Source of the DNA: Actinopolymorpha pittospori
Lineage (GTDB): Bacteria; Actinomycetota; Actinomycetes; Propionibacteriales; Actinopolymorphaceae
Length of the DNA stretch: 64,000 bases
Reading direction: 5' to 3'
Assembly (NCBI RefSeq): GCF_014873875.1
Contig: NZ_JADBEM010000001.1
Location: 434,001-498,000, forward strand
Positions 1-64,000 of this stretch are shown piece after piece. Numbering within the stretch: position 1 is the first letter of the stretch; each line of letters opens with the position of its first letter. The position numbers were made by a program, and so were the translations under genes. Under the pieces are notes generated by a model. That model searched no databases. It had not been told where the DNA came from and saw only the letters and a list, made by a program, of their open reading frames with translations.

Positions 1-1623
1 GACCAGGCGGTTTCGGCTCTGCGGAACAACGATCGCGGCCCGATACTGGCCGTCTGCCTAGGCTACCTGCTGGTCGCGGCAGGCTCGGCGGCGCTGCAGC
101 ACCGATACGTCCGCCTTTCGGCACGCGTGGGCCAAGACGTGATCCTCGACCTCCTCGGGAGCATCTTCCGCCACTCCCAGGCGCTGAGCATCGACTTCCA
201 CGAGCGGTACACCTCCGGCCGGCTCACCTCCAGGGCCACCAGCGACGTCGGAGCGCTCCGCAGCCTGCTCACCAAAGGACTGGAGGACATCGTTAGCGCC
301 GTGCTGACAACGGTCTACATCACCGGCCTACTGCTGTACCTCGACTGGCAACTGGGCCTGGCTGCGGTGGCTGTGGGAGGGCCGCTGTACCTGGCCGTCC
401 GGTCCTTCCGCCGCCGCGCCGCGCGCGTCTATCGCGCACGCTCAAGCGTGATGGCCACGGTCACCAGGAAGTTCACTGAGACCTTTCACAACATCCGTGC
501 GGTGCAGACCTTCCGGCTGGAAAGGTGCAACGACGAGTCCTTCAGACGGATCAATCGTCAACACGCGCACGTCAACGGTGACGCCGCCCTGGAGATGGGC
601 CGGTACGCGACATCGTCTCGACTCATCGCCAACGCCGACATCGCGCTCCTCGTCATGTGGGGTGCCTACCGTGTCGCCTCCCACAGCCTGGAACTCGGTG
701 TCTTCGCCGCCGCGGTTCTCTACCTGCGCCGTCTGTATGACGATCCACTCAAACTCGGAGGCGTGCTGGACGCCTACCAGTCAGCGGTCGCCTCCCTGGA
801 GAAGATCGCGGCCCTGCTGGCACAGCGGCCTTCGGTCCCCGAGCCCGACGCGCCCCAACAGCTGCCGGCGAAAGCCCCCGGTCGACGCGGCCGCCAGGTC
901 GTCTTCGAGAACGTGGCCTTCACCTACCGCACCGGCGGCGAGGTCCTGCCCCGCTTCGACCTCTGTCTCGCTCCCGGCAAGACTGTGGCCGTTGTCGGAG
1001 CGACCGGCGCCGGGAAATCAACGCTGGCCAAGCTGCTGGCCCGATTCCACGACCCCTCACCCGGCCGCGTCCTCCTCGACGGCGTAGATCTGCGTCACCT
1101 CGCCACGGCTGAACTGCGACGCAGCGTCGTGATGGTGACCCAAGACGCCTTCATCTTCTCCGGAACCATCGCCGACAACATCGCGATCGGCCGCCCCGAA
1201 GCCGACCGGGAAGACATCGAACGGGTGGCACAAGCGATCGGCGCACACGACTTCATCAGTGCGCTGCCAGACGGCTACGACACCGACGTCCGCACCCGCG
1301 GCACCCTCATCTCCGCGGGGCAGCGGCAACTGGTAGCACTCGCCCGCGTCTTGCTCGCCGATCCGAGTGTGGTGATCCTCGACGAGGCCACATCCTCCCT
1401 CGACATCCCGGGCGAAGGGCTCGTCCAACACGCCATGAGCACGGTATTGGAGGGGCGCACAGCCCTGGTCATCGCACACCGCCTCTCAACGGTCCGCATC
1501 GCCGACCGGGTGCTGGTGATGGCCGACGGGCGCATCATCGAAGACGGCACGCCCGACGAACTCATCGACAGGCGAGGGAGGTTCGCAGACCTACACGCTG
1601 CATGGAAAGACAGCCTCACGTGA
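1..1623 (+). CDS. ABC exporter, fused membrane and ATPase domains (5' partial)
   Basis: The frame is open from base 1, so the gene starts upstream; an internal GTG at 127 is not the true start. About 540 residues are visible. Residues 1-270 form the membrane-spanning ABC exporter domain, and residues 295-540 the nucleotide-binding domain. The latter shows Walker A GATGAGKST (about 334-342), a Q-loop in MVTQD, a slightly altered signature ISAGQ, Walker B VVILDEA and the H-loop histidine in IAHR. This is the half-transporter layout of lipid, drug or peptide exporters, which work as homo- or heterodimers in the membrane. The substrate cannot be read from the sequence. No partner half-transporter follows, so any partner lies upstream of the window. 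Confidence 0.93.
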   Translation, partial: DQAVSALRNNDRGPILAVCLGYLLVAAGSAALQHRYVRLSARVGQDVILDLLGSIFRHSQALSIDFHERYTSGRLTSRATSDVGALRSLLTKGLEDIVSAVLTTVYITGLLLYLDWQLGLAAVAVGGPLYLAVRSFRRRAARVYRARSSVMATVTRKFTETFHNIRAVQTFRLERCNDESFRRINRQHAHVNGDAALEMGRYATSSRLIANADIALLVMWGAYRVASHSLELGVFAAAVLYLRRLYDDPLKLGGVLDAYQSAVASLEKIAALLAQRPSVPEPDAPQQLPAKAPGRRGRQVVFENVAFTYRTGGEVLPRFDLCLAPGKTVAVVGATGAGKSTLAKLLARFHDPSPGRVLLDGVDLRHLATAELRRSVVMVTQDAFIFSGTIADNIAIGRPEADREDIERVAQAIGAHDFISALPDGYDTDVRTRGTLISAGQRQLVALARVLLADPSVVILDEATSSLDIPGEGLVQHAMSTVLEGRTALVIAHRLSTVRIADRVLVMADGRIIEDGTPDELIDRRGRFADLHAAWKDSLT

Positions 1624-1975
1624 GCGACCCGTCCCTCGTCCGGGGCCGTCTGGCAATCGTTGCGGACGCTGTTTCAGGCGTTCACAGGTCGGGCTCGTCG
1701 CCAAAGTCTTCTGTGCAAACGCCTGATGCGGCATGCCTGCCAGGCGGCAGGCCAGCTCCTCGATGTCTCTCCAGCTTCTACCGCGAACGCGGTGATCTCG
1801 GGCGAGCGACTGGTGCAGCCGTTAACGATTCCTTCGCGGGGTGTCCGTAAGAGGAACCCCCAACGGACACCCGGCGTGGCAAACCGCGGCCGGCGTCGAC
1901 CAGCACGGGCGCCGTCTCATTTACCCCGTCCGGTGATCGTCTCAGTTGTCGGGGGCTATTCGTACGCTGCCGGAC
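1624..1975. other. Intergenic, no gene recognised
   Basis: Only overlapping shadow frames are seen here. The one notable structure is the inverted repeat at 1839-1872, listed separately. Confidence 0.6.
1839..1872. terminator. Inverted repeat, possible terminator
   Basis: The 10-base arm GGGTGTCCGT (1839-1848) pairs perfectly with ACGGACACCC (1863-1872) across a 14-base loop. It lies over 200 bases after the ABC gene and 100 bases before the recombinase. It could be a terminator or a site used by the recombinase. Confidence 0.4.
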
Positions 1976-2560
1976 ATGACCGCCACGCCGATCGGGTGCG
2001 CCCGCTGCTCCACCGACGCCCAGGACCTCACCGCCCAGCGCCAGACTCTCGCCGGACTCGGCGTCGCCGCCGACCGGATCTACCTGGACAAGGGGCTGAC
2101 TGGCACCAACCGTCGCCGGCCTGGCCTCGACCAGGCCCTCGCCGCCGTCCGGGCCGGCGACACCCTCGCCGTGCCGAAGCTCGACCGGCTCGCCCGGTCC
2201 GTCCCCGACGCCCGCGACATCGGCGACTCCCTCGTGGACCGCGGCGTACGGCTCTCCCTCGGCGGCACCATCTACGACCCCGCCGACCCGCTTGGCAAGA
2301 TGTTCTTCAACATCCTCGCCACCTTCGCCGAATTCGAGGTCGACCTACTCCGGCTCCGCACCCGCGAAGGGATGGCCGTCCCCCGCGCGAAGGGCAAGCT
2401 GCGCGGCAAGCAGCCGAAGCTCACCACCCGGCAGCAACGCGAGCTGGTACCGATGCACGACACCGGCGAGTACTCCAAGGCCGACCTCGCCGAGCTGTTC
2501 ACCGTCTCCCGCGCCACCGTGTACCGGGTCCTCGAACGCCACCGCGCCACCGCAGCCTGA
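1976..2560 (+). CDS. Small serine recombinase (resolvase/invertase type)
   Basis: This 194-residue protein has the length and order of Tn3-resolvase and Hin/Pin invertases. The N-terminal catalytic domain carries the nucleophile serine in ARCST (Ser12), where the usual motif is ARVST, and the arginine-rich motif DRLARS near residue 66. A helix-turn-helix lies in the last 40 residues. Such enzymes cut and rejoin DNA through a phosphoserine link to resolve transposon cointegrates or invert segments. I chose ATG 1976, which puts the serine about 12 residues in, over the longer frame from 1946. No partner transposase is adjacent, but a relic of a plasmid-type gene follows. It may be what is left of a mobile element. 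Confidence 0.88.
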   Translation: MTATPIGCARCSTDAQDLTAQRQTLAGLGVAADRIYLDKGLTGTNRRRPGLDQALAAVRAGDTLAVPKLDRLARSVPDARDIGDSLVDRGVRLSLGGTIYDPADPLGKMFFNILATFAEFEVDLLRLRTREGMAVPRAKGKLRGKQPKLTTRQQRELVPMHDTGEYSKADLAELFTVSRATVYRVLERHRATAA

Positions 2561-2784
2561 TCCAGGCGCGGAACTCCAATCGTTGCTTTTGTGCTGGAAG
2601 CTACGGCGACCCCGAATGCCCGCTGCTGCGCCGAGTGAACCAGTGGGGGTATCACCGAGACGTGGCCGCCACGTGTGGCACGTAGATCTGCGGAAGAGGA
2701 GCCACCCGCACGCGTGGTTGAGCCAGAGATTCCCCTCGTCGCCGGGTCTCACAGAGTCCGCGTTCGAGGCGGTCAGCCGTCGGG

Positions 2785-3378
2785 GTGTCGATTGACGCGA
2801 CCGTCGGGGACCGTGAGGAGGCCGAGGTGCGGCGGGGGCAGAGGGCCCAGGACCGGGCCAGGCGGCTGACCGGGCGCGCCGAGAGGCGGAGCAGGCGCGG
2901 GCGGAGGCGCGGCACGCTGCTTACCGTTGGAATCGCCGATCACATCCCCCTTTGGTCAGCCGATTCTGGTCGGTCATCACTCGCAGCGGCGGGCAGAGCG
3001 GGACGCCGAGCGGATCCGTTCTCACATCGATGCCAGCATCGAGCACCAGGAGCGCGCCGCGCGGGCGCGGGCGGCGGCCGGGACGGCGGCCGCGGCGTCT
3101 GGGGCTCGGCATAACCCGGTGACGGTGGCCAACCGGATCGAGCGGCTCGAGGCTGAGGTTCGGCGAGGCGAGCGTGAGCTCGAGCGTTTCGACCAGGCGC
3201 AGGGAGACCCGGGGAGCAGGCACCGCAGGGGGCTTCTGGACCGTCTGGCGGTCGCTCGGGCCGACATGGAGCATTGGCGGTTGGTGCGGGCGCAGCAGAT
3301 CTTCGATGGTGTGGCGAGCAACTCGCCCGGATGGTCCGTCATCTCGCTGGCCCGAACACTGACCGGCGCTGACACGAC
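2785..3378 (+). pseudogene. DUF3560-type gene relic, frameshifted
   Basis: Recognisable stretches of a DUF3560-like protein run through all three forward frames. An arginine-rich part starts at 2785. The piece ending RHAAYRW is read in another frame near 2925. FGQPILVGHHS and the coiled-coil part with RIERLEAEVR and the AHWR-like DMEHWRLVRAQQI follow in the frame from about 2950. At least two single-base shifts are needed to join them. The last frame then runs on into the opposite-strand gene without a stop of its own, so the 3' end is also lost. From memory, DUF3560 proteins are common on actinobacterial plasmids and integrative elements, which fits the neighbouring recombinase. The family assignment rests on recalled motif similarity. 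Confidence 0.6.
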
Positions 3379-3410
3379 GAGGCCCCCAGCGCGGCGACGC
3401 CGGGGGCCTC
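3379..3410 (-). terminator. Stem-loop terminator of the secreted-protein gene
   Basis: The arms GAGGCCCCC (3379-3387) and GGGGGCCTC (3402-3410) pair perfectly around a 14-base loop. The hairpin begins 20 bases beyond the stop codon of the leftward gene ending at 3430. Confidence 0.65.
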
Positions 3411-3429
3411 GGACTGAGTGCACGTCAGG

Positions 3430-3897
3430 TCATCCGGAGGTGCCCATGGTGAAGGTGTTGGACTCCGGGGCGACCCACTTGCCGGTGTTGCCGTTGTACC
3501 GGGTGGCCCGCCAGGTGATCTGGTGGCCCTCCGCGAAGTCCTTGTTGCACTTGGCCCAGGTGCCGTTCCCGTGTGCGTTGCGGCAGGTGCCCCAGCGTCC
3601 GTAGTCGGTGTACCAACGCATGACGGCCGAATAGCCGTCGGCCTTGATGTCCTTGACGTAGATGACGTCGCCGACAGGATCGAAGCACGCCGTCGCGCCG
3701 GTCGTCCCGTTGCAGTAGTAGCCGTGGTAGTACAACGGCGCGCCCGACTTCACGGCCTCGTTCCACTCGTAGGTGTACGCCGCCTGCGGGCCACTGGGCG
3801 CGACCCTGGCCTGTGCCGGTCCGGCGAGCATCGGTGTGGCGGCCATCAGTAAGCCGCATGTCGCGGCCGCGGCTGCCTTGGCGATGGTGGCGAACAT
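3430..3897 (-). CDS. Small secreted protein, function unknown
   Basis: The 155-residue product starts with a short Ala-rich hydrophobic signal peptide and a likely AQA cleavage site near residue 30. The mature part is about 125 residues, rich in Tyr, Trp, Gly and Asn, with four cysteines that could form two disulfides. The start is secure: GGAGGAG lies seven bases before ATG 3897. I do not recognise the family. It looks like one of the small extracellular proteins of actinomycetes, and nothing nearby indicates a role. A clear stem-loop follows the stop codon, so it is probably a single-gene unit. Confidence 0.75.
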   Translation of the reverse strand: MFATIAKAAAAATCGLLMAATPMLAGPAQARVAPSGPQAAYTYEWNEAVKSGAPLYYHGYYCNGTTGATACFDPVGDVIYVKDIKADGYSAVMRWYTDYGRWGTCRNAHGNGTWAKCNKDFAEGHQITWRATRYNGNTGKWVAPESNTFTMGTSG

Positions 3898-5160
3898 GAC
3901 GGATCTCCTCCTACGTCGCGGACCGACCCTGCGTCAGCCCAGCCCGCCAACCCTAGAGGTCGGACCTGTATCCCCCGACCACCTACCTGACCGACGCGCA
4001 CGCAGGGGCCCGCCAGGCGCCGAGCCCCGAAGCATCGTCTACGCGCCTGAGCTCTACACCTCGGAACGGATCAGCGGCCCAGACACCGCCAAACTCATCG
4101 CGGAGAGCCCGCAAGACAGGGCAGCTCGCGACGTAAGCCTCGGCCCCCGACCCACACAGGGGGTACGTCGACGCGGTTCCCCACGAGTCGGTTGCATCCG
4201 AAGTCGGCGCCGAGTCGATGGGGCTGAGGGGCGGGCGAGAGGGATAGCCAGATGGCCGGCGACGCGCGAACCATCGGTGGAGGCGGGCGGCATGAGAATG
4301 ACAAGCCCATCTGGCACCGTCGGCGGCGGCGCAGACACCATCACGGCTGCCGGGATGACCAGCGGCGACAGCAGGCAGACGGCCCCAAGCGGCAACGCAA
4401 GGACGAGCATGAGAAACCTGCGTGGTCGAAGCCGCGACTGACGAGGCAAGGTGCCAGCCAGCGCGCATGCCTGTCCCCCATGAGTCGACCCGCGCTCACC
4501 GCTGGACAACCAGACGGTGCCCGCCACCAGCAGCGTCGCGCAGATCGTTCCGTCTGCGAGCACCACGAGATTCTCCGGCATCTCTCCGGCGATGTGATCA
4601 AAGGTCTTGAGGATCATGGACTTCACCATCCAAAGATCTAACACCTGAAGTTCTGAACTGCCACCCGTCAGTCACCAGAGATCTCAGCTCCGGTGGGCAG
4701 CTGACCACGGCTGCCTTGCAAGAAAGTCCCGGACGAGGTTGCATGGCCGGGCCTCCTGGGTTGAAGCACGTATGACGAGTTCGGTGGCGAGTTCCATGTG
4801 GTGGGATACGAGTTCCTTCCCGCCGGCCAGACACAGCGCGAGGCGCAGGGCGACGGCGCCCTACCGCGCAGCGGCTGCGCACGCGGGCCGGACGTGCGCG
4901 GGAAGCCCGTCGTCCGCGCCCGCGGCAGTGAGGCAGGGCGGCTTCCGCGGGTGGAGCGGTTGAACGACACGTCCGAGGTCCTTACCCTCATGGCTCGCGG
5001 CGACCAGGCACCCGGAACGCGGGGAGGACTTGAGTACGAGTTCCTCGGTGTGCATTCAACCTACCAACATGATCATTGGGAGCCTCGCCCTCAACGCCGG
5101 TGAGCCGGTCGGGTGTCGGCCTGGATTTGCGCCTCGATCTGGGCCCGACACAGCCGCAGC
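3898..5160. other. Low-information stretch, one weak ORF candidate
   Basis: No family is recognised in any frame. One leftward reading frame (4054-4644) begins with two plausible hydrophobic segments but then turns Arg/Pro-rich like non-coding GC-rich DNA. It is listed separately as a doubtful candidate. Confidence 0.5.
4054..4644 (-). CDS. Doubtful small membrane protein
   Basis: The frame from GTG 4644 (or ATG 4629) encodes up to 196 residues. Residues about 25-47 and 78-105 are hydrophobic enough to cross the membrane. After residue 120 the composition becomes Arg, Pro and Ser rich, as expected of chance frames in this DNA. No good ribosome binding site is visible and no family is recognised. 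It may be a decayed gene or chance. Confidence 0.25.
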   Translation of the reverse strand: MLDLWMVKSMILKTFDHIAGEMPENLVVLADGTICATLLVAGTVWLSSGERGSTHGGQACALAGTLPRQSRLRPRRFLMLVLALPLGAVCLLSPLVIPAAVMVSAPPPTVPDGLVILMPPASTDGSRVAGHLAIPLARPSAPSTRRRLRMQPTRGEPRRRTPCVGRGPRLTSRAALSCGLSAMSLAVSGPLIRSEV

Positions 5161-5163
5161 ATG

Positions 5164-5683
5164 CGCAGCTCGTACGTTCGCGGTGGTGCCGCGGGGGAGC
5201 CCCCTGCTCACCGTGACCGGTCCCGGCCCAGTGGGGGTGAGCTGCAACACCGCCACGCCGTTGTCGGCGCGGGTCGACCGTCCCATCGAGGTCTCCGTGG
5301 GCGCGGAAGTCGTTGCCGGGTCTACCCGGCTGCGAGCCGGCACCGCGCAGAAGCTCGTCCTCAACATGATCTCGACCATCACAATGGTCCGGCTTGGCAA
5401 GACCTACGGAAATCTGATGGTCGAGATGCAGACCAGCAACAACAAGCTCATCGCGCGGGCGGTCCGGATGGTTAGTAAGATCACCGGCGTCGCGCCCGAC
5501 GTCGCCGAAGCGGCTTTGGAGCAGGCCGGCCGGGACGTCAAGACCGTCGTCCTCATCCTCCAACGCGGAATCGACGCCACCGAGGCCCGGAAACAGCTCG
5601 AGGCGGTCGGCGTCAGGCTCACGGAGACCCTGGATGCCGGGGCTGCGGCGCGTCGGAACGGGCGCGGTGGGAGACGGCAGTAG
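5164..5683 (+). pseudogene. murQ: murQ relic (N-acetylmuramic acid 6-phosphate etherase), C-terminal part
   Basis: The final 140 residues match the end of MurQ. Visible landmarks are VSCNTATPLS, the strongly conserved GSTRLRAGTAQKLVLNM, the ITMVRLGKTYGNLMV stretch, and the C-terminal helical repeat with ALEQAGRDVK and EARKQLEAVGV. MurQ removes the lactyl ether from MurNAc-6-phosphate during cell-wall recycling. An intact MurQ is about 300 residues with its sugar-binding SIS domain first. Here the first half is missing and the stretch before VSCN is already degraded, so the product cannot be functional. No other cell-wall recycling gene is adjacent. Confidence 0.8.
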
Positions 5684-6202
5684 GGTCGCGTCACGGCCCG
5701 GTTCTCGTAGTGATTCCTGACCAGCTGGTGATCGCGGTGGGCGACCCTGCGGACGGCGCCGTACTTGGGAGTCGGTGACAGCCACTACAGAGTTCGACCG
5801 CGAGTGCTCGTCGGGTGGCCCGGACCCCGGAAGGGCGGCGGACCCCGGCCGAGCAGGGTGGCGGCGTGGGTCGGTGCCATCCCGTCCGTAATGGCGGCCC
5901 GGTCCGGGCTGAACGCCGCGCCGAACAGGGACCGGCACCGTGACGCAACCGAACTGCGGGAGCCGGTCTTGGCGGTAAAAGGGTGTCAAGCCGGCTGGCG
6001 TATCCCATGAACGTGGTCAGCCCCCGTTGTGTCCTGCTGTCGCGAGAGCGTCACTCACACAATGCCCGTCTGGCCTGGCTGAGCCCACTGCCGGGGCGCG
6101 GCCGGGTATCGGCCGCACTCCGACGGTGGTGGCTGGAAGGCTCACAGCCAGAACCACGTTACTACTTCCGCATGAGAAATGGCCTGCGAGCCGGGGTGAG
6201 AC
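5684..6202. other. Intergenic, no gene recognised
   Basis: Only shadow frames are seen between the murQ relic and the end of the leftward 497-residue gene. Confidence 0.6.
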
Positions 6203-7696
6203 TCAGCAGGACATGGACGGAGCATGAAGCGGAAGGTCAAGGCGAAGGAGGCTTGCGGGCGCGGGTTTGCCTTTGTCCGACCAGCGGACCTGGTTGTCCC
6301 CGACAAGATAGAGCTTACGCTCCGGAGCTGACTTCAAGGAGATCGTCAGGTCCTCGTTGTACAGCACGGGCTCATAATAACCACCACCCAACCCCCAGTC
6401 GGCATAACCGTCATGTCCCTCTCCTAGGTCCCGATCAATCCCCTCCGTTTCCTTCCTCAGGTACAGGTCACCGTCCTTGAAAACCCACCGGACGCCATGG
6501 GCATTCTTTTCGTCCGTTTCGACAGAGACGTAACTGTTGTAGCCAGCTCCCAGCCACCCCAGGAACTGCCCGGTTGAGAAGCTGTAGCACTTCGCGTGCT
6601 CCCATGCGTGGGTCCCCTCGAGCAGGGCGTAGGTAGACCAGCCCCACCAGTCTTTCGTCCAGCTGTAGTCCTGCCGGTCGGCCACATTCTTGCGCCGGGC
6701 GACAACGCCGTCCTGCAGCCGGAACAGCGGCGAGAAGTTCTCCTTAGACGTCACGTCCCCGACTCGGGCAAGGTCCGGGATGAACTCCAACGCCCGGTAG
6801 AGGTCTGGGCCGCCCATATATGCCTTCCACACGTCGTCGGCGGATGCCTGGACAGCGCGCACGGCCATGTCACGGTTCGCTCCGCTGACCGAATCGAGTA
6901 GTCGCTTGTCTCCATACACGGTCCAGGAGTCACCGACCGCGTTGTGCACCTTCAGGCCGTGGTAGCAGTCTTCATCGTGCATGCAGCGCACAAGAAGGCT
7001 GCCTAAAGTTCCGCTGTAGCCGGGGAACGGCGTCGTGACCTGGTCGTACAATTCCTTGCGCGGTGCCCGCAGGTGGCCCGCCGAGAACAGGTCCGTCAGG
7101 AAGTGGTCGGCAAACGCATTCATCGCGTAGGCTTGCGCGAGTCGCGCCCTCCGTGCCGCGGGATCTACACCGGCCGAAGCCCGCGCGTCGCGGGCTTCGC
7201 GCATCGCGACCGCGTGCCCGGCCCGGTAAGCCACTATCGCGTAATTTGTGAAATGATCCCAGTTCTCTGCAGCGAGCGACAGGTAGCGCCCCGGCGGGAA
7301 GAAGTCCGAAATGGCGGAGCCTCCCCCGGTCAACCTGTTCCACCTTGCAGAAAGCGAGTCGCCAAGAGCGGCATACGCCAGCGAAGGCTCCCGGCCGGCT
7401 TCCAAGGCCCGCTCCACTGCCACGATCTCCTCTGCCATGATCTCGAGGATCTTAAGTGTCTCCTTCCATGAGGATGTAAGGGCCTTGAAGGCGGCGGTGA
7501 AGGCAGCCACTGGATTGCGAGACGTGCTGATGGGTGCGCCCACAACGCCATAGAAGTCCCCTCCCAAGGCGATGCATTGCCCGTAGGTCAGGGGTCCCGC
7601 CCCGGTGTACAACGGCAGTCCCTTGGCCGGTACAACGTCCGATTCGAACTCCAACTCGATCTGGTCACCGATCCATGCGTGCTCTGCACTCTCCAT
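6203..7696 (-). CDS. Unrecognised 497-aa protein with a His/Asp metal-site-like motif
   Basis: The start is well supported: GAAGGGG lies seven bases before ATG 7696. The protein has no signal peptide or membrane segment. Its helical middle holds two conserved-looking blocks, NWDHFTNYAIVAYRAGH (145-161) and NAFADHFLTDLFSAGH (193-208). The spacing of His and Asp residues (H147, H161, H198, D202, H208) resembles metal-binding helices of zinc-dependent phospholipase C and S1/P1 nucleases. The C-terminal 130 residues are aromatic and look beta-rich, possibly a carbohydrate- or lipid-binding module. The metal-enzyme reading is inference, and no catalytic activity is assigned. It stands alone between two gene-poor stretches. 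Confidence 0.72.
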   Translation of the reverse strand: MESAEHAWIGDQIELEFESDVVPAKGLPLYTGAGPLTYGQCIALGGDFYGVVGAPISTSRNPVAAFTAAFKALTSSWKETLKILEIMAEEIVAVERALEAGREPSLAYAALGDSLSARWNRLTGGGSAISDFFPPGRYLSLAAENWDHFTNYAIVAYRAGHAVAMREARDARASAGVDPAARRARLAQAYAMNAFADHFLTDLFSAGHLRAPRKELYDQVTTPFPGYSGTLGSLLVRCMHDEDCYHGLKVHNAVGDSWTVYGDKRLLDSVSGANRDMAVRAVQASADDVWKAYMGGPDLYRALEFIPDLARVGDVTSKENFSPLFRLQDGVVARRKNVADRQDYSWTKDWWGWSTYALLEGTHAWEHAKCYSFSTGQFLGWLGAGYNSYVSVETDEKNAHGVRWVFKDGDLYLRKETEGIDRDLGEGHDGYADWGLGGGYYEPVLYNEDLTISLKSAPERKLYLVGDNQVRWSDKGKPAPASLLRLDLPLHAPSMSC

Positions 7697-8311
7697 GAAA
7701 GCCCCTTCGAAATGCTCGAATGAACGGTTGAAAATCCGGTTGGCTTAGCACTGCCCTTTCAAGGCCCGCAGTCGTGGTGCCAACCTGGCGTGTGGACATC
7801 CAACAGAGTCAGTTGTCGCTGCCCCTCGACCGATGATCGCGGGCATCCGAAGGTGGCGCGACGGTAGCCCTACCGTACGGACCGTCCATGCTTTTGCGGT
7901 GATCCACCTGCCCTTACACCCCGGTCAGCTCATCAAGGGGACGGTAGGGAAGACCTGCCTTGTCCTGTGGCACCCAGGCGGACGTGCATTGACCAGTTCC
8001 ACTCGACCACTTGGCTAGGCTCGTCCCGGATATCTTGACTGGCGATCTTGGTCTGAACGGATGATCAAGAGCGATGAGCGGGGACCGAGGGCGGCCCGAC
8101 CGCGATGGCTGACAGCACGATCATCAACGTCGGCCCCGACGGGGACGACCACTCCAATGCCCCGCCGGGCCGCCGTCCTCCGTCCCGCCGCACGGCGTCT
8201 CTGTGAGCGGCGTCAGGCCCGCATGCGTGGTCCAATCGGGCTCCGTCACGTGGGACCACTCGATCCGAAACCGCGTTGACAGCGGACGGGTCCGACCGTT
8301 CGGATGGCCTC
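7697..8311. other. Intergenic between divergent genes, no gene recognised
   Basis: This stretch separates the leftward 497-residue gene from the rightward phosphotransferase. It contains the palindrome at 7861-7876. A 33-codon frame at 8105-8206 starts with ATG but has no recognisable content. Confidence 0.5.
7861..7876. promoter_or_regulatory. 16-base palindrome, possible operator
   Basis: ACGGTAG and CTACCGT form 7-base inverted arms around CC. The size and intergenic position would suit a dimeric repressor of TetR or GntR type. No matching regulator gene is adjacent. Confidence 0.25.
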
Positions 8312-9217
8312 GTGAGCCCCCGCAAGAACCACGCCGACCAGGCCGACATCGACACACCGCTCGTCCGCGAGCTGGTGGCCGCGCAGTTCCCGCAGTGGGC
8401 CGCGTTGCCGCTGGAGCCGGTCGACTCCGGCGGACTGTGCAACGCGATCTACCGCCTCGGTTCCGACCTGTCCGTACGGCTGTCGCTCTGGCCCGCGGGC
8501 ACCGACGTAGTCCAACGGGAGCAGGCGAAACTCGCGGCACTCGCGCCGTTCCTGCCTATGGCCATCCCTACTGTCGAGGCGATCGGCTCACCCACCGACG
8601 CGTTCCCGGGCACGTGGTCCGTCCACCGCTGGCTCGCCGGTACGCACCCCTCCCCCGGCGCGCTGGTTGATCCGCGTGGGCTGGCGACGGACCTCGCGGC
8701 GTTCGTCGACGCGTTCCGGCGGATCGACCTGCCAGACCGGCCGCCGGCGTATCCGGGCGAGCGCCGGACGCGCGCTCCGATGGTCTCGATGGACTCCTCG
8801 ACACGGAAGGCGATCGACGAGCTGGACGGCCTGATCGACACTCGCGCAGCATCGGCGTCGTGGGAGGAGTCGCTCGCGGCGCCCTACGACGGGCGCGAGG
8901 TGTGGGTGCACTCGGACCTGACGCCGAGCAACCTGCTCGTGTCGGCGGAGGGCCGGCTGACCGCGGTGCTCGACTTCGAGACATGCGGTGTCGGCGATCC
9001 GGCGTGCGACCTGTTCCCCGTGTGGTACCTGCTGCCCGCGAACCTCCGCGACGAGTTCCGCGCGGCGCTGGACGTGGACGACGCGACGTGGCTCCGCGGC
9101 CGCGGGCGCGTGCTGTCCCAAGCGCTGATCGTGTTGCCGCACTACAAGGACGCCAACCCGGCGACGGCGAACTACGCGCGGCACGCCATCCGCGAGGTGC
9201 TCGCAGCTCCTCGATGA
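8312..9217 (+). CDS. APH-family phosphotransferase
   Basis: This 301-residue protein has the aminoglycoside/choline kinase-like fold. The catalytic loop reads HSDLTPSNLL, where the usual motif is HGD, and the metal-binding aspartate lies in DFETCGVGDPACD. The N-terminal nucleotide-binding lobe includes the glycine-rich turn around DSGGLCNAIYRL. Family members phosphorylate aminoglycosides, macrolides or small alcohols, but the sequence does not reveal the substrate. I chose GTG 8312; a TTG at 8276 is possible. The last codons overlap sequence that reads as another protein on the opposite strand, so the original 3' end may have been lost in a rearrangement. Confidence 0.8.
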   Translation: MSPRKNHADQADIDTPLVRELVAAQFPQWAALPLEPVDSGGLCNAIYRLGSDLSVRLSLWPAGTDVVQREQAKLAALAPFLPMAIPTVEAIGSPTDAFPGTWSVHRWLAGTHPSPGALVDPRGLATDLAAFVDAFRRIDLPDRPPAYPGERRTRAPMVSMDSSTRKAIDELDGLIDTRAASASWEESLAAPYDGREVWVHSDLTPSNLLVSAEGRLTAVLDFETCGVGDPACDLFPVWYLLPANLRDEFRAALDVDDATWLRGRGRVLSQALIVLPHYKDANPATANYARHAIREVLAAPR

Positions 9218-9496
9218 GGTCTCCGAGCTGGCGCGCGGCGTCGGTGGGGTCGGCATCGGATCGCATCCAGCGCTGTTGCGCGGTGGGGAATCTGCCGGGG
9301 TACAAGGAGGCGTAGGCGAGCACGTTGCGACAAGCGAGCTGGGTGTCGAGGTGTGTCGTACAGCAGCCGCTCGAGGTCGTCTGCTGGTGCGACGCAGCGG
9401 AAGCCATGTCGTCGTCACACATGGTCACGGCCGCGTCGTTGCTCAACGTTGGCGTGGCTTGGTCGAACGGGCTGGTCAATGCGCCGCCATCGGTGA

Positions 9497-9850
9497 AGCT
9501 CGCTGCAGCGGCGTGGCGGGCGGCTATCTCCAGCGCCCGACGTCGCAACTCGGCGCGTAGTTCGGGAGGGTCGAGCACCTCAAAGTCATAGGACAGCCCG
9601 GCGGCGTAGGACGCAAGTCCCGCCAGATCGTTGGAGGCCACCCGCAAGATGGCCCGACCGTCCGGCGCCGGCTCGACGATGCGACCGCGGAATGCCTGCA
9701 CGGCCGTCTCGTACTCCAAGTCGAGCAGGATGCCTGCCTCGTACCGGTAGACGGCCAGCTTCGTTGCCTCCAACACCATCGCGGCGGCGTCGAGCGAATC
9801 TGTGATCTTCTGGCGGTGCCCGGTGAGTTCCGGCTCCGCGATCCGGTCGC
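9497..9850 (-). pseudogene. WYL-domain regulator, C-terminal stub cut by an IS
   Basis: Read leftward from the IS630 end, the frame gives the typical end of a WYL transcriptional regulator: an RYEAGILLDLEYET-like stretch, RGRIVEP, a strand ending ILRVASNDLAGL and the closing helix LDPPELRAELRRRALEIAARH. The DNA-binding N-terminus and the WYL core are absent because the IS630 element begins directly upstream at 9851. The frame also runs on without a stop into unrelated sequence, so the stub is rearranged at its 3' side too. It cannot act as a regulator. Confidence 0.55.
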
Positions 9851-11026
9851 TAGTGTTGCGTGATTCTGGTTGCGTTACTTTTCGTGTTGTGGCTCGTTGA
9901 CTCGGTGTGGAGCTTTCGGTGGAGCAGGACGCTGAGTTGCGGGCGTTGGTGAACAGTCGGGATGTGTCGGCTGTGCTGGCGACTCGGGCGCGGATCGTGT
10001 TGTGGCATGGGGAAGGGCGGCGTCGTAAGGACATCGCGGAGTTGGCGGGGGTGTCGTTGCCGACGGTGGATCGGTGGGTCCGCCGCTACGCCGAGCATGG
10101 CCTGGCCGGGTTGGACGATCGTGATCGGGCTGCGCCGCGGGTGCAGGTTCCACCGCGGGTGCGGGCTCGGGTGGTGGCGTTGACCAGGACTTCTCCGCCG
10201 GCTGGGACGGGGCTGTCGCACTGGTCTTGTCGTGGTCTGGCTGGGTATCTGAAGCGGGTCGAGGGGATCTGTGTGTCGTGGAGCTATGTGGCTCGGGTGT
10301 GGCGGGAGGAAGGGCTTGCGCCGCACCGGCATGCCACGTTCAAGTTGTCCAAGGATCCCGCGTTCGCGGAGAAGGTCTCCGATGTGGTCGGGTTGTATTT
10401 GGACCCGCCCGGTGGGGCGGTGGTGCTCTCCATCGATGAGAAGACACAGATCCAGGCGTTGGACCGGACCCAGCCGCTACTGCCGTTGGACTTCGGCGTC
10501 ACTGAGAAACGCACCCACGACTACGTGCGGCACGGTGTCACGAACCTGTTCGCAGCCCTGGATGTGGGCAACCGGCCAGGTCCTCGGGGAGGCCACGCCG
10601 ACCCGGGACGGGGTGAACTTCCTGGCGTTCTTGAAGAAGGCCGTCAAACCCCATGCGGGCAAAGAGGTCCATGTCGTGTTGGACAACCTGTCCACTCACA
10701 CCACGCCGGAGGTGGAGGCCTGGCTGGAGGAGAATCGCCACGTCAAGTTCCACTTCACCCCGGTCGGATCGAGTTGGATCAACCAGATCGAGACCTGGTT
10801 CGGGATCCTGACCCGCCAGGCGATCCGCCGCGGCACCTTCACCTCGGTGAACGTGCTGATCAGGCAGATCAAGGACTACATCGACACCTGGAACGTCGAC
10901 GCGAAGCCGTTCACCTGGACCGCCACCAGCGAAGAGATCCTCGCCAAGGTCCGCCTCGTCCAGACCAACATCAAGAAACTCGTCGACAACAACGCGAAAT
11001 AACACAACCAGAATCACGCAACACTA
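9851..11026 (+). mobile_element. IS630-family insertion sequence
   Basis: Terminal inverted repeats of 26 bases (9851-9876 and 11001-11026) match at 25 positions and begin with TAGTGTTGCG. The outermost TA on each side is the target duplication typical of IS630/Tc1-mariner elements, so the element proper is 9853-11024. It carries one transposase gene, which is frameshifted. It has split a WYL regulator gene on its left. The intact ends suggest a fairly recent insertion. Confidence 0.9.
9907..11002 (+). pseudogene. IS630 transposase, one frameshift
   Basis: The first part reads in one frame from GTG 9907. It holds helix-turn-helix domains ([19 protein letters not shown]) and the first catalytic Asp in LSIDEKT. 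The rest reads one frame further on: VVLDNLSTH supplies the second Asp and [11 protein letters not shown] the Glu of the DDE triad, ending at 11002. The switch is at GTGGG (10564-10568), where one extra G breaks an otherwise normal DVATGQV. Without it the protein would be about 364 residues, normal for the family. The copy is probably inactive unless ribosomes shift there; nothing resembling a slippery site or stimulatory hairpin is obvious. Confidence 0.85.
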
Positions 11027-11027
11027 G

Positions 11028-11190
11028 CGCGGCCGGCGCCGCGTCAGCACTGCGGTCAACGAGGACAGATCTGCGGACCGATAGGCTTTGGTCAGTGGCC
11101 TGCATCGGGTCGCGGAGGCCGGGCGCCGTAAGCTTCCCCGGCTCGGGCGGGTTCCTCGCTTGCCCGCAGTGGCCCGAGGCGGCCCCCGGT
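11028..11190 (-). repeat. Repeat A, copy 1
   Basis: This roughly 150-base segment is clearly related to 12595-12765. Shared blocks include GCATCGGGTCGCGGAG, a GGCTCGGGCGG-like block and AGGCTTTGG. Both copies lie in the same orientation just after a leftward P-loop kinase gene. No protein is recognisable in it. Confidence 0.6.
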
Positions 11191-11258
11191 CGTTCGGGCG
11201 GCCCGACAAGCTCGAGCTCACTCTGGGCAGGGATGAAGGACTCCCCAGTCCGGGCGCC

Positions 11259-11983
11259 CTAACCCGTTCCGCGCAAGGAGGGGAACGCTGCGTTCGGGCC
11301 TAGCCCCAGGGCATCTAACGCCTGTTCCAGGACCTCAGCAGCCGATGCCATCGCGTCCAACTCTACGATCGGCCAGCCCGCCGACCGCATGGCCGCGAGC
11401 TCCTGTTCCCGCAGCCCGCCCAGCTGATCTCGCGACCACGCCACGATCCGCTCAGCGATGCGCCCAGACGTGTGACCGGCGTCGCTCGCAATGCGTGCAT
11501 AGCGCTTCGCCCAGACGTCACCGCGCTGGGCAAGCGCGCGTTCGGTCGTCGTCCGCACATCACCGGCCAGGTCTAGGAGGACGGGATCCATGTCCTCCGC
11601 GAGCTCTCGTACATCCAGGCAAGCCGCGTCAGCCGAGCGTGGTCCCGCATCGCCCATGGAAGGTCGGCCGCCATGCCTGCACAGTGCCAGTCGAACACAC
11701 CCCAGGCGTTCGCGGCCCGGAAGCCGTCGAAGACCCGCGTGTACGTGGGCAGGAAGAGCTCGGGTGTCGGAAACTCCCTGCTGCGGGGCGCCTCCGCGAC
11801 GTCGACGAAGTCGGCTCGGGCGAAGATCTGGTGCTCGCCGAACAGGTCGACGGTCGCACCTGCTTCCTCCAGCCTGTGTGTGAGCCCTTCGGCAAGCGTC
11901 GACTTGCCGATGCCCGCACAGGAACCGGAAAGCATGACCAGGCGGGGCTTCGTCTGGTCGCGGGTGTTGAACGCCGAGTTCAT
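11259..11983 (-). pseudogene. P-loop small-molecule kinase, one frameshift
   Basis: From ATG 11983 the protein begins with a beta strand and the P-loop GSCAGIGKST, followed by a region with DLFGEHQIF and FDWHCAG typical of AAA-type nucleotide or antibiotic kinases. Near 11610 the frame closes at the stop codon ending 11573, but a neighbouring frame continues the same protein: VRELAEDMDPVLLDL, then RYARIASDAGHTSGRIAE, to a stop at 11259. The joined product would be about 240 residues. One small indel explains the break. An intact but different P-loop kinase lies at 12760-13692. The substrate is unknown. Confidence 0.65.
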
Positions 11984-12050
11984 CCGGACACTGTGACAAG
12001 ACCAGACTCGATTCGTCACCAGGTTTGCCGCGCGGTGGACGGAAGCCTCC

Positions 12051-12545
12051 CTAGTGCGGAATCTCTGCTCCGCGGTAGTCCGTGAGATCGATTACCAAGG
12101 GATAGACCATGGCTGCGGGCCAGTCGGGCTGGATGCCGAAGTCGCGGGCTGGGAGGAACCCGAAGCGCGGGTAGTAGTCCGGCTCTCCGAGGAGGACGAT
12201 GAGCGCTTCCTTCCCCCGGTGCGTGGCGACTTGTTGAGCTGTGGACACGAGTTGACTGCCGATGCCGCGTCGCTGCCATGACGGAAGAACGCTGAGCGGA
12301 CCGAGGGCCAGCACCGGTGGGGCAGTGACACCGAGCAGGGCCTTGCGGCCGAGCATGCAGTGCCCGACCACGGTGCCGTCCACCTCGGCCACGAGGGACA
12401 GCTCTGGAACGTACTCGTCCGACGTCCGGATCGCGGCGACCATATCGACCTCGATCTGGCGCTCACCGAAGGCAAGGCGGGTGACGTCGGCGATGCGAGC
12501 GATGTCTGCAGCTGTCTCCGGTCGAACTGCGCAACTAATCGTCAT
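12051..12545 (-). CDS. GNAT N-acetyltransferase
   Basis: The 164-residue protein has the GNAT fold. After an N-terminal strand-helix unit, strands with LSLVAEVDGTVVGH lead to the acetyl-CoA loop WQRRGIGSQLV. A C-terminal part with EPDYYPRFGF and DWPAAMVYPL is characteristic of the YhbS-like branch. It transfers an acetyl group from acetyl-CoA to an amine on an unknown small molecule or protein. ATG 12545 is preferred because the fold begins within a few residues. It is transcribed leftward towards the broken kinase, with no visible shared operon. Confidence 0.85.
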   Translation of the reverse strand: MTISCAVRPETAADIARIADVTRLAFGERQIEVDMVAAIRTSDEYVPELSLVAEVDGTVVGHCMLGRKALLGVTAPPVLALGPLSVLPSWQRRGIGSQLVSTAQQVATHRGKEALIVLLGEPDYYPRFGFLPARDFGIQPDWPAAMVYPLVIDLTDYRGAEIPH

Positions 12546-12594
12546 GGCGATCACGGTAGGGAGTTGGGCTTGCACAGACCAGGGATTAACTCAT

Positions 12595-12765
12595 CCGCCG
12601 CAGCGCGACCAGCGCCGCGTCGCTTACGGCAGCCAACGAGCACGTTCTAAGGGCCGACAGGCTTTGGCCGATGTCGTGCATCGGGTCGCGGAGACCGGGG
12701 GCCGTAGTCTTCCGCGGCTCGGGCGGCTCCTGGCCTGCCCGCTGTGGCCAGGGGCCAGACTACGA
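12595..12765 (-). repeat. Repeat A, copy 2
   Basis: Second copy of the segment at 11028-11190, in the same orientation. It starts at the stop codon of the leftward P-loop kinase and ends before the GNAT gene. Similarity is interrupted by small differences, so the copies are old or imprecise. Confidence 0.6.
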
Positions 12766-13692
12766 CCGCACCTCTGGCTTGTCGGTGGGCGTCGCATGAT
12801 GCGGGGCTGTGATGAGGCCATCTGCCGTTCGCATTGCCTGGTATTCGGCGGGGGTGTGTTCGACTTCGGCGGTGCAGCCAGGCCGCGCGCATTCACAGAC
12901 GAACGGTAGGGGTAGTGGGTCCGGCGGCGTACGTGGTGCGATGTCGGCAAGCCAGGCTTTGACGTTGGTGACCATCGCGTCGTTCTCAGTGCGGCGCAGT
13001 GTCTGGCGCTGCCGGCCGTTGTGTGCCCGGGGGGCGTTGGTGAGTGCGGGCGTGAGTAGCTCGGTGACGTGCTCGATCATTGTCGGCAGGTCACGCCTGC
13101 CGTCGACGTCGACGACTCGTAGGCCAAGTGTGGTCGCCTCTGAGCGCGTTCGGCCGTCGAGAATGCTGTTGCGGGTCAGAAGCTTCTCCTGGGCACGTTC
13201 GGCGTCCGACGTGGATTGGGAGGCATTGAAGCGTGCCGCCAGGGCTGTGCGTCGGAACTCCGGGGTTGGCAGCAGCCACAGCCCCCAGCCCGGATCAGAC
13301 AGGTACGGTGCGACGAGCTGAGGGAACAGTTGCGGGCCTTCGACGATGACGGCGATGTCGGCTGCCATGGTGCGCAGGTCTTCGAGGATCAGCGGAAACT
13401 CCCTCTCGGCGCCCTCGATGAACCTGATCGCCAGGTCTTCGGGTGTGGGTTCGAGCCACCGTTGGTCGTGGGTCTCGGCTGCCGCGTCCGCGCTCAGCTC
13501 GCCGATGGCGATGAGTCGGTCTCTGTGTGCGTAGCCATGGGCGTCGACGCGGTACCACGCGAGGTCGAAGCGGTAGGCGATGGCGCGGGAGATGGTCGTC
13601 TTTCCCGCGCCGCTGCCTCCGCCCAGCCAGATCACGGGCGGTAGATCGGTGCGCCTGGACGCGGCGTTCGATGCAGCCGGCTGGAAAACCAT
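12760..13692 (-). CDS. P-loop kinase with a C-terminal cysteine-rich motif
   Basis: The 310-residue protein opens with a P-loop, GGGSGAGKTT (about 24-33), resembling uridine-kinase or antibiotic-kinase NTPases. A central helical domain includes EDLAIRFIEGAEREFPL and VIVEGPQL. The last 60 residues carry FVCECARPGCTAEVEHT, a short Cys-rich element I recall at the ends of many actinobacterial proteins of unknown role. ATG 13692 is preceded by AAGGAG about 13 bases upstream; an in-frame ATG at 13743 is the alternative. An IS3 element begins only 77 bases upstream of the start and may have displaced the original promoter. Confidence 0.75.
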   Translation of the reverse strand: MVFQPAASNAASRRTDLPPVIWLGGGSGAGKTTISRAIAYRFDLAWYRVDAHGYAHRDRLIAIGELSADAAAETHDQRWLEPTPEDLAIRFIEGAEREFPLILEDLRTMAADIAVIVEGPQLFPQLVAPYLSDPGWGLWLLPTPEFRRTALAARFNASQSTSDAERAQEKLLTRNSILDGRTRSEATTLGLRVVDVDGRRDLPTMIEHVTELLTPALTNAPRAHNGRQRQTLRRTENDAMVTNVKAWLADIAPRTPPDPLPLPFVCECARPGCTAEVEHTPAEYQAMRTADGLITAPHHATPTDKPEVRS

Positions 13693-13786
13693 AACGAAAC
13701 CCTGACTCCTTCTTCGAGAAAGTCCAAGTCTTGTTCTTTTCATGCCACTTCTGGTGTATTGGAGAGGGTGAAGCGCCCCGGGTCTG

Positions 13787-14048
13787 GTGGAGGCGCGTAA
13801 GGACCCGGCGAGTCGGGCGGGTGCGATCGCTCGGATCGCGGAGCAGTTGGGGATGCACCGGGAGACGTTGCGTGGATGGGTGCGCCAGGCCGAGATCGAC
13901 GGCGGGGTCCGGCCGGGCACCAGCAGCGAGGACGCGAGCCGGATCACGGAGTTGGAGCGGGAGAACGTGAGCTGCGGCGGGCGAATGAGATCCTGCGAAC
14001 GGCGTCGGCGTTTTCGCGGCCGCGGAGCTCGACCGCAAGATCAAGTAA
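13787..14048 (+). pseudogene. IS3 orfA, multiply frameshifted
   Basis: The helix-turn-helix part (RIAEQLGMHRETLRGWVRQ) and the leucine-zipper part (ELRRANEILRTASAF, then AAAELDRKIK) of an IS3 OrfA are present but lie in different frames. Three or more single bases are missing: before the first recognised residue, after LEREN, and in the run of T after TASAF. OrfA binds the ends and is needed to make the OrfAB fusion transposase, so the element is unlikely to move by itself. Confidence 0.8.
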
Positions 14049-14050
14049 GC

Positions 14051-15025
14051 GTGCCGACCGCGGTGCTGGTCGACTACATCGACGCCCACCGCGACACGTT
14101 CGGGGTCGAGCCGATCTGTGAAGTCCTGTCCTGTGCTGGGACCAAGATCGCCCCGAGCACCTACTACGCCGCCAAGACCAGGCCGGCCTCGGCCAGAGCG
14201 ATCCGAGACGCCGCACTGGTGCCGGTGATCCGCCAGGTCCACGCCGAGAACCTCGGTGTCTACGGTGCCCGCAAGGTCCACGCCGAGGTCAACCGGCAGG
14301 TCAGGATGGTCGCTCGGTGCACCGTCGAACGCTTGATGAAAGCCGAGGGGCTGGCTGGGATCAGGCGGGACAAGACCCGCGCCACCACGCTGACCCACGG
14401 CGCTGAGACCACCCGCCCGGCCGACCTGGTGCGGCGTGACTTCACCGCTACAGCGCCGAACCGGTTGTGGGTGGCGGACCTGACCTATGTCCGCACCTAC
14501 TCGGGCTGGGTCTACGCCGCGTTCGTACTCGACGTGTTCTCCCGCATGGACCTGGGCTGGCAGGTGTCCACCTCGCTGCGCACCGACCTGGCCCTGGACG
14601 CTCTCGACATGGGCCGGTGGGCCCGCCACCGCGCCGGGCACGACGTCGCCGGGCTCACCCATCACTTCGACCGCGGAGTTCAGTATCGAGCCGTTCGATA
14701 CACCCAGCGGCTGGCAGAGGCCGAAGCTGTGGCCTCGGTCGGGTCCAAGGGCGACTCCTACGACAACGCCATGGCCGAGGCGTTCAACTCGCTGTTCAAG
14801 GCCGAGTGCATCCGCAACCCGGCCATGCGACCCAAGCAGGGCTGGAAGTCCGTCGGTGACGTCGAGATTGCCGTCGCCGAGTACATCGACTGGTTCAACC
14901 ACCGACGCCTACACGGCGAGATCGGGCTGATCCCGCCGGCCGAGTTCGAGGCCAACCACTGGGCCAGCCACAACATCGACCACTACCCTGAAACACCCGT
15001 CCCCGTAGAGGCCGGATCCAACTAA
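14051..15025 (+). CDS. IS3-family transposase OrfB
   Basis: The frame from GTG 14051 encodes about 324 residues with a complete integrase core. The first Asp lies in LWVADLTYV, the second in THHFDRGVQY, and the Glu in NAMAEAFNSLFKAE. The motif around the second Asp has Phe where Ser is usual (HSDRG). The N-terminal HTH_21 region has YGARKVHAEV. OrfB normally acts only as a fusion with OrfA by -1 frameshifting; here orfA is broken, so this is probably an orphan catalytic domain. Confidence 0.85.
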   Translation: MPTAVLVDYIDAHRDTFGVEPICEVLSCAGTKIAPSTYYAAKTRPASARAIRDAALVPVIRQVHAENLGVYGARKVHAEVNRQVRMVARCTVERLMKAEGLAGIRRDKTRATTLTHGAETTRPADLVRRDFTATAPNRLWVADLTYVRTYSGWVYAAFVLDVFSRMDLGWQVSTSLRTDLALDALDMGRWARHRAGHDVAGLTHHFDRGVQYRAVRYTQRLAEAEAVASVGSKGDSYDNAMAEAFNSLFKAECIRNPAMRPKQGWKSVGDVEIAVAEYIDWFNHRRLHGEIGLIPPAEFEANHWASHNIDHYPETPVPVEAGSN

Positions 15026-17119
15026 CGCTGATTCTCGCGCAGCGGATTCAACCCCAGCTTGATCACTCGTATTCGTAGCGGAGGTGTCGTCCGCCCCACC
15101 AGGGGACTTCGGTGGTGGGGAGGTCGGCGTGGCGGAGGACGGGTGAGTAGGCGCGTCGGTCGAGGCGGACGATGGTTTCGTTATCGCGGTTTTCGATTGT
15201 GCCGCCGGTGGAGAGGAATCGGCGTTGCAGGGTGTCGGGTGTGGCGGTGGCGTAGCCGGGGAGGCGTCGGCGGAGCGCGGCGCAGATGGTGTGGGCGAGT
15301 ACGGAGAGCACGACGTCGAGGTCGATGTTGAGGGGGACCGCGCCGGCGAGGGCGTCCAGGCCGAAGGAGCGGATGGCTTCGGCGAGGCGTTGTTCGATGT
15401 TCATCCGCCTGGCGTAGGCCTCGATCACGTGTTTGGTCGGGGTGGTGCGATTGTTGGTGATCAGGATGGTGGGTTCGTCGTGCCCGAGTCCGGTGATGGC
15501 GAGTTGGCGTAGCGTGCTGGGGTAGGCCGAGAGTGTGGCGGCGGGGTCTTCGATCACGCGGACACGGCGGGTTTTCCCGCCCGCTCGGGCGATGGTGAGT
15601 GGTGTCCAGTCCTTGGCGGGCAAGGCATGTAGGTGTTCGGTGAGTTTCGGGGTGCGGGCGCGCAGGGTGATGAAGGCGATGCCGCGGGCGTCGAGGTCGG
15701 CGAGCTGGGCCTGGGTGGTGACCTTGGAATCGAAGATCAACAGTTTCGGGTCCGCTCCGGAGGTTGTGCGCCAGTGGTCGGCGAAGGCGAGGATTTCGTT
15801 GTTCTGGTTGGCTTTGGCGAGGTCGGCGTTGGCGTAGAGCAGGGTGTGGGTGGCCGCGTCTTCGGCGAAGAAGGTCAACACTGAGCGGGTGCGTTGCGAA
15901 CGTCTGGGCACGTAGTGTTTTTCCAACGCGGGGTCGGCGCCCCAGTGCATGACGGCGTGGAAGTCGAGGTTGATCGCCTCGCCGTGCGCGAGCCCTGCGG
16001 CGAGGCTGGCTTTGTCCAGTGCGGCAAGGAATCGTTGTTGCCGGGTGTGGTCGAGCCGGTAGGAGTAGGTGGTCAGCGCGGTGGCCTTGGGCAGGCTGGT
16101 CAGCCCGGCGAACAACGCCGCACCGGGGTCGGTGGCGATGTCGTCGATGTGGGAGACGCGGCGGGTGGTGGTGAGTTTGATCGCCAGCAGCGACAGGATC
16201 GAGCTGATCGCCGGGATCACAGACGTGCCGGGATAGCCCGCGGCCCGCACCAGGCCGGGCAGGTCCAGTGCCACCAGATCGGGGATGGTCAGCAGTAGCC
16301 CGGCCATCCGGGTGTCGGCGTGGGCGGGCAGGACGGCGAAGTCGATCACCTTGGTGCGGGGCTGGGATTCGCGTCGGGGTAGGCCGCGCTCGGCGTGCGG
16401 ACGGGGCCACAAGCGTGGGAACCCTTCCTCGGCCAGGACTTCGGCGACCCCGGTGCGGTTGAGCGGAGTGTCCTCCTCGGCGAGCGCGGCAGCGATCTCC
16501 TGGGCCGAGTGGCCCAACCGGCGCAGCTCGATGATCCTGGTGCGGGCCGCTTCCTTGGCCGGGGCCGTCTTCGGGCCCGGACGCGAGCTCTGGAAGAACT
16601 CGCAGCGTCCGGCCCGGAAGTCCCGCACCAGCGACTGCAGCGTCGTCAGGGTGTAGCCGAAGCGGGTCGCCGCCTCCGCCGCTGAGACTCCCTCGAACAG
16701 GTACGCGCGCAGTGCCTCGTAACGACGCTGGTTCGCCGCTGCTGGGGCGGCGAAGTACTCACTGCCCCGACGGGCCGCTTCTGGGGTGGATATCGCTGCT
16801 TGTTCCACGATTCAACTACAGCAAGCGACACGATCGCGGTCAACGTGACACGCCGATCACTGGCGGCGACAGAGCGCAACGGCAGCCATCGCTGCGTCTC
16901 TCCCGCCGTCGTACTCCAAGTGAGATCGTGCTCGCTCATCACATCCGGGTCGGACGACAATCCGAAATCCGCCACAACAGGCAGTCAGATCGACCCTGAC
17001 CGATCACCCGCTTCGGGCGCAACGACCATCACAATCACATGCCCATAGGCGAAAGCAGCCCGGAGCCGCCCAACATCCTGGAGCCACCGACGCGCCACCG
17101 CTAGACACGAGAATCGGCG
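15026..17119 (-). mobile_element. 2.1-kb DDE-type insertion sequence nested in IS3
   Basis: CTAA is duplicated at 15022-15025 and 17120-17123, directly outside the ends. The ends are imperfect inverted repeats: CGCTGATTCTCGCG on the left and the complement of CGCCGATTCTCGTG on the right. The element is 2094 bases with one long transposase gene and about 310 non-coding bases behind its start. Size and 4-base duplication suit an IS4-superfamily element (IS1380- or IS1634-like). The exact family is uncertain. Confidence 0.85.
15063..16808 (-). CDS. Transposase, IS4-superfamily type
   Basis: The 581-residue protein begins with two helix-turn-helix-like segments (about 25-60 and 90-130). It continues with a DDE catalytic region: INLDFHAVMHWG probably holds the first Asp, LLIFDSKVTTQAQL the second, and ARRMNIEQRLAEAIRSF looks like the Y-R-E signature of IS4 relatives. 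The frame is open and full length, so the element may still be active. It lies leftward inside the IS3 element. Catalytic-residue assignment comes from motif resemblance only. Confidence 0.8.
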   Translation of the reverse strand: MEQAAISTPEAARRGSEYFAAPAAANQRRYEALRAYLFEGVSAAEAATRFGYTLTTLQSLVRDFRAGRCEFFQSSRPGPKTAPAKEAARTRIIELRRLGHSAQEIAAALAEEDTPLNRTGVAEVLAEEGFPRLWPRPHAERGLPRRESQPRTKVIDFAVLPAHADTRMAGLLLTIPDLVALDLPGLVRAAGYPGTSVIPAISSILSLLAIKLTTTRRVSHIDDIATDPGAALFAGLTSLPKATALTTYSYRLDHTRQQRFLAALDKASLAAGLAHGEAINLDFHAVMHWGADPALEKHYVPRRSQRTRSVLTFFAEDAATHTLLYANADLAKANQNNEILAFADHWRTTSGADPKLLIFDSKVTTQAQLADLDARGIAFITLRARTPKLTEHLHALPAKDWTPLTIARAGGKTRRVRVIEDPAATLSAYPSTLRQLAITGLGHDEPTILITNNRTTPTKHVIEAYARRMNIEQRLAEAIRSFGLDALAGAVPLNIDLDVVLSVLAHTICAALRRRLPGYATATPDTLQRRFLSTGGTIENRDNETIVRLDRRAYSPVLRHADLPTTEVPWWGGRHLRYEYE

Positions 17120-17153
17120 CTAACCGAGCCTCCACAAAACCCGGGGCGCTTCA

Positions 17154-17397
17154 GGGTCGTGCGGCACCAAGGCTGAGCAGGGCAATCACGGCGTGGAGGC
17201 GAACCGCGGCGCCGTCAAGGATCAGGACGGGGGCGCCAGGCAACGGCAAGATCGACCTCGACGTCATGGAGGCCACCACGTTCTCGCCGTCAAGGGGCAA
17301 CGCCGGCGGCGGTGGCTGGACCATCCTCGGCCAGTCAGTGGCGCACTCACCTTGTCGAAGCACCGGCTATCCCGGTACGACGTCTACCGTGAGGGCC
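17154..17397. other. Intergenic between IS3 and the LAL regulator
   Basis: This is the right flank of the IS3 insertion and the 3' side of the leftward regulator. No gene or clear stem-loop is recognised. Confidence 0.5.
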
Positions 17398-20190
17398 TCA
17401 CGGCGTATGAGTGGCGCGACTAGCTAGATCATCGGGGAGGCTGCGTCGGGATGTGACGCCGAGCTTGCGGTAGGCATTCGAGAGGTGCATCGCGACGGTC
17501 TTGGGCGTGATGAACAGAGCTTCACCAACCTCGCGGTTCGTACGTCCCTCGGCGGCGAGGGCCGCCACCCGCCGCTCGCTCGTCGTCAGGGCATCGACGC
17601 CGGCGAGCGCGGTGCGGCGCGGTCGTCCGCCCGACGCGTACAACTCGCTGCGCGCCTGACTGGCGAGCGTCTCGGCTCCGCACCTGGTCGCAATGTCGAG
17701 CGCCTCACGCAGCGGTGCACGCGCTTGGGCGGGACGTCCGCTACGGCGTAGCGCTGCACCGAACGCGGCCAGCGCCTTGGCATGCTCAAGGCAGGCGGGA
17801 GAGCCGGCGACGACTGTGACGGCCTCCTCCAGGTGCTCCAGCCCGTCCCCGCGCTCGATCGTTCCTAATGCGCGGAGGCTCCTGGAAACCGTGCTCGGCG
17901 CTCCCCAGGCGCGCGCGAGTTCCAGCTCCGCCAGCACAAGCTCGGCCGCACGGTCGCGCTGGCCGAGCCGGTCGAGCGCGAGCGCCTTGAGCGAGCGCCA
18001 CGGTACGTCCATCGGGTTGCGAACCACGTGATCGAAGCGGCGGGCGTAGTCGTCGGCGGTAGCGATCACTTGCTCAAACGAACCCTCGGCAAGGTGGAGC
18101 TCGAGCCGACTGCCCAGCCACTGGCGAGTGCCCTCGTCACTTCGACCGGAGTCCGAGCTATGGGCGAGCGCCCGATGGGCACCGGGAAGATCACCGCGTT
18201 CGCGGAGGACCGCCGCCAGGTGCGCATCGCAATAGACCTGCGCTAGCGGCTCGCGGTACCCCCACTCGTGAACAGCTGCGTAGCAGGTCTGCAGGGACTG
18301 CTCTGCATCAGCAAGTTCCCCCCGCCTGCGCAGGGCAACGCCGCGCCACATGCTGATCGCTGCCATCGAGAGAAGTGACCCGCGCCGGTGGACGTCTGAG
18401 CTGACGTACTCCCACCAGCGCTCGGCCTCCTCCTGATCCGCGAATGTCAGGTTGCTGATCGCGAAGGTCGCTGCCCAGCCACTATCCGCCTCGATCAGCT
18501 CGCCGCCCAACAGCGCCGCACTCGACAGCTTGCTGACCGCTTCACTCGGGCCGCAGGCATGCATCCACGCTTGCGCAGCGATCGCCGCGAGCATCTTGGC
18601 ACCGATGCCCGCTTCCACAGGCGGTGTTCGGTAACGCTCCAGACGGTGCAACGCGGCGCGCTCACCACCAATGAAAAGGCCGCAGAAGTGCTCCAGTGCC
18701 TCCAGCTGCCGCTGCGTCTCGCCGAGCTGGGCGGGCAACGCTGCCGCGGCCTCGCGCACGATCCGCACCGCTTCGTCGCCATCGCCGGTGAAGAGGAGTA
18801 CGCGACCCAGTAGTTGTGCTGTGATCGCGCGCTGCTCGGGATCGGTGAGCAGCGCGTACGCCGCGCGTAGATGCGCGATGGCGGCAGGGCCGCTCTTCGG
18901 CGTCTGAGCCCGGCCCAGCGCCAGGGTTAGGTCTGCGCGACGCTGCGGTGTCGGCGGTTCGGCAAGTGCGCGTTCGAGATAGGCCACCGCGCTGTCCGGC
19001 GATCCCTTACGCGTCGCCTCGGCTGCGGCTCGCTCGAGTTGGTCAACCACCCACTTCGCACCACGCGCGGGCGCGTGCAGTAGATGGGCGGCCACCTGCT
19101 CGACAGGCCTGTTCCCGGCCGCCAGCAGTTCTGCGGCACGGACATGGAGCGGCTCGCGCTGGCCGGGCAGCAGGTCACTGTAGATCGCATCGGCGACCAG
19201 CGGATGCACAAAACCGAGTGGTAGCTCGTACCTAAGGATTTCTGCCCGGGCCAGTGCCGTCATGGCGTGCCCTGCCTGGTCAAGGTCCAAGCCCGCGAGC
19301 GCTGCCGTCACGGCCAGGTCCGCACCGTCGCCGAGAACCGCGAGCGCTTGCGCGACGGCAGTCGCGTCCGTGCCCAACTGCCGCAACCGCAAGAACACCG
19401 TCCGCGCCACCGATCTGGGTCCGACGTCCCTCAGCAACGCGAGGTGAGCGGAGTCGGGGCTTGCCCCTTCGAGTGAGAACGCCTTCGTGAGCTCTTCCAA
19501 TAGCAGCGGGTTGCCACCGGTCGCACGATGGCATTCTGCCGCGAACTTCGCCTCGGGTCGCGTTCCCAGGCGTTGCTCGATCAGGGCGCAAGTGGCAGCT
19601 TCACTGAGCGCCCGTGGACGCACCACTGCGGTATCTGGATGGCCGAGAATGGCGTCCATGAGCACCGTCTCGACACTGGGCTCTGAGGAGCGGACACTGC
19701 CCACGGCTAGGACGGGCAAACCGCCCAGCCGCGCGCGTAGGTAGGCCAGGAATCGCAGCGAGGGCAGATCGCAGGCGTGCATATCGTCGATGGCGAGCAC
19801 CAGCGGCTGTTGCTCGCTCAGGCGCACGGTGAGCCAGTACAGCCCATGCAGTGAGGCGAACGAGGGATCTTGACCCGACTCCTCGCGGTGTGGTCCCAGG
19901 ATCGCGCGCGCGGGGGCGGCCGCGCCGCCTAGCAAGCCATGGTCGCGGTGCACCGCCGGCTCGAATAGCTGGGTGACGACCCCGAACGCGTGCCCGCGTT
20001 CCAGTTCGCTCGCAGACGCGGACAGGACCAACGCCCCCTGCTCGGACGCACGTGACCTCATTGCAGCGAGCAGCCGTGTCTTGCCGATCCCTGCCGGTCC
20101 CTCCAGCACGCACAGCCCCCCTCTGCCGGCAGTCACGTCATGAATCATTGCGCCCAGAGTCGTGAGTTCATGGTCTCGCTCCAACAGCAT
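17398..20190 (-). CDS. LAL-type LuxR regulator (large ATP-binding)
   Basis: About 930 residues with the standard three-part layout. An N-terminal AAA/STAND ATPase has Walker A GPAGIGKTR and Walker B LVLAIDDMH. A long tetratricopeptide-like helical middle follows. The C-terminal LuxR helix-turn-helix (LTTSERRVAALAAEGRTN to KLGVTSR) is complete. LAL proteins are activators, often of secondary-metabolite or carbohydrate genes, switched by ligand and ATP. ATG 20190 fits the usual family start (MLLERDHEL); 20244 and 20310 are in-frame alternatives. An IS3 relic ends just upstream of the gene and may have removed its promoter. There is no obvious biosynthetic target cluster in the window. Confidence 0.9.
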   Translation of the reverse strand: MLLERDHELTTLGAMIHDVTAGRGGLCVLEGPAGIGKTRLLAAMRSRASEQGALVLSASASELERGHAFGVVTQLFEPAVHRDHGLLGGAAAPARAILGPHREESGQDPSFASLHGLYWLTVRLSEQQPLVLAIDDMHACDLPSLRFLAYLRARLGGLPVLAVGSVRSSEPSVETVLMDAILGHPDTAVVRPRALSEAATCALIEQRLGTRPEAKFAAECHRATGGNPLLLEELTKAFSLEGASPDSAHLALLRDVGPRSVARTVFLRLRQLGTDATAVAQALAVLGDGADLAVTAALAGLDLDQAGHAMTALARAEILRYELPLGFVHPLVADAIYSDLLPGQREPLHVRAAELLAAGNRPVEQVAAHLLHAPARGAKWVVDQLERAAAEATRKGSPDSAVAYLERALAEPPTPQRRADLTLALGRAQTPKSGPAAIAHLRAAYALLTDPEQRAITAQLLGRVLLFTGDGDEAVRIVREAAAALPAQLGETQRQLEALEHFCGLFIGGERAALHRLERYRTPPVEAGIGAKMLAAIAAQAWMHACGPSEAVSKLSSAALLGGELIEADSGWAATFAISNLTFADQEEAERWWEYVSSDVHRRGSLLSMAAISMWRGVALRRRGELADAEQSLQTCYAAVHEWGYREPLAQVYCDAHLAAVLRERGDLPGAHRALAHSSDSGRSDEGTRQWLGSRLELHLAEGSFEQVIATADDYARRFDHVVRNPMDVPWRSLKALALDRLGQRDRAAELVLAELELARAWGAPSTVSRSLRALGTIERGDGLEHLEEAVTVVAGSPACLEHAKALAAFGAALRRSGRPAQARAPLREALDIATRCGAETLASQARSELYASGGRPRRTALAGVDALTTSERRVAALAAEGRTNREVGEALFITPKTVAMHLSNAYRKLGVTSRRSLPDDLASRATHTP

Positions 20191-20317
20191 CGCCGCGCGT
20201 ACCCCCAGTTTGTCCGGAATTCCTGCTGTCGAGACACGTTCCATCGTTTGCAGTATGGGCCAAGGCGGCGAACCCGGGAATGATGAGGTTCCCCCCAACG
20301 GGGTGGACACTCAACTT

Positions 20318-20640
20318 CTACGCGGCAAGGGATGTGTCTGGACCGTATCTGAGGCGTGCTTCGAGCGGTGTGACGTAGCCCAGTTCGGGGTCCTTGCGGA
20401 GCCTTCGGTGGTTGTAGTTCACCTCGATGAAGGTGAACACGTCGGCACGAGTAGCCTCCTTGCTGAGCCAGACCTCGGTGCCGATCTCTGCTTTCAGGAT
20501 TGCGAAGTAGCTCTCGGCGGCAGCGTTGTCGTAGCACGATCCGACTCGACCCATGCTCTGGCGCATGGTCAGCTTGTCTATCTCGCTGCGGAACTCGCGT
20601 GAGGTGTGCTCCGCTCCGCCTTCGCGGTCCGAGTCCCGCG
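20318..20640 (-). pseudogene. IS3-type transposase OrfB, C-terminal remnant
   Basis: The frame reads DSDREGGAEHTSREFRSEI, then MRQSMGRVGSCYDNAAAES and NYNHRRLRKDPELGYVTP to a stop at 20318. These are the second Asp region, the Glu motif and the closing motif of an IS3-family integrase core. Everything before the second Asp is absent. It is a different IS3 lineage from the one at 13769. Confidence 0.85.
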
Positions 20641-21058
20641 GGCTGGCGCTATGCGTCTCCCCTCGTCAAGGCGCCGAAGCCCAGTCGACAGGATGCCTTC
20701 GGCCAGACGAGCGTTCGGACATGTCCATGGCAGTCCCCACGTCAAGCCCACCCTCAGAGCATCTCACACCAACTTGTCCGCACCGGAGTCGGAATCAGCC
20801 AAGCGCAGGTCTCGCGGATGGAGAACGAACTTCCGGTGTGAGGGACCTCGACACGCTCAGACACTGGGCTCAGGCGCTACGAATGTCTTGCCGACGCCGC
20901 GTGGTTCGATCTCTTTCCCGCTTGTAAGTGCCGCGGTCTATGGCTGAGCGAACGACGACACGATCGCCGCGGCGTTCGAGGTCTTCCGCTCCGCGCAGAC
21001 CGGTGGCGTGGAGGCACGGTTGGTTGTGTTCGGCGAGAAGGCGGGGTGTGGGTCGGGC
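20641..21058. other. Intergenic, no gene recognised
   Basis: Only Arg/Pro-rich shadow frames are seen between the IS3 remnant and the end of the phospholipase-tail gene. Confidence 0.5.
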
Positions 21059-22303
21059 TCAGCGGCTGAGCGAGGGCTTGGTGCCGGCGTGCAGGTGACC
21101 GGCATACTCCTGCACCCATTCCTGGTCCGCGCTGGTGGTGACGCTGAGGTCGTACCAGCCATGCGTTCGGGCTCCCGGCTGCTCGCGGAAGGTCTGGATC
21201 TGGCGTGGCCCGAGCAGCCGCTCGGACTTTACGCCGCCGTAGCGCGTCCCGAGTCGGCGCTCCAGCCAGAAGAAGACGGGCACCGTCGTCACGTGGGAGA
21301 GCGTGAGGACCAGGTCGGGGAACCACGCGTCGCCGGCGCCGAAATGGTCGCTGGCGCAGCGGACCGGGCTGGGGAAGGAGCCGGCGTAGCGCCGCCGGAA
21401 GTGGTTCGGGCCGAGCACGGTCACCTCGTAGCGACCGTCGCGGACGGTCACCGGCACCTCCACCCAGTGAGGGTCGTCGGTCGGCGATCCCGGCACAGTG
21501 TGGTGACTGGCCCCAGCGCCGTCGTCGACGAGCAGGTGTGCCGCCCGGGTTGCGGTCGGACCGAGGTTGCCCAGCAACAGCCTGGCCCCGTCCTCGTCCA
21601 TTCTCAGGTCGACGACGGGGAAGTACGGCACTGGGCGGGCTGGCCGCGCTCCGCCGGTGTCGTAGGTGAGTTCGAGTGGGACCTCGTCGAAGGTGAGGGT
21701 GGCGACCAGATCGCCGACGAGTCGCTGCCGCCACGCGGGCAAGTCCGCGGGCACCTCCCGGCCGCGGGCCCTGGTCCAACGCTCGCAGAGCTGGATCAGC
21801 GAGGTGTGGTCGAGCACCTCCTCGCTCACCCAGCCGCCCGGCGACCCGGGGGGAAGCAGGAGCAATGTGCCCGGTGCCCCGAGGCTGCCCTCGGTGTCGA
21901 CCACGGCGAGGGCGTCTCCGCCGCCCATGGCAACCGCAACGAGAGTCGCCGCTGGGCCCTCCGGCTTTAGGGCTTCGAGTACGACGCCCAGCTCGGCGTC
22001 GTCCACGTCCATCACTGTCACCTCGGCGAGGTTGCCGGTGCGTAAATCGTCGGCGAACACCTTGGCGCCGCCCTGCGACGAGACGCGGTAGCCGGCGGCG
22101 GACAGCCCGGCGGCGTACTGCGCCCACAGCGCCTGGCGGTCCTCGCCCTCGGGGGTGGTGTGGTAGGCGCGGCACTCCGTCGCGCGCTGGGTGAGATCGG
22201 GATGTTCGCCGGCCGGGCAGTCCTCGGCGAAGACGAAAACCAGGTGGTCGATGCCGCTCAGCTCGCCGGTCAGCCCAGCGGTCAGGTCACCAGTCACAGG
22301 CAC
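21059..22303 (-). CDS. Chimera: unknown N-terminus fused to a phospholipase C C-terminus
   Basis: The last 270 residues resemble the end of bacterial phosphoesterase-type phospholipase C: a block with GGWVSEEVLDHTSLIQL and WRQRLVGDLVATLTF, then two beta-sandwich C-terminal domains ending with YDLSVTTSADQEWVQEYAG. The complete phospholipase at 39345-41414 has the same order (TEVFDHTSTIMFLETW; WTQRYAGRV at its end). The catalytic first 400 residues are missing. In their place, in frame, are about 140 residues containing LVFVFAEDCPAGEHPDLT and VTVMDVDDAELGVVLEALK, which I do not recognise. GTG 22303 or 22297 is the likely start. The product lacks an export signal and the phospholipase active site, so it may be a fusion left by a deletion. 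Confidence 0.6.
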   Translation of the reverse strand: MPVTGDLTAGLTGELSGIDHLVFVFAEDCPAGEHPDLTQRATECRAYHTTPEGEDRQALWAQYAAGLSAAGYRVSSQGGAKVFADDLRTGNLAEVTVMDVDDAELGVVLEALKPEGPAATLVAVAMGGGDALAVVDTEGSLGAPGTLLLLPPGSPGGWVSEEVLDHTSLIQLCERWTRARGREVPADLPAWRQRLVGDLVATLTFDEVPLELTYDTGGARPARPVPYFPVVDLRMDEDGARLLLGNLGPTATRAAHLLVDDGAGASHHTVPGSPTDDPHWVEVPVTVRDGRYEVTVLGPNHFRRRYAGSFPSPVRCASDHFGAGDAWFPDLVLTLSHVTTVPVFFWLERRLGTRYGGVKSERLLGPRQIQTFREQPGARTHGWYDLSVTTSADQEWVQEYAGHLHAGTKPSLSR

Positions 22304-22448
22304 ATCCTGGCATGCGAGGCCGCGCCGGCAGCGCGGGTGAGGGCGTATACCGTGACGGCCGTGACGACCAGTCCCAGGGCCCGGCGACGGAGCACGCGGC
22401 GATCGCAACTGCTGCTGAGGTGTCGGTGCCGGCTTGTACGGTGCGGCG

Positions 22449-23021
22449 ATGGCAACGATCTGGTCCGCCACGATCGCGGCGCAGTATCGGGCGATCCTCG
22501 AAGACCTGGCCATCGCTCTCCGCACCTGTCCGGACGAGCTGTGGGAGGAGAGCTTGTACCCGGTCGATCCGTCCGACCCCGAGGCGTGGACACCGATCGA
22601 CCCGGACGGGCAGCAGTTCGAGGACGAGGCGGTCGCTGAGCGCAAGCGGCGGTCCCAGGGCGCGGTGTGGCGGACCGCGTCGCACACGCTGTTCTTCACC
22701 GACGCCGACCTCTCGGCGATGGAGCAGGACTGGGTGCCGCGACCACCCTTGTCACCGCACGACGAGGACTGGAACGTCGTTCCACCGACATACTCCCGCG
22801 AGCAGCTGCTGGAGTACGTCGAGCACTGCCTGCGCAAGGTCGAGGAGGTCTTCGCCGACCTGACCGACGACCGAGCGGACGAGCCCGTCGCCGACTCGCA
22901 CCGGCACCGGGGAACGCCGGTCGGGGAGATGCTCGTGGTGGGCCTGGTCCACCTCCAGCTGCACGCGGCCCAGATCCGCACGTTCCTGGCGACCCGTGGT
23001 GTCCCCTGGGAGGGCGAGTAG
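22449..23021 (+). CDS. DinB-like four-helix protein
   Basis: The 190-residue protein has the DinB/YfiT-like helical bundle: an N-terminal helix beginning YRAILEDLAIAL, a central WRTASHTLFFTD carrying one His, and HLQLHAAQIRTFLATRG near the end with two more. Three His at these places form the metal site in the family. Members include thiol transferases and many proteins of unknown role. ATG 22449 is chosen because the first helix follows at once. It is divergent from the phospholipase-tail gene. Confidence 0.78.
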   Translation: MATIWSATIAAQYRAILEDLAIALRTCPDELWEESLYPVDPSDPEAWTPIDPDGQQFEDEAVAERKRRSQGAVWRTASHTLFFTDADLSAMEQDWVPRPPLSPHDEDWNVVPPTYSREQLLEYVEHCLRKVEEVFADLTDDRADEPVADSHRHRGTPVGEMLVVGLVHLQLHAAQIRTFLATRGVPWEGE

Positions 23022-23230
23022 CCGATGACCTCGGCCGCGCGTCCACCCGGCCTTCCTCTTACGCAACGCCGCTGCTCAAGGACGCGGGGCGCCTGGATCG
23101 GCACTTCCGGGGCAGACCGGCGAGACCCGATCCAAGTTGTTGAGGCCAGCTTCAAGGGGCCGGCAGCCCGTCGTCAACCGATCAGGGGCACCCAGGGAAG
23201 ACCGGGCCGGCGCGGTGGCAAGATGGTCAC

Positions 23231-23884
23231 ATGCCTGGCGAAAGTCCAGTCGTGACGCTCTCCGACGGCCTGGTCACCCTGCGGCCTTGGTCGAGAGATG
23301 ACGCCCGGTTCATGGCGGAAGCAAACGCCGACCCAGCGATCCGGCGCTATAACGGTAGCCACGACCGGCTAGGACACCCCACTCCGCCGCTCTCGACCAC
23401 AGACGCTGAGGCCGTCATCGACCAATTCGCGTTGAACTGGCGTGCGTTTGCTGCGACTGGGACACCCTCTGGTGCTGCGTTCGCAATCCTGGGCACGAGA
23501 TCCGGCGAGCTGGTCGGCTGCTGTGGCGTCGACGACTGGTCCAAAGAGGACGTAGCACAGTTCGGTTACTGGATCGCACCAGATGCGAGAGGGCGCGGCT
23601 ATGCGACTCGAGCGGCGATCCTGCTCACGCGCTGGCTGTTCGACGTGGGAGCAGCTCGCGTCTTCCTGACGATCGTCGCGGGGAATGAGGATTCAGTCGC
23701 TGTGGCTCGCCGAGCCGGGTTTGTGTATGAGGGAACGATGCGCGCACACGGCGTTTGGCAGGGCAAGCGCTGCGACGTGATGTGGTTCGCTGCGCTGCCG
23801 CTTGAGTGGGCAATGCGCCGGCCGGATGAAGAAACACAACGCGCGACAAGGCGTCGCCCTGCCGGCGATAGGGGCACCTTCTGA
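23231..23884 (+). CDS. GNAT acetyltransferase, RimJ/RimL type
   Basis: The 217-residue protein follows the RimJ/RimL pattern: VTLRPWSRDDA at the start, a substrate strand with GELVGCCGVDDW, the acetyl-CoA loop PDARGRGYATRA, and the closing motif ARRAGFVYEGTMRAHG. It acetylates an amino group on a protein N-terminus or small molecule. The target cannot be deduced. The last 20 residues are Arg-rich and may be a 3' extension past the original end. Confidence 0.87.
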   Translation: MPGESPVVTLSDGLVTLRPWSRDDARFMAEANADPAIRRYNGSHDRLGHPTPPLSTTDAEAVIDQFALNWRAFAATGTPSGAAFAILGTRSGELVGCCGVDDWSKEDVAQFGYWIAPDARGRGYATRAAILLTRWLFDVGAARVFLTIVAGNEDSVAVARRAGFVYEGTMRAHGVWQGKRCDVMWFAALPLEWAMRRPDEETQRATRRRPAGDRGTF

Positions 23885-24334
23885 CGCAGCACTCAACTGA
23901 ACATTCAGGCCAGCCTTCCTGGTGCCGCGACCTACGCCGGATCGCCGAATCGGGGGTGCCGTTAAGGGGCGGTGCACCAGGGGCGAAGTGGAGGCGGACA
24001 CCCCTTGTGAGTGTGAGATAACGCCAACCAGCGGGCGGAAGATCCTGGTGACCGTGGCCAGGCGGCGTGTTCGTCAGCATGCGGGCGATGGAGGAGACGG
24101 TTTCGGGCTCTCCTGCTGGATGTGTGGGTCAGTCTGAGGCGAGTTGGCGTCCTGGCAGTGTCGGGCGATTGCCTGCGAGGGGTGAGCATGACGAGGGCGA
24201 TGACGGCGTTGGCGGTGCGGAAGCCGAAGCCTCGGCGGATGATCAGGCGGGTCTACAGGCAGCGGCCCCAGTATCACCGCGGGCCAGCGGTCGTATCTCT
24301 ACTTGGATGGGTGCTGAGTGCGGTCCTTCATGTC
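23885..24334. other. Degraded stretch with a possible transposase scrap
   Basis: No intact gene. Leftward at about 24140-24255 a short reading, RGFGFRTANAVIALVML, resembles the C-terminal end of ISL3-type transposases. The match is short and rests on memory of the motif, so it is not listed as a gene. Confidence 0.35.
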
Positions 24335-24570
24335 CGTTTCATGGTGGACGGCCGCCAGGTAGCGCGGGATCGGGCCGGTCGGTTTGATGGGGAGCTTGAG
24401 CGCCTTGCCCGGCCCGTCCCGCAACGGCAGCGTGAAATGCCTGCCCTGGTAGGAAACCGGAATCTGCATCACCCCGAGCCGAGCCCGATCCGAGACGTCT
24501 GTCCGCCGAGCCACGCCAGCACGGTCGGGCTGTCGGAGCCGTACGCGTCAGCGCCCAGACCGAGTCGAAG
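24335..24570 (-). pseudogene. LLM-class F420-dependent oxidoreductase relic with internal deletion
   Basis: Two pieces of a luciferase-like F420 oxidoreductase are joined. The first, DAYGSDSPTVLAWLGGQTSR plus IGLG, is part of the N-terminal half. After a one-base shift, VMQIP leads directly into YQGRHFTLPLRDGPGKALKL and PRYLAAV, which normally lie some 60-80 residues further on. So one frameshift and one internal deletion are visible, and both outer ends are missing. In intact relatives this enzyme uses coenzyme F420 on an unknown substrate. Confidence 0.7.
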
Positions 24571-24690
24571 CGAGCTCCTCCGCATGTCGGGTCAACTGAA
24601 GTTGATCTGGAGGTTGTCGCCGTCGACGAGACAGCCAAGATTCAGCGCGGCTCGCGTGCGCTTTCTCTACCAAGCCGCTGATGGGCCCGA

Positions 24691-25398
24691 TCAGCGAATA
24701 CGCCCGAGAAGGTCCATGATGACACCCGGCTCACCCGGCCAGGAATGGTAGACATTCCGCTTGAACGCACCGTCACGGATCAACGGAGTCCCCGCGCCGT
24801 AGTCGCCCTCGTTGAGGGCCGTCCGGGCAACCGCAGGAAGGTCCTCCCAGTCGATCAGCGGGTGCAGGTCGCCGGGCACGTCGTGCAGCCACATGGAATG
24901 GGTGACCTTCTCGCCATAGCTGCTGTACGCCAGCATCGGCCGGCCGTCGTGGGTGTTGTGCTCGGTGGGCTCGACGGTGAAGAGCCGGCCGTGCTGGGAG
25001 TAGCTGATGGAGATCAGGCGGGCATCGTCGTCGTGCCCATGGACCCAGAGGACGGCGCCCTCCCAGTCGTGCCGGTGGCCGCGGCCGGGCGAGGGACAGT
25101 CCCTCGGGAAGTACCAGGCGTAAACGATGACCGCGTAGTCGCCGAGCCGCATCGACCGGGAATATGCCTGGCCAGGAGAATCCGTGCAGCCGTCCGCCAC
25201 GCTGTCCACACCGAGTCCGGCGCTGATCCGGCCCTCGGCATCGACCCCCGGGTGCGGCACGCAACCGGTGAGTGAGACGAGATACGGCTGAAACCGTTTG
25301 ACGAGGATCTGGCGCGGCTCGACCCGTTCGACCTCGTCGAAACCGATCACCTCATCGTGGGGGATGGTGGGGATGGTGGAGATGGTGGGGATGGTCAT
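24691..25398 (-). CDS. NLP / necrosis-inducing (NPP1) family protein
   Basis: The 235-residue protein carries the family heptapeptide GHRHDWE (107-113), the preceding AWYFPRDCPSPG and two cysteines (Cys46 and Cys71) placed as in type 1 NLPs. Family members are normally secreted and lyse plant cells by binding sphingolipids of the plasma membrane; some are non-toxic. The start is firm (GGAGAGAG before ATG 25398). There is no signal peptide: the N-terminus is a Thr-Ile-Pro repeat coded by about four copies of a 9-base unit. Secretion is therefore doubtful unless another route is used. It lies 35 bases after the HAD gene, probably in one transcript. Confidence 0.88.
   Translation of the reverse strand: MTIPTISTIPTIPHDEVIGFDEVERVEPRQILVKRFQPYLVSLTGCVPHPGVDAEGRISAGLGVDSVADGCTDSPGQAYSRSMRLGDYAVIVYAWYFPRDCPSPGRGHRHDWEGAVLWVHGHDDDARLISISYSQHGRLFTVEPTEHNTHDGRPMLAYSSYGEKVTHSMWLHDVPGDLHPLIDWEDLPAVARTALNEGDYGAGTPLIRDGAFKRNVYHSWPGEPGVIMDLLGRIR
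25361..25398 (-). repeat. 9-base tandem repeat in the NLP start
   Basis: ACCATCCCC is repeated about four times with one C-to-T change, directly after the ATG. It encodes the Thr-Ile-Pro-rich N-terminus. Copy changes would keep the frame. Confidence 0.8.
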
Positions 25399-25433
25399 GG
25401 TGCTCTCTCCGGGTTGATCAGGGGCGGATGTGA

Positions 25434-25985
25434 TCAGGCTGGCTGTGGAGCGCGAGCGAGCAACTGTTCATCGAGTTGGTGAACGAGTGGGAGCAGTTCG
25501 GTCGGAGTCTTGATCGTGTAGTCAGCAATCTCCGCGGTGGAGGCAGGCTCTTTGGGATACCGGCCCGTCCACGCCAGATGGATGGTGGTGATGCCCATCC
25601 GCTTGGCTCCGGCGATGTCGCGGGCGAGGTTGTTCCCGACCATCACACAGCGCCAGGCGTCCGCTTCCCCGAGATCAAGAGATCCGAGGGCCGCTTTGAA
25701 CATCCGGGAGCTGGGCTTCGGATAACGGACCGCCTCCGAGCAGGTCAGGGTCTCGAACGCGTCGAAGAGACCATTCTGCGTCAGGACGTTCTCGAAGGAT
25801 GCGTACCGGCCGTCCGCGACCAGCGCCACCCGGAACCCGGAATCGACGAGATCCTTGACCATGCGGTCGGCGCCGGGCACCACGTTGGCCGAGATGACGA
25901 TGCCACGCGCGTCGCGGACCTCGGTTCCTTCGTCGATGATCGTGTCGCCGCAGTCCAGCAGGATGATCAGCTTTTTTTGAGGCAC
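25434..25985 (-). CDS. HAD-family hydrolase
   Basis: The 183-residue protein has the haloacid dehalogenase fold. Motif I reads DCGDT (11-15), where Cys follows the nucleophile Asp; the Lys of motif III lies in RYPKPSSRMF, and motif IV in MVGNNLARDIAGAKRMG. Such enzymes remove phosphate from sugars or other metabolites through an aspartyl-phosphate. GTG 25985 has AGGA seven bases upstream. It lies divergent from the oxidoreductase pair, and a sugar-phosphate substrate from the same pathway is plausible but unproven. Confidence 0.86.
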   Translation of the reverse strand: MPQKKLIILLDCGDTIIDEGTEVRDARGIVISANVVPGADRMVKDLVDSGFRVALVADGRYASFENVLTQNGLFDAFETLTCSEAVRYPKPSSRMFKAALGSLDLGEADAWRCVMVGNNLARDIAGAKRMGITTIHLAWTGRYPKEPASTAEIADYTIKTPTELLPLVHQLDEQLLARAPQPA

Positions 25986-26283
25986 CGGGTCCTATTTCTT
26001 GGAGTCGGGCCGGAAGGGGATGTTCCGGTCGTGATCGATCGTGTTGCATATATAGAGTGGTGGACGCTAGCGAGTCAACGTGACCCGAAATCAGCCGTGG
26101 TGAATGAGTCAGGTTAACTTCACTTTAGTTCGGCGCTTAACGCGTAGTGCCTGATGAATGCCTGGTGAACTCTCCGGCGAGCACTTCTACACAAGCGAGG
26201 CGTACGTATTCTCGCGGCAGGATGCTCTCACGAGCAACTCGCTCGGCAAAGAGAAGTTGATTCACGCAAGGAGTTTATTTCCC

Positions 26284-27237
26284 ATGACGTCCCCTCTTCG
26301 AATCGCCGTTCTCGGCGCCTGGCATGTCCACGCCGAGGGGTACGGACGCGCAACGCTTGACCACCCGGAAACCGAACTCATCGCTGTGTGGGATGACGAC
26401 GCCGAGCGCGGCAGTGCGATGGCCGAGGAGCTGGGAGTCGAGTTCGCTCCGGAGCTGGAGCAGCTTCTCGGGCGTTCCGACCTGGACGGTGTCACCGTCA
26501 CCGTGGCCACCAGTGATCATGACGCGGTGATTGGCAAGGCGATCTCCGCCGGGAAGCACGTCTTCACCGAGAAACTGCTCTCCCCCACGGTCGCCGGCTG
26601 CGACGAGCTGATCCGCGCGGCCGATGATGCGGGCGTCGTCCTCACCGTGTCCCTGCCCCGGCTCTCCCGCGGGTACACTCGCGCGCTGAAGGTGCTCCTG
26701 GATTCGGGAGGGCTGGGCCGGATCACCTACTCCCGCGTACGACTCGCGCACAGCGGCGCGATCGCCGACTCGCTGCCCGCCCGGTTCTACGACCCGGGCG
26801 AGGCGATCGGCGGCGCATTCTTCGACCTCGGCGCACACCCGGTCTACCTCACGCAGCTGATCCTCGGCGATCAGTTCTCATCGGTGACCGCCACGTTCAC
26901 CGACATGACCGGACGCGGAGTCGAGGACAACGCCTCGGTGACTGTCACCACGGCCGATGGGGCGATCGGCGTGATAGAGACCGGCTTCGTCAACCCGGCG
27001 AGCCCCTTCACCATCGAGGTGCACGGCACTGCGGGCTCGGTCCTCTACGGCTTCGACGGATCCCGCATGCAGTGGGCCACCCGCAAGGAGTGGACCGAGA
27101 TCGCCCTTCCCGAGAACGGCCCGGGACCGTTCCGCGAATGGATCGACGCGATCCACGACGACACGCGTACGACCGAGAACCTGGAGCGCGCCCGCGCCCT
27201 CACCGACCTGGTCGCAGCCGTTCAGGCCGCCCACTGA
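26284..27237 (+). CDS. Gfo/Idh/MocA-family oxidoreductase (first)
   Basis: The 317-residue protein has an N-terminal Rossmann fold (LRIAVLGAWHVHAEGYGRAT), where His occupies the usual glycine-rich turn. The family motif with the catalytic-site Lys reads KHVFTEKLL, and the C-terminal alpha/beta domain has FFDLGAHPVYL. Members oxidise or reduce sugars, sugar acids and inositols with NAD(P). ATG 26284 is preferred over the longer frame because AAGGAG lies 12 bases ahead. The second oxidoreductase begins 39 bases after the stop, so they form an operon. Confidence 0.88.
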   Translation: MTSPLRIAVLGAWHVHAEGYGRATLDHPETELIAVWDDDAERGSAMAEELGVEFAPELEQLLGRSDLDGVTVTVATSDHDAVIGKAISAGKHVFTEKLLSPTVAGCDELIRAADDAGVVLTVSLPRLSRGYTRALKVLLDSGGLGRITYSRVRLAHSGAIADSLPARFYDPGEAIGGAFFDLGAHPVYLTQLILGDQFSSVTATFTDMTGRGVEDNASVTVTTADGAIGVIETGFVNPASPFTIEVHGTAGSVLYGFDGSRMQWATRKEWTEIALPENGPGPFREWIDAIHDDTRTTENLERARALTDLVAAVQAAH

Positions 27238-27276
27238 CACGCCACCGCACACCTGCCGAAGGAGCCTGCCAGCCCC

Positions 27277-28287
27277 ATGTCTGATTCTCTTCCCATCCGT
27301 ATCGGATTGATCGGCGGCGGGAACATCGCCCGCGCTCATCTGCGCGGCTACGCGGCCCTGGGCGATCAGGTGCGTATCGCAGCGATCGCCGACGCCGATC
27401 CCCAGACCCTCGCCCAGCGCACCGAGCAGACCGGCGCGGCGGGCTATCCCGATTTCCCACAGCTCATCGGATCGCCGGAGGTCGATGCGGTCGACATCTG
27501 CCTTCCGCATCATCTCCACCGCGACGCGATCGTCGCCGCCGCGGAGGCCGGGAAGCACATCCTGTGCGAGAAACCGCTCTGCCTCACTGCCCAGGAGGCG
27601 AAGGACGTACGCGCGGCGGTGCGCAGTTCCGGGGTGACGCTGATGTGCGCGCACAACAAGCTGTTCCTCCCCACCGTGGCGAAGGCGAAGGAGGTCATTG
27701 ACTCCGGCGCCCTGGGCACCGTGTACGAGGTGCGGACCACAGATGCGTTCTTAAACGACTTCGACCCGTCGACCATGGGATGGCGCGCGCATGCGGCTAC
27801 GTCCGGGGGCGGCGAGTACATCGACACCGGATACCACCCGACCTACCTGCTGATGCATCTCTCGGGTGGGAAGCCGGCGCAGGCCTTCGCCATGATGTCC
27901 ACGCACCGGCTCAAATTCATGGAAGGCGAGGATTCCGCGCAGGTGCTGGTGCGCTTCGACAACGGCAGCGTCGGCCAGCTCGCCACCTCCTGGGCCTACC
28001 CCGCGGCGCCGGGCACCGAACGGTTCTCCGTGGTCGGCGACAAGGGTTCGCTCAGCGCGGACGCCACCACGCTCCGGGTGAAACTTCGCGAAGAGGAGGC
28101 CGAGCGGGTGTACACGTATCGGCCCACCGATCCCTTCGCCGCCGAGATCGCCGCCTTCGTCGACTGCCTGACCAGCGGCAAACGCCCGGTGCACACCGAA
28201 GAGGAGGGTATTGCCGTGCTCGGCATCATCCTCGCCGCTTACGAGAGCGCGAAGACTGGCAGGGCGGAGGAGGTACTGCCGCTTTGA
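27277..28287 (+). CDS. Gfo/Idh/MocA-family oxidoreductase (second)
   Basis: The 336-residue protein shows a canonical nucleotide site (IGLIGGGNIARAHLRG), the Lys motif KHILCEKPLCL and a C-terminal domain with YIDTGYHPTYLLMHL. It differs enough from its neighbour to act on another intermediate; two such enzymes in tandem are common in inositol, sugar-acid or rare-sugar catabolism. GAAGGAG precedes ATG 27277. It converges on the Opp-type transporter genes and shares a perfect palindromic terminator with them, which links the two units by position. Confidence 0.92.
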   Translation: MSDSLPIRIGLIGGGNIARAHLRGYAALGDQVRIAAIADADPQTLAQRTEQTGAAGYPDFPQLIGSPEVDAVDICLPHHLHRDAIVAAAEAGKHILCEKPLCLTAQEAKDVRAAVRSSGVTLMCAHNKLFLPTVAKAKEVIDSGALGTVYEVRTTDAFLNDFDPSTMGWRAHAATSGGGEYIDTGYHPTYLLMHLSGGKPAQAFAMMSTHRLKFMEGEDSAQVLVRFDNGSVGQLATSWAYPAAPGTERFSVVGDKGSLSADATTLRVKLREEEAERVYTYRPTDPFAAEIAAFVDCLTSGKRPVHTEEEGIAVLGIILAAYESAKTGRAEEVLPL

Positions 28288-28299
28288 TCGGGTATCGAT

Positions 28300-28345
28300 A
28301 AACGGCGTGGGGCGGATCCCGATCGGGATCCGCCCCACGCCGTTT
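28300..28345. terminator. Perfect 46-base palindrome, bidirectional terminator
   Basis: Bases 28300-28322 are the exact inverse complement of 28323-28345, with AAACGGCGTGGGGCGG on the left and TTT at the right end. It sits between the convergent stop codons of the oxidoreductase (28287) and the ATPase gene (28352), so it can stop transcription from both sides. Confidence 0.9.
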
Positions 28346-28351
28346 CCTTTC

Positions 28352-29395
28352 TCAGACCGTCGTTGCGAGCTCAGCGAGACCACGCAACGAAAGCTCGCTG
28401 GCGTAGTGGCAGGCGGAGTAGTGCCCGTCCGCGATCTCCTCCAGTGCCGGCGTTTCGGTTCGGCACAGCTCAGTGGCGTAGTGGCAGCGGGGCGAGAACA
28501 GGCAGCCCGTCGCACGGTTCGTCGGGCTCGGCACCTCACCCTTCGGGACGATGCGTTCCCGCTTCACCTCCGGGTCAGGCTGCGGCACGGCCGAGAGCAG
28601 CGTCTCGGTGTACGGGTGCCGGGGTACGGCGAACAGCTGGTCGGTCTCGGCCAGCTCGACGATCCGGCCCAGGTACATCACCGCGACGCGGTCGGAGATG
28701 TACTCGACGATCGAGAGGTCGTGGGCGATGAACAGGTACGTGATGCCCAGCTCGTCCTGCAGATCCTTCAGGAGGTTGATGATCTGGGCCTGGATGGAGA
28801 CGTCCAGAGCAGAGACCGCCTCGTCGGCGACGATCAACTTCGGCTTCGTCACCAGGGCCCGTGCGATGCCGATCCGCTGACGCTGCCCGCCGGAGAAACT
28901 GTGCGGATACCGACGTAGATGAGAGGGGTCCAGGCCGACCTTCTCCGCGATCTCGCGAACGCGACGGCGCAGCTCCGTGGTCGGCATCCTGCTGGTGGCC
29001 CGCAGCGGCTCGGCGATGATGTCGAAGACGGTCATCCGCGGGTCGAGGGAGGACAACGGGTCCTGGAAGATCATCTGGATGTCCTTGCGGACCCTCTTCA
29101 GCGCCCGGCCCTTGAGTGCGAGGAAGTCGATCTCGGCGGGCTGCTTCTCCCCCTGTTCCCCGGCCGCTTTCTCAACCCCGGCCGACGGGGAGTAGACGAC
29201 CTTGCCTGAGGTGGCGTCGATACCACGTACGATCAACCGGCCCAGGGTCGACTTCCCGCAGCCGGATTCGCCGACCACCGACAGGGTCTCCCCGGCCTGC
29301 AGAGTGAGGGAGACGTCGTCGACGGCGGGAAAGCTCGCCCGCTTCGAGACGCGGAACTCCTTGGTCAGATGCGTGATGCGCATCAGCTCGCTCAC
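28352..29395 (-). CDS. Opp-type ABC transporter ATPase (OppF-like)
   Basis: The 347-residue ATPase has Walker A GESGCGKST, signature FSGGQRQRIGIARAL, Walker B LIVADEAVSALD and the C-terminal oligopeptide-transporter extension with a Cys pattern (CLFSPRC, CHYATELC) that suggests an iron-sulfur-like site seen in this family. It pairs with the second ATPase to drive uptake by the two permeases. GTG 29395 is the start used here; ATG 29383 is possible. An AAGGAT ribosome site remains ahead of it, but an IS110 element now begins 22 bases upstream, so expression depends on a new promoter or read-through. Confidence 0.92.
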   Translation of the reverse strand: MSELMRITHLTKEFRVSKRASFPAVDDVSLTLQAGETLSVVGESGCGKSTLGRLIVRGIDATSGKVVYSPSAGVEKAAGEQGEKQPAEIDFLALKGRALKRVRKDIQMIFQDPLSSLDPRMTVFDIIAEPLRATSRMPTTELRRRVREIAEKVGLDPSHLRRYPHSFSGGQRQRIGIARALVTKPKLIVADEAVSALDVSIQAQIINLLKDLQDELGITYLFIAHDLSIVEYISDRVAVMYLGRIVELAETDQLFAVPRHPYTETLLSAVPQPDPEVKRERIVPKGEVPSPTNRATGCLFSPRCHYATELCRTETPALEEIADGHYSACHYASELSLRGLAELATTV

Positions 29396-29439
29396 TGGTG
29401 CACCATCCTTAGGTCACTGATCTTGGATGGATTGGTGAT

Positions 29440-29600
29440 GCGCCCGAGGTGCCGCCAGGTCATCGCCCTGCTCGCTTGATGCGGTGGATGTCCAGCATGA
29501 GATCTGCGAGATCTGGCGGTTACCCGGGACGTGCCGACCGTCGACAGGGCTGAGCGCCTGCGAGCGCCGATCAGTGAGCGAACCGGCAGCCGCGTCCCGG
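29440..29600 (+). ncRNA. Predicted bridge RNA of the IS110 element
   Basis: Two stem-loops with internal loops are visible, in the order target loop then donor loop. The target stem CCGCC/GGCGG (29452-29456, 29515-29519) encloses AGGTCA (29457-29462), identical to the left flank 29411-29416, and GCATGAGA (29495-29502), the complement of the right flank 30910-30917. The donor stem TGCCG/CGGCA (29532-29536, 29584-29588) encloses ACAGGGCT (29544-29551), identical to the element's right end plus core (30902-30909), and GATCAG (29569-29574), the complement of core plus left end (29417-29422). A small GCGC/GCGC hairpin separates the donor guides. This is the layout known from IS621. Exact transcript ends are unknown. 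Confidence 0.65.
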
Positions 29601-29649
29601 CACCGCACGAAGGCGCCTCCCCACTGGGACTAGCAGCAAGGAGGCTGAG

Positions 29650-30900
29650 GTGACGTCTGCCATGAACACCCTGCCCGACGAACCCCTCAACGGTGTGAGT
29701 GGTGGCCTGGACTGGGCCCGTGACGATCACGCGGTGTCGGTCGTGGACAATCGCGGCCGCGAGCTCGTCCGGCACACCGTCGAGCACAGCGCTGCCGGCC
29801 TGCGCGAGCTGATCGCCGTGCTGGGGGATGCCGGCTGCTTCGAGGTGGGGATCCAACGCCCCGACGGGCCGGTAGTCGAGGCCCTGCTCGCCGCCGGCAT
29901 GACGGTGGTGGTGATCAACCCGAACCAGGTGAAGAACTTGCGCAGCCGCTACGGCTCGGCAGGCAACAAGGACGATCGGTTCGAGGTGTTCGTGCTCGCC
30001 GACACACTGCGCACCGACCGGGCCCGGCTGCGTCCACTCACCCCGGACAGCCCCCAGACCGCGACCCTGCGCCAGGCCTGCCGGGCACGCAAAGACCTCA
30101 TCACCCACCGGGTCGGCGTCGCCAACCAGCTGCGCGCCCACCTGCGCACCGTCTCCCCCGGCGCCGTCGGCTTGTTCGCCGAGATCGACAGCGTGATCAG
30201 CCTGGCATTCCTGGCCCGCTTCACCACCCAAGACCAGGCCGACTGGCTCACCCCAACCCCTCTGGGCGCCTGGCTGTCCAAGCTCGGCTACTCCGGGAAA
30301 GTGGACCCCGCCGTGCTGCACACCCGACTCAGAGCCCCGCCCCAGAACGTGGTTGGCGACCAGACCATCACTAGCGCGGCGATCACCCGATCCTTCACCG
30401 CCGTGCTCACCACCCTCCTCGAGCAGATCAAGACCCTCACCAGCCAGATCGAGACGGCTCTGGCCGCGCACGCCGACGCGCACATCTTCACCAGCCTGCC
30501 CCGCGCCGGAGGCGTCCGCGCCGCTCGACTGCTCGCCGAGATCGGCGACTGCCGCGCCAAGTTCCCCACACCGGAGTCGCTGGCCTGCCTGGCCGGCGTC
30601 GCACCCTCCACCCGCCCCTCCGGCAAGATCCGCGCCGTCGGGTTCCGCTGGGCCTGGAACAAACAACTCCGCGACGCCGTCACCGACTTCGCCGGCGACT
30701 CCCCACGCGCCAACCCCTGCGCCGAAGACCTCTACCAACGTGCCCGCGGCCGAGGCCACGACCACCCGCACACAGTGCGCATCCTCGCCCGCGCCTGGCT
30801 CCACATCATCTGGCACTGCTGGCAGAACAACACCGCCTACGACCCCACCAGACACGGCGCCCTCCAACGCCTCCAGCAAGATCAACAAGCAACGGCTTGA
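29650..30900 (+). CDS. IS110-family transposase (bridge-RNA recombinase), altered DEDD site
   Basis: The 416-residue protein has the N-terminal RuvC-like domain and the C-terminal transposase-20 domain (TSLPRAGGVRAARLLAEIG, LAGVAPSTRPSG with the likely catalytic Ser). The four catalytic acids are expected at GLDWARDDH, at VGI-E-R, and at NKDD..FD. Here the second is Gln (VGIQRPDG) and the fourth is Glu (DDRFEVF), giving D-Q-D-E. From memory, close relatives keep Glu and Asp. Loss of the Glu should impair metal binding, so this copy may be inactive, or it may be a variant. The frame is otherwise full length. Confidence 0.9.
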   Translation: MTSAMNTLPDEPLNGVSGGLDWARDDHAVSVVDNRGRELVRHTVEHSAAGLRELIAVLGDAGCFEVGIQRPDGPVVEALLAAGMTVVVINPNQVKNLRSRYGSAGNKDDRFEVFVLADTLRTDRARLRPLTPDSPQTATLRQACRARKDLITHRVGVANQLRAHLRTVSPGAVGLFAEIDSVISLAFLARFTTQDQADWLTPTPLGAWLSKLGYSGKVDPAVLHTRLRAPPQNVVGDQTITSAAITRSFTAVLTTLLEQIKTLTSQIETALAAHADAHIFTSLPRAGGVRAARLLAEIGDCRAKFPTPESLACLAGVAPSTRPSGKIRAVGFRWAWNKQLRDAVTDFAGDSPRANPCAEDLYQRARGRGHDHPHTVRILARAWLHIIWHCWQNNTAYDPTRHGALQRLQQDQQATA

Positions 30901-30911
30901 CACAGGGCTTC

Positions 30912-31979
30912 TCATGCCTGCTCCTTCGTCACCGTTTCGGAGACTTCCGCGTACTCAGGGTCGTGAAGGACGCAGCGGACGGTGTGCTGAGGTCCGATGG
31001 TGAGGGTGCGCGGGACGACGGTGTCGCAGATGCCGTCGATGCGCTGGGGACACCGTTCCGCGAACCCGCACATCGGCGGCATGTCGATCGCCTGGGGGAC
31101 GGTGCCCTCGATCGCGAAGAGCCGCTCCGAACGGCCCATGCCGAGCCGCGGGATCGAGCGGAGCAACCCGCGGGTGTAGGGATGCCGGGCGGCCTTGAAG
31201 ATCTCCCGTACGCCTGCGTGCTCGACGATACTGCCCAGGTACATGACCGCGACCTCGTCGCACATCTCCGCGACGACGGCGAGGTCATGGGTGATGAACA
31301 CGATCGCCATCCCGGTCTCGCGCTGCAGCTGCTTCATCAGTTCGAGAACCTGGGCCTGGATGGTGACGTCCAGGGCCGTGGTGGGCTCGTCGGCGATGAG
31401 GATTTCCGGCTCGCAGGACAGTGCCATCGCGATCATCGCCCGCTGCCGCATGCCGCCCGAGAACTCATGGGGATACTGGTCGATGCGCCGTTCGGCGTCG
31501 GCGATCCCGACCTTCTTCATCGCTTCAAGACACACTTCCCGAGCCACGGCCCGGTCCTGGGTGCGATGCAGCAGGATCGCCTCCATGATCTGGTCGCCGA
31601 TGGTGTGCAGCGAGCTGAACGCCGTCATCGGCTCCTGGAAGATCATCGCGATCCGCCGACCGCGCACCGTACGAATGACCGACCCGTCACGCCGCAACTC
31701 CAGGAGATCGAGCTCCTCATCCGTCGCGGTCCTGTGCAGGGTCACCCGGCCGGACTCCTGGAAGTCCTTCGGGTTCAGCCGCAGCAGGGTCTTCGCGGTC
31801 AGCGACTTCCCCGAGCCGGATTCGCCGACGATGCCGAGCGTCATTCCGGCCTTCACGGTGAACGACACTCCGTCGACCGCTTTGAGCAGTCCGTTCTCGG
31901 TGGGGAGGTGAACCCTGAGGTCCTCCACGGTGAGCACGGTGGTGCCCGTCGCCGGCATGGTGATCTGATCGGACGTCAC
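30912..31979 (-). CDS. Opp-type ABC transporter ATPase (OppD-like)
   Basis: The 355-residue ATPase has Walker A GESGSGKSL, signature FSGGMRQRAMIAMAL, Walker B ILIADEPTTALD and the family C-terminal Cys-rich part (CGFAERCPQ). It is the first of the two ATPases of the uptake system. AAGGAG lies ten bases before GTG 31979, and the permease gene ends 44 bases upstream. The stop codon at 30912-30914 lies two bases from the IS110 insertion core, so this gene is intact while the next one is cut off. Confidence 0.92.
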   Translation of the reverse strand: MTSDQITMPATGTTVLTVEDLRVHLPTENGLLKAVDGVSFTVKAGMTLGIVGESGSGKSLTAKTLLRLNPKDFQESGRVTLHRTATDEELDLLELRRDGSVIRTVRGRRIAMIFQEPMTAFSSLHTIGDQIMEAILLHRTQDRAVAREVCLEAMKKVGIADAERRIDQYPHEFSGGMRQRAMIAMALSCEPEILIADEPTTALDVTIQAQVLELMKQLQRETGMAIVFITHDLAVVAEMCDEVAVMYLGSIVEHAGVREIFKAARHPYTRGLLRSIPRLGMGRSERLFAIEGTVPQAIDMPPMCGFAERCPQRIDGICDTVVPRTLTIGPQHTVRCVLHDPEYAEVSETVTKEQA

Positions 31980-32023
31980 GCCGTCTCTCCTTGTGATCGC
32001 AGCGGCCTCATAGCCATGGGGAC

Positions 32024-33181
32024 CTACTTGTGGGGGTCTGCGGCGTCGCGCAGCCCGTCGCCGAGGAAGTTGAAGGCCAGCACCGTTACGACGACGAATG
32101 CCAGCGGGATTAGCTTCCAGGGATAGACGGCCACATTGGTTATGTCCTGGGCCTCCTGCAGCAGCACTCCCCAGGACGTCGCCGGTGCCTGGATGCCGAG
32201 CCCCAGGAAGCTGAGCGAGGTCTCGCCGAGGATCATCCCCGGGATGGCGAGCGTCACCGCGACCAGGAGGTACGACATGAAGCCGGGGATCAAGTGCCGG
32301 GTGATGATCTTCATCGGGCGGACACCGGAGATCCGCGCGGCCATCACGTAATCCTCCTGCTTCAACGAGATGAACTTCGACCTGACCACGCGTGCCAGGC
32401 TGGACCATTCGATGAAGGCCATGATCACGGTGATGTAGAAGAACATCGCCACCACCGGGACCCGGGCCGGGATCGCTGCTGCCAGCGCCATCCACAGCGG
32501 CAGGGTCGGAAAGGAGCGGATGATCTCGATCAGCCGCTGGATCAGGAAGTCCGTGGTGCCGCCGACGTAGCCGGCGATCGACCCGATGATGATCCCGAGG
32601 ACGAAGCTGATCAGCACCCCGACCAGGGGGATGGTCAGCGAGACCTGGGAACCGAGCACGATCCGTGAGAACAGGTCGCGCCCGAGACTGTCGGTGCCGA
32701 ACAGGAAGACATGGCCACCGCCCTCGGCTCCGAACAGGTGGACGTTCATGTGGAACAGGCCGAAGAACGACCATTCGGAGCCGTCGGCGAAGAACTCCAG
32801 CCGATGGACCTGCTCGTGGTCCTCGACGAAGATTGGCCGCAGGGTCTCCGGGTCACGGTCGTAGCTCTGCCCGTAGACGAAGGGGCCGACGAAGCTGCCG
32901 TCGTCGAAGAAGTGGATCTGCGTGGGCGGGGCGTTGACGTAGTCAGCGTCGTAACTGCCCAGGCTGTAGGGGGCGATGAAGCTGGCGAAGATCGCCACCA
33001 GGTAGAACAGGCCGAGGATCACCATCGAGATCTGAGCCAGCCGGTGGGAGGTGAGCTTGGTCCACATCAGCCGCCATTGCCCCGCCGCGAAGTACGCCTC
33101 CTCCTTGCGGGCCGCGGATTCGGCCAGGGCGTCGACCTTCTGGCGGCGCAGCAGTCCCAGGCGGGGGAACGAGATGCTCAC
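32024..33181 (-). CDS. Opp-type ABC transporter permease (OppC-like)
   Basis: The 385-residue membrane protein has an N-terminal transmembrane helix, a large extracytoplasmic insert (about residues 65-150, with repeated Phe/Asp/Gly), and then five helices. The coupling motif lies in EDYVMAARISGVRPMKIITRHLIPG, which contacts the ATPase. The large insert is longer than in typical OppC and is seen in transporters with big binding proteins. GTG 33181 overlaps the stop of the preceding permease by four bases, showing translational coupling. Confidence 0.92.
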   Translation of the reverse strand: MSISFPRLGLLRRQKVDALAESAARKEEAYFAAGQWRLMWTKLTSHRLAQISMVILGLFYLVAIFASFIAPYSLGSYDADYVNAPPTQIHFFDDGSFVGPFVYGQSYDRDPETLRPIFVEDHEQVHRLEFFADGSEWSFFGLFHMNVHLFGAEGGGHVFLFGTDSLGRDLFSRIVLGSQVSLTIPLVGVLISFVLGIIIGSIAGYVGGTTDFLIQRLIEIIRSFPTLPLWMALAAAIPARVPVVAMFFYITVIMAFIEWSSLARVVRSKFISLKQEDYVMAARISGVRPMKIITRHLIPGFMSYLLVAVTLAIPGMILGETSLSFLGLGIQAPATSWGVLLQEAQDITNVAVYPWKLIPLAFVVVTVLAFNFLGDGLRDAADPHK

Positions 33182-34179
33182 GACTTTGCGATCCTCTCGT
33201 CGCGGACTCGCGGGTCGAGCCAGGCCAGCAGGATGTCGGAGATGAGGGTGCCGATCACGGTGAGGATCGCCATGAATCCGAGCCAGGCGCCGGCCAGGTA
33301 CATGTCCTGGGCGAGGAGCGCATCCAGCATCACCGGCCCCTGGGTGGGCAGGTTCAGCACGATGGCGGTGATGGTGGACCCGGTGAAGATCCCGGTCAGC
33401 GACCACCCCAGCGTGGAGACGATCGGATTCACCGCGGCGCGCAGCGGGTACTTGCGCAGGACCTTCGATTCCTTCACGCCCTTGGCGCGAGCCGTCATGA
33501 TGTGAGGCTTGTTCATCTCTTCCAGCATCTGGCCGCGCATGACCCGGATCAGCTCGCAGGTCGACGCAGATCCGATCACCACGACGGGAATGATCATGTG
33601 TTTCAGCAGGTCGAGTACCCGGTCGAAACTCCAGGCGTCACCGCGGAACTGCGGTGATTGGAGGCCGAGCATCGGATCGCCGAACCACACGTAGGAGAGG
33701 TACATGAGGATGATCGCCAGCAGGAAGTTCGGCGTCGCCATGCCGAGGAACCCGATCGTGGTGAAGACGTAATCACGCAGCGAGTACTGCTTGACCGCGG
33801 AGAAGACACCGATCGGGATCGCGACCAGATAGGTGAACAGCATCGAGGCGATCGCGACGATGAGTGTCGTCGCCATGTACTGCCCCATCACATCCACGAC
33901 GGGGCGCGAGTAGGCGAAGCTGTAGCCGAGATCGCCGCGGGTGATGATCCCCCAGATCCAGATGAGGTACTGCATGTACCACGGCTGGTCGAGCCCATAG
34001 CGCTCACGCATCGCTTGGGTCTCGGCCGCGGACAGCACCTCGCCTTCGGCCTGGAGCGCGCGGACATGGCTGGAGACGTAGTCGCCCGGCGGCAACTGGA
34101 TGATCCAGAAGACGATCAGCGAGATGACCAACACCACCGGGATCATCGACAGGACGCGACGACCGATATACCTCAGCAC
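33178..34179 (-). CDS. Opp-type ABC transporter permease (OppB-like)
   Basis: The 333-residue protein has the OppB pattern: an N-terminal helix (RRVLSMIPVVLVISLIVF), a periplasmic loop containing MRERYGLDQPWYMQYLIWIWG, and five more helices. The coupling loop reads NKPHIMTARAKGVKESKVL. It forms the membrane channel with the OppC-like permease. It follows the binding-protein gene by 26 bases. Confidence 0.93.
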   Translation of the reverse strand: MLRYIGRRVLSMIPVVLVISLIVFWIIQLPPGDYVSSHVRALQAEGEVLSAAETQAMRERYGLDQPWYMQYLIWIWGIITRGDLGYSFAYSRPVVDVMGQYMATTLIVAIASMLFTYLVAIPIGVFSAVKQYSLRDYVFTTIGFLGMATPNFLLAIILMYLSYVWFGDPMLGLQSPQFRGDAWSFDRVLDLLKHMIIPVVVIGSASTCELIRVMRGQMLEEMNKPHIMTARAKGVKESKVLRKYPLRAAVNPIVSTLGWSLTGIFTGSTITAIVLNLPTQGPVMLDALLAQDMYLAGAWLGFMAILTVIGTLISDILLAWLDPRVRDERIAKS

Positions 34180-34205
34180 AGCAGGATCCCCTTCGTGAAC
34201 GCGCC

Positions 34206-36212
34206 TCAGGCGCGATCGGCGTCCGGGTCGATGAAGGTGAACTGCGCCGGACGGCCGTGGCCGAGGTCGCGGAACTCATCGGCGAAGGTGATCTGCTCGG
34301 GCACGTTGGCGATGTTGTTGCTCACCGAGAACAGGCGCGGAACCGTGCCGGTGTACCCGATCGCCCACTGGTTCTTCATGTGCAGCTGGACGATCTTCTC
34401 GGCGTACTCGTCGATGGCGTCCGGCTCGGTCTGCGAGCTCATCTCCCGGTACACGGTGATCAGCTTCATGATGTCGCCCTCGGGCTCGACGCCGTCGGTT
34501 CCCCCGGAGGCGTACCAGGTCCCGTACTGGTTGTGCCACGGGGTGCCGGCCCGGAGCGGGACCACGGTGTCGGGTCGGAAGATCGGGTGGATGCCGCCGA
34601 TCGAGCCGGTGGTGGTCGCCTGCAGCCCGGCGGAGTCGTTCAGCTCGCCGAAGAGCCCGCCGTCGACGAGCTGGACATCGGTCTGGATGCCGATCGCCTC
34701 GAAGTAGTGCTTCAGCAGTTCCTCGAACTGGCCGGCCTGCGGTGCCTCCGACTCCTGGGTGATCGTCAGCCGCAGCTCGGAACCGTCAGGATGGGTACGA
34801 ACCTGGCCCTTCAGCGGCAGTCCGATCTCGTCGAGCAGGGCCTTGGCGTGGTCGACGTCGTACGCCGCCCACTTCTCGGCCCAGCCCTTCTGGTAGAAGA
34901 GACGCCCCTTGGCGATGGAACCCTGCTGCGGAAGGCCGAACCCCAGGGTCAGCTGCTCGGAGAGTGCCTTCCGGTCCACGGCCACCGACAGCGCCTCCCG
35001 GAAGCGCGGGTCGTGGAACAGGGTGCGCATGTTGGCGTCCTTGGGCTCCATGTTGAATTGGATCCCGTTGGAGTACCACTCCGCGGTATCCCACCGGATG
35101 ACCCGGTAGTCGCCCTTCTGGCGGTTCTCCTGCAGCAGGGTGAAGGAGGGGAACTCGAACTGTGCGATGTCGAAATGCCCGTTCAGAACCTGCAGCTCGA
35201 CATGGCTCGGATCCTGGTAGATCTCCAGGGAGAGTTCATCGATGTACGGTAGCTGGTTCCCCGCAGGATCGGTCTTCCAGTAATAGGGGTTGCGCTCCCA
35301 GGTGATCTGCTCGGCCCCCGGTTCGGCGGTGGGCAGCCAGGCGCGGAGGCTGGGGCGGTCCGGCCAGAACCAGTAGTAGTACGCAGCGGACTCGTACCAG
35401 TCCACGAGGTTCTGGAAGCCACGCTCCTTGGCGATCTTCAGGGCCGCGTCCTTGCCGATGAACTCGTCGAGGATCCTCTCCATCCAGTGCGCCGGGGCGA
35501 ACATCCACTTCGCATCGATCGCGACGCGCTCGAGGAAGACGGGGCGCGGATGCTTGAAGGTGACCCGCACCGTGAGATCGTCGATCGCCTCAAATTCGGC
35601 GAGGGCCCGCTCACCGGTCTTCGGATCGGTCGACCAGAAGGCGTCATACACCTCCCGGCCGAAGATCTTCGGGACCATGATGCTGTCCCACCAGCACATC
35701 ACGTCCGCGGAGGTGAACGGGTGGCCGTCCGACCACTTCATGCCCTCACGCAGTTGGATCGTGTACTCGGTGAGGTTGTCGTTGACCTCGAAACCCTTGG
35801 CCACGTTGGGCTCGACGCCGTCACCCTGGGGGTTGAAGCGGAACAGCGCTTCCTCGGTGGGTTTGCCGATGTCCCAGGGGCCGTTTTGCCAGTCGCCGGT
35901 CGGGAAGTTCCAGGTGCCGCCGTACTTCCCGATCTGCTCGTGGACCGGCTCGACCATGATGTCCTTGAGCACCGGCAGACGCTCGGCGACCGGTGGCAGG
36001 TCTCCGGATTTGACCCGCCCGGCGAGCATGGGCGCCTCGTTCAGCGAATCCTTGGAAGTGATTTTCTTGACCTTGTTGATCTCTTTGGAATTCGAGGCCG
36101 GCTTGTCATTTCCGGAAGTTCTTGCGCATCCGGCGAGCGCAAGGATACCCATAGAAAGCAGGAACGTGCGCCGGGGTGCGACGATGGCTCCAGATGCGCT
36201 ACGGAACGGCAC
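34206..36212 (-). CDS. ABC transporter substrate-binding lipoprotein, family 5
   Basis: The 668-residue protein has a lipoprotein signal with a twin-Arg start (PRRTFLLSMGILALAGC); the lipobox Cys anchors it outside the membrane. The mature part is a large family 5 solute-binding protein with QLREGMKWSDGHPFTSADV and PRFREALSVAVDRKAL. It exceeds typical peptide-binding proteins by over 100 residues, like proteins that bind oligosaccharides in this family. GTG 36212 is preceded by GAAGGGAA. It opens the leftward transporter operon and is divergent from the LacI regulator. A sugar ligand is inferred from the oxidoreductases and LacI gene nearby. Confidence 0.9.
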   Translation of the reverse strand: MPFRSASGAIVAPRRTFLLSMGILALAGCARTSGNDKPASNSKEINKVKKITSKDSLNEAPMLAGRVKSGDLPPVAERLPVLKDIMVEPVHEQIGKYGGTWNFPTGDWQNGPWDIGKPTEEALFRFNPQGDGVEPNVAKGFEVNDNLTEYTIQLREGMKWSDGHPFTSADVMCWWDSIMVPKIFGREVYDAFWSTDPKTGERALAEFEAIDDLTVRVTFKHPRPVFLERVAIDAKWMFAPAHWMERILDEFIGKDAALKIAKERGFQNLVDWYESAAYYYWFWPDRPSLRAWLPTAEPGAEQITWERNPYYWKTDPAGNQLPYIDELSLEIYQDPSHVELQVLNGHFDIAQFEFPSFTLLQENRQKGDYRVIRWDTAEWYSNGIQFNMEPKDANMRTLFHDPRFREALSVAVDRKALSEQLTLGFGLPQQGSIAKGRLFYQKGWAEKWAAYDVDHAKALLDEIGLPLKGQVRTHPDGSELRLTITQESEAPQAGQFEELLKHYFEAIGIQTDVQLVDGGLFGELNDSAGLQATTTGSIGGIHPIFRPDTVVPLRAGTPWHNQYGTWYASGGTDGVEPEGDIMKLITVYREMSSQTEPDAIDEYAEKIVQLHMKNQWAIGYTGTVPRLFSVSNNIANVPEQITFADEFRDLGHGRPAQFTFIDPDADRA

Positions 36213-36354
36213 GGTAATTCCCTTCGAGCGGAGGACTGCATGTCCCGCACCCAGGCGAGGCATCTTCGGCAGAGGACGCTACGGAGGGAAATCGTCCATC
36301 CGTCAAACAGAGCGCAGCCTCCGGTAAATGTTTGCTCGAAAAACCACGCTCTGC

Positions 36355-36370
36355 TCACTTAATTTAGTGA
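36355..36370. promoter_or_regulatory. Palindrome between SBP and lacI-type genes, candidate operator
   Basis: TCACT and AGTGA form inverted arms around an AT-rich centre (TAATTT) with one mismatched pair. It sits in the divergent region, 143 bases from the binding-protein start and 164 from the regulator start, the usual place for a LacI-family operator. The centre lacks the common central CG of many LacI sites. Confidence 0.4.
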
Positions 36371-36533
36371 TCGATCCGCTCTATTCCCGCTCTGGTTGAG
36401 TCGAAGGTGACGGCCCGGTGAACTGTCAGGGAAACCTCGTGGCGATCTCGGACACGGTTCGATGGAGCAGGAGGTGGTTGGCTAGCATCGAATGCGCCAA
36501 TTCCGCGTACCAGCCCATCAGGACCCTGTTTGC

Positions 36534-37544
36534 ATGCAGTCAAGCACCGGGAAAGTCACGCTCAAGGACGTCGCTGCGCGTACCGGCGTATCCGCTGCAG
36601 CGGTCTCGCTGGCTCTGCGCGGCCGGTCGGGAGTCTCCGCGGGGACCCGGAGCCGGATCGCCGCTGTCGCCGAGGAGATGGGCTACCACGCTATCGGGCG
36701 CGGCTCGGGGCGGGAGACCGCCGGGACCGTGGGGGTCGTGCTGCGTGACATCGTCAGCGTCTTCTCCCACGATGTCGTCTCTGGGATGGAGTCCGCGACC
36801 GCGGACCCGAACCTGCGGTTGATCTTCTTCGACGGGCGCGGGGATCAGGAACACATCCGCGCGGAGTTCGACAAACTGAAGGACCAGAAGCTCAAGGGCA
36901 TCGTTAACTTCGGTGCCGCGATCCATCCCCGGATGCTGCAGAAGGTCGCTCAGCGTACGCCGGTGGTCATCATCGGCAAGACCGAGATCGTTGTCCCCGG
37001 CGTCGATGTCGTCAGCAACGACGACGTCCTCGGTGCTCGCCTGGCGGTGAAGCACCTGATCGAGCTCGGTCACACGCATATCGCGCATCTGTGCAAGGGG
37101 TCGCTTCGCGTCGACGGTTACCTGCAGCAGATGGCGGAGGCGGGTCTGCAACTGCATACCCAGATCGAGGGCGGCGCTCTGGACACCGTCCGGCCAGGTA
37201 TCCGCTACCTGGTGCTGTCCATCCTGCAGGAGAAGGACGCAGCGACCGCCGTTTTCGCCGAGACGGACGGGATCGCCATCGACTTCATCGGTGCTGCGGT
37301 GGATGCAGGACTGCAGGTGCCCGACGACGTCAGCGTGGTGGGCTACGACAGTACACGGCAATGCGAGATGATCCGCCCGCGGCTGAGTTCGGTGGGCCAG
37401 CCCAGGCACCAGATGGGGATCGCGGCGATGCGGCTGCTGCAGGAACGGTGGGACGGCCGGACCGAGGATCGGCATGTCATCCTGAAGCCCGAGCTGGATC
37501 TCCGAGAGTCCACCTACGCCCCCGTCAGGCCAGTCCGGTGGTGA
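36534..37544 (+). CDS. LacI-family transcriptional regulator
   Basis: The 336-residue protein begins with the LacI helix-turn-helix (VTLKDVAARTGVSAAAVSLA) and hinge helix, followed by a periplasmic-binding-protein-like sensor domain: GIVNFGAAIHPRML, DDVSVVGYDSTRQCEMIRP and the closing LSSVGQPRHQMG. It probably represses the divergent transporter operon and perhaps the two oxidoreductases until a sugar ligand arrives. ATG 36534 puts the helix-turn-helix right at the start. The sequence does not tell the ligand. Confidence 0.92.
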   Translation: MQSSTGKVTLKDVAARTGVSAAAVSLALRGRSGVSAGTRSRIAAVAEEMGYHAIGRGSGRETAGTVGVVLRDIVSVFSHDVVSGMESATADPNLRLIFFDGRGDQEHIRAEFDKLKDQKLKGIVNFGAAIHPRMLQKVAQRTPVVIIGKTEIVVPGVDVVSNDDVLGARLAVKHLIELGHTHIAHLCKGSLRVDGYLQQMAEAGLQLHTQIEGGALDTVRPGIRYLVLSILQEKDAATAVFAETDGIAIDFIGAAVDAGLQVPDDVSVVGYDSTRQCEMIRPRLSSVGQPRHQMGIAAMRLLQERWDGRTEDRHVILKPELDLRESTYAPVRPVRW

Positions 37545-37567
37545 CCCCGACATCGCTGTCGGTCGAT

Positions 37568-37586
37568 CGGCTCGGCGTACGAGCCG
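37568..37586 (+). terminator. Stem-loop after the LacI gene
   Basis: CGGCTCG (37568-37574) pairs with CGAGCCG (37580-37586) around five bases, 24 bases past the stop codon. Confidence 0.45.
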
Positions 37587-37820
37587 TACGGTTGTGCCCG
37601 CTGTTGACCGAGACAGACCATGATCGGCCGCCACATCTGGCACGCAAGGGCACAGGCCCCGGCCTGGCGGCAGGCGGTGGCGGGATTGCAACCTCCAGCG
37701 GACACGGGGGGCGAACAGGAGCAGGCCGAGCGCCACGTTGCCGCCGCCGAACGCGCGCTGGGCGAGCAGCCGGGGATCAAAGCTCGGCATCCTGCTGTGC
37801 AGTTCGACGCGGACGAACAC

Positions 37821-38813
37821 TTAGTCGACCTCGGGTCCAGCCCTACCGAGCGCGTCGTCGAGGAACGCTTCGAGTCGGGTGAGGGCAACCGCTCGGCTGA
37901 TGTCGACCCCGCTACCTTCGTTCACGGTGTCGCCGACATACGGCATCCACACGGTCATCGCCACTGCGGCCAGAACGTCCCACAGCGGCAGTACTTTCAA
38001 CGTTACCCCACGCGCGTCGAGGTAGGCCGCGGTGAACAACCCGGGCAGGTGGTCGGCGATAAGCGCCAGCTCGGCCCGGGTGTTGGAGACGTCGGCCTCG
38101 GCAGGTTCAAGACGCGCGGCGCTCCAGTCAACGACACCTGACACCCCCGCGTCATCGAAGAGCACGTTGCCGGGGTGAAAGTCGCCGTGGCAGAGCACCT
38201 CGGGAAGGTCCGGTGCGACGCGCCGCAGCCGTTCGACTACGCGCGTGACGCCTCCCCCTCGTGGGCCACTGCGCCAGGGCTCAGGCAGCCCGGCGGGGTC
38301 GAGCGAACGCCATGCCGGTGTACGGCGAACAGCTGCGGGAACCGGTGGCGACACATCGCTCCGGTGAATTTCGGCCAGCGTTTGCGCCAGCGCGCTCACC
38401 CACCCCGCCGGGTCCGCGACGTCGTAGCGGACCGCCCCAGGAAGCGCGGTCATCACCAGCGCCGGCGTACCAAACCAGGTGCCGTCCAGGTCCACCAGCA
38501 CGGGCGCCGGCGTGGCGACGCCAGCACGGTGCGCGGCGAAACTCAGCCGGTCCCATTCGAGTCCTACCGTGTCGTCGCCGACCAGATATCGCTTGAGCAC
38601 AAGATCGACCGAGTGGCCCCGGGAGTCGGCAACCCGGAGCCGGTGGGTTGCGGTCGCGATGCCGCCGTCCAGCCGGCCTACCTCGAGGAGATCGCGTGCA
38701 CCAACACCCGAATCCGGGTCGGCCAACTCGCGTAGCAGCCGGGCAAGCCCGGACGCCGACGGCTCGCTGGTACGGTGCGCCGCGAGCCTCGCCACCCGAT
38801 CCCTCTGAACCAC
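37821..38813 (-). CDS. APH-family phosphotransferase
   Basis: The 330-residue kinase has a nucleotide lobe with VDLVLKRYL (the ATP-binding Lys), the catalytic loop CHGDFHPGNVLF and the metal site GVVDWSAARLEPAEAD. The C-terminal helical lobe is complete. Substrates in this family range from aminoglycosides and macrolides to amino alcohols; none can be chosen here. It is convergent with the LacI gene. The start at GTG 38813 may be some residues too long, as the first 25 residues lie ahead of the fold. Confidence 0.85.
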   Translation of the reverse strand: MVQRDRVARLAAHRTSEPSASGLARLLRELADPDSGVGARDLLEVGRLDGGIATATHRLRVADSRGHSVDLVLKRYLVGDDTVGLEWDRLSFAAHRAGVATPAPVLVDLDGTWFGTPALVMTALPGAVRYDVADPAGWVSALAQTLAEIHRSDVSPPVPAAVRRTPAWRSLDPAGLPEPWRSGPRGGGVTRVVERLRRVAPDLPEVLCHGDFHPGNVLFDDAGVSGVVDWSAARLEPAEADVSNTRAELALIADHLPGLFTAAYLDARGVTLKVLPLWDVLAAVAMTVWMPYVGDTVNEGSGVDISRAVALTRLEAFLDDALGRAGPEVD

Positions 38814-38936
38814 CCGATCCCCCTTGCCGCCCGATCCGCCCGATCGACCGGATCCGTCTACTCTCGAAGACGGCCCTCGGGCAAGACCATAGCTCCAAAC
38901 GGGCGGCCTGCGGCTCGATGATCTGTTCGGGCGCGG

Positions 38937-39192
38937 TCATGCGGTCTGGCTTCGTTCAGCAGTCGTCGGGACGCAGGTGGGGCACCTGCGCACCATGTCG
39001 CCGTGGTCGTTGTCGACCCAGATCCGGCCGTGGCAGTCCTCGCGCTTCGGCTTCCCGGGTGCCGGCGATCCGCGCTGGCGGCTCGGCCAGGGCGCGCAGC
39101 CGGGCCAGGACGCCACGGGTCAGGTTCCGCGAGCCTTCGGTCGACTCGGTCGCCTTCGCGATGATGTGCCGCTCGCTCCGGCCGGCGAACAA
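38937..39192 (-). pseudogene. Possible small Cys-containing protein, frameshifted
   Basis: From ATG 39192 a charged helical stretch (MFAGRSERHIIAKATEST) is followed, after a one-base shift near 39045, by EDCHGRIWVDNDHGDMVRRC and PTC, with a stop at 38937. The three Cys and His spacing suggests a metal-binding ribbon. The family is not recognised, and chance cannot be excluded. Confidence 0.3.
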
Positions 39193-39344
39193 CGCTCCTA
39201 TGTGCCGCGGTCACGCTGACTCGGATCCCGCCCATTGTGCACACTCGTCGGGAGTCTCCGGTCGGGCGGTGTTCACGCGGCGTTTCCTCTCCCCCGGTTT
39301 CGTTAGGGCCGCAGTTGTTTCGTTTATCCGGAGGAGCCCGATCG

Positions 39345-41414
39345 ATGGCCAGCGAGCCGATCATCCCCACGTCCGAGTCCGAGCTCGGCGTCAGCACAGA
39401 AGAGGTCACCGGCACCACCCGGCGCCGCGTCCTTCAGGGCGCGGGGGTGGCCGCCGGCGCCCTGGCCCTCGGCGGGATCGCCGGGAGTGGCCCGGCCTTC
39501 GCCGAGAAGAAGCCGGGCCACGTCCTGCCCACAGGGTTCCACGGCGACATGTCCGATCTGAAGCACGTCGTCATCCTGATGCAGGAGAACCGCTCCACCG
39601 ACCACTACTTCGGCGCCTTCCCCGGTGTACGTGGCTTCGATGACAAGCAGGCGCTGACCTTCCCCGACGGCAGGACCGTCTTCCAGCAGAAGGACGGCAG
39701 CGGGAACATCGTCACCCCGAAGGTCGACGACGGACCCTGGGGCAACGACCACGGGCCCTGGGGCGACACCAACCACCGTAAGTGGGACCAGTGGGTGCAG
39801 CACAACGGCGCCAACTGCATGAACTACCACTCCGCCGCCTACATGGGCTTCTACCACTCGGTGGCCTCGCAGTACACGATCTGCGACCAGAACTTCTGCT
39901 CGGAGTTCGGGCCGACCGACCCCAACCGCAAGTACCTGTGGAGCGGCACCGCGGGCGGCGAGACTGGTAACACCGACGAATCCAACTACAGCCGTCCCTG
40001 GATCACGGTGGCCGAGCAACTCCAAGAGGTCGGCATCGACTGGCGGCTCTACTCCGACAACAGCGGCAACGGACGCCAAGGCTACATCAGCACCTGGGTC
40101 GGTGACTACGGCGACAACGAGCTGAAGTACTTCAAGGGGTTCGACCCGGAGGGGCTGAGCCCCGACGACCCGAAGCTGCAGCCCGGCACCGGCCTGATCT
40201 GGCGCGGCAACGCCATGTACTACTCCGGCATGTCCTCGCCGAACAACGACTCCGAGGAGAACCTCAAGGTTGTTCTGAAGGACTTCTCCGACGCCTGCCA
40301 GCCGGGAGCGGAGTTCCCGCTGCCGGCGGTCTCCTGGATCGTCGCGCCCTACGGGTGGGGTGAGCACCCCTCCGCCGACACCGCGCACGGCGAGCGGTAC
40401 GTCAAGAAGATCTTCGACATCATGCAGGGCAACCCCGAGATCTGGGACCACACCCTGTTCATCCTCAACTACGACGAGAACGACGGGAAGTTCGACCACG
40501 TGTTGCCGCCGTGGCCTGAGGCAGGCACGGAGGGTGAGTACGCCGGTTCCTACCCGCTCGGCCTGGGACCGCGGGTGCCGATGCTGCTGGTCTCGCCATG
40601 GACTCGGGGCGGGCACGTCGCTACCGAGGTCTTCGACCATACCTCGACGATCATGTTCCTGGAGACGTGGGCGGCCCACCTCGGTAAGCCGTTCACCTGC
40701 CCGAACATCACCGACTGGCGGCGTTCGATCGCTGGTGACCTGACCAGCGCGCTCGACTTCGCCCACCCGCAGCCTGGCCCGGCGACGTTCCCGGACCCGA
40801 AGGCCAACAAGCGGGTGTCGGTCTCCGCCGACCACATGAAGCCGCGGCCACTGTCCTTCCACCCGCACGCGAGGCTGTCGGAGGACCGGGTGAGCGGCAA
40901 GGTCACCGCCACGATGACTCTGGAAGGTGGCCCGGACGGCAAGGCGGTGAGCTTCCAGGTCTTCCCCGACAAGTACAAGGCGTTCTCCAACACGCCCTTC
41001 ACCGTCACCGCGAGCAAGCCGCGCGAGTACACCTGGGACGCCTCGGCCACCGACGGGAAGTACGCGTTCTCGATCTACTGCAACGACGGCTTCGTGCGCT
41101 CCTTCGCCGGGCAGGTCGTGCCCGCGGGGCAGAAGGACCTCGGCCTCCCCCGCGTCGAGGCCGACCTGAAGACGGGCCAGGACGGCGGGGAGGGCACGGT
41201 CAAGATCAGGTTGCACAACGACGGCACCGAACCGCTGCGCTACTCCCTGACCGCCCACGATTACGCCGGCGACGCCCAGGTCGTTCACCTGGCCGGCGGC
41301 AAGTCCAACGTCGTGTCGTGGCCGACGAAGGACGGTTACTACGACGTCGTCCTCACCGCGGACACCGGGACCGGCTGGACCCAGCGCTACGCCGGCCGCG
41401 TGGCGAGCGTCTGA
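39345..41414 (+). CDS. Secreted phospholipase C (phosphoesterase family)
   Basis: The 689-residue protein has a Tat signal (TRRRVLQGAG followed by an Ala-rich stretch to AFA). The catalytic domain opens with the conserved VVILMQENRSTDHYFG and includes CSEFGPTDPNRKY and ILNYDENDGKFDHV. Two beta-sandwich C-terminal domains follow, ending WTQRYAGRV. It hydrolyses phosphatidylcholine or sphingomyelin outside the cell, often for phosphate scavenging, and can be a virulence factor. GGAGGAG lies ten bases before ATG 39345. The next gene begins 15 bases after the stop, so the two are co-transcribed. Confidence 0.94.
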   Translation: MASEPIIPTSESELGVSTEEVTGTTRRRVLQGAGVAAGALALGGIAGSGPAFAEKKPGHVLPTGFHGDMSDLKHVVILMQENRSTDHYFGAFPGVRGFDDKQALTFPDGRTVFQQKDGSGNIVTPKVDDGPWGNDHGPWGDTNHRKWDQWVQHNGANCMNYHSAAYMGFYHSVASQYTICDQNFCSEFGPTDPNRKYLWSGTAGGETGNTDESNYSRPWITVAEQLQEVGIDWRLYSDNSGNGRQGYISTWVGDYGDNELKYFKGFDPEGLSPDDPKLQPGTGLIWRGNAMYYSGMSSPNNDSEENLKVVLKDFSDACQPGAEFPLPAVSWIVAPYGWGEHPSADTAHGERYVKKIFDIMQGNPEIWDHTLFILNYDENDGKFDHVLPPWPEAGTEGEYAGSYPLGLGPRVPMLLVSPWTRGGHVATEVFDHTSTIMFLETWAAHLGKPFTCPNITDWRRSIAGDLTSALDFAHPQPGPATFPDPKANKRVSVSADHMKPRPLSFHPHARLSEDRVSGKVTATMTLEGGPDGKAVSFQVFPDKYKAFSNTPFTVTASKPREYTWDASATDGKYAFSIYCNDGFVRSFAGQVVPAGQKDLGLPRVEADLKTGQDGGEGTVKIRLHNDGTEPLRYSLTAHDYAGDAQVVHLAGGKSNVVSWPTKDGYYDVVLTADTGTGWTQRYAGRVASV

Positions 41415-41429
41415 GAGGCCTGAGACCCG

Positions 41430-44279
41430 ATGACACGCACCCTTCGAAGTCGGCTCGTCGCCGCGATCGCGGCGGTGGGCGCCCTCTTCTTCGCCCTGCT
41501 GGTCGCGACACCCGCGGGACCAGCTTCCGCTGCCGATGACACGGCGCCCTTTACAACCCCGATCACGACCGTGGCCGCCGGCGCCCCGATCACGTTCAGC
41601 TACTCCGCGCCCGCCGACCGGGTGTCGGCCACCAACTGGATCGGCTTCTACAAGCCCGGCCAGAGCCCGGGCAGTGTCGGGTCGACGTACTGGGTGTACA
41701 CGGCGAACAACAGCACGTCCGTGCCCGGCAGTGCGGTCGCCAGCGGCACGCTCAAGTTCCCAGGCGTGGCCGCCGGGACCTACGACGTGTACTTCCTCTA
41801 CAACGACGGCTACACGGTGATCGGCTCACCGATCACCCTCACCGTGGCCAGCGCCCCGATCGCCACGTCCCAGACCACCGCCGTGGTGGGCACCCCGGTG
41901 TCCCTGTCCTACCAGGCGCCGGCCGGGCAGGTGAGCACGAGCAACTGGATCGGCTGGTACCGCGACAAGACCACGTGTGGTGCGGGATCGACGTACTGGC
42001 AATACACCCAGACCGGCACGCAGAGTGGCCCGCCGGCCGGCTCGGCGCCCGTAGCCGGTGGCACGCTCACCTTCACCGGTATGACGGTCGGGACCTATGC
42101 CGTCTGTCTGCTCTACAACGACGGTTACACGATCATCGGATCGCCGCTCATCATCCACATCGTCAACCCAACCCAGGCAGTAGCCGTGACCTCCTCGGGC
42201 CACGGCACCGCATCGGCCTCGTCGGGTGCGGCGACCCCGGGTGACAAGGTCACGTTGACCGCGACACCTGAGGCCGGCTACAAGTTCACCGGATGGAAGG
42301 TGACCAGCCCCAGCGACGGCAGTCTCAGCATCGCCGCCGACGGCACCTTCACCATGCCGAACGCGCCGGTAGCCGTGCAGGCCACCTTCATCCCGGACTC
42401 CGCGACCGTGCACTTCGACGGCAACGGCGCCGACGGCGGGGCGACGGCCGACCAGAGCGTCAACTACGGCGACACGGTCCCGCTGGCCGCCAACGGTTAC
42501 ACCCTGGCCGGCTCGGACTTCGCCGGCTGGGCCACCAGCCCGGCCGGGCACGTCGTCTACGCCGACGGCGCCGACTTCACCGACCAGATCCCCACCGACG
42601 GTGCGTCGATCACTCTGTACGCCCGCTGGCGTGGACAGGGGCAGCACCTCGTCTCCATCGATGACGACGAGCACGGCAGCGGCACACCGTCCGCGGGCTC
42701 GGTCAGCCCCGGCGGCTCCGTCAAACTCACCGCCACCCCGAAGACCGGCTACCACTTCGCCGGCTGGCAGGTCCTGAAGCCGTCGGGTCTGACCATCGAC
42801 GCGGACGGCACCTTCACAATGCCGGGCGCCGACGTCGAGGTCGCGCCACACTTCGCGGCCAACACCTACACACTCACCTACAACGGCAACGGCGCTGACG
42901 CGGGCAGCACCGACCACACCACGTTGACCTACGACACCGCGGCCGCGCTGGCGCCCAACGGTTTCGTCCGGGACAACTACCGCTTCGCCGGCTGGAGCAC
43001 GACTCCCACCGGCGAGGTGGCCTACGCCGACCAGGCATCGGTGAAGAACCTGACCGCCCAGGACGGTGGGGTCGCCACCCTCTACGCCCAGTGGGTCAAG
43101 CTGTCGGTCCAGCCGGGCAGCTGGAACAGCCTGCCCAAGGGCTTCGTCACCGACACGTTCAAGCTTCCCGCGGTCACCAGCTCCGGAGCCGTCAGCCAGC
43201 CGCTGCTCGGCATGTGGAACGGCGCGGCGCCGACCACCTTCACCAAGGTCTCCGGTGATGACTGGCTTGAGGTGACCGCCGACGGCACCGTCACCGGAAC
43301 CGCGCCGAAGCAGCAGAAGAACGCCGGAGAGATCACGGTCTCGGCCACTGGCGGCGGCACGACCTCCACCATCCTGGTCGAGGTGCCGGTCGCGGCACCG
43401 AACGCCGCACCGGACTTCAAAGCGGCGACGTGGAACGCCTGGGACGCAGGCAGCAAGGTCACCGACGCGCCCGGCAAGAACCTCGCCGTCATCGCCGCCC
43501 GCGGCCTCGCAGTGATCGGATTCCAAGACGGCGGCTATGAGATGGCACAGTCGGTTGGTGCGGCCCTGGGCTGGTCGGTGCACGGACTCGGTGACCTCGG
43601 CATCGTGTCGGCGTACCCGACGGTGACCGGCACGAGCGCCAAGACCGTCTTCCCGACCAATTCGGTCCCGGCGGCCGCGGAGACGGTCAGCATCGCCGGT
43701 GAGCCGGTGCGGATCTGGGACGTCCACCTCGACGAGGCGAACTACGGACCTTACGGCGCCTGCTTCGACGGTGTCGGCGCCGCGAGGCTCCTCGGCACGG
43801 AGAAGTCGAGCACCCGCTACGCCCAGGCGCGGGTCGTCGTCAAGGCCATGGCCGCCGACCTCGCCTCCGGCACGCCGGTCATCCTGCTCGGCGACCTCGC
43901 ATCCCCGTCCGCGACTGACTGGACCACCGCCACCTCAGCCGCCCACTGCAAGGTCGGAGCGGTCGACTGGCCGGTCCCCGCGGTGTTCACCACGGCGGGC
44001 CTGCAGGACTCCTATCGGACGGCGAACCCGGACCCGAAGACCAGCCCCGGCACCACCTGGTCGCCGGTCGTGGGCACGAACGCCAACGGGAAGCCAGAAC
44101 CGCAGGACCGGATCGACTACGTCGACTACAACACCTCCGGCGGTCTCGAGCTGGTCTCCTCCGACACTCTGACGGTCGGATGGCCCTCCGCGACGGACCC
44201 GTCCGGGAACTCCTGGGCCAGCGACCACGCGGCAGTCGTGAGCAGGTTCCGCGTGAGCAGCAACCACAAGGGACACTGA
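41430..44279 (+). CDS. Secreted multidomain protein with exonuclease/endonuclease/phosphatase-like domain
   Basis: The 949-residue protein has a signal peptide (cleavage near residue 34). Two similar beta-sandwich domains (about 35-135 and 136-248, each with NWIG and YLYNDGY-like motifs) come first. Four repeats of InlB/Listeria type (GYKFTGWKV, DFAGWATSP, GYHFAGWQV, YRFAGWSTT) and an Ig-like domain follow. The C-terminal EEP-fold domain (about 660-945) keeps QDRIDYV and ASDHAAV. The usual metal-binding Glu is Asp (IGFQD), and the GDFN motif reads GDLA. Activity as a nuclease or phosphatase is therefore uncertain. It follows the phospholipase gene by 15 bases, which suggests joint extracellular action on phospholipids or their products. 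Confidence 0.88.
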   Translation: MTRTLRSRLVAAIAAVGALFFALLVATPAGPASAADDTAPFTTPITTVAAGAPITFSYSAPADRVSATNWIGFYKPGQSPGSVGSTYWVYTANNSTSVPGSAVASGTLKFPGVAAGTYDVYFLYNDGYTVIGSPITLTVASAPIATSQTTAVVGTPVSLSYQAPAGQVSTSNWIGWYRDKTTCGAGSTYWQYTQTGTQSGPPAGSAPVAGGTLTFTGMTVGTYAVCLLYNDGYTIIGSPLIIHIVNPTQAVAVTSSGHGTASASSGAATPGDKVTLTATPEAGYKFTGWKVTSPSDGSLSIAADGTFTMPNAPVAVQATFIPDSATVHFDGNGADGGATADQSVNYGDTVPLAANGYTLAGSDFAGWATSPAGHVVYADGADFTDQIPTDGASITLYARWRGQGQHLVSIDDDEHGSGTPSAGSVSPGGSVKLTATPKTGYHFAGWQVLKPSGLTIDADGTFTMPGADVEVAPHFAANTYTLTYNGNGADAGSTDHTTLTYDTAAALAPNGFVRDNYRFAGWSTTPTGEVAYADQASVKNLTAQDGGVATLYAQWVKLSVQPGSWNSLPKGFVTDTFKLPAVTSSGAVSQPLLGMWNGAAPTTFTKVSGDDWLEVTADGTVTGTAPKQQKNAGEITVSATGGGTTSTILVEVPVAAPNAAPDFKAATWNAWDAGSKVTDAPGKNLAVIAARGLAVIGFQDGGYEMAQSVGAALGWSVHGLGDLGIVSAYPTVTGTSAKTVFPTNSVPAAAETVSIAGEPVRIWDVHLDEANYGPYGACFDGVGAARLLGTEKSSTRYAQARVVVKAMAADLASGTPVILLGDLASPSATDWTTATSAAHCKVGAVDWPVPAVFTTAGLQDSYRTANPDPKTSPGTTWSPVVGTNANGKPEPQDRIDYVDYNTSGGLELVSSDTLTVGWPSATDPSGNSWASDHAAVVSRFRVSSNHKGH

Positions 44280-44289
44280 CCAGCCAGCG

Positions 44290-44325
44290 AGGTGGGGCGT
44301 GGCCCGCGAAGGCTGCGCCCCACCT
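44290..44325 (+). terminator. Stem-loop terminator of the phospholipase operon
   Basis: AGGTGGGGCG (44290-44299) pairs perfectly with CGCCCCACCT (44316-44325) around 16 bases, starting 11 bases after the stop codon. Confidence 0.75.
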
Positions 44326-44435
44326 CACGCATCGCCAGACCGTGTTCGCAACGCTCCGCCGGTGTCACGCCCGGTCGGCACGCTCGGGCCGCATCCGAGT
44401 CCACGAGTCGGGTCGGCCACCCGCGTCCTGGTCTC
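44318..44435 (-). repeat. Repeat B, copy 1
   Basis: This roughly 110-base stretch is related to 54765-54870. Shared blocks are CTCACGCATCGCC, a GCTCCGCC block, and GAGTCCA-GAG-CGGGTCGG near the end. Both copies lie in the same genome orientation beside a gene end. Confidence 0.55.
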
Positions 44436-44466
44436 GCTTGCCTCCGCCACGCAGCCCCCTTCCTCA

Positions 44467-44697
44467 CTTCTGTCCCACCCGGCCACCGGCCTCTCAGATG
44501 CGCTCGTCCGGCTGGCGAACTACGTCGACCTCGTGCAGGACCCGGAGTTCCTGCGGGCCCCCCGGGTTGTGCCATACGACGTGGGGGAGGTCGAGGCGGG
44601 ATGGCGCGAGCTCATCAAGGCCGCGCCGCAGGCAAGCGAGTCCGAGCGATATCGTCACGACCTCGTCGACGCCACCGTCCAGGTGCTATCAGATCGG
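44467..44697 (+). pseudogene. GH89 alpha-N-acetylglucosaminidase fragment
   Basis: About 75 residues without start or stop context (LVRLANYVDLVQDPEFLRAP, then AGWRELIKAAPQ and RYRHDLVDATVQVLSD) resemble the C-terminal helical region of GH89 enzymes, where the related YDLVDVTRQVL motif occurs. The catalytic domain is absent and the frame runs into unrelated sequence on both sides. The assignment rests on recalled motif similarity. Confidence 0.5.
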
Positions 44698-45151
44698 CGT
44701 CGCTGGAGGTTCGCATCGGCCGCGTCTCACACGCGAGAGTGCAAGGCTGAGATGGCGTCTGCGGGCTCTTCGAGCTGCTGCCGACGTCCGCCGGTCTGCA
44801 CCTCGTTGCCGTCGTGTCGACGATCACGTAATTCTCCGGGGCTACGGCCGTGGTCTCCACATGAACGATGTACGTCGCGAGCGCGGTCTCCGTGGGGACG
44901 AGGGTTGCCGTGATCCTGCCTCGACGGCGTCCAGATAGCCCCCGCTGTCTGAGAATCGTTACGTACCACCTATGTGAGACACCGCTGGTCAGAGCGCTTT
45001 CGCTTCCCGCGCACCACACGGCGTATGTACGCATGGTGTTCCTCAATCGGTACGCGAGGGCCGCATCTATCGGGTCGCGCTGCCCCGCACGAAGCTCAGC
45101 CGCGGCTGAAACCGGGTCGCCAACGCCAGGAGCCCGCCCTAGGGTGCAGAG
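44698..45151. other. Intergenic, no gene recognised
   Basis: Only shadow frames are seen between the GH89 fragment and the VOC gene. Confidence 0.5.
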
Positions 45152-45856
45152 GTGGCTCTGCGACTGGAAGCGGTGACCTTTGATGTGGGCGACGCGACCG
45201 CGGTGGCGGCCTTTTGGGCCGGGCTGCTCGACCGAGAGGTACGCACCGAGTCCGGCGGCGCGTTGGTGGCGGGTGGCAAGACTCAGGTCGGGCTCCGCTT
45301 CGTCACCTCCGACACCAAGGAGATTGGCCCGCGACGGCTGCATCTCCACCTGACCAGCAGCAGCCTCGAGGACCAGCAGCGAACCGTTGAGAAGGCGCTG
45401 TGCCTAGGCGGCCGCCACCTTGACGTGGGCCAAGGGGCCGATGAGCACCACGTCGTACTGGCCGACCCTGGCGGTAACGAGCTGTGTGTGATCGAGCCGG
45501 GCAACAACTACCTGGCCGGCACCGGCTACCTCGGCGAGGTCACCTGTGACGGTTCCCGGGACGTCGGCCTGTTCTGGCGCGACGCGCTGGGCTGGCCGCT
45601 GGTGTGGGAGGAGAACGAGCAGACCGCGGTCCAGTCGCCGCTCGGCGGCACCAAGATCTCATGGGACCCATGGGGCAGACCGCCGATCCAACCCAAGACC
45701 GGAAGGAACCGGCAGCGCTTCGACTTGGTCACCGCTGACCCGACCAGCGAGGCGGAACGACTGGTCTCGCTCGGTGCGACCCGTCTTGCCGACCTCGCTG
45801 ACGGCGTCGAACTGGCCGACCCAGACAGCAACGAATTCGACCTTCACCCAGACTGA
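45152..45856 (+). CDS. VOC-family protein, two glyoxalase-like domains
   Basis: The 234-residue protein has two vicinal-oxygen-chelate units. The first spans VTFDVGDATAVAAFWAGLL to DPGGNELCVIEP. The second spans GEVTCDGSRDVGLFWRDALG to LADPDSNEFDLHP. In this Glyoxalase_6-like group, members act as dioxygenases, isomerases or resistance proteins, and many have no known substrate. GTG 45152 is used; the ribosome site is weak. It stands alone between gene-free stretches. Confidence 0.85.
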   Translation: MALRLEAVTFDVGDATAVAAFWAGLLDREVRTESGGALVAGGKTQVGLRFVTSDTKEIGPRRLHLHLTSSSLEDQQRTVEKALCLGGRHLDVGQGADEHHVVLADPGGNELCVIEPGNNYLAGTGYLGEVTCDGSRDVGLFWRDALGWPLVWEENEQTAVQSPLGGTKISWDPWGRPPIQPKTGRNRQRFDLVTADPTSEAERLVSLGATRLADLADGVELADPDSNEFDLHPD

Positions 45857-46868
45857 GCGTCGAGCCACCGACTCCGATACACGTGCCGGTCAGGGATCGT
45901 TTTCCGAACGCTGAGGTGCTCTCGGCGCCGCCCGTCGTGGCTCGTGCCAGATCTGCCGCCCGATTTGGCGACGTGCCACGATTTTGCGTGTGGGCGAGTT
46001 GATCGTTGTGACCGGACCGCCCGGTGCAGCGGCCAACGCGATTGGCAGATGCCGCGCGACCGGTTAGAGTCCCTCTGAATGGACGGCTGGTGTTTTGCGG
46101 GCCCGTTCCTTCAATTTCGTTGGAGAGGCTGCTCATGTCGGATGGCGTCTGGGGTCGGGTGCATCGCGACCTGCCCGGCCGGCGGGGCACGCGCTGACAC
46201 GGTAGGTACGGACGTGTCGTCGCGTGCTGCGCAGGTATGCAGCAATGCGATGCTGCCGGGAGCTGCCTGATCGCGGAGAGTCTTGCCGGTGGCCAATTGG
46301 CGGGCATGGCAGTCGATGAGAGCACTGCCGGCTCCGCCGGGCATCCTTGATCCTGCCGTGTCGCAGAAGGTCATTTGCCAGCTTCGACACCGTCCGCAGA
46401 CGGCAGCCGTTTTCACGTAGTCGAGCCTGGCGCCGCTGCGACCCCGCGAAGGTGTCATGTACCCCCACGAAGCTCAACTCTTGCTGCGGATGGAAGCTCG
46501 GGCGGAGGCCGAACGTCGATATCCACGAACGTCGAGGCCGCGTCTTGCCTGGCGAATCCGCCAACGATCACAACCAACACCGCCTGAGCCAGATCTGCAT
46601 ACGAAACTGCTGGGCGACCCATCGGTGCGTCCAGACTCGGCCAATCTGATCACTGAGTGCGCGGAGCGGGGTTCAGACGATCGCCGAGGACATCGGGACC
46701 TCGAGACCGATAGAGCCCAGGATTCGGGGACCTGTCGACGCGAGAAGTCCGTCCGGGACGCGGCGGTCTGGGTCAGTCGACGTCGCCAATCCGTCGACCT
46801 CGTATCGTGCTGGCCGGACACAGGTCGCCCTGGTGCTGCGACTGCGCAGGCGGGGAGGGGACACGGAG
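45857..46868. other. 1-kb stretch without a recognised gene
   Basis: Short frames occur, the best being a rightward one at 46457 (start MYPHEAQLLLRMEARAEAER) that soon loses protein-like composition. No family, RNA gene or strong stem-loop is recognised. Confidence 0.5.
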
Positions 46869-47726
46869 ATGGAAGCAGCTGAGGCGCGGCGTGCGGTGGC
46901 TGCGGCGATGTCGACCGCCTCAGAACTCGACTTGGCCGTCGACGACGCGATCGTTCTCAGCGACTCCAACCGACTCGTCATCCGCCTGACGCCATGCGAC
47001 ATCGTCGCCCGAGTCACGCCCATGACGCATTTCGCAAGCGCAGAGCGAGAAGTTGAACTCGTGAGACGGTTAGCGCAGACGGGCAGCCCGGTCGCCGCGC
47101 TCGATGCTCGGGTCGAACCACGCGTCTTCGTGCATGACGGCTTCAAGATCGCCATGTGGGCCTATTTCGAACCTGTGCAGTCTCGAATGCTTCCGCCGGC
47201 CGAGTACGCGCAGGCGCTCGCATGTCTTCATGCCGGCCTGCGGCGGATCGAGGTCACGACGCCGCACTTCATGGATCGAGTGGCTGCTACTCAACGAGAC
47301 GTTGCCAGCCGTGACATCACTCCCGATCTCGCGGACATGGACCGGGCGCTGCTCGCCAACACGCTGCGCGATCTGGGGCGATCAATCGTCAACCGGCGCG
47401 CCCTCGAACAGTTGCTGCACGGCGAGCCGCACCCGGGGAACGTCCTCAACACGAAGAACGGGCCGCTCTTTATAGACTTCGAAAACACCGCCCATGGGCC
47501 TGTCGAGTACGACCTGGCTTGGGTGCCCAGCGAGGTCAGCCAGGACTATCCCGACGCTGACCAAGATTTGGTCGGCGAGTGCAGGGGGGTCGTACTCGCG
47601 ATCGTCGCAGCGCATCGCTGGAGTCGCAACGATCAACACCCGAGCGGCAGAGAATCGGGAGTGGCGTTCCTTCACGTTCTGCGGGAGGGTCCGCCGTGGC
47701 CGGCGCTCGACGATGTCGTCTGGTAG
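46869..47726 (+). CDS. APH-family phosphotransferase
   Basis: The 285-residue kinase has the reduced catalytic loop LLHGEPHPGNVL, with Glu where Asp is usual in HGD, and the metal-site Asp in LFIDFENTAHGPVEYDL. The ATP-binding lobe includes VIRLTPCDIVARV. The HGE change is seen in some natural family members but may also mean lower activity. GGAGGGG lies ten bases before ATG 46869. A second phosphotransferase gene converges on it, with only about 140 bases between them. Confidence 0.82.
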   Translation: MEAAEARRAVAAAMSTASELDLAVDDAIVLSDSNRLVIRLTPCDIVARVTPMTHFASAEREVELVRRLAQTGSPVAALDARVEPRVFVHDGFKIAMWAYFEPVQSRMLPPAEYAQALACLHAGLRRIEVTTPHFMDRVAATQRDVASRDITPDLADMDRALLANTLRDLGRSIVNRRALEQLLHGEPHPGNVLNTKNGPLFIDFENTAHGPVEYDLAWVPSEVSQDYPDADQDLVGECRGVVLAIVAAHRWSRNDQHPSGRESGVAFLHVLREGPPWPALDDVVW

Positions 47727-47865
47727 TGCCCTTGCGCTGGATCGCGTCCGCTGACGCAGTCCGACGCAAGCTGCACCTATCCCCGAAGTGCCGTTGAAGG
47801 CGAGCGTGGGCCGGTGCCCCAGACCGCCGCAGCGGGCGACCAGTCCTCCGGCCAGAGGTTGTGGG

Positions 47866-48655
47866 TCAGAGAATGGCGGCGGCGAACTGGTCGTGGTGGG
47901 CAGTCCACCAGCGGCGCCGACGGTCGTACTTTTCGATGCCTCCCATCCGGTTCAACCTCGCGATGGCGTTCGGGTCACCCGCATCGATCGCTGCGCCGCG
48001 CGGCTGCTTCGATGCGGGCGAGGGCATCGTTCATGGCGGTGAGCAGTTCTGCTCGGCCGTCCCGGTCCAGTCCGTAGGCGTCGGCGACGAGTCGTAACCG
48101 CGCCGGCCGGTCGGCGGGCAGCCAGCCGATCCGGGCCTGGTCGAAGTCGTCTTCGATCGGTACACATAGGCGGGCGAGCTGGGCAACGTCGTAGACAGCG
48201 CGGCCAGGGGCAGCGAACTCGAAGTCGAGCAGCGCAACGGCGATGCCGTCACGGAAGACGACGTTCGAGGGCTCTACATCGTTGTGGCACACGAGCGTCC
48301 CGCCCGCGGGGTCAGCCAGACTGTCGTTCCAGGTGAAACCCTGAGGGTCGAACCGGCGGGCGGCGTCGTGCAGCCCGCGCAGCAGCCTGGCGATGGAAGC
48401 CAGCGCGGTGTCGGACTGGCTCCAGTCCGGATAGGGCGCCACGGGGACCTCGCCATCGATGAACACGAGGCGCTCGCGGCCGTCCTCGTCGATGCCGACT
48501 GGTATCGGGGCCCCCCTGAATCCGGCACTTCTCACCGCCTGCAGGAAGGTATGGATCGAACCCGAGTGCGGACTCGAGGGGCGAAGAACATGCGGACCGA
48601 CCCGGACAATCTGGCCCGCGTTCGCGATCCCGCCATCGAGCTGCTGCTCCGTCAC
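47866..48655 (-). pseudogene. APH-family phosphotransferase, 3' frameshift
   Basis: From GTG 48655 the kinase reads well through VCHNDVEPSNVVF (catalytic loop, HND) and VALLDFEFAAPGRAVYD (metal site). The open frame stops at 47975 after RIEAAARRSDRCG. One base further, another frame continues with the normal family ending DPNAIARLNRMGGIEKYDRR and then HHDQFAAAIL to a stop at 47866. One extra base near 47990 therefore removes the last 36 residues. The shortened 226-residue protein keeps all catalytic motifs and might still work; a sequencing error is an equally good explanation. Confidence 0.75.
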
Positions 48656-49014
48656 ACCGCCACCCTGACAAATGAGTGGGCACCGCCGCCAGCGGGCACG
48701 CCAACGTCTCGGCCTGTACGCATATCGGTGAGATCCGGAGGTCTCAGTTCCCTTCTCATCCGCCCCTCCGGGAGGTCCGCGCATGTGTATCCGCAGCTGC
48801 TCACCCCGGGTCGTGGTGGACTCAGCCGCTCCAAATCGGTGAGGGATTCCGGAGTGCCGCCGCATCGGCCAGGGCCAGTGACGCGGATCCTCAAGTCCGT
48901 CCGGTGAGGGATCGAGCCGTCCGGCATCACCTGGCGGCGATGGATCGACCGGCTAGGTCTAGTCGACGCAGAGGTCTTTAGAAGCCTCACGCCAGCGTCA
49001 GGGTCACGCGATCG
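48656..49014. other. Intergenic, no gene recognised
   Basis: Only shadow frames are seen between the phosphotransferase start and the MerR gene end. Confidence 0.5.
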
Positions 49015-49377
49015 TCACCCTCGGGTGTGCCGGGCCTGTCGTAGGAACGCGTCGAGAGCCGATCGCTGGAGAGCCAGATCCGTGATGTGGGCAGCCAGCC
49101 GGTCGCGATAGCTCTGCACCTTCTCGAGGAACTCCTCGCAGACCACGCCCGCCGGCACTCGCTCCTCTCCCAGGCACGGCAGGACTTCTCGGATCAGCCT
49201 CACGGGCAGTCCGGCCTGCAGCAGCGAGCGAACCTGCAGAATCCTGGTGATAGTGGAGGGGCAGTAGTCGCGATACCCATTCGGGTGCCGACCGGGGCTG
49301 ATGAGCCCTTCGTCCTCGTAGTGGCGCAGCGCTCGGACGCTCGCGCCGCTGACCTGGGCAACCTGACCGATTCTCAC
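49015..49377 (-). CDS. MerR-family transcriptional regulator
   Basis: The 120-residue protein begins with the MerR winged helix-turn-helix: RIGQVAQVSGASVRALRHYE, then GLISPGRHPNGYRDY. A dimerising coiled coil follows (QSYRDRLAAHITDLALQRSALDA in part). It has no long effector domain and a single Cys near the coiled-coil start, so it belongs to the short drug- or redox-responsive type rather than a metal sensor. GTG 49377 is chosen because the fold starts there; the open frame extends upstream into unlikely sequence. It is divergent from the protease-lectin gene, 265 bases away, and might control it. Confidence 0.87.
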   Translation of the reverse strand: MRIGQVAQVSGASVRALRHYEDEGLISPGRHPNGYRDYCPSTITRILQVRSLLQAGLPVRLIREVLPCLGEERVPAGVVCEEFLEKVQSYRDRLAAHITDLALQRSALDAFLRQARHTRG

Positions 49378-49642
49378 GCAGAGCTCAACGCGGGAGCCAC
49401 CGGCACCCTTCCACTCAGGGCGAGAGGACCGGCCGCCGCGACCACCGGGGCGTAGCAGTCCACGAGCAGCGAGGGTTGGTTCTCCTTGGGGCCGGGTGGC
49501 GGCTTGGCCAAAGCTATGCCAAGTCGTCCTTGTATTCAAATGATCTTCGTCCTTAACATCGACACCGCTGGCACCTGTCTGCGAGGCGTTTAGCTTCACC
49601 ACATTCGCCGATCACTGGCGATCAAGAACAATTGGGGGGCGT

Positions 49643-51604
49643 GTGCCAATCGACCTCGAGAGTGTCGTCCGCGCCATCGCTTCCGTGGGCGCGTCCTGGG
49701 AGGCCGGCGAGACCAGCCTGACCCAGTTGACGGACAGTGAACGCGCCACCCGGCTGGGATTTGTTCCCGGTCCGGGCCAGCTCCCGATCCGGGAGCGGGA
49801 ACAGATCGCCACTGCCCGGCACGAAGTGCATCTTCAGTCCCTCGCGGCGCAAGCCACGCCCGGCCTCGTCGATTGGCGCAACGTCGGCGGGGTCAACTAC
49901 ATCAGCGCGATCAAGGACCAGGGCGGCTGCGGTTCCTGCGTCGCCTTCGGCGTAAGCGCCGCCATCGATGCGGCGATGCGTATCAATCGGCAACTTCCTT
50001 TCGGCAGTCCTGACGCGGGGCTGCTGCAGGACGTGTCAGAAGCTCAGCTTTTCTACGGCGCCAGCAGGACCTGTGATGTCGGCTGGGATCCAGCCGGCGC
50101 GCTGGCGTACTGCACGCGTACCGGACTCGTCCCCGAGAGCTCCTACCCCTACACGGCCGGGAACCAACCCGGACGTCTGCCAAACGACTACCAACAAGAC
50201 CTCACGCAGCTGGCGCAGTATCGAAGCCTGACAGACCACACCGCCACGAAGTCGAGCCTCGACCAACATGGTCCCCTTGTCACGGGCTTCACCGTGTACG
50301 ACGACTTCTACACCTACAAGAGCGGCGTCTACACCCACCAGCACGGCGACTATGCCGGCGGCCACTGCGTATGTGTGATCGGCTACGACGACACCCGACA
50401 GGCCTGGCTGTGCAAGAACCAATGGGGCACCGATTGGGGCGAGTCAGGCTACTTCTGGATCGGCTACGGGCAGTGCGGCATCGACGCGGAGATGTGGGAG
50501 ATCACCAGCTTCGCGCGGATCTACTCGGCCGTACCCAGTTCCGCGACGGCCCTGGCCGGATTTCCTGTCCACGGCGCCTCGTCCCGGCTCTATTACATGG
50601 GTGGCGAACAACACGTTCACGAACTCGGCTGGAACGACCGCTGGTACCAGTCGGACCTGACCACCCGGGCCGTCGGCGCCCCACGACCGGCTGCCCACAC
50701 CTCGATGACCGGTTTCGCTGTCAGCGGCCGCGACTCCAGGGTCTACCACCTCACTACCGACGGTAGCGTCAACGAACTCTGGTGGTCCGGAGGCTCCTTC
50801 TGGGACACCGGTTGGCATGACTCCAATCTCACGGTGGTCACCGGTGCCCCTCGGGCCCGCCCCGGAAGTGCCATCGGGAGCCTTGCCATAGCGGGCACCG
50901 ACTCACGGGTCTACTACGTCAGCGACGACGGCCACATCCACGAACTGTGGTGGAGCGACCGCTGGGGACACGGCGACCTGTCCGCCCTCACCGCCGCCCC
51001 GGGGGCCGTGACCGGTAGCCCGCTGGCATGTTTCGCCAGCGGTGGCACCCAACCCCACGTCTACTACATCGGCGCTGACGGCCACGTGCACGAACTGTTT
51101 TACAACAGCGACGGCTGGAGCCATCTCGACCTGAGCCAGGCCACCGGCGCGCCGTTCGCGACGGCGGCGAGTGGGCTGGCCTGCTTCGGCATCGGAGGGA
51201 CCTCGCCGAGGGTCTACTACGTCAGCGCCGACGGCCACGTGCACGAACTGAGCTGGTCCAACGCCTGGTACGACCTCGACCTGACCGCCCACACAGGCTC
51301 CAAGCCCGCGTCGGTCGGCACCTCACTGGCCGCCTTCGCCTACGCCGACACGTCGGCCTGGGTGTACTACCTCACCGAGGACGGCCACGTGAACGAACTC
51401 GGCTGGGCCGGGAGTTGGTTCCACAACGACATCACCGCCCTCACCCAGGGCGCTCCCGCCTCGCCGGTCAGCGCGCTCGCCGCCTTCGGCCGGGACGGTT
51501 CCAACCCCCGCGTCTACTACCAGACCGACGACGCACATCTGCATGAGCTGTTCTTCGAGGGCCACTGGGCTCATCTGGACCTGACGACCATGCCGACGGG
51601 CTGA
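49643..51604 (+). CDS. Papain-family cysteine protease fused to a seven-repeat propeller lectin
   Basis: This 653-residue protein has three parts. Residues 1-75 look like a propeptide. Residues 76-295 form a C1A peptidase: oxyanion Gln93 and nucleophile Cys99 in KDQGGCGSC, His241 in GGHCVCVIGYDD, and Asn259 in CKNQWGTDWGESGYFWI. Residues 302-653 hold seven repeats of about 50 residues, each with a VYY strand and an (H/S)-(V/I/L)-(H/N)-E-L motif followed by aromatic-W and D-L/I-T. This resembles the seven-bladed PLL-type or fucose-lectin propellers that bind sugars. No signal peptide is seen. GGGGGG lies just before GTG 49643. A lectin-guided protease acting on glycosylated targets is the inferred role. 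Confidence 0.9.
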   Translation: MPIDLESVVRAIASVGASWEAGETSLTQLTDSERATRLGFVPGPGQLPIREREQIATARHEVHLQSLAAQATPGLVDWRNVGGVNYISAIKDQGGCGSCVAFGVSAAIDAAMRINRQLPFGSPDAGLLQDVSEAQLFYGASRTCDVGWDPAGALAYCTRTGLVPESSYPYTAGNQPGRLPNDYQQDLTQLAQYRSLTDHTATKSSLDQHGPLVTGFTVYDDFYTYKSGVYTHQHGDYAGGHCVCVIGYDDTRQAWLCKNQWGTDWGESGYFWIGYGQCGIDAEMWEITSFARIYSAVPSSATALAGFPVHGASSRLYYMGGEQHVHELGWNDRWYQSDLTTRAVGAPRPAAHTSMTGFAVSGRDSRVYHLTTDGSVNELWWSGGSFWDTGWHDSNLTVVTGAPRARPGSAIGSLAIAGTDSRVYYVSDDGHIHELWWSDRWGHGDLSALTAAPGAVTGSPLACFASGGTQPHVYYIGADGHVHELFYNSDGWSHLDLSQATGAPFATAASGLACFGIGGTSPRVYYVSADGHVHELSWSNAWYDLDLTAHTGSKPASVGTSLAAFAYADTSAWVYYLTEDGHVNELGWAGSWFHNDITALTQGAPASPVSALAAFGRDGSNPRVYYQTDDAHLHELFFEGHWAHLDLTTMPTG

Positions 51605-51613
51605 CCGACCCGG

Positions 51614-51644
51614 GCGCTCCCGGCCATCCCGTGGCCGGGAGCGC
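51614..51644 (+). terminator. Strong stem-loop terminator
   Basis: GCGCTCCCGGCC (51614-51625) and GGCCGGGAGCGC (51633-51644) pair perfectly around seven bases, ten bases past the protease-lectin stop. Confidence 0.85.
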
Positions 51645-51876
51645 TCTGCTCGCCACCGGCCGTCGATGGGTTCCGGTCAGCCCAGAACGCCTGCTTCGTC
51701 TGCGCCGTCCGCCTGATGGGGTTGGTGAACCAGATGCCCGCCCTATGCCATCTCGCCCGGCGGGCACACGCGGGCAGACCGCCCGTCCGCGCTGCCGGGA
51801 CTCCCGCGAAAGGCCCGGCCTCCCTGTGGGCCAACATCCCTTCGCCCGGCACCGCGGTCAGGTCGATGCTCGGGGG

Positions 51877-52500
51877 ATGAGACGTCTCGCGATGTCCGCC
51901 TCGCTCTCGGTCGTCCTACTCGCGACGTCGCCGGTCCTCACCGGCCAGGCTGTCGCCGCCCCACCGGCCACTGCGGCACCCGACCCGCCGGTCGTCGTCA
52001 GCGAGACGTTCGAACCGGCCGACTCCGGTGCCAGCGGGCTGACGTACAGCCAGCGCCTCGTTCCGGTCGGCGCCCCAGCACCGTCGTCTCGGTGGCCACC
52101 CGACACGCTACGGCGACCCTGCTCGCCGTCAACGGACTCGCCCCCGACCGCCACTACGGCGCGCACCTTCACATGAACAGATGCGGCCGCGCACCCGAGG
52201 ACTCCGGCCCTCACACCCAGTGGCACCCCGGACCCGGTCCAGCCGTCGGTCAACCCGAAGTACGCCAACCCGCACAACGAGATCTGGCTCGACTTCACCA
52301 CCGATCGCGACGACAACGCGGTCGCGGCCAGTGAGGTGAGCTGGCCGGTCTGCCAGAATTTGGTCCGGTCGGTGGTGATCCACGAACGGCACCAGTACGG
52401 CGCCGTGGCCCCGCCGGTGAGGCCGGAGACCGACTCGCCTGCGTCGACGTCGACTTCTCCCACGCGGGCGGACACGTCCCCGGCGTCCCGATGCAGTAGG
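51877..52500 (+). pseudogene. Secreted Cu/Zn superoxide dismutase-like protein, frameshifted
   Basis: A signal peptide starts at ATG 51877 (MRRLAMSASLSVVLLATSP). The SOD-like domain then continues in other frames: YGAHLHMNRCGRAPEDSGPH with metal-ligand-like His; DPVQPSVNPKYANPHNEIWL in the next frame; and finally RLACVDVDFSHAGG to a stop at 52500. At least three one-base shifts are needed (near 52080, 52230 and 52410). Family members detoxify superoxide outside the cell. This copy cannot make a full product as read. Confidence 0.75.
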
Positions 52501-52729
52501 TGCTGTTGCCTCAAAGCGCTCCGAGCGACCGCCACCAAGTACGTCGTAGACCCACTTGGTGGCGGCCTCCCGTTGCACAGGTCAGCGCTTACGGCAACTT
52601 CTCCGTCAACCATGGGGTTGACGCTGACTTCTCAGGCGCCTCGATCGGAGGCTACATAGGGCATCCTGTCCGGTGCCTCGAATTTCGGCCGTAAAGGGGT
52701 TATGCGGCCTGGAAGGTGCTGCGGCGCGC

Positions 52730-53407
52730 TCAGGACGTCCAGTGGTTCGACAGTGCGGAACGATTTCCCGCGGAGTCGACAGCGCGGATGAAGCCGCTCT
52801 CGGCGTAGACGCTCTGCCCCATGGGCACGTCGTAGGAGCTCAGGCCGTTGTCGAAGACGATGTCGTACTGCAGGTCGGCCTGCGGGGTGACGTCGTCGGT
52901 GGACTCGTCCCAGAAGAGGTTCCACGAGATGATGTTCGGGTCGAACACGACGCGGGCGTTCATCGGCGCCGCGGGCGGGACCGTGTCCGCGGCCGGCGGC
53001 AGCGCGACCCGAACCGGCTGGCTTGGTGCCGACGTCTGCGGATTCGGGTTGATGACGGGGTTCTCCTTGTAGACCACCGTCAGCTCGTGCGTCATGCCGG
53101 ACCTGAGCCGCTTCATGGTGACCCCCGACTTTGCGCCGAAGCATTCGCCCGTGCCGTTGTCGGAGACGGTGATCGTGTAGGCCTTGAGGTCGTAGTTGGG
53201 CGGCGGATCCCAGGCCAGGGTGATGGTGTTGCCGGACTGGTTCGCGAGGCGGACCGCGAGCGGCGGCAGGGACGAGTCGCCTGCGGCGTTCACTGAGCTC
53301 GCAGTGCTCGCCTGCGCCGCCTGTCCGGTGCCGAGTATCCCGATCCCGCCGATGAGGGCGGCACCGGTCTTGACGATGAATCCCCTGCGGTCGTGCGTGG
53401 AATGCAT
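52730..53407 (-). CDS. Secreted fibronectin-III-like protein
   Basis: The 225-residue protein has a Tat-like signal (DRRGFIVKTGAALIGGIGIL, cleavage near AQA). Two FN3-like domains follow: one with NTITLAWDPPPNYDLKAYTI and one with ISWNLFWDESTDDVT and a closing SGFIRAVDSAGNRS. No catalytic motif is present. ATG 53407 is chosen because the signal starts there. It is the only intact gene between two decayed ones, and its role, perhaps in binding surfaces or polymers, is unknown. Confidence 0.75.
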   Translation of the reverse strand: MHSTHDRRGFIVKTGAALIGGIGILGTGQAAQASTASSVNAAGDSSLPPLAVRLANQSGNTITLAWDPPPNYDLKAYTITVSDNGTGECFGAKSGVTMKRLRSGMTHELTVVYKENPVINPNPQTSAPSQPVRVALPPAADTVPPAAPMNARVVFDPNIISWNLFWDESTDDVTPQADLQYDIVFDNGLSSYDVPMGQSVYAESGFIRAVDSAGNRSALSNHWTS

Positions 53408-53554
53408 GACTCTCCCAACGTCGATAAGTATGACTACCTCATCCACGTTGAACGGCAGGGATTCGGATCCGGTTCATCGGATCACCGCGATTTGTCACGC
53501 ACATCGATCTCACAGGACAAGGCGCATGTCATGTGGTGAGCCCGGTTCGGTGGC

Positions 53555-54606
53555 TCAACGCCGGCGCGATGAAGGTGGGACAGCAGCCACCGAGTCGCGG
53601 ACGACGATGTGCGTGCCGAGCACGACATGCTGGTCACGGTTCGATGCAGGGCGAGGCGAACCGCGGTCCGGCCGAGCTCCTCGTGGGGAACGTGCACGGT
53701 CGTCAGGCTGGGTACGACGTCGACAGCGAGAGGTACGTCGTCGTAGCCGACCACGGAGACGTCGTCGGGTACCCGGACGGTGGCCTCACGAAGCGCCTGG
53801 AGCACTCCGGCCGCGATCATGTCGGTGGCGGCGAAGGTGGCGGTGACGTCGGCGCGGTTGGCGAGCAGGCGCCTGGCCGCTTCGTACCCGTAGGTGCGGG
53901 TGAACGCTCCTGTCAGGACGAGATCCGGGTCGAGCTCCACCCCGAACTTCTGATGTGCGCGACGGAACCCGGCGATCCGTTCCGAGGTGGTGGTAAACCC
54001 CGGCCGCCGGCCGAGGAAGGCGATGCGCCGATGCCCGGCCGACAGCAGATAGCTGGTCAGCGCGTACGCGCCACCCTCGTTGTCGTACTCCACGACGGTC
54101 GCGGGCCCTCCCTCCCCGAGGGAGGGCCGACCGTACAGCACCAGCCGCGACCCGGCCTTGTCCAACGCGTCGGCGACCCGGGCCATGCGCTGGCGGTACT
54201 CCGCATCCTCCCGGCCGACGCCCACGAGGATGACCGCCTCGGCGTGCTGCTCGCGCATCACCTCGATGACCGCGAGCTCGCGCTCCTGGTCGCCCTGGGT
54301 GGTGCACGCCAGGCACAACCGACCATCGGCGGTCGCCTGCTGCTCGACGCCCTGTGCGATGTGGGCGAAGAAGGGGCCGGTCACATCGTCCAGCAGGAAC
54401 GCGACCGTCCTGGTCGAAGCTCCGGCCAGCGCCGGGCGTGCGCGTTCACCACGTAGTCGAGGTCACGCATGGCCCGCTGCACTCGCGCTCGAGTCGCCGA
54501 CGCCACCGGGTAGGTGCCGCCGAGAACCCGCGAGACGGGGAACGGAGACACCGGCTCGTTGCGCCACATCCTTGATCGTGGTGCGCCTGCGGTCGTTCGC
54601 CGGCAT
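53555..54606 (-). pseudogene. LacI-family regulator, three frameshifts
   Basis: ATG 54606 begins a LacI helix-turn-helix (TTIKDVAQRAGVSV). It shifts frame to PVSRVLGGTYPVASATRARV and shifts again before ALAGASTRTVAFLLDDVTGP. The sensor domain then reads cleanly (RIAFLGRRPGFTTTSERIAG; DDVSVVGYDDVPLAV) until a third shift near 53650, after which HVVLGTHIVVRDSVAAV leads to a stop at 53555. An intact protein would be about 350 residues. The neighbouring decayed glycoside hydrolase is the likely former target. Confidence 0.85.
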
Positions 54607-54764
54607 CGTGCACACCCTCCTTCTGTCCGGGTCGCGATCCGACGGCGAAAGGTGTGCGCGGGCCCGGTTCGCTGAACGTCGTCGGATCCGACCGGGCTTG
54701 ATCTGAGTGTAGAGAGCGCTATCTGGATCCGGGGCTCAACGTGGCCAGCGCAGACCACGCCCCA

Positions 54765-54870
54765 ACTCACGCATCGCCGCGCCGTTCCGGGCGCTCCGCC
54801 CGCGTCATGCCTCGGCGGCGCGCACGGCCAGGTCTGAGTCCAGGAGCCGGGTCGGTCACCCAGGCGTGGT
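54765..54870 (-). repeat. Repeat B, copy 2
   Basis: Second copy of the segment at 44318-44435, starting at the stop codon of the GH31 relic. The match is imperfect but runs over about 100 bases in the same order. Confidence 0.55.
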
Positions 54871-56942
54871 CTTCGTGAACGCGGTCGCGAAGATGTGGAT
54901 CGCACCGGACTGCGGCAGCGTGACCGCCACAACCTGCTTACCGGCCTCGATCGTCACGTCGTTGTAGAACACGTGGTAGGCGGTCGTCGGGTAGGCGGGG
55001 CCGGTGGGGATGTTCTTGCCATAGGTGGTGATGGCCGGTTCGGCGCCGTAGCCGGAGGTGTCGGCGCAGCACCAGTTGGGGAAGCCCAGTGACTGCATGC
55101 TGGTGGTCCCGTCGGCGTAGTGGATCGTCACCGGGCCGGAGGTGAAGCCGGCTTCGGAGCCGAGGAACGCCAGGTGGCTGCCCTGTCCCTGGACGGCGAT
55201 CGTCTGGCCCTGGGCCGCCACGTTGTCCGGCGTACCCGGGTCGGCGTCGGGCCAGGTGAAGGCGACCCCGTCGTGGGTGACGGTGCCCCCGGTGGTCGCG
55301 CCTTGCGCGGCGAGGCGTTCGGCGATGTAGCTGGAGCCGCCGCCGTCGAAGTCGCCCGACTCCGGGTCGACCTCGGCCGTGATGGCGGTGTTGTTGAACG
55401 CCGCGGCCAGGGAGGCGTAGGGGACGCTGACCGTGGTGGAGCGGTCGACGCCGCCGATGGCGCTGGTGCCGTAGAGGTCCACCTGCGTCGCGGTGTTCGT
55501 GGCGACGCGCGGCGTCTTGACGTGGACGGTGCCGCCGCGCTCGTCGGCCGCGTAGTACCAGCCACTGTCGGCGCTGTTCAGCTCGGCAGCCGAGGCGACC
55601 TGCGTCAGGCGGGTGTTGCCGGCACGGACGATCTCGGGTGCGGAGCCGGTGTGCACGTGCAGGAAATAGTTTCTGGCGTCGGGCTTGCCGGTGTAGGTGC
55701 CGTCCATGGCGCCGATGCGTACCTGGATGTTGCCACGGCCCCGCTCAGGTGCCTTGACGGTGAACGTCTGCTCGGCGGAGGAGCCCTGCCGGTGATCTCG
55801 GGTGTGACCGTCGTCCTCGTACGCCGTGAAGGTGGTGTCGCCCTGCGGGTAGACGTCGAGGTCGAGTTGGCCGGCGTTCTTGCCCTGCTGCCAGTCCGTC
55901 GTGCCGTCGGGGAACATCGGCACGATCGCGCCGCCCTTGACGAACAGCGGCAGCGTGGACAGCGGCGCCGGGTAGTCGTTCAGGGTGGTCGGCCCCTGGT
56001 AGGTGCGGCCGGTCCAGTAGTCGACCCAGGTGCCCTGCGGCAGGTAGATGCCGTCGCGGGTGTCAGTGTCGGAGTAGACCGGTGCGACGAGGAGGTCCTG
56101 GCCGGCGAGGAACTGGTACTTGGTCTGGTCGCCCCAGGTGGCGGGGTCGTCGGGGTACTCGAGGACGAGCGGGCGGGTGGGGCCGAAGCCGGTGGCGTTG
56201 GCCTGCGCGGCAACCGGTAGCCGGGCCCGACCCAGGCCACGTCGGTCTTGCGGACTGCCACGCCGGCCTCGCCGACCTCGAACGGCTGGGCGGTCAGGTC
56301 CTCCTCGGTCCACAGGCCGAGTTCGATGCCCTTGTCGCGGAGCGCGTCGCCGGTCTGCGGCAGTTCGGTGTAGCCGCAGCCGTAGCCGTCGTTGACGAGC
56401 ATCCAGCCGAGCGGGATACCGCGGGACTCATACCCGTCGGCGATCGCGGTGGAGTCGGTGAGGGTGTCACGTTCACCGCGGGTTGGCGTTGTGGTTGTAG
56501 CAGTCGGCGTCGCCCATCTCCAGGCCGTACATCGGTGGCGCCGCGGGTGAGGGTCTGGGTGGTTTCGTCGTCGTCCCAGCTCAGCGGCTCTGTCTCTGCC
56601 CAGATCGGGTGCTCGTTGGTGGCGTCGTAGAGGGCGAAGCGGAGCGGGTCCTTGAAGACGCGCAGCGCCGCTTTGTCCGTGCGGATCAGGTAGTGGTCGC
56701 CCTGGTCCCTCCACTTTGAGCCGGCCCCGGCGTAGTCGCGTTTGACGACGATGTCCGCGTCGGGTGCGTCCGGGTCGCTGGGTTCGGGGTCGGCGTTGGC
56801 GGGATCGGTGAACTGGCCGTTGGGGGCGAGCCAGATGCGGAACAGGTCGGCATCCTCGAAGACGACTCGCAGTTTCGCGGCGCCTGCTGTGACGGTGTAG
56901 GTGTCACCGTCCGCCTCGAACCCGGTGACCGCGCCAAGCTGA
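54856..56942 (-). pseudogene. GH31-type glycoside hydrolase without its catalytic core
   Basis: The order of a large GH31-like enzyme is recognisable. The N-terminal beta domain (LGAVTGFEADGDTYTV) is followed by MYGLEMGDADCYNHNANPR, then IADGYESRGIPLGWMLVNDG and AVRKTDVAWVGPGYR. The text then jumps to FGPTRPLVLEYPDDPATWGD, the end of the barrel, followed by the DUF5110-like and a C-terminal beta domain ending at 54856. Compared with intact relatives some 150 or more barrel residues between GPGYR and GPTRP are gone, including acid/base residues. At least three frameshifts lie between 56215 and 56540. The 5' end is also cut at about 56942. It cannot be active. Confidence 0.78.
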
Positions 56943-57479
56943 CTGCAGGTTCGGATTGACCAGGACTCGGCCCAAGGCGCCACGGACGGGGCCGGGAACG
57001 CGCTGGCATACGTCTGGCTGCAGGACGGGCGGCTCGTCAACGAGCTTATGCTCGCCGGCGGATACAGCCGGGAATCCACGTCGGGCGACGCGTCGACGTA
57101 CCAGGCCCGGTTCGCGGCGGCCCAGCGGCAGGCGCGGGACTCGAAAGCTGGACTGTGGCAGTCGTGCGTGAACACGTCGAGGCCCAAGACGAGGGTGGAA
57201 GCGTCCGAGCCGAAGCAGGAACCGCACGAGACCCGTCACGAGCCGAAGCCACAGCCGCCGGCACCCCGACCCAAGCCGCCCGCGCCCAAGCCCGAACCAC
57301 CGGCACCGAAGCCAGAACCGCCTGCGCCGAAGCCAGAACCCAAGCCGGACCTCGATCCCCGCTTTGGCACCTGTAAGGAGGCCAACGCCCACGGGTACGG
57401 CCCCTACACGCGAGGCATCGATCCCGAGTACGACTGGTACCAGGACCGCGACCACGACGGTCTCGTCTGCGAACGCTGA
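56943..57479 (+). pseudogene. Thermonuclease (SNase)-excalibur protein, 5' truncated
   Basis: The frame opens at 56943 without a start. It reads QVRIDQDSAQGATDGAGNAL, then AYVWLQDGRLVNELMLAGGY, the C-terminal half of a staphylococcal-nuclease-like domain. A Pro-Lys-Glu repeat linker (PAPKPEPP) follows, then an excalibur calcium-binding domain with DRDHDGLVCER and paired cysteines. The signal peptide and the first half of the nuclease with its catalytic Arg and Asp are missing. An internal ATG at 57048 could make a 143-residue linker-excalibur protein, but nothing supports expression. The cut coincides with the cut end of the GH31 relic. Confidence 0.8.
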
Positions 57480-57530
57480 CCCAGCCAGACACTTACTCAC
57501 TCCGCCGAACGACGACTGACGTGCTTGCTC

Positions 57531-57559
57531 CCTACCGGTTCCCCTCCGGGGCCGGTAGG
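57531..57559 (+). terminator. Stem-loop after the nuclease relic
   Basis: CCTACCGG (57531-57538) pairs with CCGGTAGG (57552-57559), and an inner CCCC/GGGG extends the stem. It lies 52 bases past the stop. Confidence 0.65.
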
Positions 57560-58613
57560 GACGGCATGCCGATGGATCACCCGCCAGGACCGGCGCGCAG
57601 CTGGATCAGACCGCGAAACCTGGCGCCGAGAACGACGGCACCGCGACGGCGTTGCGTGCGGCAGGACGCGCCCCTCTGCTGCGGCTCGGCTGACGAGGTG
57701 AGCACCGTAACGGTCACGCCGGACTCTCGATCTGTGGTGGTCATGCCTAGGAAGGTGTAACCCGCAGTCAGGCTGTGACAGGGCCTCGGTCAGCAGGAGG
57801 CACCTGCGAGGGCAAGACACTTGACTGGATCCGGGCTGACTCGAGCCGGAACGGCCGATCCTTCTCGCTCCCTCGGGCCGTTCTCCCGGTGCGGAGCGGG
57901 CGTTACGCATAATCCGCCACGAACCTTTCCCCCTGATGCCGGCCGAGCCGGCCCTCGCCCGACCACCTGTGCGCCACGGAGGAAAACACGCCCACCAACG
58001 CTGAGCCTTCATGGTCGCCTCCCCAATGGGTACCCGAACCTGCCCCTTCCGTGCGCGCAGGCTATGCCGTAAGTCCCGGTCATGAGGAGCCGATAGTCCC
58101 ATTGTTCTGGCCGTATGTCGGTCGCTATCGTGCTGGTCGAGACGACAGGATGACCATGACTGCGGATCCCCCGGAATGCGATGGGCTCGCGCTACCGGGA
58201 CAGGCTCGCCGCCATCGGTAGGAGTCTGAGCGTGCGCTCGCGTCTCATCTGGTCGGAGGCATCTCGCGGGGATCCGCCAGCAAGGCTGACCCGACCGCGC
58301 TGTCCACTGGAGTGCGCACCGTGAGGGTCAGTCCACAAGCGGTGCGGGAGGCCCTTTCCTTGCAGGCCGCGCCAGGTGCAGTTTGCGGTGACTCTGGCGC
58401 GGCGCTCCGCACCGCTCACAGCGGCCGGTGTAGGTGCTTCCCATGCAGTGCTACACCGGCCGCCGCAAGCAGACCCACTCCCGGCGGCGCTGCCGGGAGA
58501 GGGTCTGCTGTGCCTCCAGGCCGGCCCCCCCTGAGTTCCTGGGGCCGTCGGCACCCAGTGCCGTCGGCCCCCGGTGTCGCTGGCGAGGCTGGGGCCGGTC
58601 GGTTCGGTCGCGT
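57560..58613. other. 1-kb stretch without a recognised gene
   Basis: No family or RNA gene is recognised in either strand before the IS110 remnant. Confidence 0.5.
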
Positions 58614-58886
58614 ACCTTCCTCGGCGCCCGCTACCGACGCATCGCCCGCCGCCGCGGCAACCACATAGCAATCGTCGCCACCGGCAATACCCTGCCCACC
58701 AACGCCTACCACCTACTCGCCGACCCCGACGCCCGCTTCCACGACCTCGGAGCCGACCACGACGAATCGCGCATTAACAAAGAACGCCGCGCCCGCAACC
58801 TGGCCACCCAACTGCAAGCCGCCACCGGCCAAACGATTCTGATCCGTAACGGAAAGGCCGTCATCGTCGACCCCGACGCCGCCTAA
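58614..58886 (+). pseudogene. IS110-family transposase, C-terminal remnant
   Basis: About 90 residues (FLGARYRRIARRRGNHIAIV, then DPDARFHDLGADHDESRINK and ERRARNLATQLQAATGQ) match the end of IS110 transposases of a lineage different from the one at 29650. The catalytic domains are missing. Confidence 0.82.
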
Positions 58887-58979
58887 CCACCACCGACCAC
58901 CCACCCCAGACCGACGACCAACGTTCGGGGTTCGCCGTCTGCCTGGTGACGGTGAGATTTTCGGCTCAGAACCATTGAC

Positions 58980-59700
58980 AGACCTCAGCACGGATCGAGG
59001 CGCAGCCAGCCTCGTGCGATACGCCCGACGGCACCACGCCCGTGAGCTCACCGTCACCGAACCCGCGCACCTGGCCGTGTTCGACGTGCTCGAGACGGCA
59101 CAGGACGGCGATCTTCGGCGCCGCCCGCCGCAGGACCGCCGCGGCGTGCTGGAACGCATGTTCCGCCGCGTCCCACCCCGATCGCCGCTGACCCCTCGCC
59201 ATGCAGCCGCGGCCCCTGACGTCGCGCAGGAGTGGTACGAGGAGAAGGCCGTCGCCGGCATCGAAGGGCTGATGATCAAGCCCGCGAACGGCCCCCACCC
59301 TCCCGGCTGTGGATGAAGTACAAGTCCCGCCAGACCACCGACGCCGTGATCGGCAGGGTCACCGGGAGTGTCCGTCGTCCGTCGGCTCTGCTCCTCGGCG
59401 GTTCGCCTCGGTCGCTGGCTCCACTACGCCGGCCGCACCCCCCATCTCACCGACCCCTGAGCCGCAGCGGTCGGCCCGCTCCTCCTACGCGCCGTCAGCG
59501 GACACCCGCGGCCCGCGCAGCTCACCCTCATCCTGGAGGTCCAAGCCGACCGGGTACGTGCGCGTCGCACCGTTCGTGGTCTGGAGATCCGCGCCGACGT
59601 GGCGACCGACCGGGCACCGCTGGCGCCACGCCGTGCGCATGCTGCGTGTCCGGGCATCGCGCGCCGGGCGAAGAGGTGCCCCTTGATCTCGCCCTCGAGG
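58980..59700 (+). pseudogene. ATP-dependent DNA ligase relic
   Basis: Pieces of a short ATP-dependent ligase appear in successive frames: HARELTVTEPAHLAVFDVL; EWYEEKAVAGIEGLMIKPAN (motif IV); LWMKYKSRQTTDAVIG (motif V, normally WxKxK); then an oligonucleotide-binding domain with LHYAGRTPHLTDP and PAQLTLILEVQADRVRARR. The adenylated Lys motif KxDG and everything before it are absent. Several frameshifts follow motif IV. It cannot ligate DNA. Confidence 0.7.
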
Positions 59701-59781
59701 CCTGATCCCAAAACTGCGCAAATCAGGATTAAAACGTCCGTCACCAAACCGTAATGCAACCTTCTCGGAATCCCGGATCTC

Positions 59782-61185
59782 ATGACCTTCGCTGCATCAG
59801 TGATCTTCATGGGGGGAAGAGTGTCCGAGTTTGGGTCGCTACGTCCGATTGGGCGTCATTCGGCCAAGCGGAAGGCTCCAAAACGTAGAGGGCGGGCGAG
59901 ACTCAGAAGTGGGCGTCTAGCCCGACTCGGCCGGCTGGGCGTTGCCCTGGCTGCGCTCGGTGTCATGCTGTATTGGCACCGTTACTCAGAATTCACTGCG
60001 GCCACCGCGGTGTTCCTGTTGGTCGGTGGCTTCCTGCTTTTCATTCTGTTCACCGCCAGCCGTCAGCAGTCATGGGACGACAAGCCAATCCCGGCCGGTC
60101 GCATCGTCGTCGCGGTACCCGCCTACAACGAGGATCCCTTCACGCTCCATGCGTGCATTCGGAGCTTGCTGAACCAGACGTGCCGCATCGACGCCATCTA
60201 CGTCGTGGACGACGGCAGCCCGACGCCCGCACCGGTGCTCCGGGACCCGCGCGTGCATTGGAAGAGGACGAAGAACGGCGGGAAGCGTCACGCCCAGGCC
60301 GTGGGGCTGATCGCTGAGGAAGGGCGCGCGGACTTCATCGTCAGTGTCGACAGCGACTCGGTCGTGGCACCCGACGGCGTGGAGAAACTCCTGCGCGCAT
60401 TCTCCGACCCGCGCATCCAGGCCGCCGCCGGTCTGCCGGTGCTACGGAACCGGGCGAAGAACCTCATCACCCGGCTCACTGACATGGAGATCGTCTACGG
60501 GTGCCTCACCCTCCGCCGAGCGCGCAGCGCGCTCGGTGCGGTGCTTCCCACCTCGGGAGCGTTCGCGGCGTACCGCGCCGAAATCTTCTTCGACAACGTC
60601 ACCGATTACCTGTCGTCCGGCACCTACGGCGACGACCGGAGGCTGACCCACTACGCCCTGCAGCGCGGCCGGGTGGTCAGCGTCGACGACGCGGTCGTGG
60701 AGACAGACATGCCCACCACGCCGCGGGCCGTCTTCAAACAGCGCACCCGCTGGTTCAAGGGCTCCTTCCGCTACATGCCGTGGGAGTTGCGCAACCTCAA
60801 GGGCGCACCGATCGCGTTCCGGCTATGGAACCTGTCCATGTTCCTGGCCTACCCGATCTTCATCGTCCACAGCCTCGCGATCATGCCGCTCACCGGCCGC
60901 GCCGTCGACCTCACGCCGCTGCTCTACTGGCTGACGCTGCTGTACGTCCAGTCGTTCACCTACGTCATCGGCCGCAAGGGTGTATCGCTGGTGGAGCGGC
61001 TCCTGTCGTGGCTGTTCCTCACACCGCTGGTGAGCGTGTTCCAGATGCTGCTGATCCGGCCGGCGATGTACTACGCGACCACCCAGGTCCGATCGGACGC
61101 CTGGGCGACGCGCGGGGCACCTGCCGAGTCCGGCTCCCCCCTAGTTCCCGTTCCGTCGGTGGAAGCCGTGCGCGCCGCCGTATAG
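59782..61185 (+). CDS. Family 2 glycosyltransferase, polysaccharide synthase type
   Basis: The 467-residue membrane enzyme has two N-terminal helices (about 50-90) and a GT2 catalytic domain: VVAVPAYNE at its start, VVDDGS, SVDSDS (the DxD metal site), TSGAFAAYRAE, GDDRRLTHYAL and KQRTRWFKG (QxxRW). Three or four C-terminal helices follow. This is the hyaluronan/chitin/cellulose synthase-like layout, which makes a beta-linked polymer and often passes it through the membrane. The polymer is unknown. ATG 59782 is the longest start; ATG 59809 and GTG 59821 are alternatives. There are no partner genes, so it may act alone. Confidence 0.9.
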   Translation: MTFAASVIFMGGRVSEFGSLRPIGRHSAKRKAPKRRGRARLRSGRLARLGRLGVALAALGVMLYWHRYSEFTAATAVFLLVGGFLLFILFTASRQQSWDDKPIPAGRIVVAVPAYNEDPFTLHACIRSLLNQTCRIDAIYVVDDGSPTPAPVLRDPRVHWKRTKNGGKRHAQAVGLIAEEGRADFIVSVDSDSVVAPDGVEKLLRAFSDPRIQAAAGLPVLRNRAKNLITRLTDMEIVYGCLTLRRARSALGAVLPTSGAFAAYRAEIFFDNVTDYLSSGTYGDDRRLTHYALQRGRVVSVDDAVVETDMPTTPRAVFKQRTRWFKGSFRYMPWELRNLKGAPIAFRLWNLSMFLAYPIFIVHSLAIMPLTGRAVDLTPLLYWLTLLYVQSFTYVIGRKGVSLVERLLSWLFLTPLVSVFQMLLIRPAMYYATTQVRSDAWATRGAPAESGSPLVPVPSVEAVRAAV

Positions 61186-61675
61186 GGGGTCATCCGCTAG
61201 GGCTGATCAGCGGCCACCTTGTACACGGACTCGGGTGTGTCAGCGTCGTCCGGCGTGGTGCACGAGGTTCACGTAGCGGCGATGTAATCCCGGCTGCCCC
61301 TCCCCATCGTGTCGGCCTTCGCCCCTTCTCCATCAGGTACCAGAGCGCGGCCCAGGCGTCGGCGGTCCGCTCCGGGAGCATCGCCAGCAGGTCGAGTTAG
61401 GCCGAGCACCTGGCGGATGTCGTCGGTGACTGGCCGGGTCGCCGCCCTCCGGTCCACGGATCGTGGGCACGCCCACACGGTCACCACAGAGAACCGGCGG
61501 CTCGCAGCATGAATTAGCCGTTAAGCAGCTGTCCGGAAGGTTCGGGGCGGGCCATCTTCTGGTGGTGCTGGCCACAATCCGGGCAGCAGCTCTGTACACA
61601 TCTATTCGCGGCGGTGCAGCCCAATCGTTCTCGTCATCCGCCGGCGCCTACCTCTGGCGTGGGGATCGCCGGGCC
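61186..61675. other. Intergenic, no gene recognised
   Basis: A leftward scrap at about 61320-61440 reads VTDDIRQVLG and MLPERTADAWAALWYLMEKG in two frames. It looks protein-like but I cannot assign it. Confidence 0.4.
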
Positions 61676-62041
61676 CTAACCCTCCGTGGCCTTGCGGACT
61701 TCGTACGTGTCGAAGACAAGGATGTCCGAGATGATCTTGCCGTCCTGGACGACGATGCGATCGACCGAACGCAGTGTTCCGAACGGACCAGTCTCCATGT
61801 CGTACATGATCATGGCTTCCCGGTCGTCGCCGAGCGCGGAAACGATCCGCACTCCGGTGACCGCCTGAGCGAACTGGCCCACCGCCTGCAAGAACGACTC
61901 GGCTCCCCTGACCGTAACTCTCGGGCTCTCGAAGACGACGTTCTCGGCGAGGTGTGCGGCCACGGCAACCATGTCGCGTCGGGCGAATGCCTCAATGAAC
62001 GCCACTGCGATCTCAACAGGGGTCCTGACTTCGGTCATCAC
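61676..62041 (-). CDS. SnoaL-like (NTF2-fold) protein
   Basis: The 121-residue protein has the SnoaL/ketosteroid-isomerase-like fold: an N-terminal helix VEIAVAFIEAFARRDMVAVA, VFESPRVTVRGAESFLQAVG, and closing strands with SVDRIVVQDGKI and DILVFDTYEV. Members are isomerases, hydrolases or cyclases in secondary metabolism, or have no known reaction. It lies 64 bases after the broken MFS gene in the same direction and may once have shared its transcript. Confidence 0.82.
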   Translation of the reverse strand: MMTEVRTPVEIAVAFIEAFARRDMVAVAAHLAENVVFESPRVTVRGAESFLQAVGQFAQAVTGVRIVSALGDDREAMIMYDMETGPFGTLRSVDRIVVQDGKIISDILVFDTYEVRKATEG

Positions 62042-62104
62042 GTCCAGTTCCTTTCGTCATTCACAGTGAACGACCGGCCGTTGTCGTGCCTTGGCTGGCC
62101 GTCA

Positions 62105-63074
62105 GCAATTTGGACCCGCTGGCGGGCGGAGAATCATCATTGGCTCCTGCAGCGACAACGACACACACAACAACGCCCCGTACATACCGAAGTTGAAGAC
62201 CAGGCCGGTGATCAGCGCCCACCGAAACCGTCCAGACCTGACCAAGGACGGCGGGCAGCAGCGGGTGCGGGCTGCGTCGTTCCACCCCGACGAAGCCCGC
62301 GCCAGCGACCACGCCCAGGACCACCAACAGCAGGCTCACGATGAACTGTCCGCGACCCAACTCGATGATCCCACCAGCCACCCCAGCCAATGCGACGATG
62401 ATGAACACCGTCGCGACCGGCCCCAACCGGCGCTGGTGCGGCCGGCCGGCTGGAGCCAGCAGCAAAATGGTCCCAGCCACCAGGACCGTGGCCGGGACGT
62501 TGATCCAGAAGATCGCCAGCCAACCCGCATGTGTGATCAGGAGACCGCCGACGACGGGTCCGGCCGCGAAACCGGTGCTTGCTACCCCGCCCCAGACACC
62601 CAGAGCCCGGGAACGAGCCCGCTCCTCCGGGTAGAGGCGACTGACCAGGGCCAGGGACGCGGGCAACATGATCGCCGCTCCAACACCTTGAACGCCCCGA
62701 GCGGTGATCAGCATCGCCCAACCGTCGGCACGCGCGGCGGCCACCGAGGCAAGCGCGAAGATCACAAACCCGAGCACACAACTACGCCGGTGGCCGAGTC
62801 GATCGCCGATCACCCCCGCGGTCAACATGCAGGCGGCAAACGGCACCGCATAGCCATCCACCACCCACTGCGCAGCGTCGACCCCGCCGCCGAGATCCCG
62901 GCGCATCGTCTGCAAGGCGACGTTCACGATCGTCGTGTCAAGCTGGACCAGGCCGAACGTCAGCGCCAGCGCGACCAGGACCACACCCGTCCGTAACGTC
63001 CCGTGAGCGGACGGCGTCTTGGGACCGCCGGCCCGCTCGAGCCCGCCGTCCGCTGCTGGAGAAGATGCTGTCAT
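62105..63074 (-). pseudogene. MFS drug exporter (DHA2-like), C-terminally broken
   Basis: From ATG 63074 the first eight or nine transmembrane helices of a 14-helix MFS exporter are present: FGLVQLDTTIVNVALQTMRR, WVVDGYAVPFAACML, GDRLGHRRSCVLG, and VGGLLITHAGWLAIFWINVP. At about 62215 a one-base shift occurs. The next frame continues with ITGLVFNFGMYGALLCVSLS, but a stop at 62105 ends the protein some 150 residues early. The original frame runs on as unlike sequence to 62061. A proton-driven exporter cannot work without the second half. Confidence 0.8.
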
Positions 63075-63177
63075 CCGACCATCGTCGGCCGGAAACGTTT
63101 CGTTCCCGGGCGAATCGAGCATCCGAAGTTTTCGATGGCGACCGGGCGAAGATGTGCGACGACGGACGTAGGGCGGG

Positions 63178-63485
63178 TCAGGCCAACTGCGGGGCCAGGC
63201 CGGCCGCTGGGACGATCTCGCCGACCAGGAGCCGGAGCACGTTCGCGCGGCCGGCGATCTCGCGCGTACCAGCGCCGAAGCCCTGCCGCAGGACCCGCAT
63301 CGGCGGCTGCGAAGTCCAGCCAATGACGTGGGTCGCGAGCAGGGCCGCACCGGTCGGCGTACACAGTTCACCGACCAGGCTCCGGCCGTCGTCGCCGGCG
63401 TAGAAGGGCGCGTTCGCCGCCGCCAGGAGTTCAACTACCGCGGGAGGCGGCACCGGAAGGGTTCCATGCGCCGCGCTGACCGTTG
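63178..63485 (-). pseudogene. larC: larC fragment (nickel-pincer cofactor insertion protein)
   Basis: About 100 residues match the middle of LarC: SAAHGTLPVPPPAVVELL, GELCTPTGAALLATHV, PPMRVLRQGFGAGTREI and RANVLRLLVGE. LarC inserts nickel into the pincer cofactor of lactate racemase and relatives. An intact LarC is about 400 residues; both ends are absent here. The upstream cut is at about 63485, where a truncated methyltransferase starts on the other strand. Confidence 0.75.
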
Positions 63486-64000
63486 GGCCCGCCTCCATCA
63501 GCCAGCGGTTCCTCGCGCGCAACCCCGGGGCACGCAGCGTCGGCGTCGACATGGACCCAGTGCTGCTGCAGCTTGGTCGCCGCAACCTCGGCGACCAGGA
63601 CGGCCGGCTCGAGCTCCACCGGGCAGACCTCACCGACCCGAACTGGACCAACCTCCTCGCCGGGCGCAGCATCGACGCTGTGCTCACCACCATGGCGCTG
63701 CACTGGCTCACCGCCGACCAGCTCGTCCGGCTCTACCGACAGCTCGCCGACCTGCTACCCGAAGGGGCGCTCTTCCTCAACGGCGACCACATGGCATACG
63801 CCGTCGCGGAGCCGACCCTGCAGCGACTCGCCATGACGATGAAGGCCGAGCGAGAGAAGGTGTTCAGCCGCGACGGTAAGGAGGACTACCAGCAGTGGTG
63901 GACGGCGCTGGAACAGGTCTCCGCGACGCTGCCCGAGCCAGAGCGGCGGCCTTTCCAGGAACGCCGCCGGGTGCTCGGGGAACGCCGGATCGACACCCGA
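63482..64000 (+). CDS. SAM-dependent methyltransferase, 5' truncated and running off the window
   Basis: The frame through ISQRFLARNPGARSVGVDMD (63497 onward), IDAVLTTMALHWLT and LPEGALFLNGDHMAYAV is open to base 64000. These are the second and later motifs of a class I methyltransferase; the first SAM-binding motif (GxGxG) should lie just before ISQRF but is absent, replaced by larC sequence from the other strand. An internal ATG at 63551 would omit the SAM site. It is therefore probably a decayed gene unless the 3' part is expressed. Confidence 0.7.

Follow-up and report, generated by a model that had tools for sequence, protein, structure and literature searches.

The window analysed here, 64,000 nucleotides at positions 434001-498000 in an actinobacterial chromosome of 10.56 Mb, holds a single copy of an IS110-family element whose predicted bridge RNA matches, in its right target guide, the ATGA overlap between two genes of an operon. 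A 507-codon open frame, antisense to the transposase, spans the element and likely lets ribosomes cross it and restart at a GTG codon supplied by its left end. Insertion sequences are thought to damage operons through polarity. The reading proposed here, drawn from comparison of sequences, is that this element and its relatives that target start codons are built so as to be crossed.

The earlier note on this DNA had recognised an IS110 element with a structured 5' non-coding end, and this is borne out. The transposase matches PF01548 (DEDD_Tnp_IS110; 115.7 bits, cut-off 29), PF02371 (Transposase_20; 58 bits, cut-off 21.3) and NF033542 (147.1 bits, cut-off 140), the domains of the IS110 family, and the non-coding ends, 257 bp on the 5' side of the transposase ORF and 10 bp on the 3' side, together with a CT core, fit the layout of that family. 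Close relatives were gathered from the element's own order, from plasmid records and from GTDB genomes, where 80 of 139 loci were kept; phage records held no match to the element. Both ends were found in 75 of the 101 sources scanned. Leaving out six duplicates or identical copies and L073, which has no right flank, gave 68 elements, and L093 and L104, whose ends are unreliable, were further left out of the tree and of the catalytic-residue, phase and open-frame counts (66 elements). The element and its revised ends are as follows.

29393-30910, plus strand: IS110-family element of 1518 bp, ends revised from relatives and empty sites
29391-29392, no strand: left CT core dinucleotide, where the sequence shared by relatives begins (CTCACTGG), and supported by the junction of the L039 empty sites
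30911-30912, no strand: right CT core dinucleotide, placed from the ends of relatives and the L039 empty sites
29650-30900, plus strand: IS110-family transposase, 416 aa, with E69Q and D112E at the positions of IS621 E60 and D105

The ends had been claimed to lie at the CT dinucleotides 29417-29418 and 30908-30909, which relatives and empty sites show to be off by 26 bp on the left and by 3 bp on the right. A left end, CTCACTGGTG, is common to all aligned relatives and corresponds to window position 29391. At the right end, the two or three bases after CACAGGG vary between elements (CTT, CAA, CTA or CAT after GGG), and four identical copies in one genome (G033) have, beyond these variable bases, only CTCATGAC in common. 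One of the G033 copies, the sister insertion L039, has 29 homologous empty sites in its genus, which join the flanks without the variable bases. Because of this junction and of the variation after GGG, we place the right core at 30911-30912. The junctions read (A/G)TGAG followed by left-flank sequence in 20 of the 29 sites, (A/G/T)TGAC in eight and neither in one. Moreover, an orthologous empty operon (L265, genome G519) reads ..AAGGAGGCGAACGCATGAGCGCC.., with the upstream TGA overlapping the downstream ATG, and its junction, GCATGAGCG, is the sequence given by joining the flanks of the window element. The earlier note had stated that an empty-site junction elsewhere would refute its reading, and the L039 empty sites and the L265 operon both contradict its ends; although the AGGTCA and GATCAG matches that had partly guided the placement of those ends are present in the sequence, the conserved left end at 29391 and the junctions in L039 and L265 leave the older placement with virtually no chance of being right. 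The operon of the window itself was not found in same-genus genomes (best about 57% identity), and the empty loci of L041 gave no alignment to the junction.

Some relatives have unusual ends or interiors. In L061 the right flank opens with the element right end once more (CTTGACACAGGG), which makes this a repeated or nested insertion. A Mycobacterium riyadhense plasmid (L053:1501-1800) carries the element left end without a transposase, and an annotated DUF4436 gene starts at its GTG. On a Rhodococcus sp. WAY2 plasmid (L051), the 5' part of the transposase of a related element is split by an IS3 element.

The 5' non-coding end of the element encodes the predicted bridge RNA, with these parts and targets.

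29452-29519, plus strand: stem-loop for target binding in the predicted bridge RNA, with its arms at 29452-29466 and 29506-29519 and 14 conserved pairs in 60 relatives
29386-29390, no strand: left target GCTCG in host DNA, left of the core, equal to bases 29470-29474 of the left target guide
29470-29476, plus strand: left target guide GCTCGCT (revised), equal to left flank GCTCG plus core CT, a weak match
29495-29501, plus strand: right target guide GCATGAG, complement of core CT plus CATGC, covarying with the flank
29544-29551, plus strand: left donor guide ACAGGGCT, equal to right end 30902-30909, conserved
29572-29578, plus strand: right donor guide CAGTGAG (revised), complement of core CT plus left end CACTG, assigned from sequence

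Four guides matching the element's ends and insertion site had been proposed, of which the matches of GCATGAGA and ACAGGGCT hold and those of AGGTCA and GATCAG fall away. The sequence GCATGAGA at 29495 is indeed the complement of the right flank. At 29544, ACAGGGCT equals the right end as claimed but not the core, since one base separates the match from the revised core; the left target, right target and right donor guides match the core dinucleotide in full. The misplaced left end had led to the wrong bases being taken for the other two guides: once the ends are revised, AGGTCA (29457), taken as the left-flank guide, and GATCAG (29569), taken as the guide for core plus left end, both match the interior of the element. 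The earlier caveat that the target guides mismatch the core no longer applies to the right target guide, which pairs with CT and CATGC.

The CCGCC/GGCGG stem described earlier is kept in the 60 aligned relatives, where the target-loop stem comprises 14 pairs, 12 of them varying, with 8 non-pairing cells in all; the donor stem, described at the same time, is weakly supported by the alignment fold. Folding of the lone window sequence gave a stability not above that of shuffles (z -0.73), so that support for the bridge RNA is comparative, and an Rfam scan of the window returned no match at the gathering score. Covariation between guides and flanking bases, proposed earlier as a check, is clear for the right target guide, which over 55 distinct guide/target pairs agrees with its target, on average, at 7.0 of 9 positions, against 5.32 when guides and targets are re-paired (highest of 2000 re-pairings, 5.69); the core and the five adjoining positions agree in 84-100%. 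Agreement is poorer for the left target guide, with 5.69 of 11 positions against 5.11 (highest 5.49; n = 65). Where guides depart from RTGAG the flank departs too, as in the compensated pairs GGGACGAG/CTCGTCC (L097), AATAGGAG/CTCCTAT (L108) and GAGCAAG/CTTGCTC (L043). The order of target loop before donor loop, likened to that of IS621 in the earlier note, is upheld by homology, by the conserved structure and by guide/flank covariation at other sites. Together, these observations support an IS110 element with an IS621-like predicted bridge RNA; we infer that the RNA is made and would guide insertion.

On the minus strand, the host site and the left end of the element have the following layout.

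30912-30915, minus strand: host ATGA, in which an ATG start overlaps the TGA stop of the upstream ABC ATPase gene; read from the sequence, with the same overlap in L265
29393-29395, minus strand: putative GTG restart codon provided by the left end and set in the reading frame of the downstream host gene; read from the sequence, and the start of the annotated CDS in L051 and L053
29403-29410, minus strand: AAGGATGG, Shine-Dalgarno-like motif upstream of the restart codon, from the sequence and the consensus of relatives; putative function
28352-29395, minus strand: downstream host gene, a peptide ABC transporter ATPase (OppF/DppF-like), with its start taken as the GTG of the element

The right target guide GCATGAG contains the start codon that lies inside the ATGA overlap of the two operon genes. 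On the minus strand the target reads ..ATG AG.., its TGA being the stop of the upstream gene in most cases, and the left end reads ..AAGGATGGTGCACCA GTG AG. The left end thus supplies GTG-AG, by which the displaced downstream gene would regain a start codon in frame. Neither this target, nor the returned start, nor the antisense frame described below had been remarked on in the earlier note. The downstream product in the window, MSELMRITHLTKEF, matches 7 of the 14 homologues fetched in the length of its N-terminus, and in both annotated records fetched with such a left end (L051 and L053) the CDS is annotated from the GTG. Among 45 elements with a start-codon guide, the reverse-complement consensus keeps the Shine-Dalgarno-like motif as GGATGG. 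Judged by codon-position G+C (44 elements, L093 being left out), the TGA closes the upstream coding frame in 32 of 41 elements, the restart frame set by the left-end GTG-AG is that of the downstream coding sequence in 30 of 42, and both conditions hold in 23 of 39, compared with 6 of the 30 unoccupied GCATGAGCG sites examined in the own genome. A cruder test, requiring open frames of at least 80 codons, gave 34/44 upstream, 25/44 downstream and 20/44 for both, compared with 28%, 40% and 10%, respectively, for 343 RTGAG sites in the flanks. As with IS900, the target lies at translation initiation signals.

A single antisense frame joins the two sites.

29392-30915, minus strand: antisense open frame of 507 codons, from the host ATG (30913-30915) to a TGA (29392-29394) that overlaps the GTG restart codon

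This frame runs through the right end, the transposase and the bridge-RNA region to CAG TGA, where the TGA and the GTG share bases as GTGA. It has no start of its own and covers the whole element, as does hed of IS900. We classed the 66 elements by the presence of (A/G)TGAG in guide or target, which gave 46 start-codon elements and 20 others. The antisense frame is open in 36/46 of the former and 0/20 of the latter; classing by guide alone gives 35/45 and 1/21, the exception being L121, in which one guide base is changed and the flank is still ATGAG. The ten start-codon elements that lack the open frame include three Egibacteraceae copies (L101, L118 and L126). The lengths of the left and right ends are both in the same phase in 40/45 elements with a start-codon guide and in 3/21 others (homology-based counts, which replace earlier motif-based ones). 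On the tree, the guide class switches at least nine times on well-supported branches. Among independent tree pairs, an open frame goes with the start-codon class in 6.2, against it in 0.0 and makes no difference in 2.8 (median p 0.03), while for the codon trait alone the median p is 0.07, which is not significant.

High-GC codon usage could have produced the frame incidentally. Its codons are in register with those of the transposase, and therefore antisense stops would arise only from the rare codons TTA, CTA and TCA; the hosts are all high-GC Actinobacteria. The other elements do use these codons, however: their 20 transposases contain 67 of them, against 3 in the 46 start-codon elements, and when elements are sorted by flank, with L093 and L104 included, the counts are 68/9308 and 6/18159, respectively. 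A-ending control codons are not depleted likewise (Fisher p about 1e-9, from a test that wrongly treats codons as independent). Two elements whose guides lack a start codon, L065 and L067, nevertheless have transposases free of antisense-stop codons. The bridge-RNA end, which does not overlap the transposase, is by itself open in 42 of the 46 start-codon elements, where shuffles lead one to expect 12.0, and the end lengths keep phase, as counted above. Near-copies and shared ancestry weaken these contrary counts but do not cancel them. We rejected a chance antisense frame on the stop-codon counts, the bridge-RNA end and the phase of the lengths, and regard codon usage as an improbable source of the frame. 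Among the sequences compared, both the avoidance of antisense stops and the frame-keeping lengths are confined to relatives that target start codons.

According to the reading that we prefer, the predicted bridge RNA is made and would steer insertion to the ATGA stop/start overlap, and the antisense frame would be translated from the host ATG across the element. Termination at the TGA within GTGA would then allow ribosomes to restart on the downstream gene. The element would in this way act as one more cistron, starting at the upstream ATGA and handing on at GTGA, and polarity would be avoided; the translated antisense product would itself serve no function. The last point can be judged from a second IS110 lineage that the genome contains. 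The best other transposase in the genome is 38% identical to that of the window, and its lineage has four copies (L266-L269) with the guide GCATGAG and the target GCATGAG at 4/4 sites. Here an antisense frame of 493 codons begins at the host ATG and ends in a TAA that overlaps a left-end ATGAG, and the upstream coding frame stops at TGA in three of the four copies. The antisense product of this lineage (MSFLSQ..EGMVL) differs from that of the window lineage, and the layout is alike. Because two lineages combine different products with the same layout, the selected function would be translation itself and not the antisense product. A third IS110 lineage is present in two copies (L270 and L271), with an antisense frame free of stops over 1443 nt; the genome (G000) is unusually rich in the family, with 49 IS110 transposase-domain matches in one chromosome.

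Alternatively, the antisense frame may code for a Hed-like protein that has a job of its own and borrows the host start, the sparing of the downstream gene being a side effect. IS900 hed, as described in the available text of PMC8141618, is a whole-length antisense ORF without its own start, and the product can be aligned in 29 elements, with a mean column identity of 59%. That conservation, however, can stem from the transposase on the opposite strand, and the second lineage keeps the layout with another product. Searches of the product against Pfam and NCBIfam gave no match, and AlphaFold2 (29 sequences) returned a mean pLDDT of 35.7 and no predicted fold, which leaves a folded antisense protein unsupported, although a poor model does not disprove one. 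We consider a protein with its own function unlikely. Eleven of 50 matches to the antisense product were fetched, and in 5/11 another Pfam domain precedes the MSSP start, indicating that the element has in some cases inserted within a gene, in its reading frame. In the database proteins P0123, P0124, P0126, P0135 and P0161, a host protein continues in this way into the product (MSSP..). It is also quite possible, if somewhat short of an even chance, that insertion occurs wherever the guide fits, stop/start junctions prevailing since selection removes the other insertions. Unoccupied guide matches (GCATGAGCG) in the own genome lie at such junctions, by both conditions, in 6 of the 30 examined (the first 30 of 180), and in-gene fusion insertions exist. 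Against this, most relatives have RTGAG in the guide itself, which pairs with RTGAG. Insertion followed by selection is, moreover, compatible with the translated-spacer mechanism that we favour.

The window copy probably no longer moves. Codons 69 (29854-29856) and 112 (29983-29985) of its transposase are changed to Q and E relative to E60 and D105 of IS621. The first position is E in 64 of 66 elements and the second D in 65 of 66, and the window copy is the sole case of either change. It thus lacks the intact D-E-D-D plus Ser set (D11, E60, D102, D105 and S241 in IS621). Mutating any catalytic residue of IS621 abolished activity, the mutants named in the available text being alanine changes (PMC11208158). 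A search of the PDB by sequence with one protein gave no match, and an alignment-based structure search found IS621 (8wt6). Because two catalytic residues are changed, we regard the copy as probably a dead resident; its antisense frame is open and its right target guide intact.

On balance, the evidence somewhat favours a class of bridge-RNA transposons that are transparent to operons. In such elements the guide would point to the stop/start overlap of two cistrons, the left end would return a start codon, and the element and its guide RNA would be free of antisense stops, forming an extra cistron translated backwards, its junctions overlapping at either end; the class would include at least two separate IS110 lineages within one genome, and hed of IS900 would be a translated spacer and not a protein gene. 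If so, the guide, the ends and the whole length of an RNA-guided element would be fitted to keep both neighbouring genes expressed; its persistence within operons would then be explained, and the antisense ORF known from IS900 would have a testable role. A guide-RNA gene without antisense stops would be a new constraint, relevant to genome annotation and to bridge-RNA engineering.

Several parts of this design are known from other elements. As described in the available text of PMC11208160 and PMC11208158, IS621 has a DEDD/Tnp recombinase, a bridge RNA from the left end with a target loop and then a donor loop, a CT core, and guides that pair with core and flanks, all of which the window element resembles. 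In contrast to IS621, it has a guide that contains a start codon, a left end that restores one and an antisense frame that spans the element; the terms 'start codon', 'stop codon' and 'antisense' are absent from the main text of PMC11208160. With the seekRNA of IS1111/IS110 elements (PMC11187229), transposases of the same family likewise choose their targets by means of an RNA, and the portion of that text searched does not contain an antisense frame or a start-codon logic. Nor was left-end restart or avoidance of antisense stops described in the literature searched, which covered few subscription papers. The nearest precedent is IS900 of Mycobacterium avium subsp. paratuberculosis, an IS110-family element that, in the available text of PMC8141618, targets translation initiation signals (motif CATGNNNNNNTCTCCTT) and carries hed, an antisense ORF of unknown function that covers the whole element and borrows the host start. 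Initiation-signal targeting and a whole-element antisense ORF that uses a host start are thus common to both; relative to IS900 as that text presents it, the window family adds a link to the guide RNA, an overlapping stop and restart, and selection against antisense stops.
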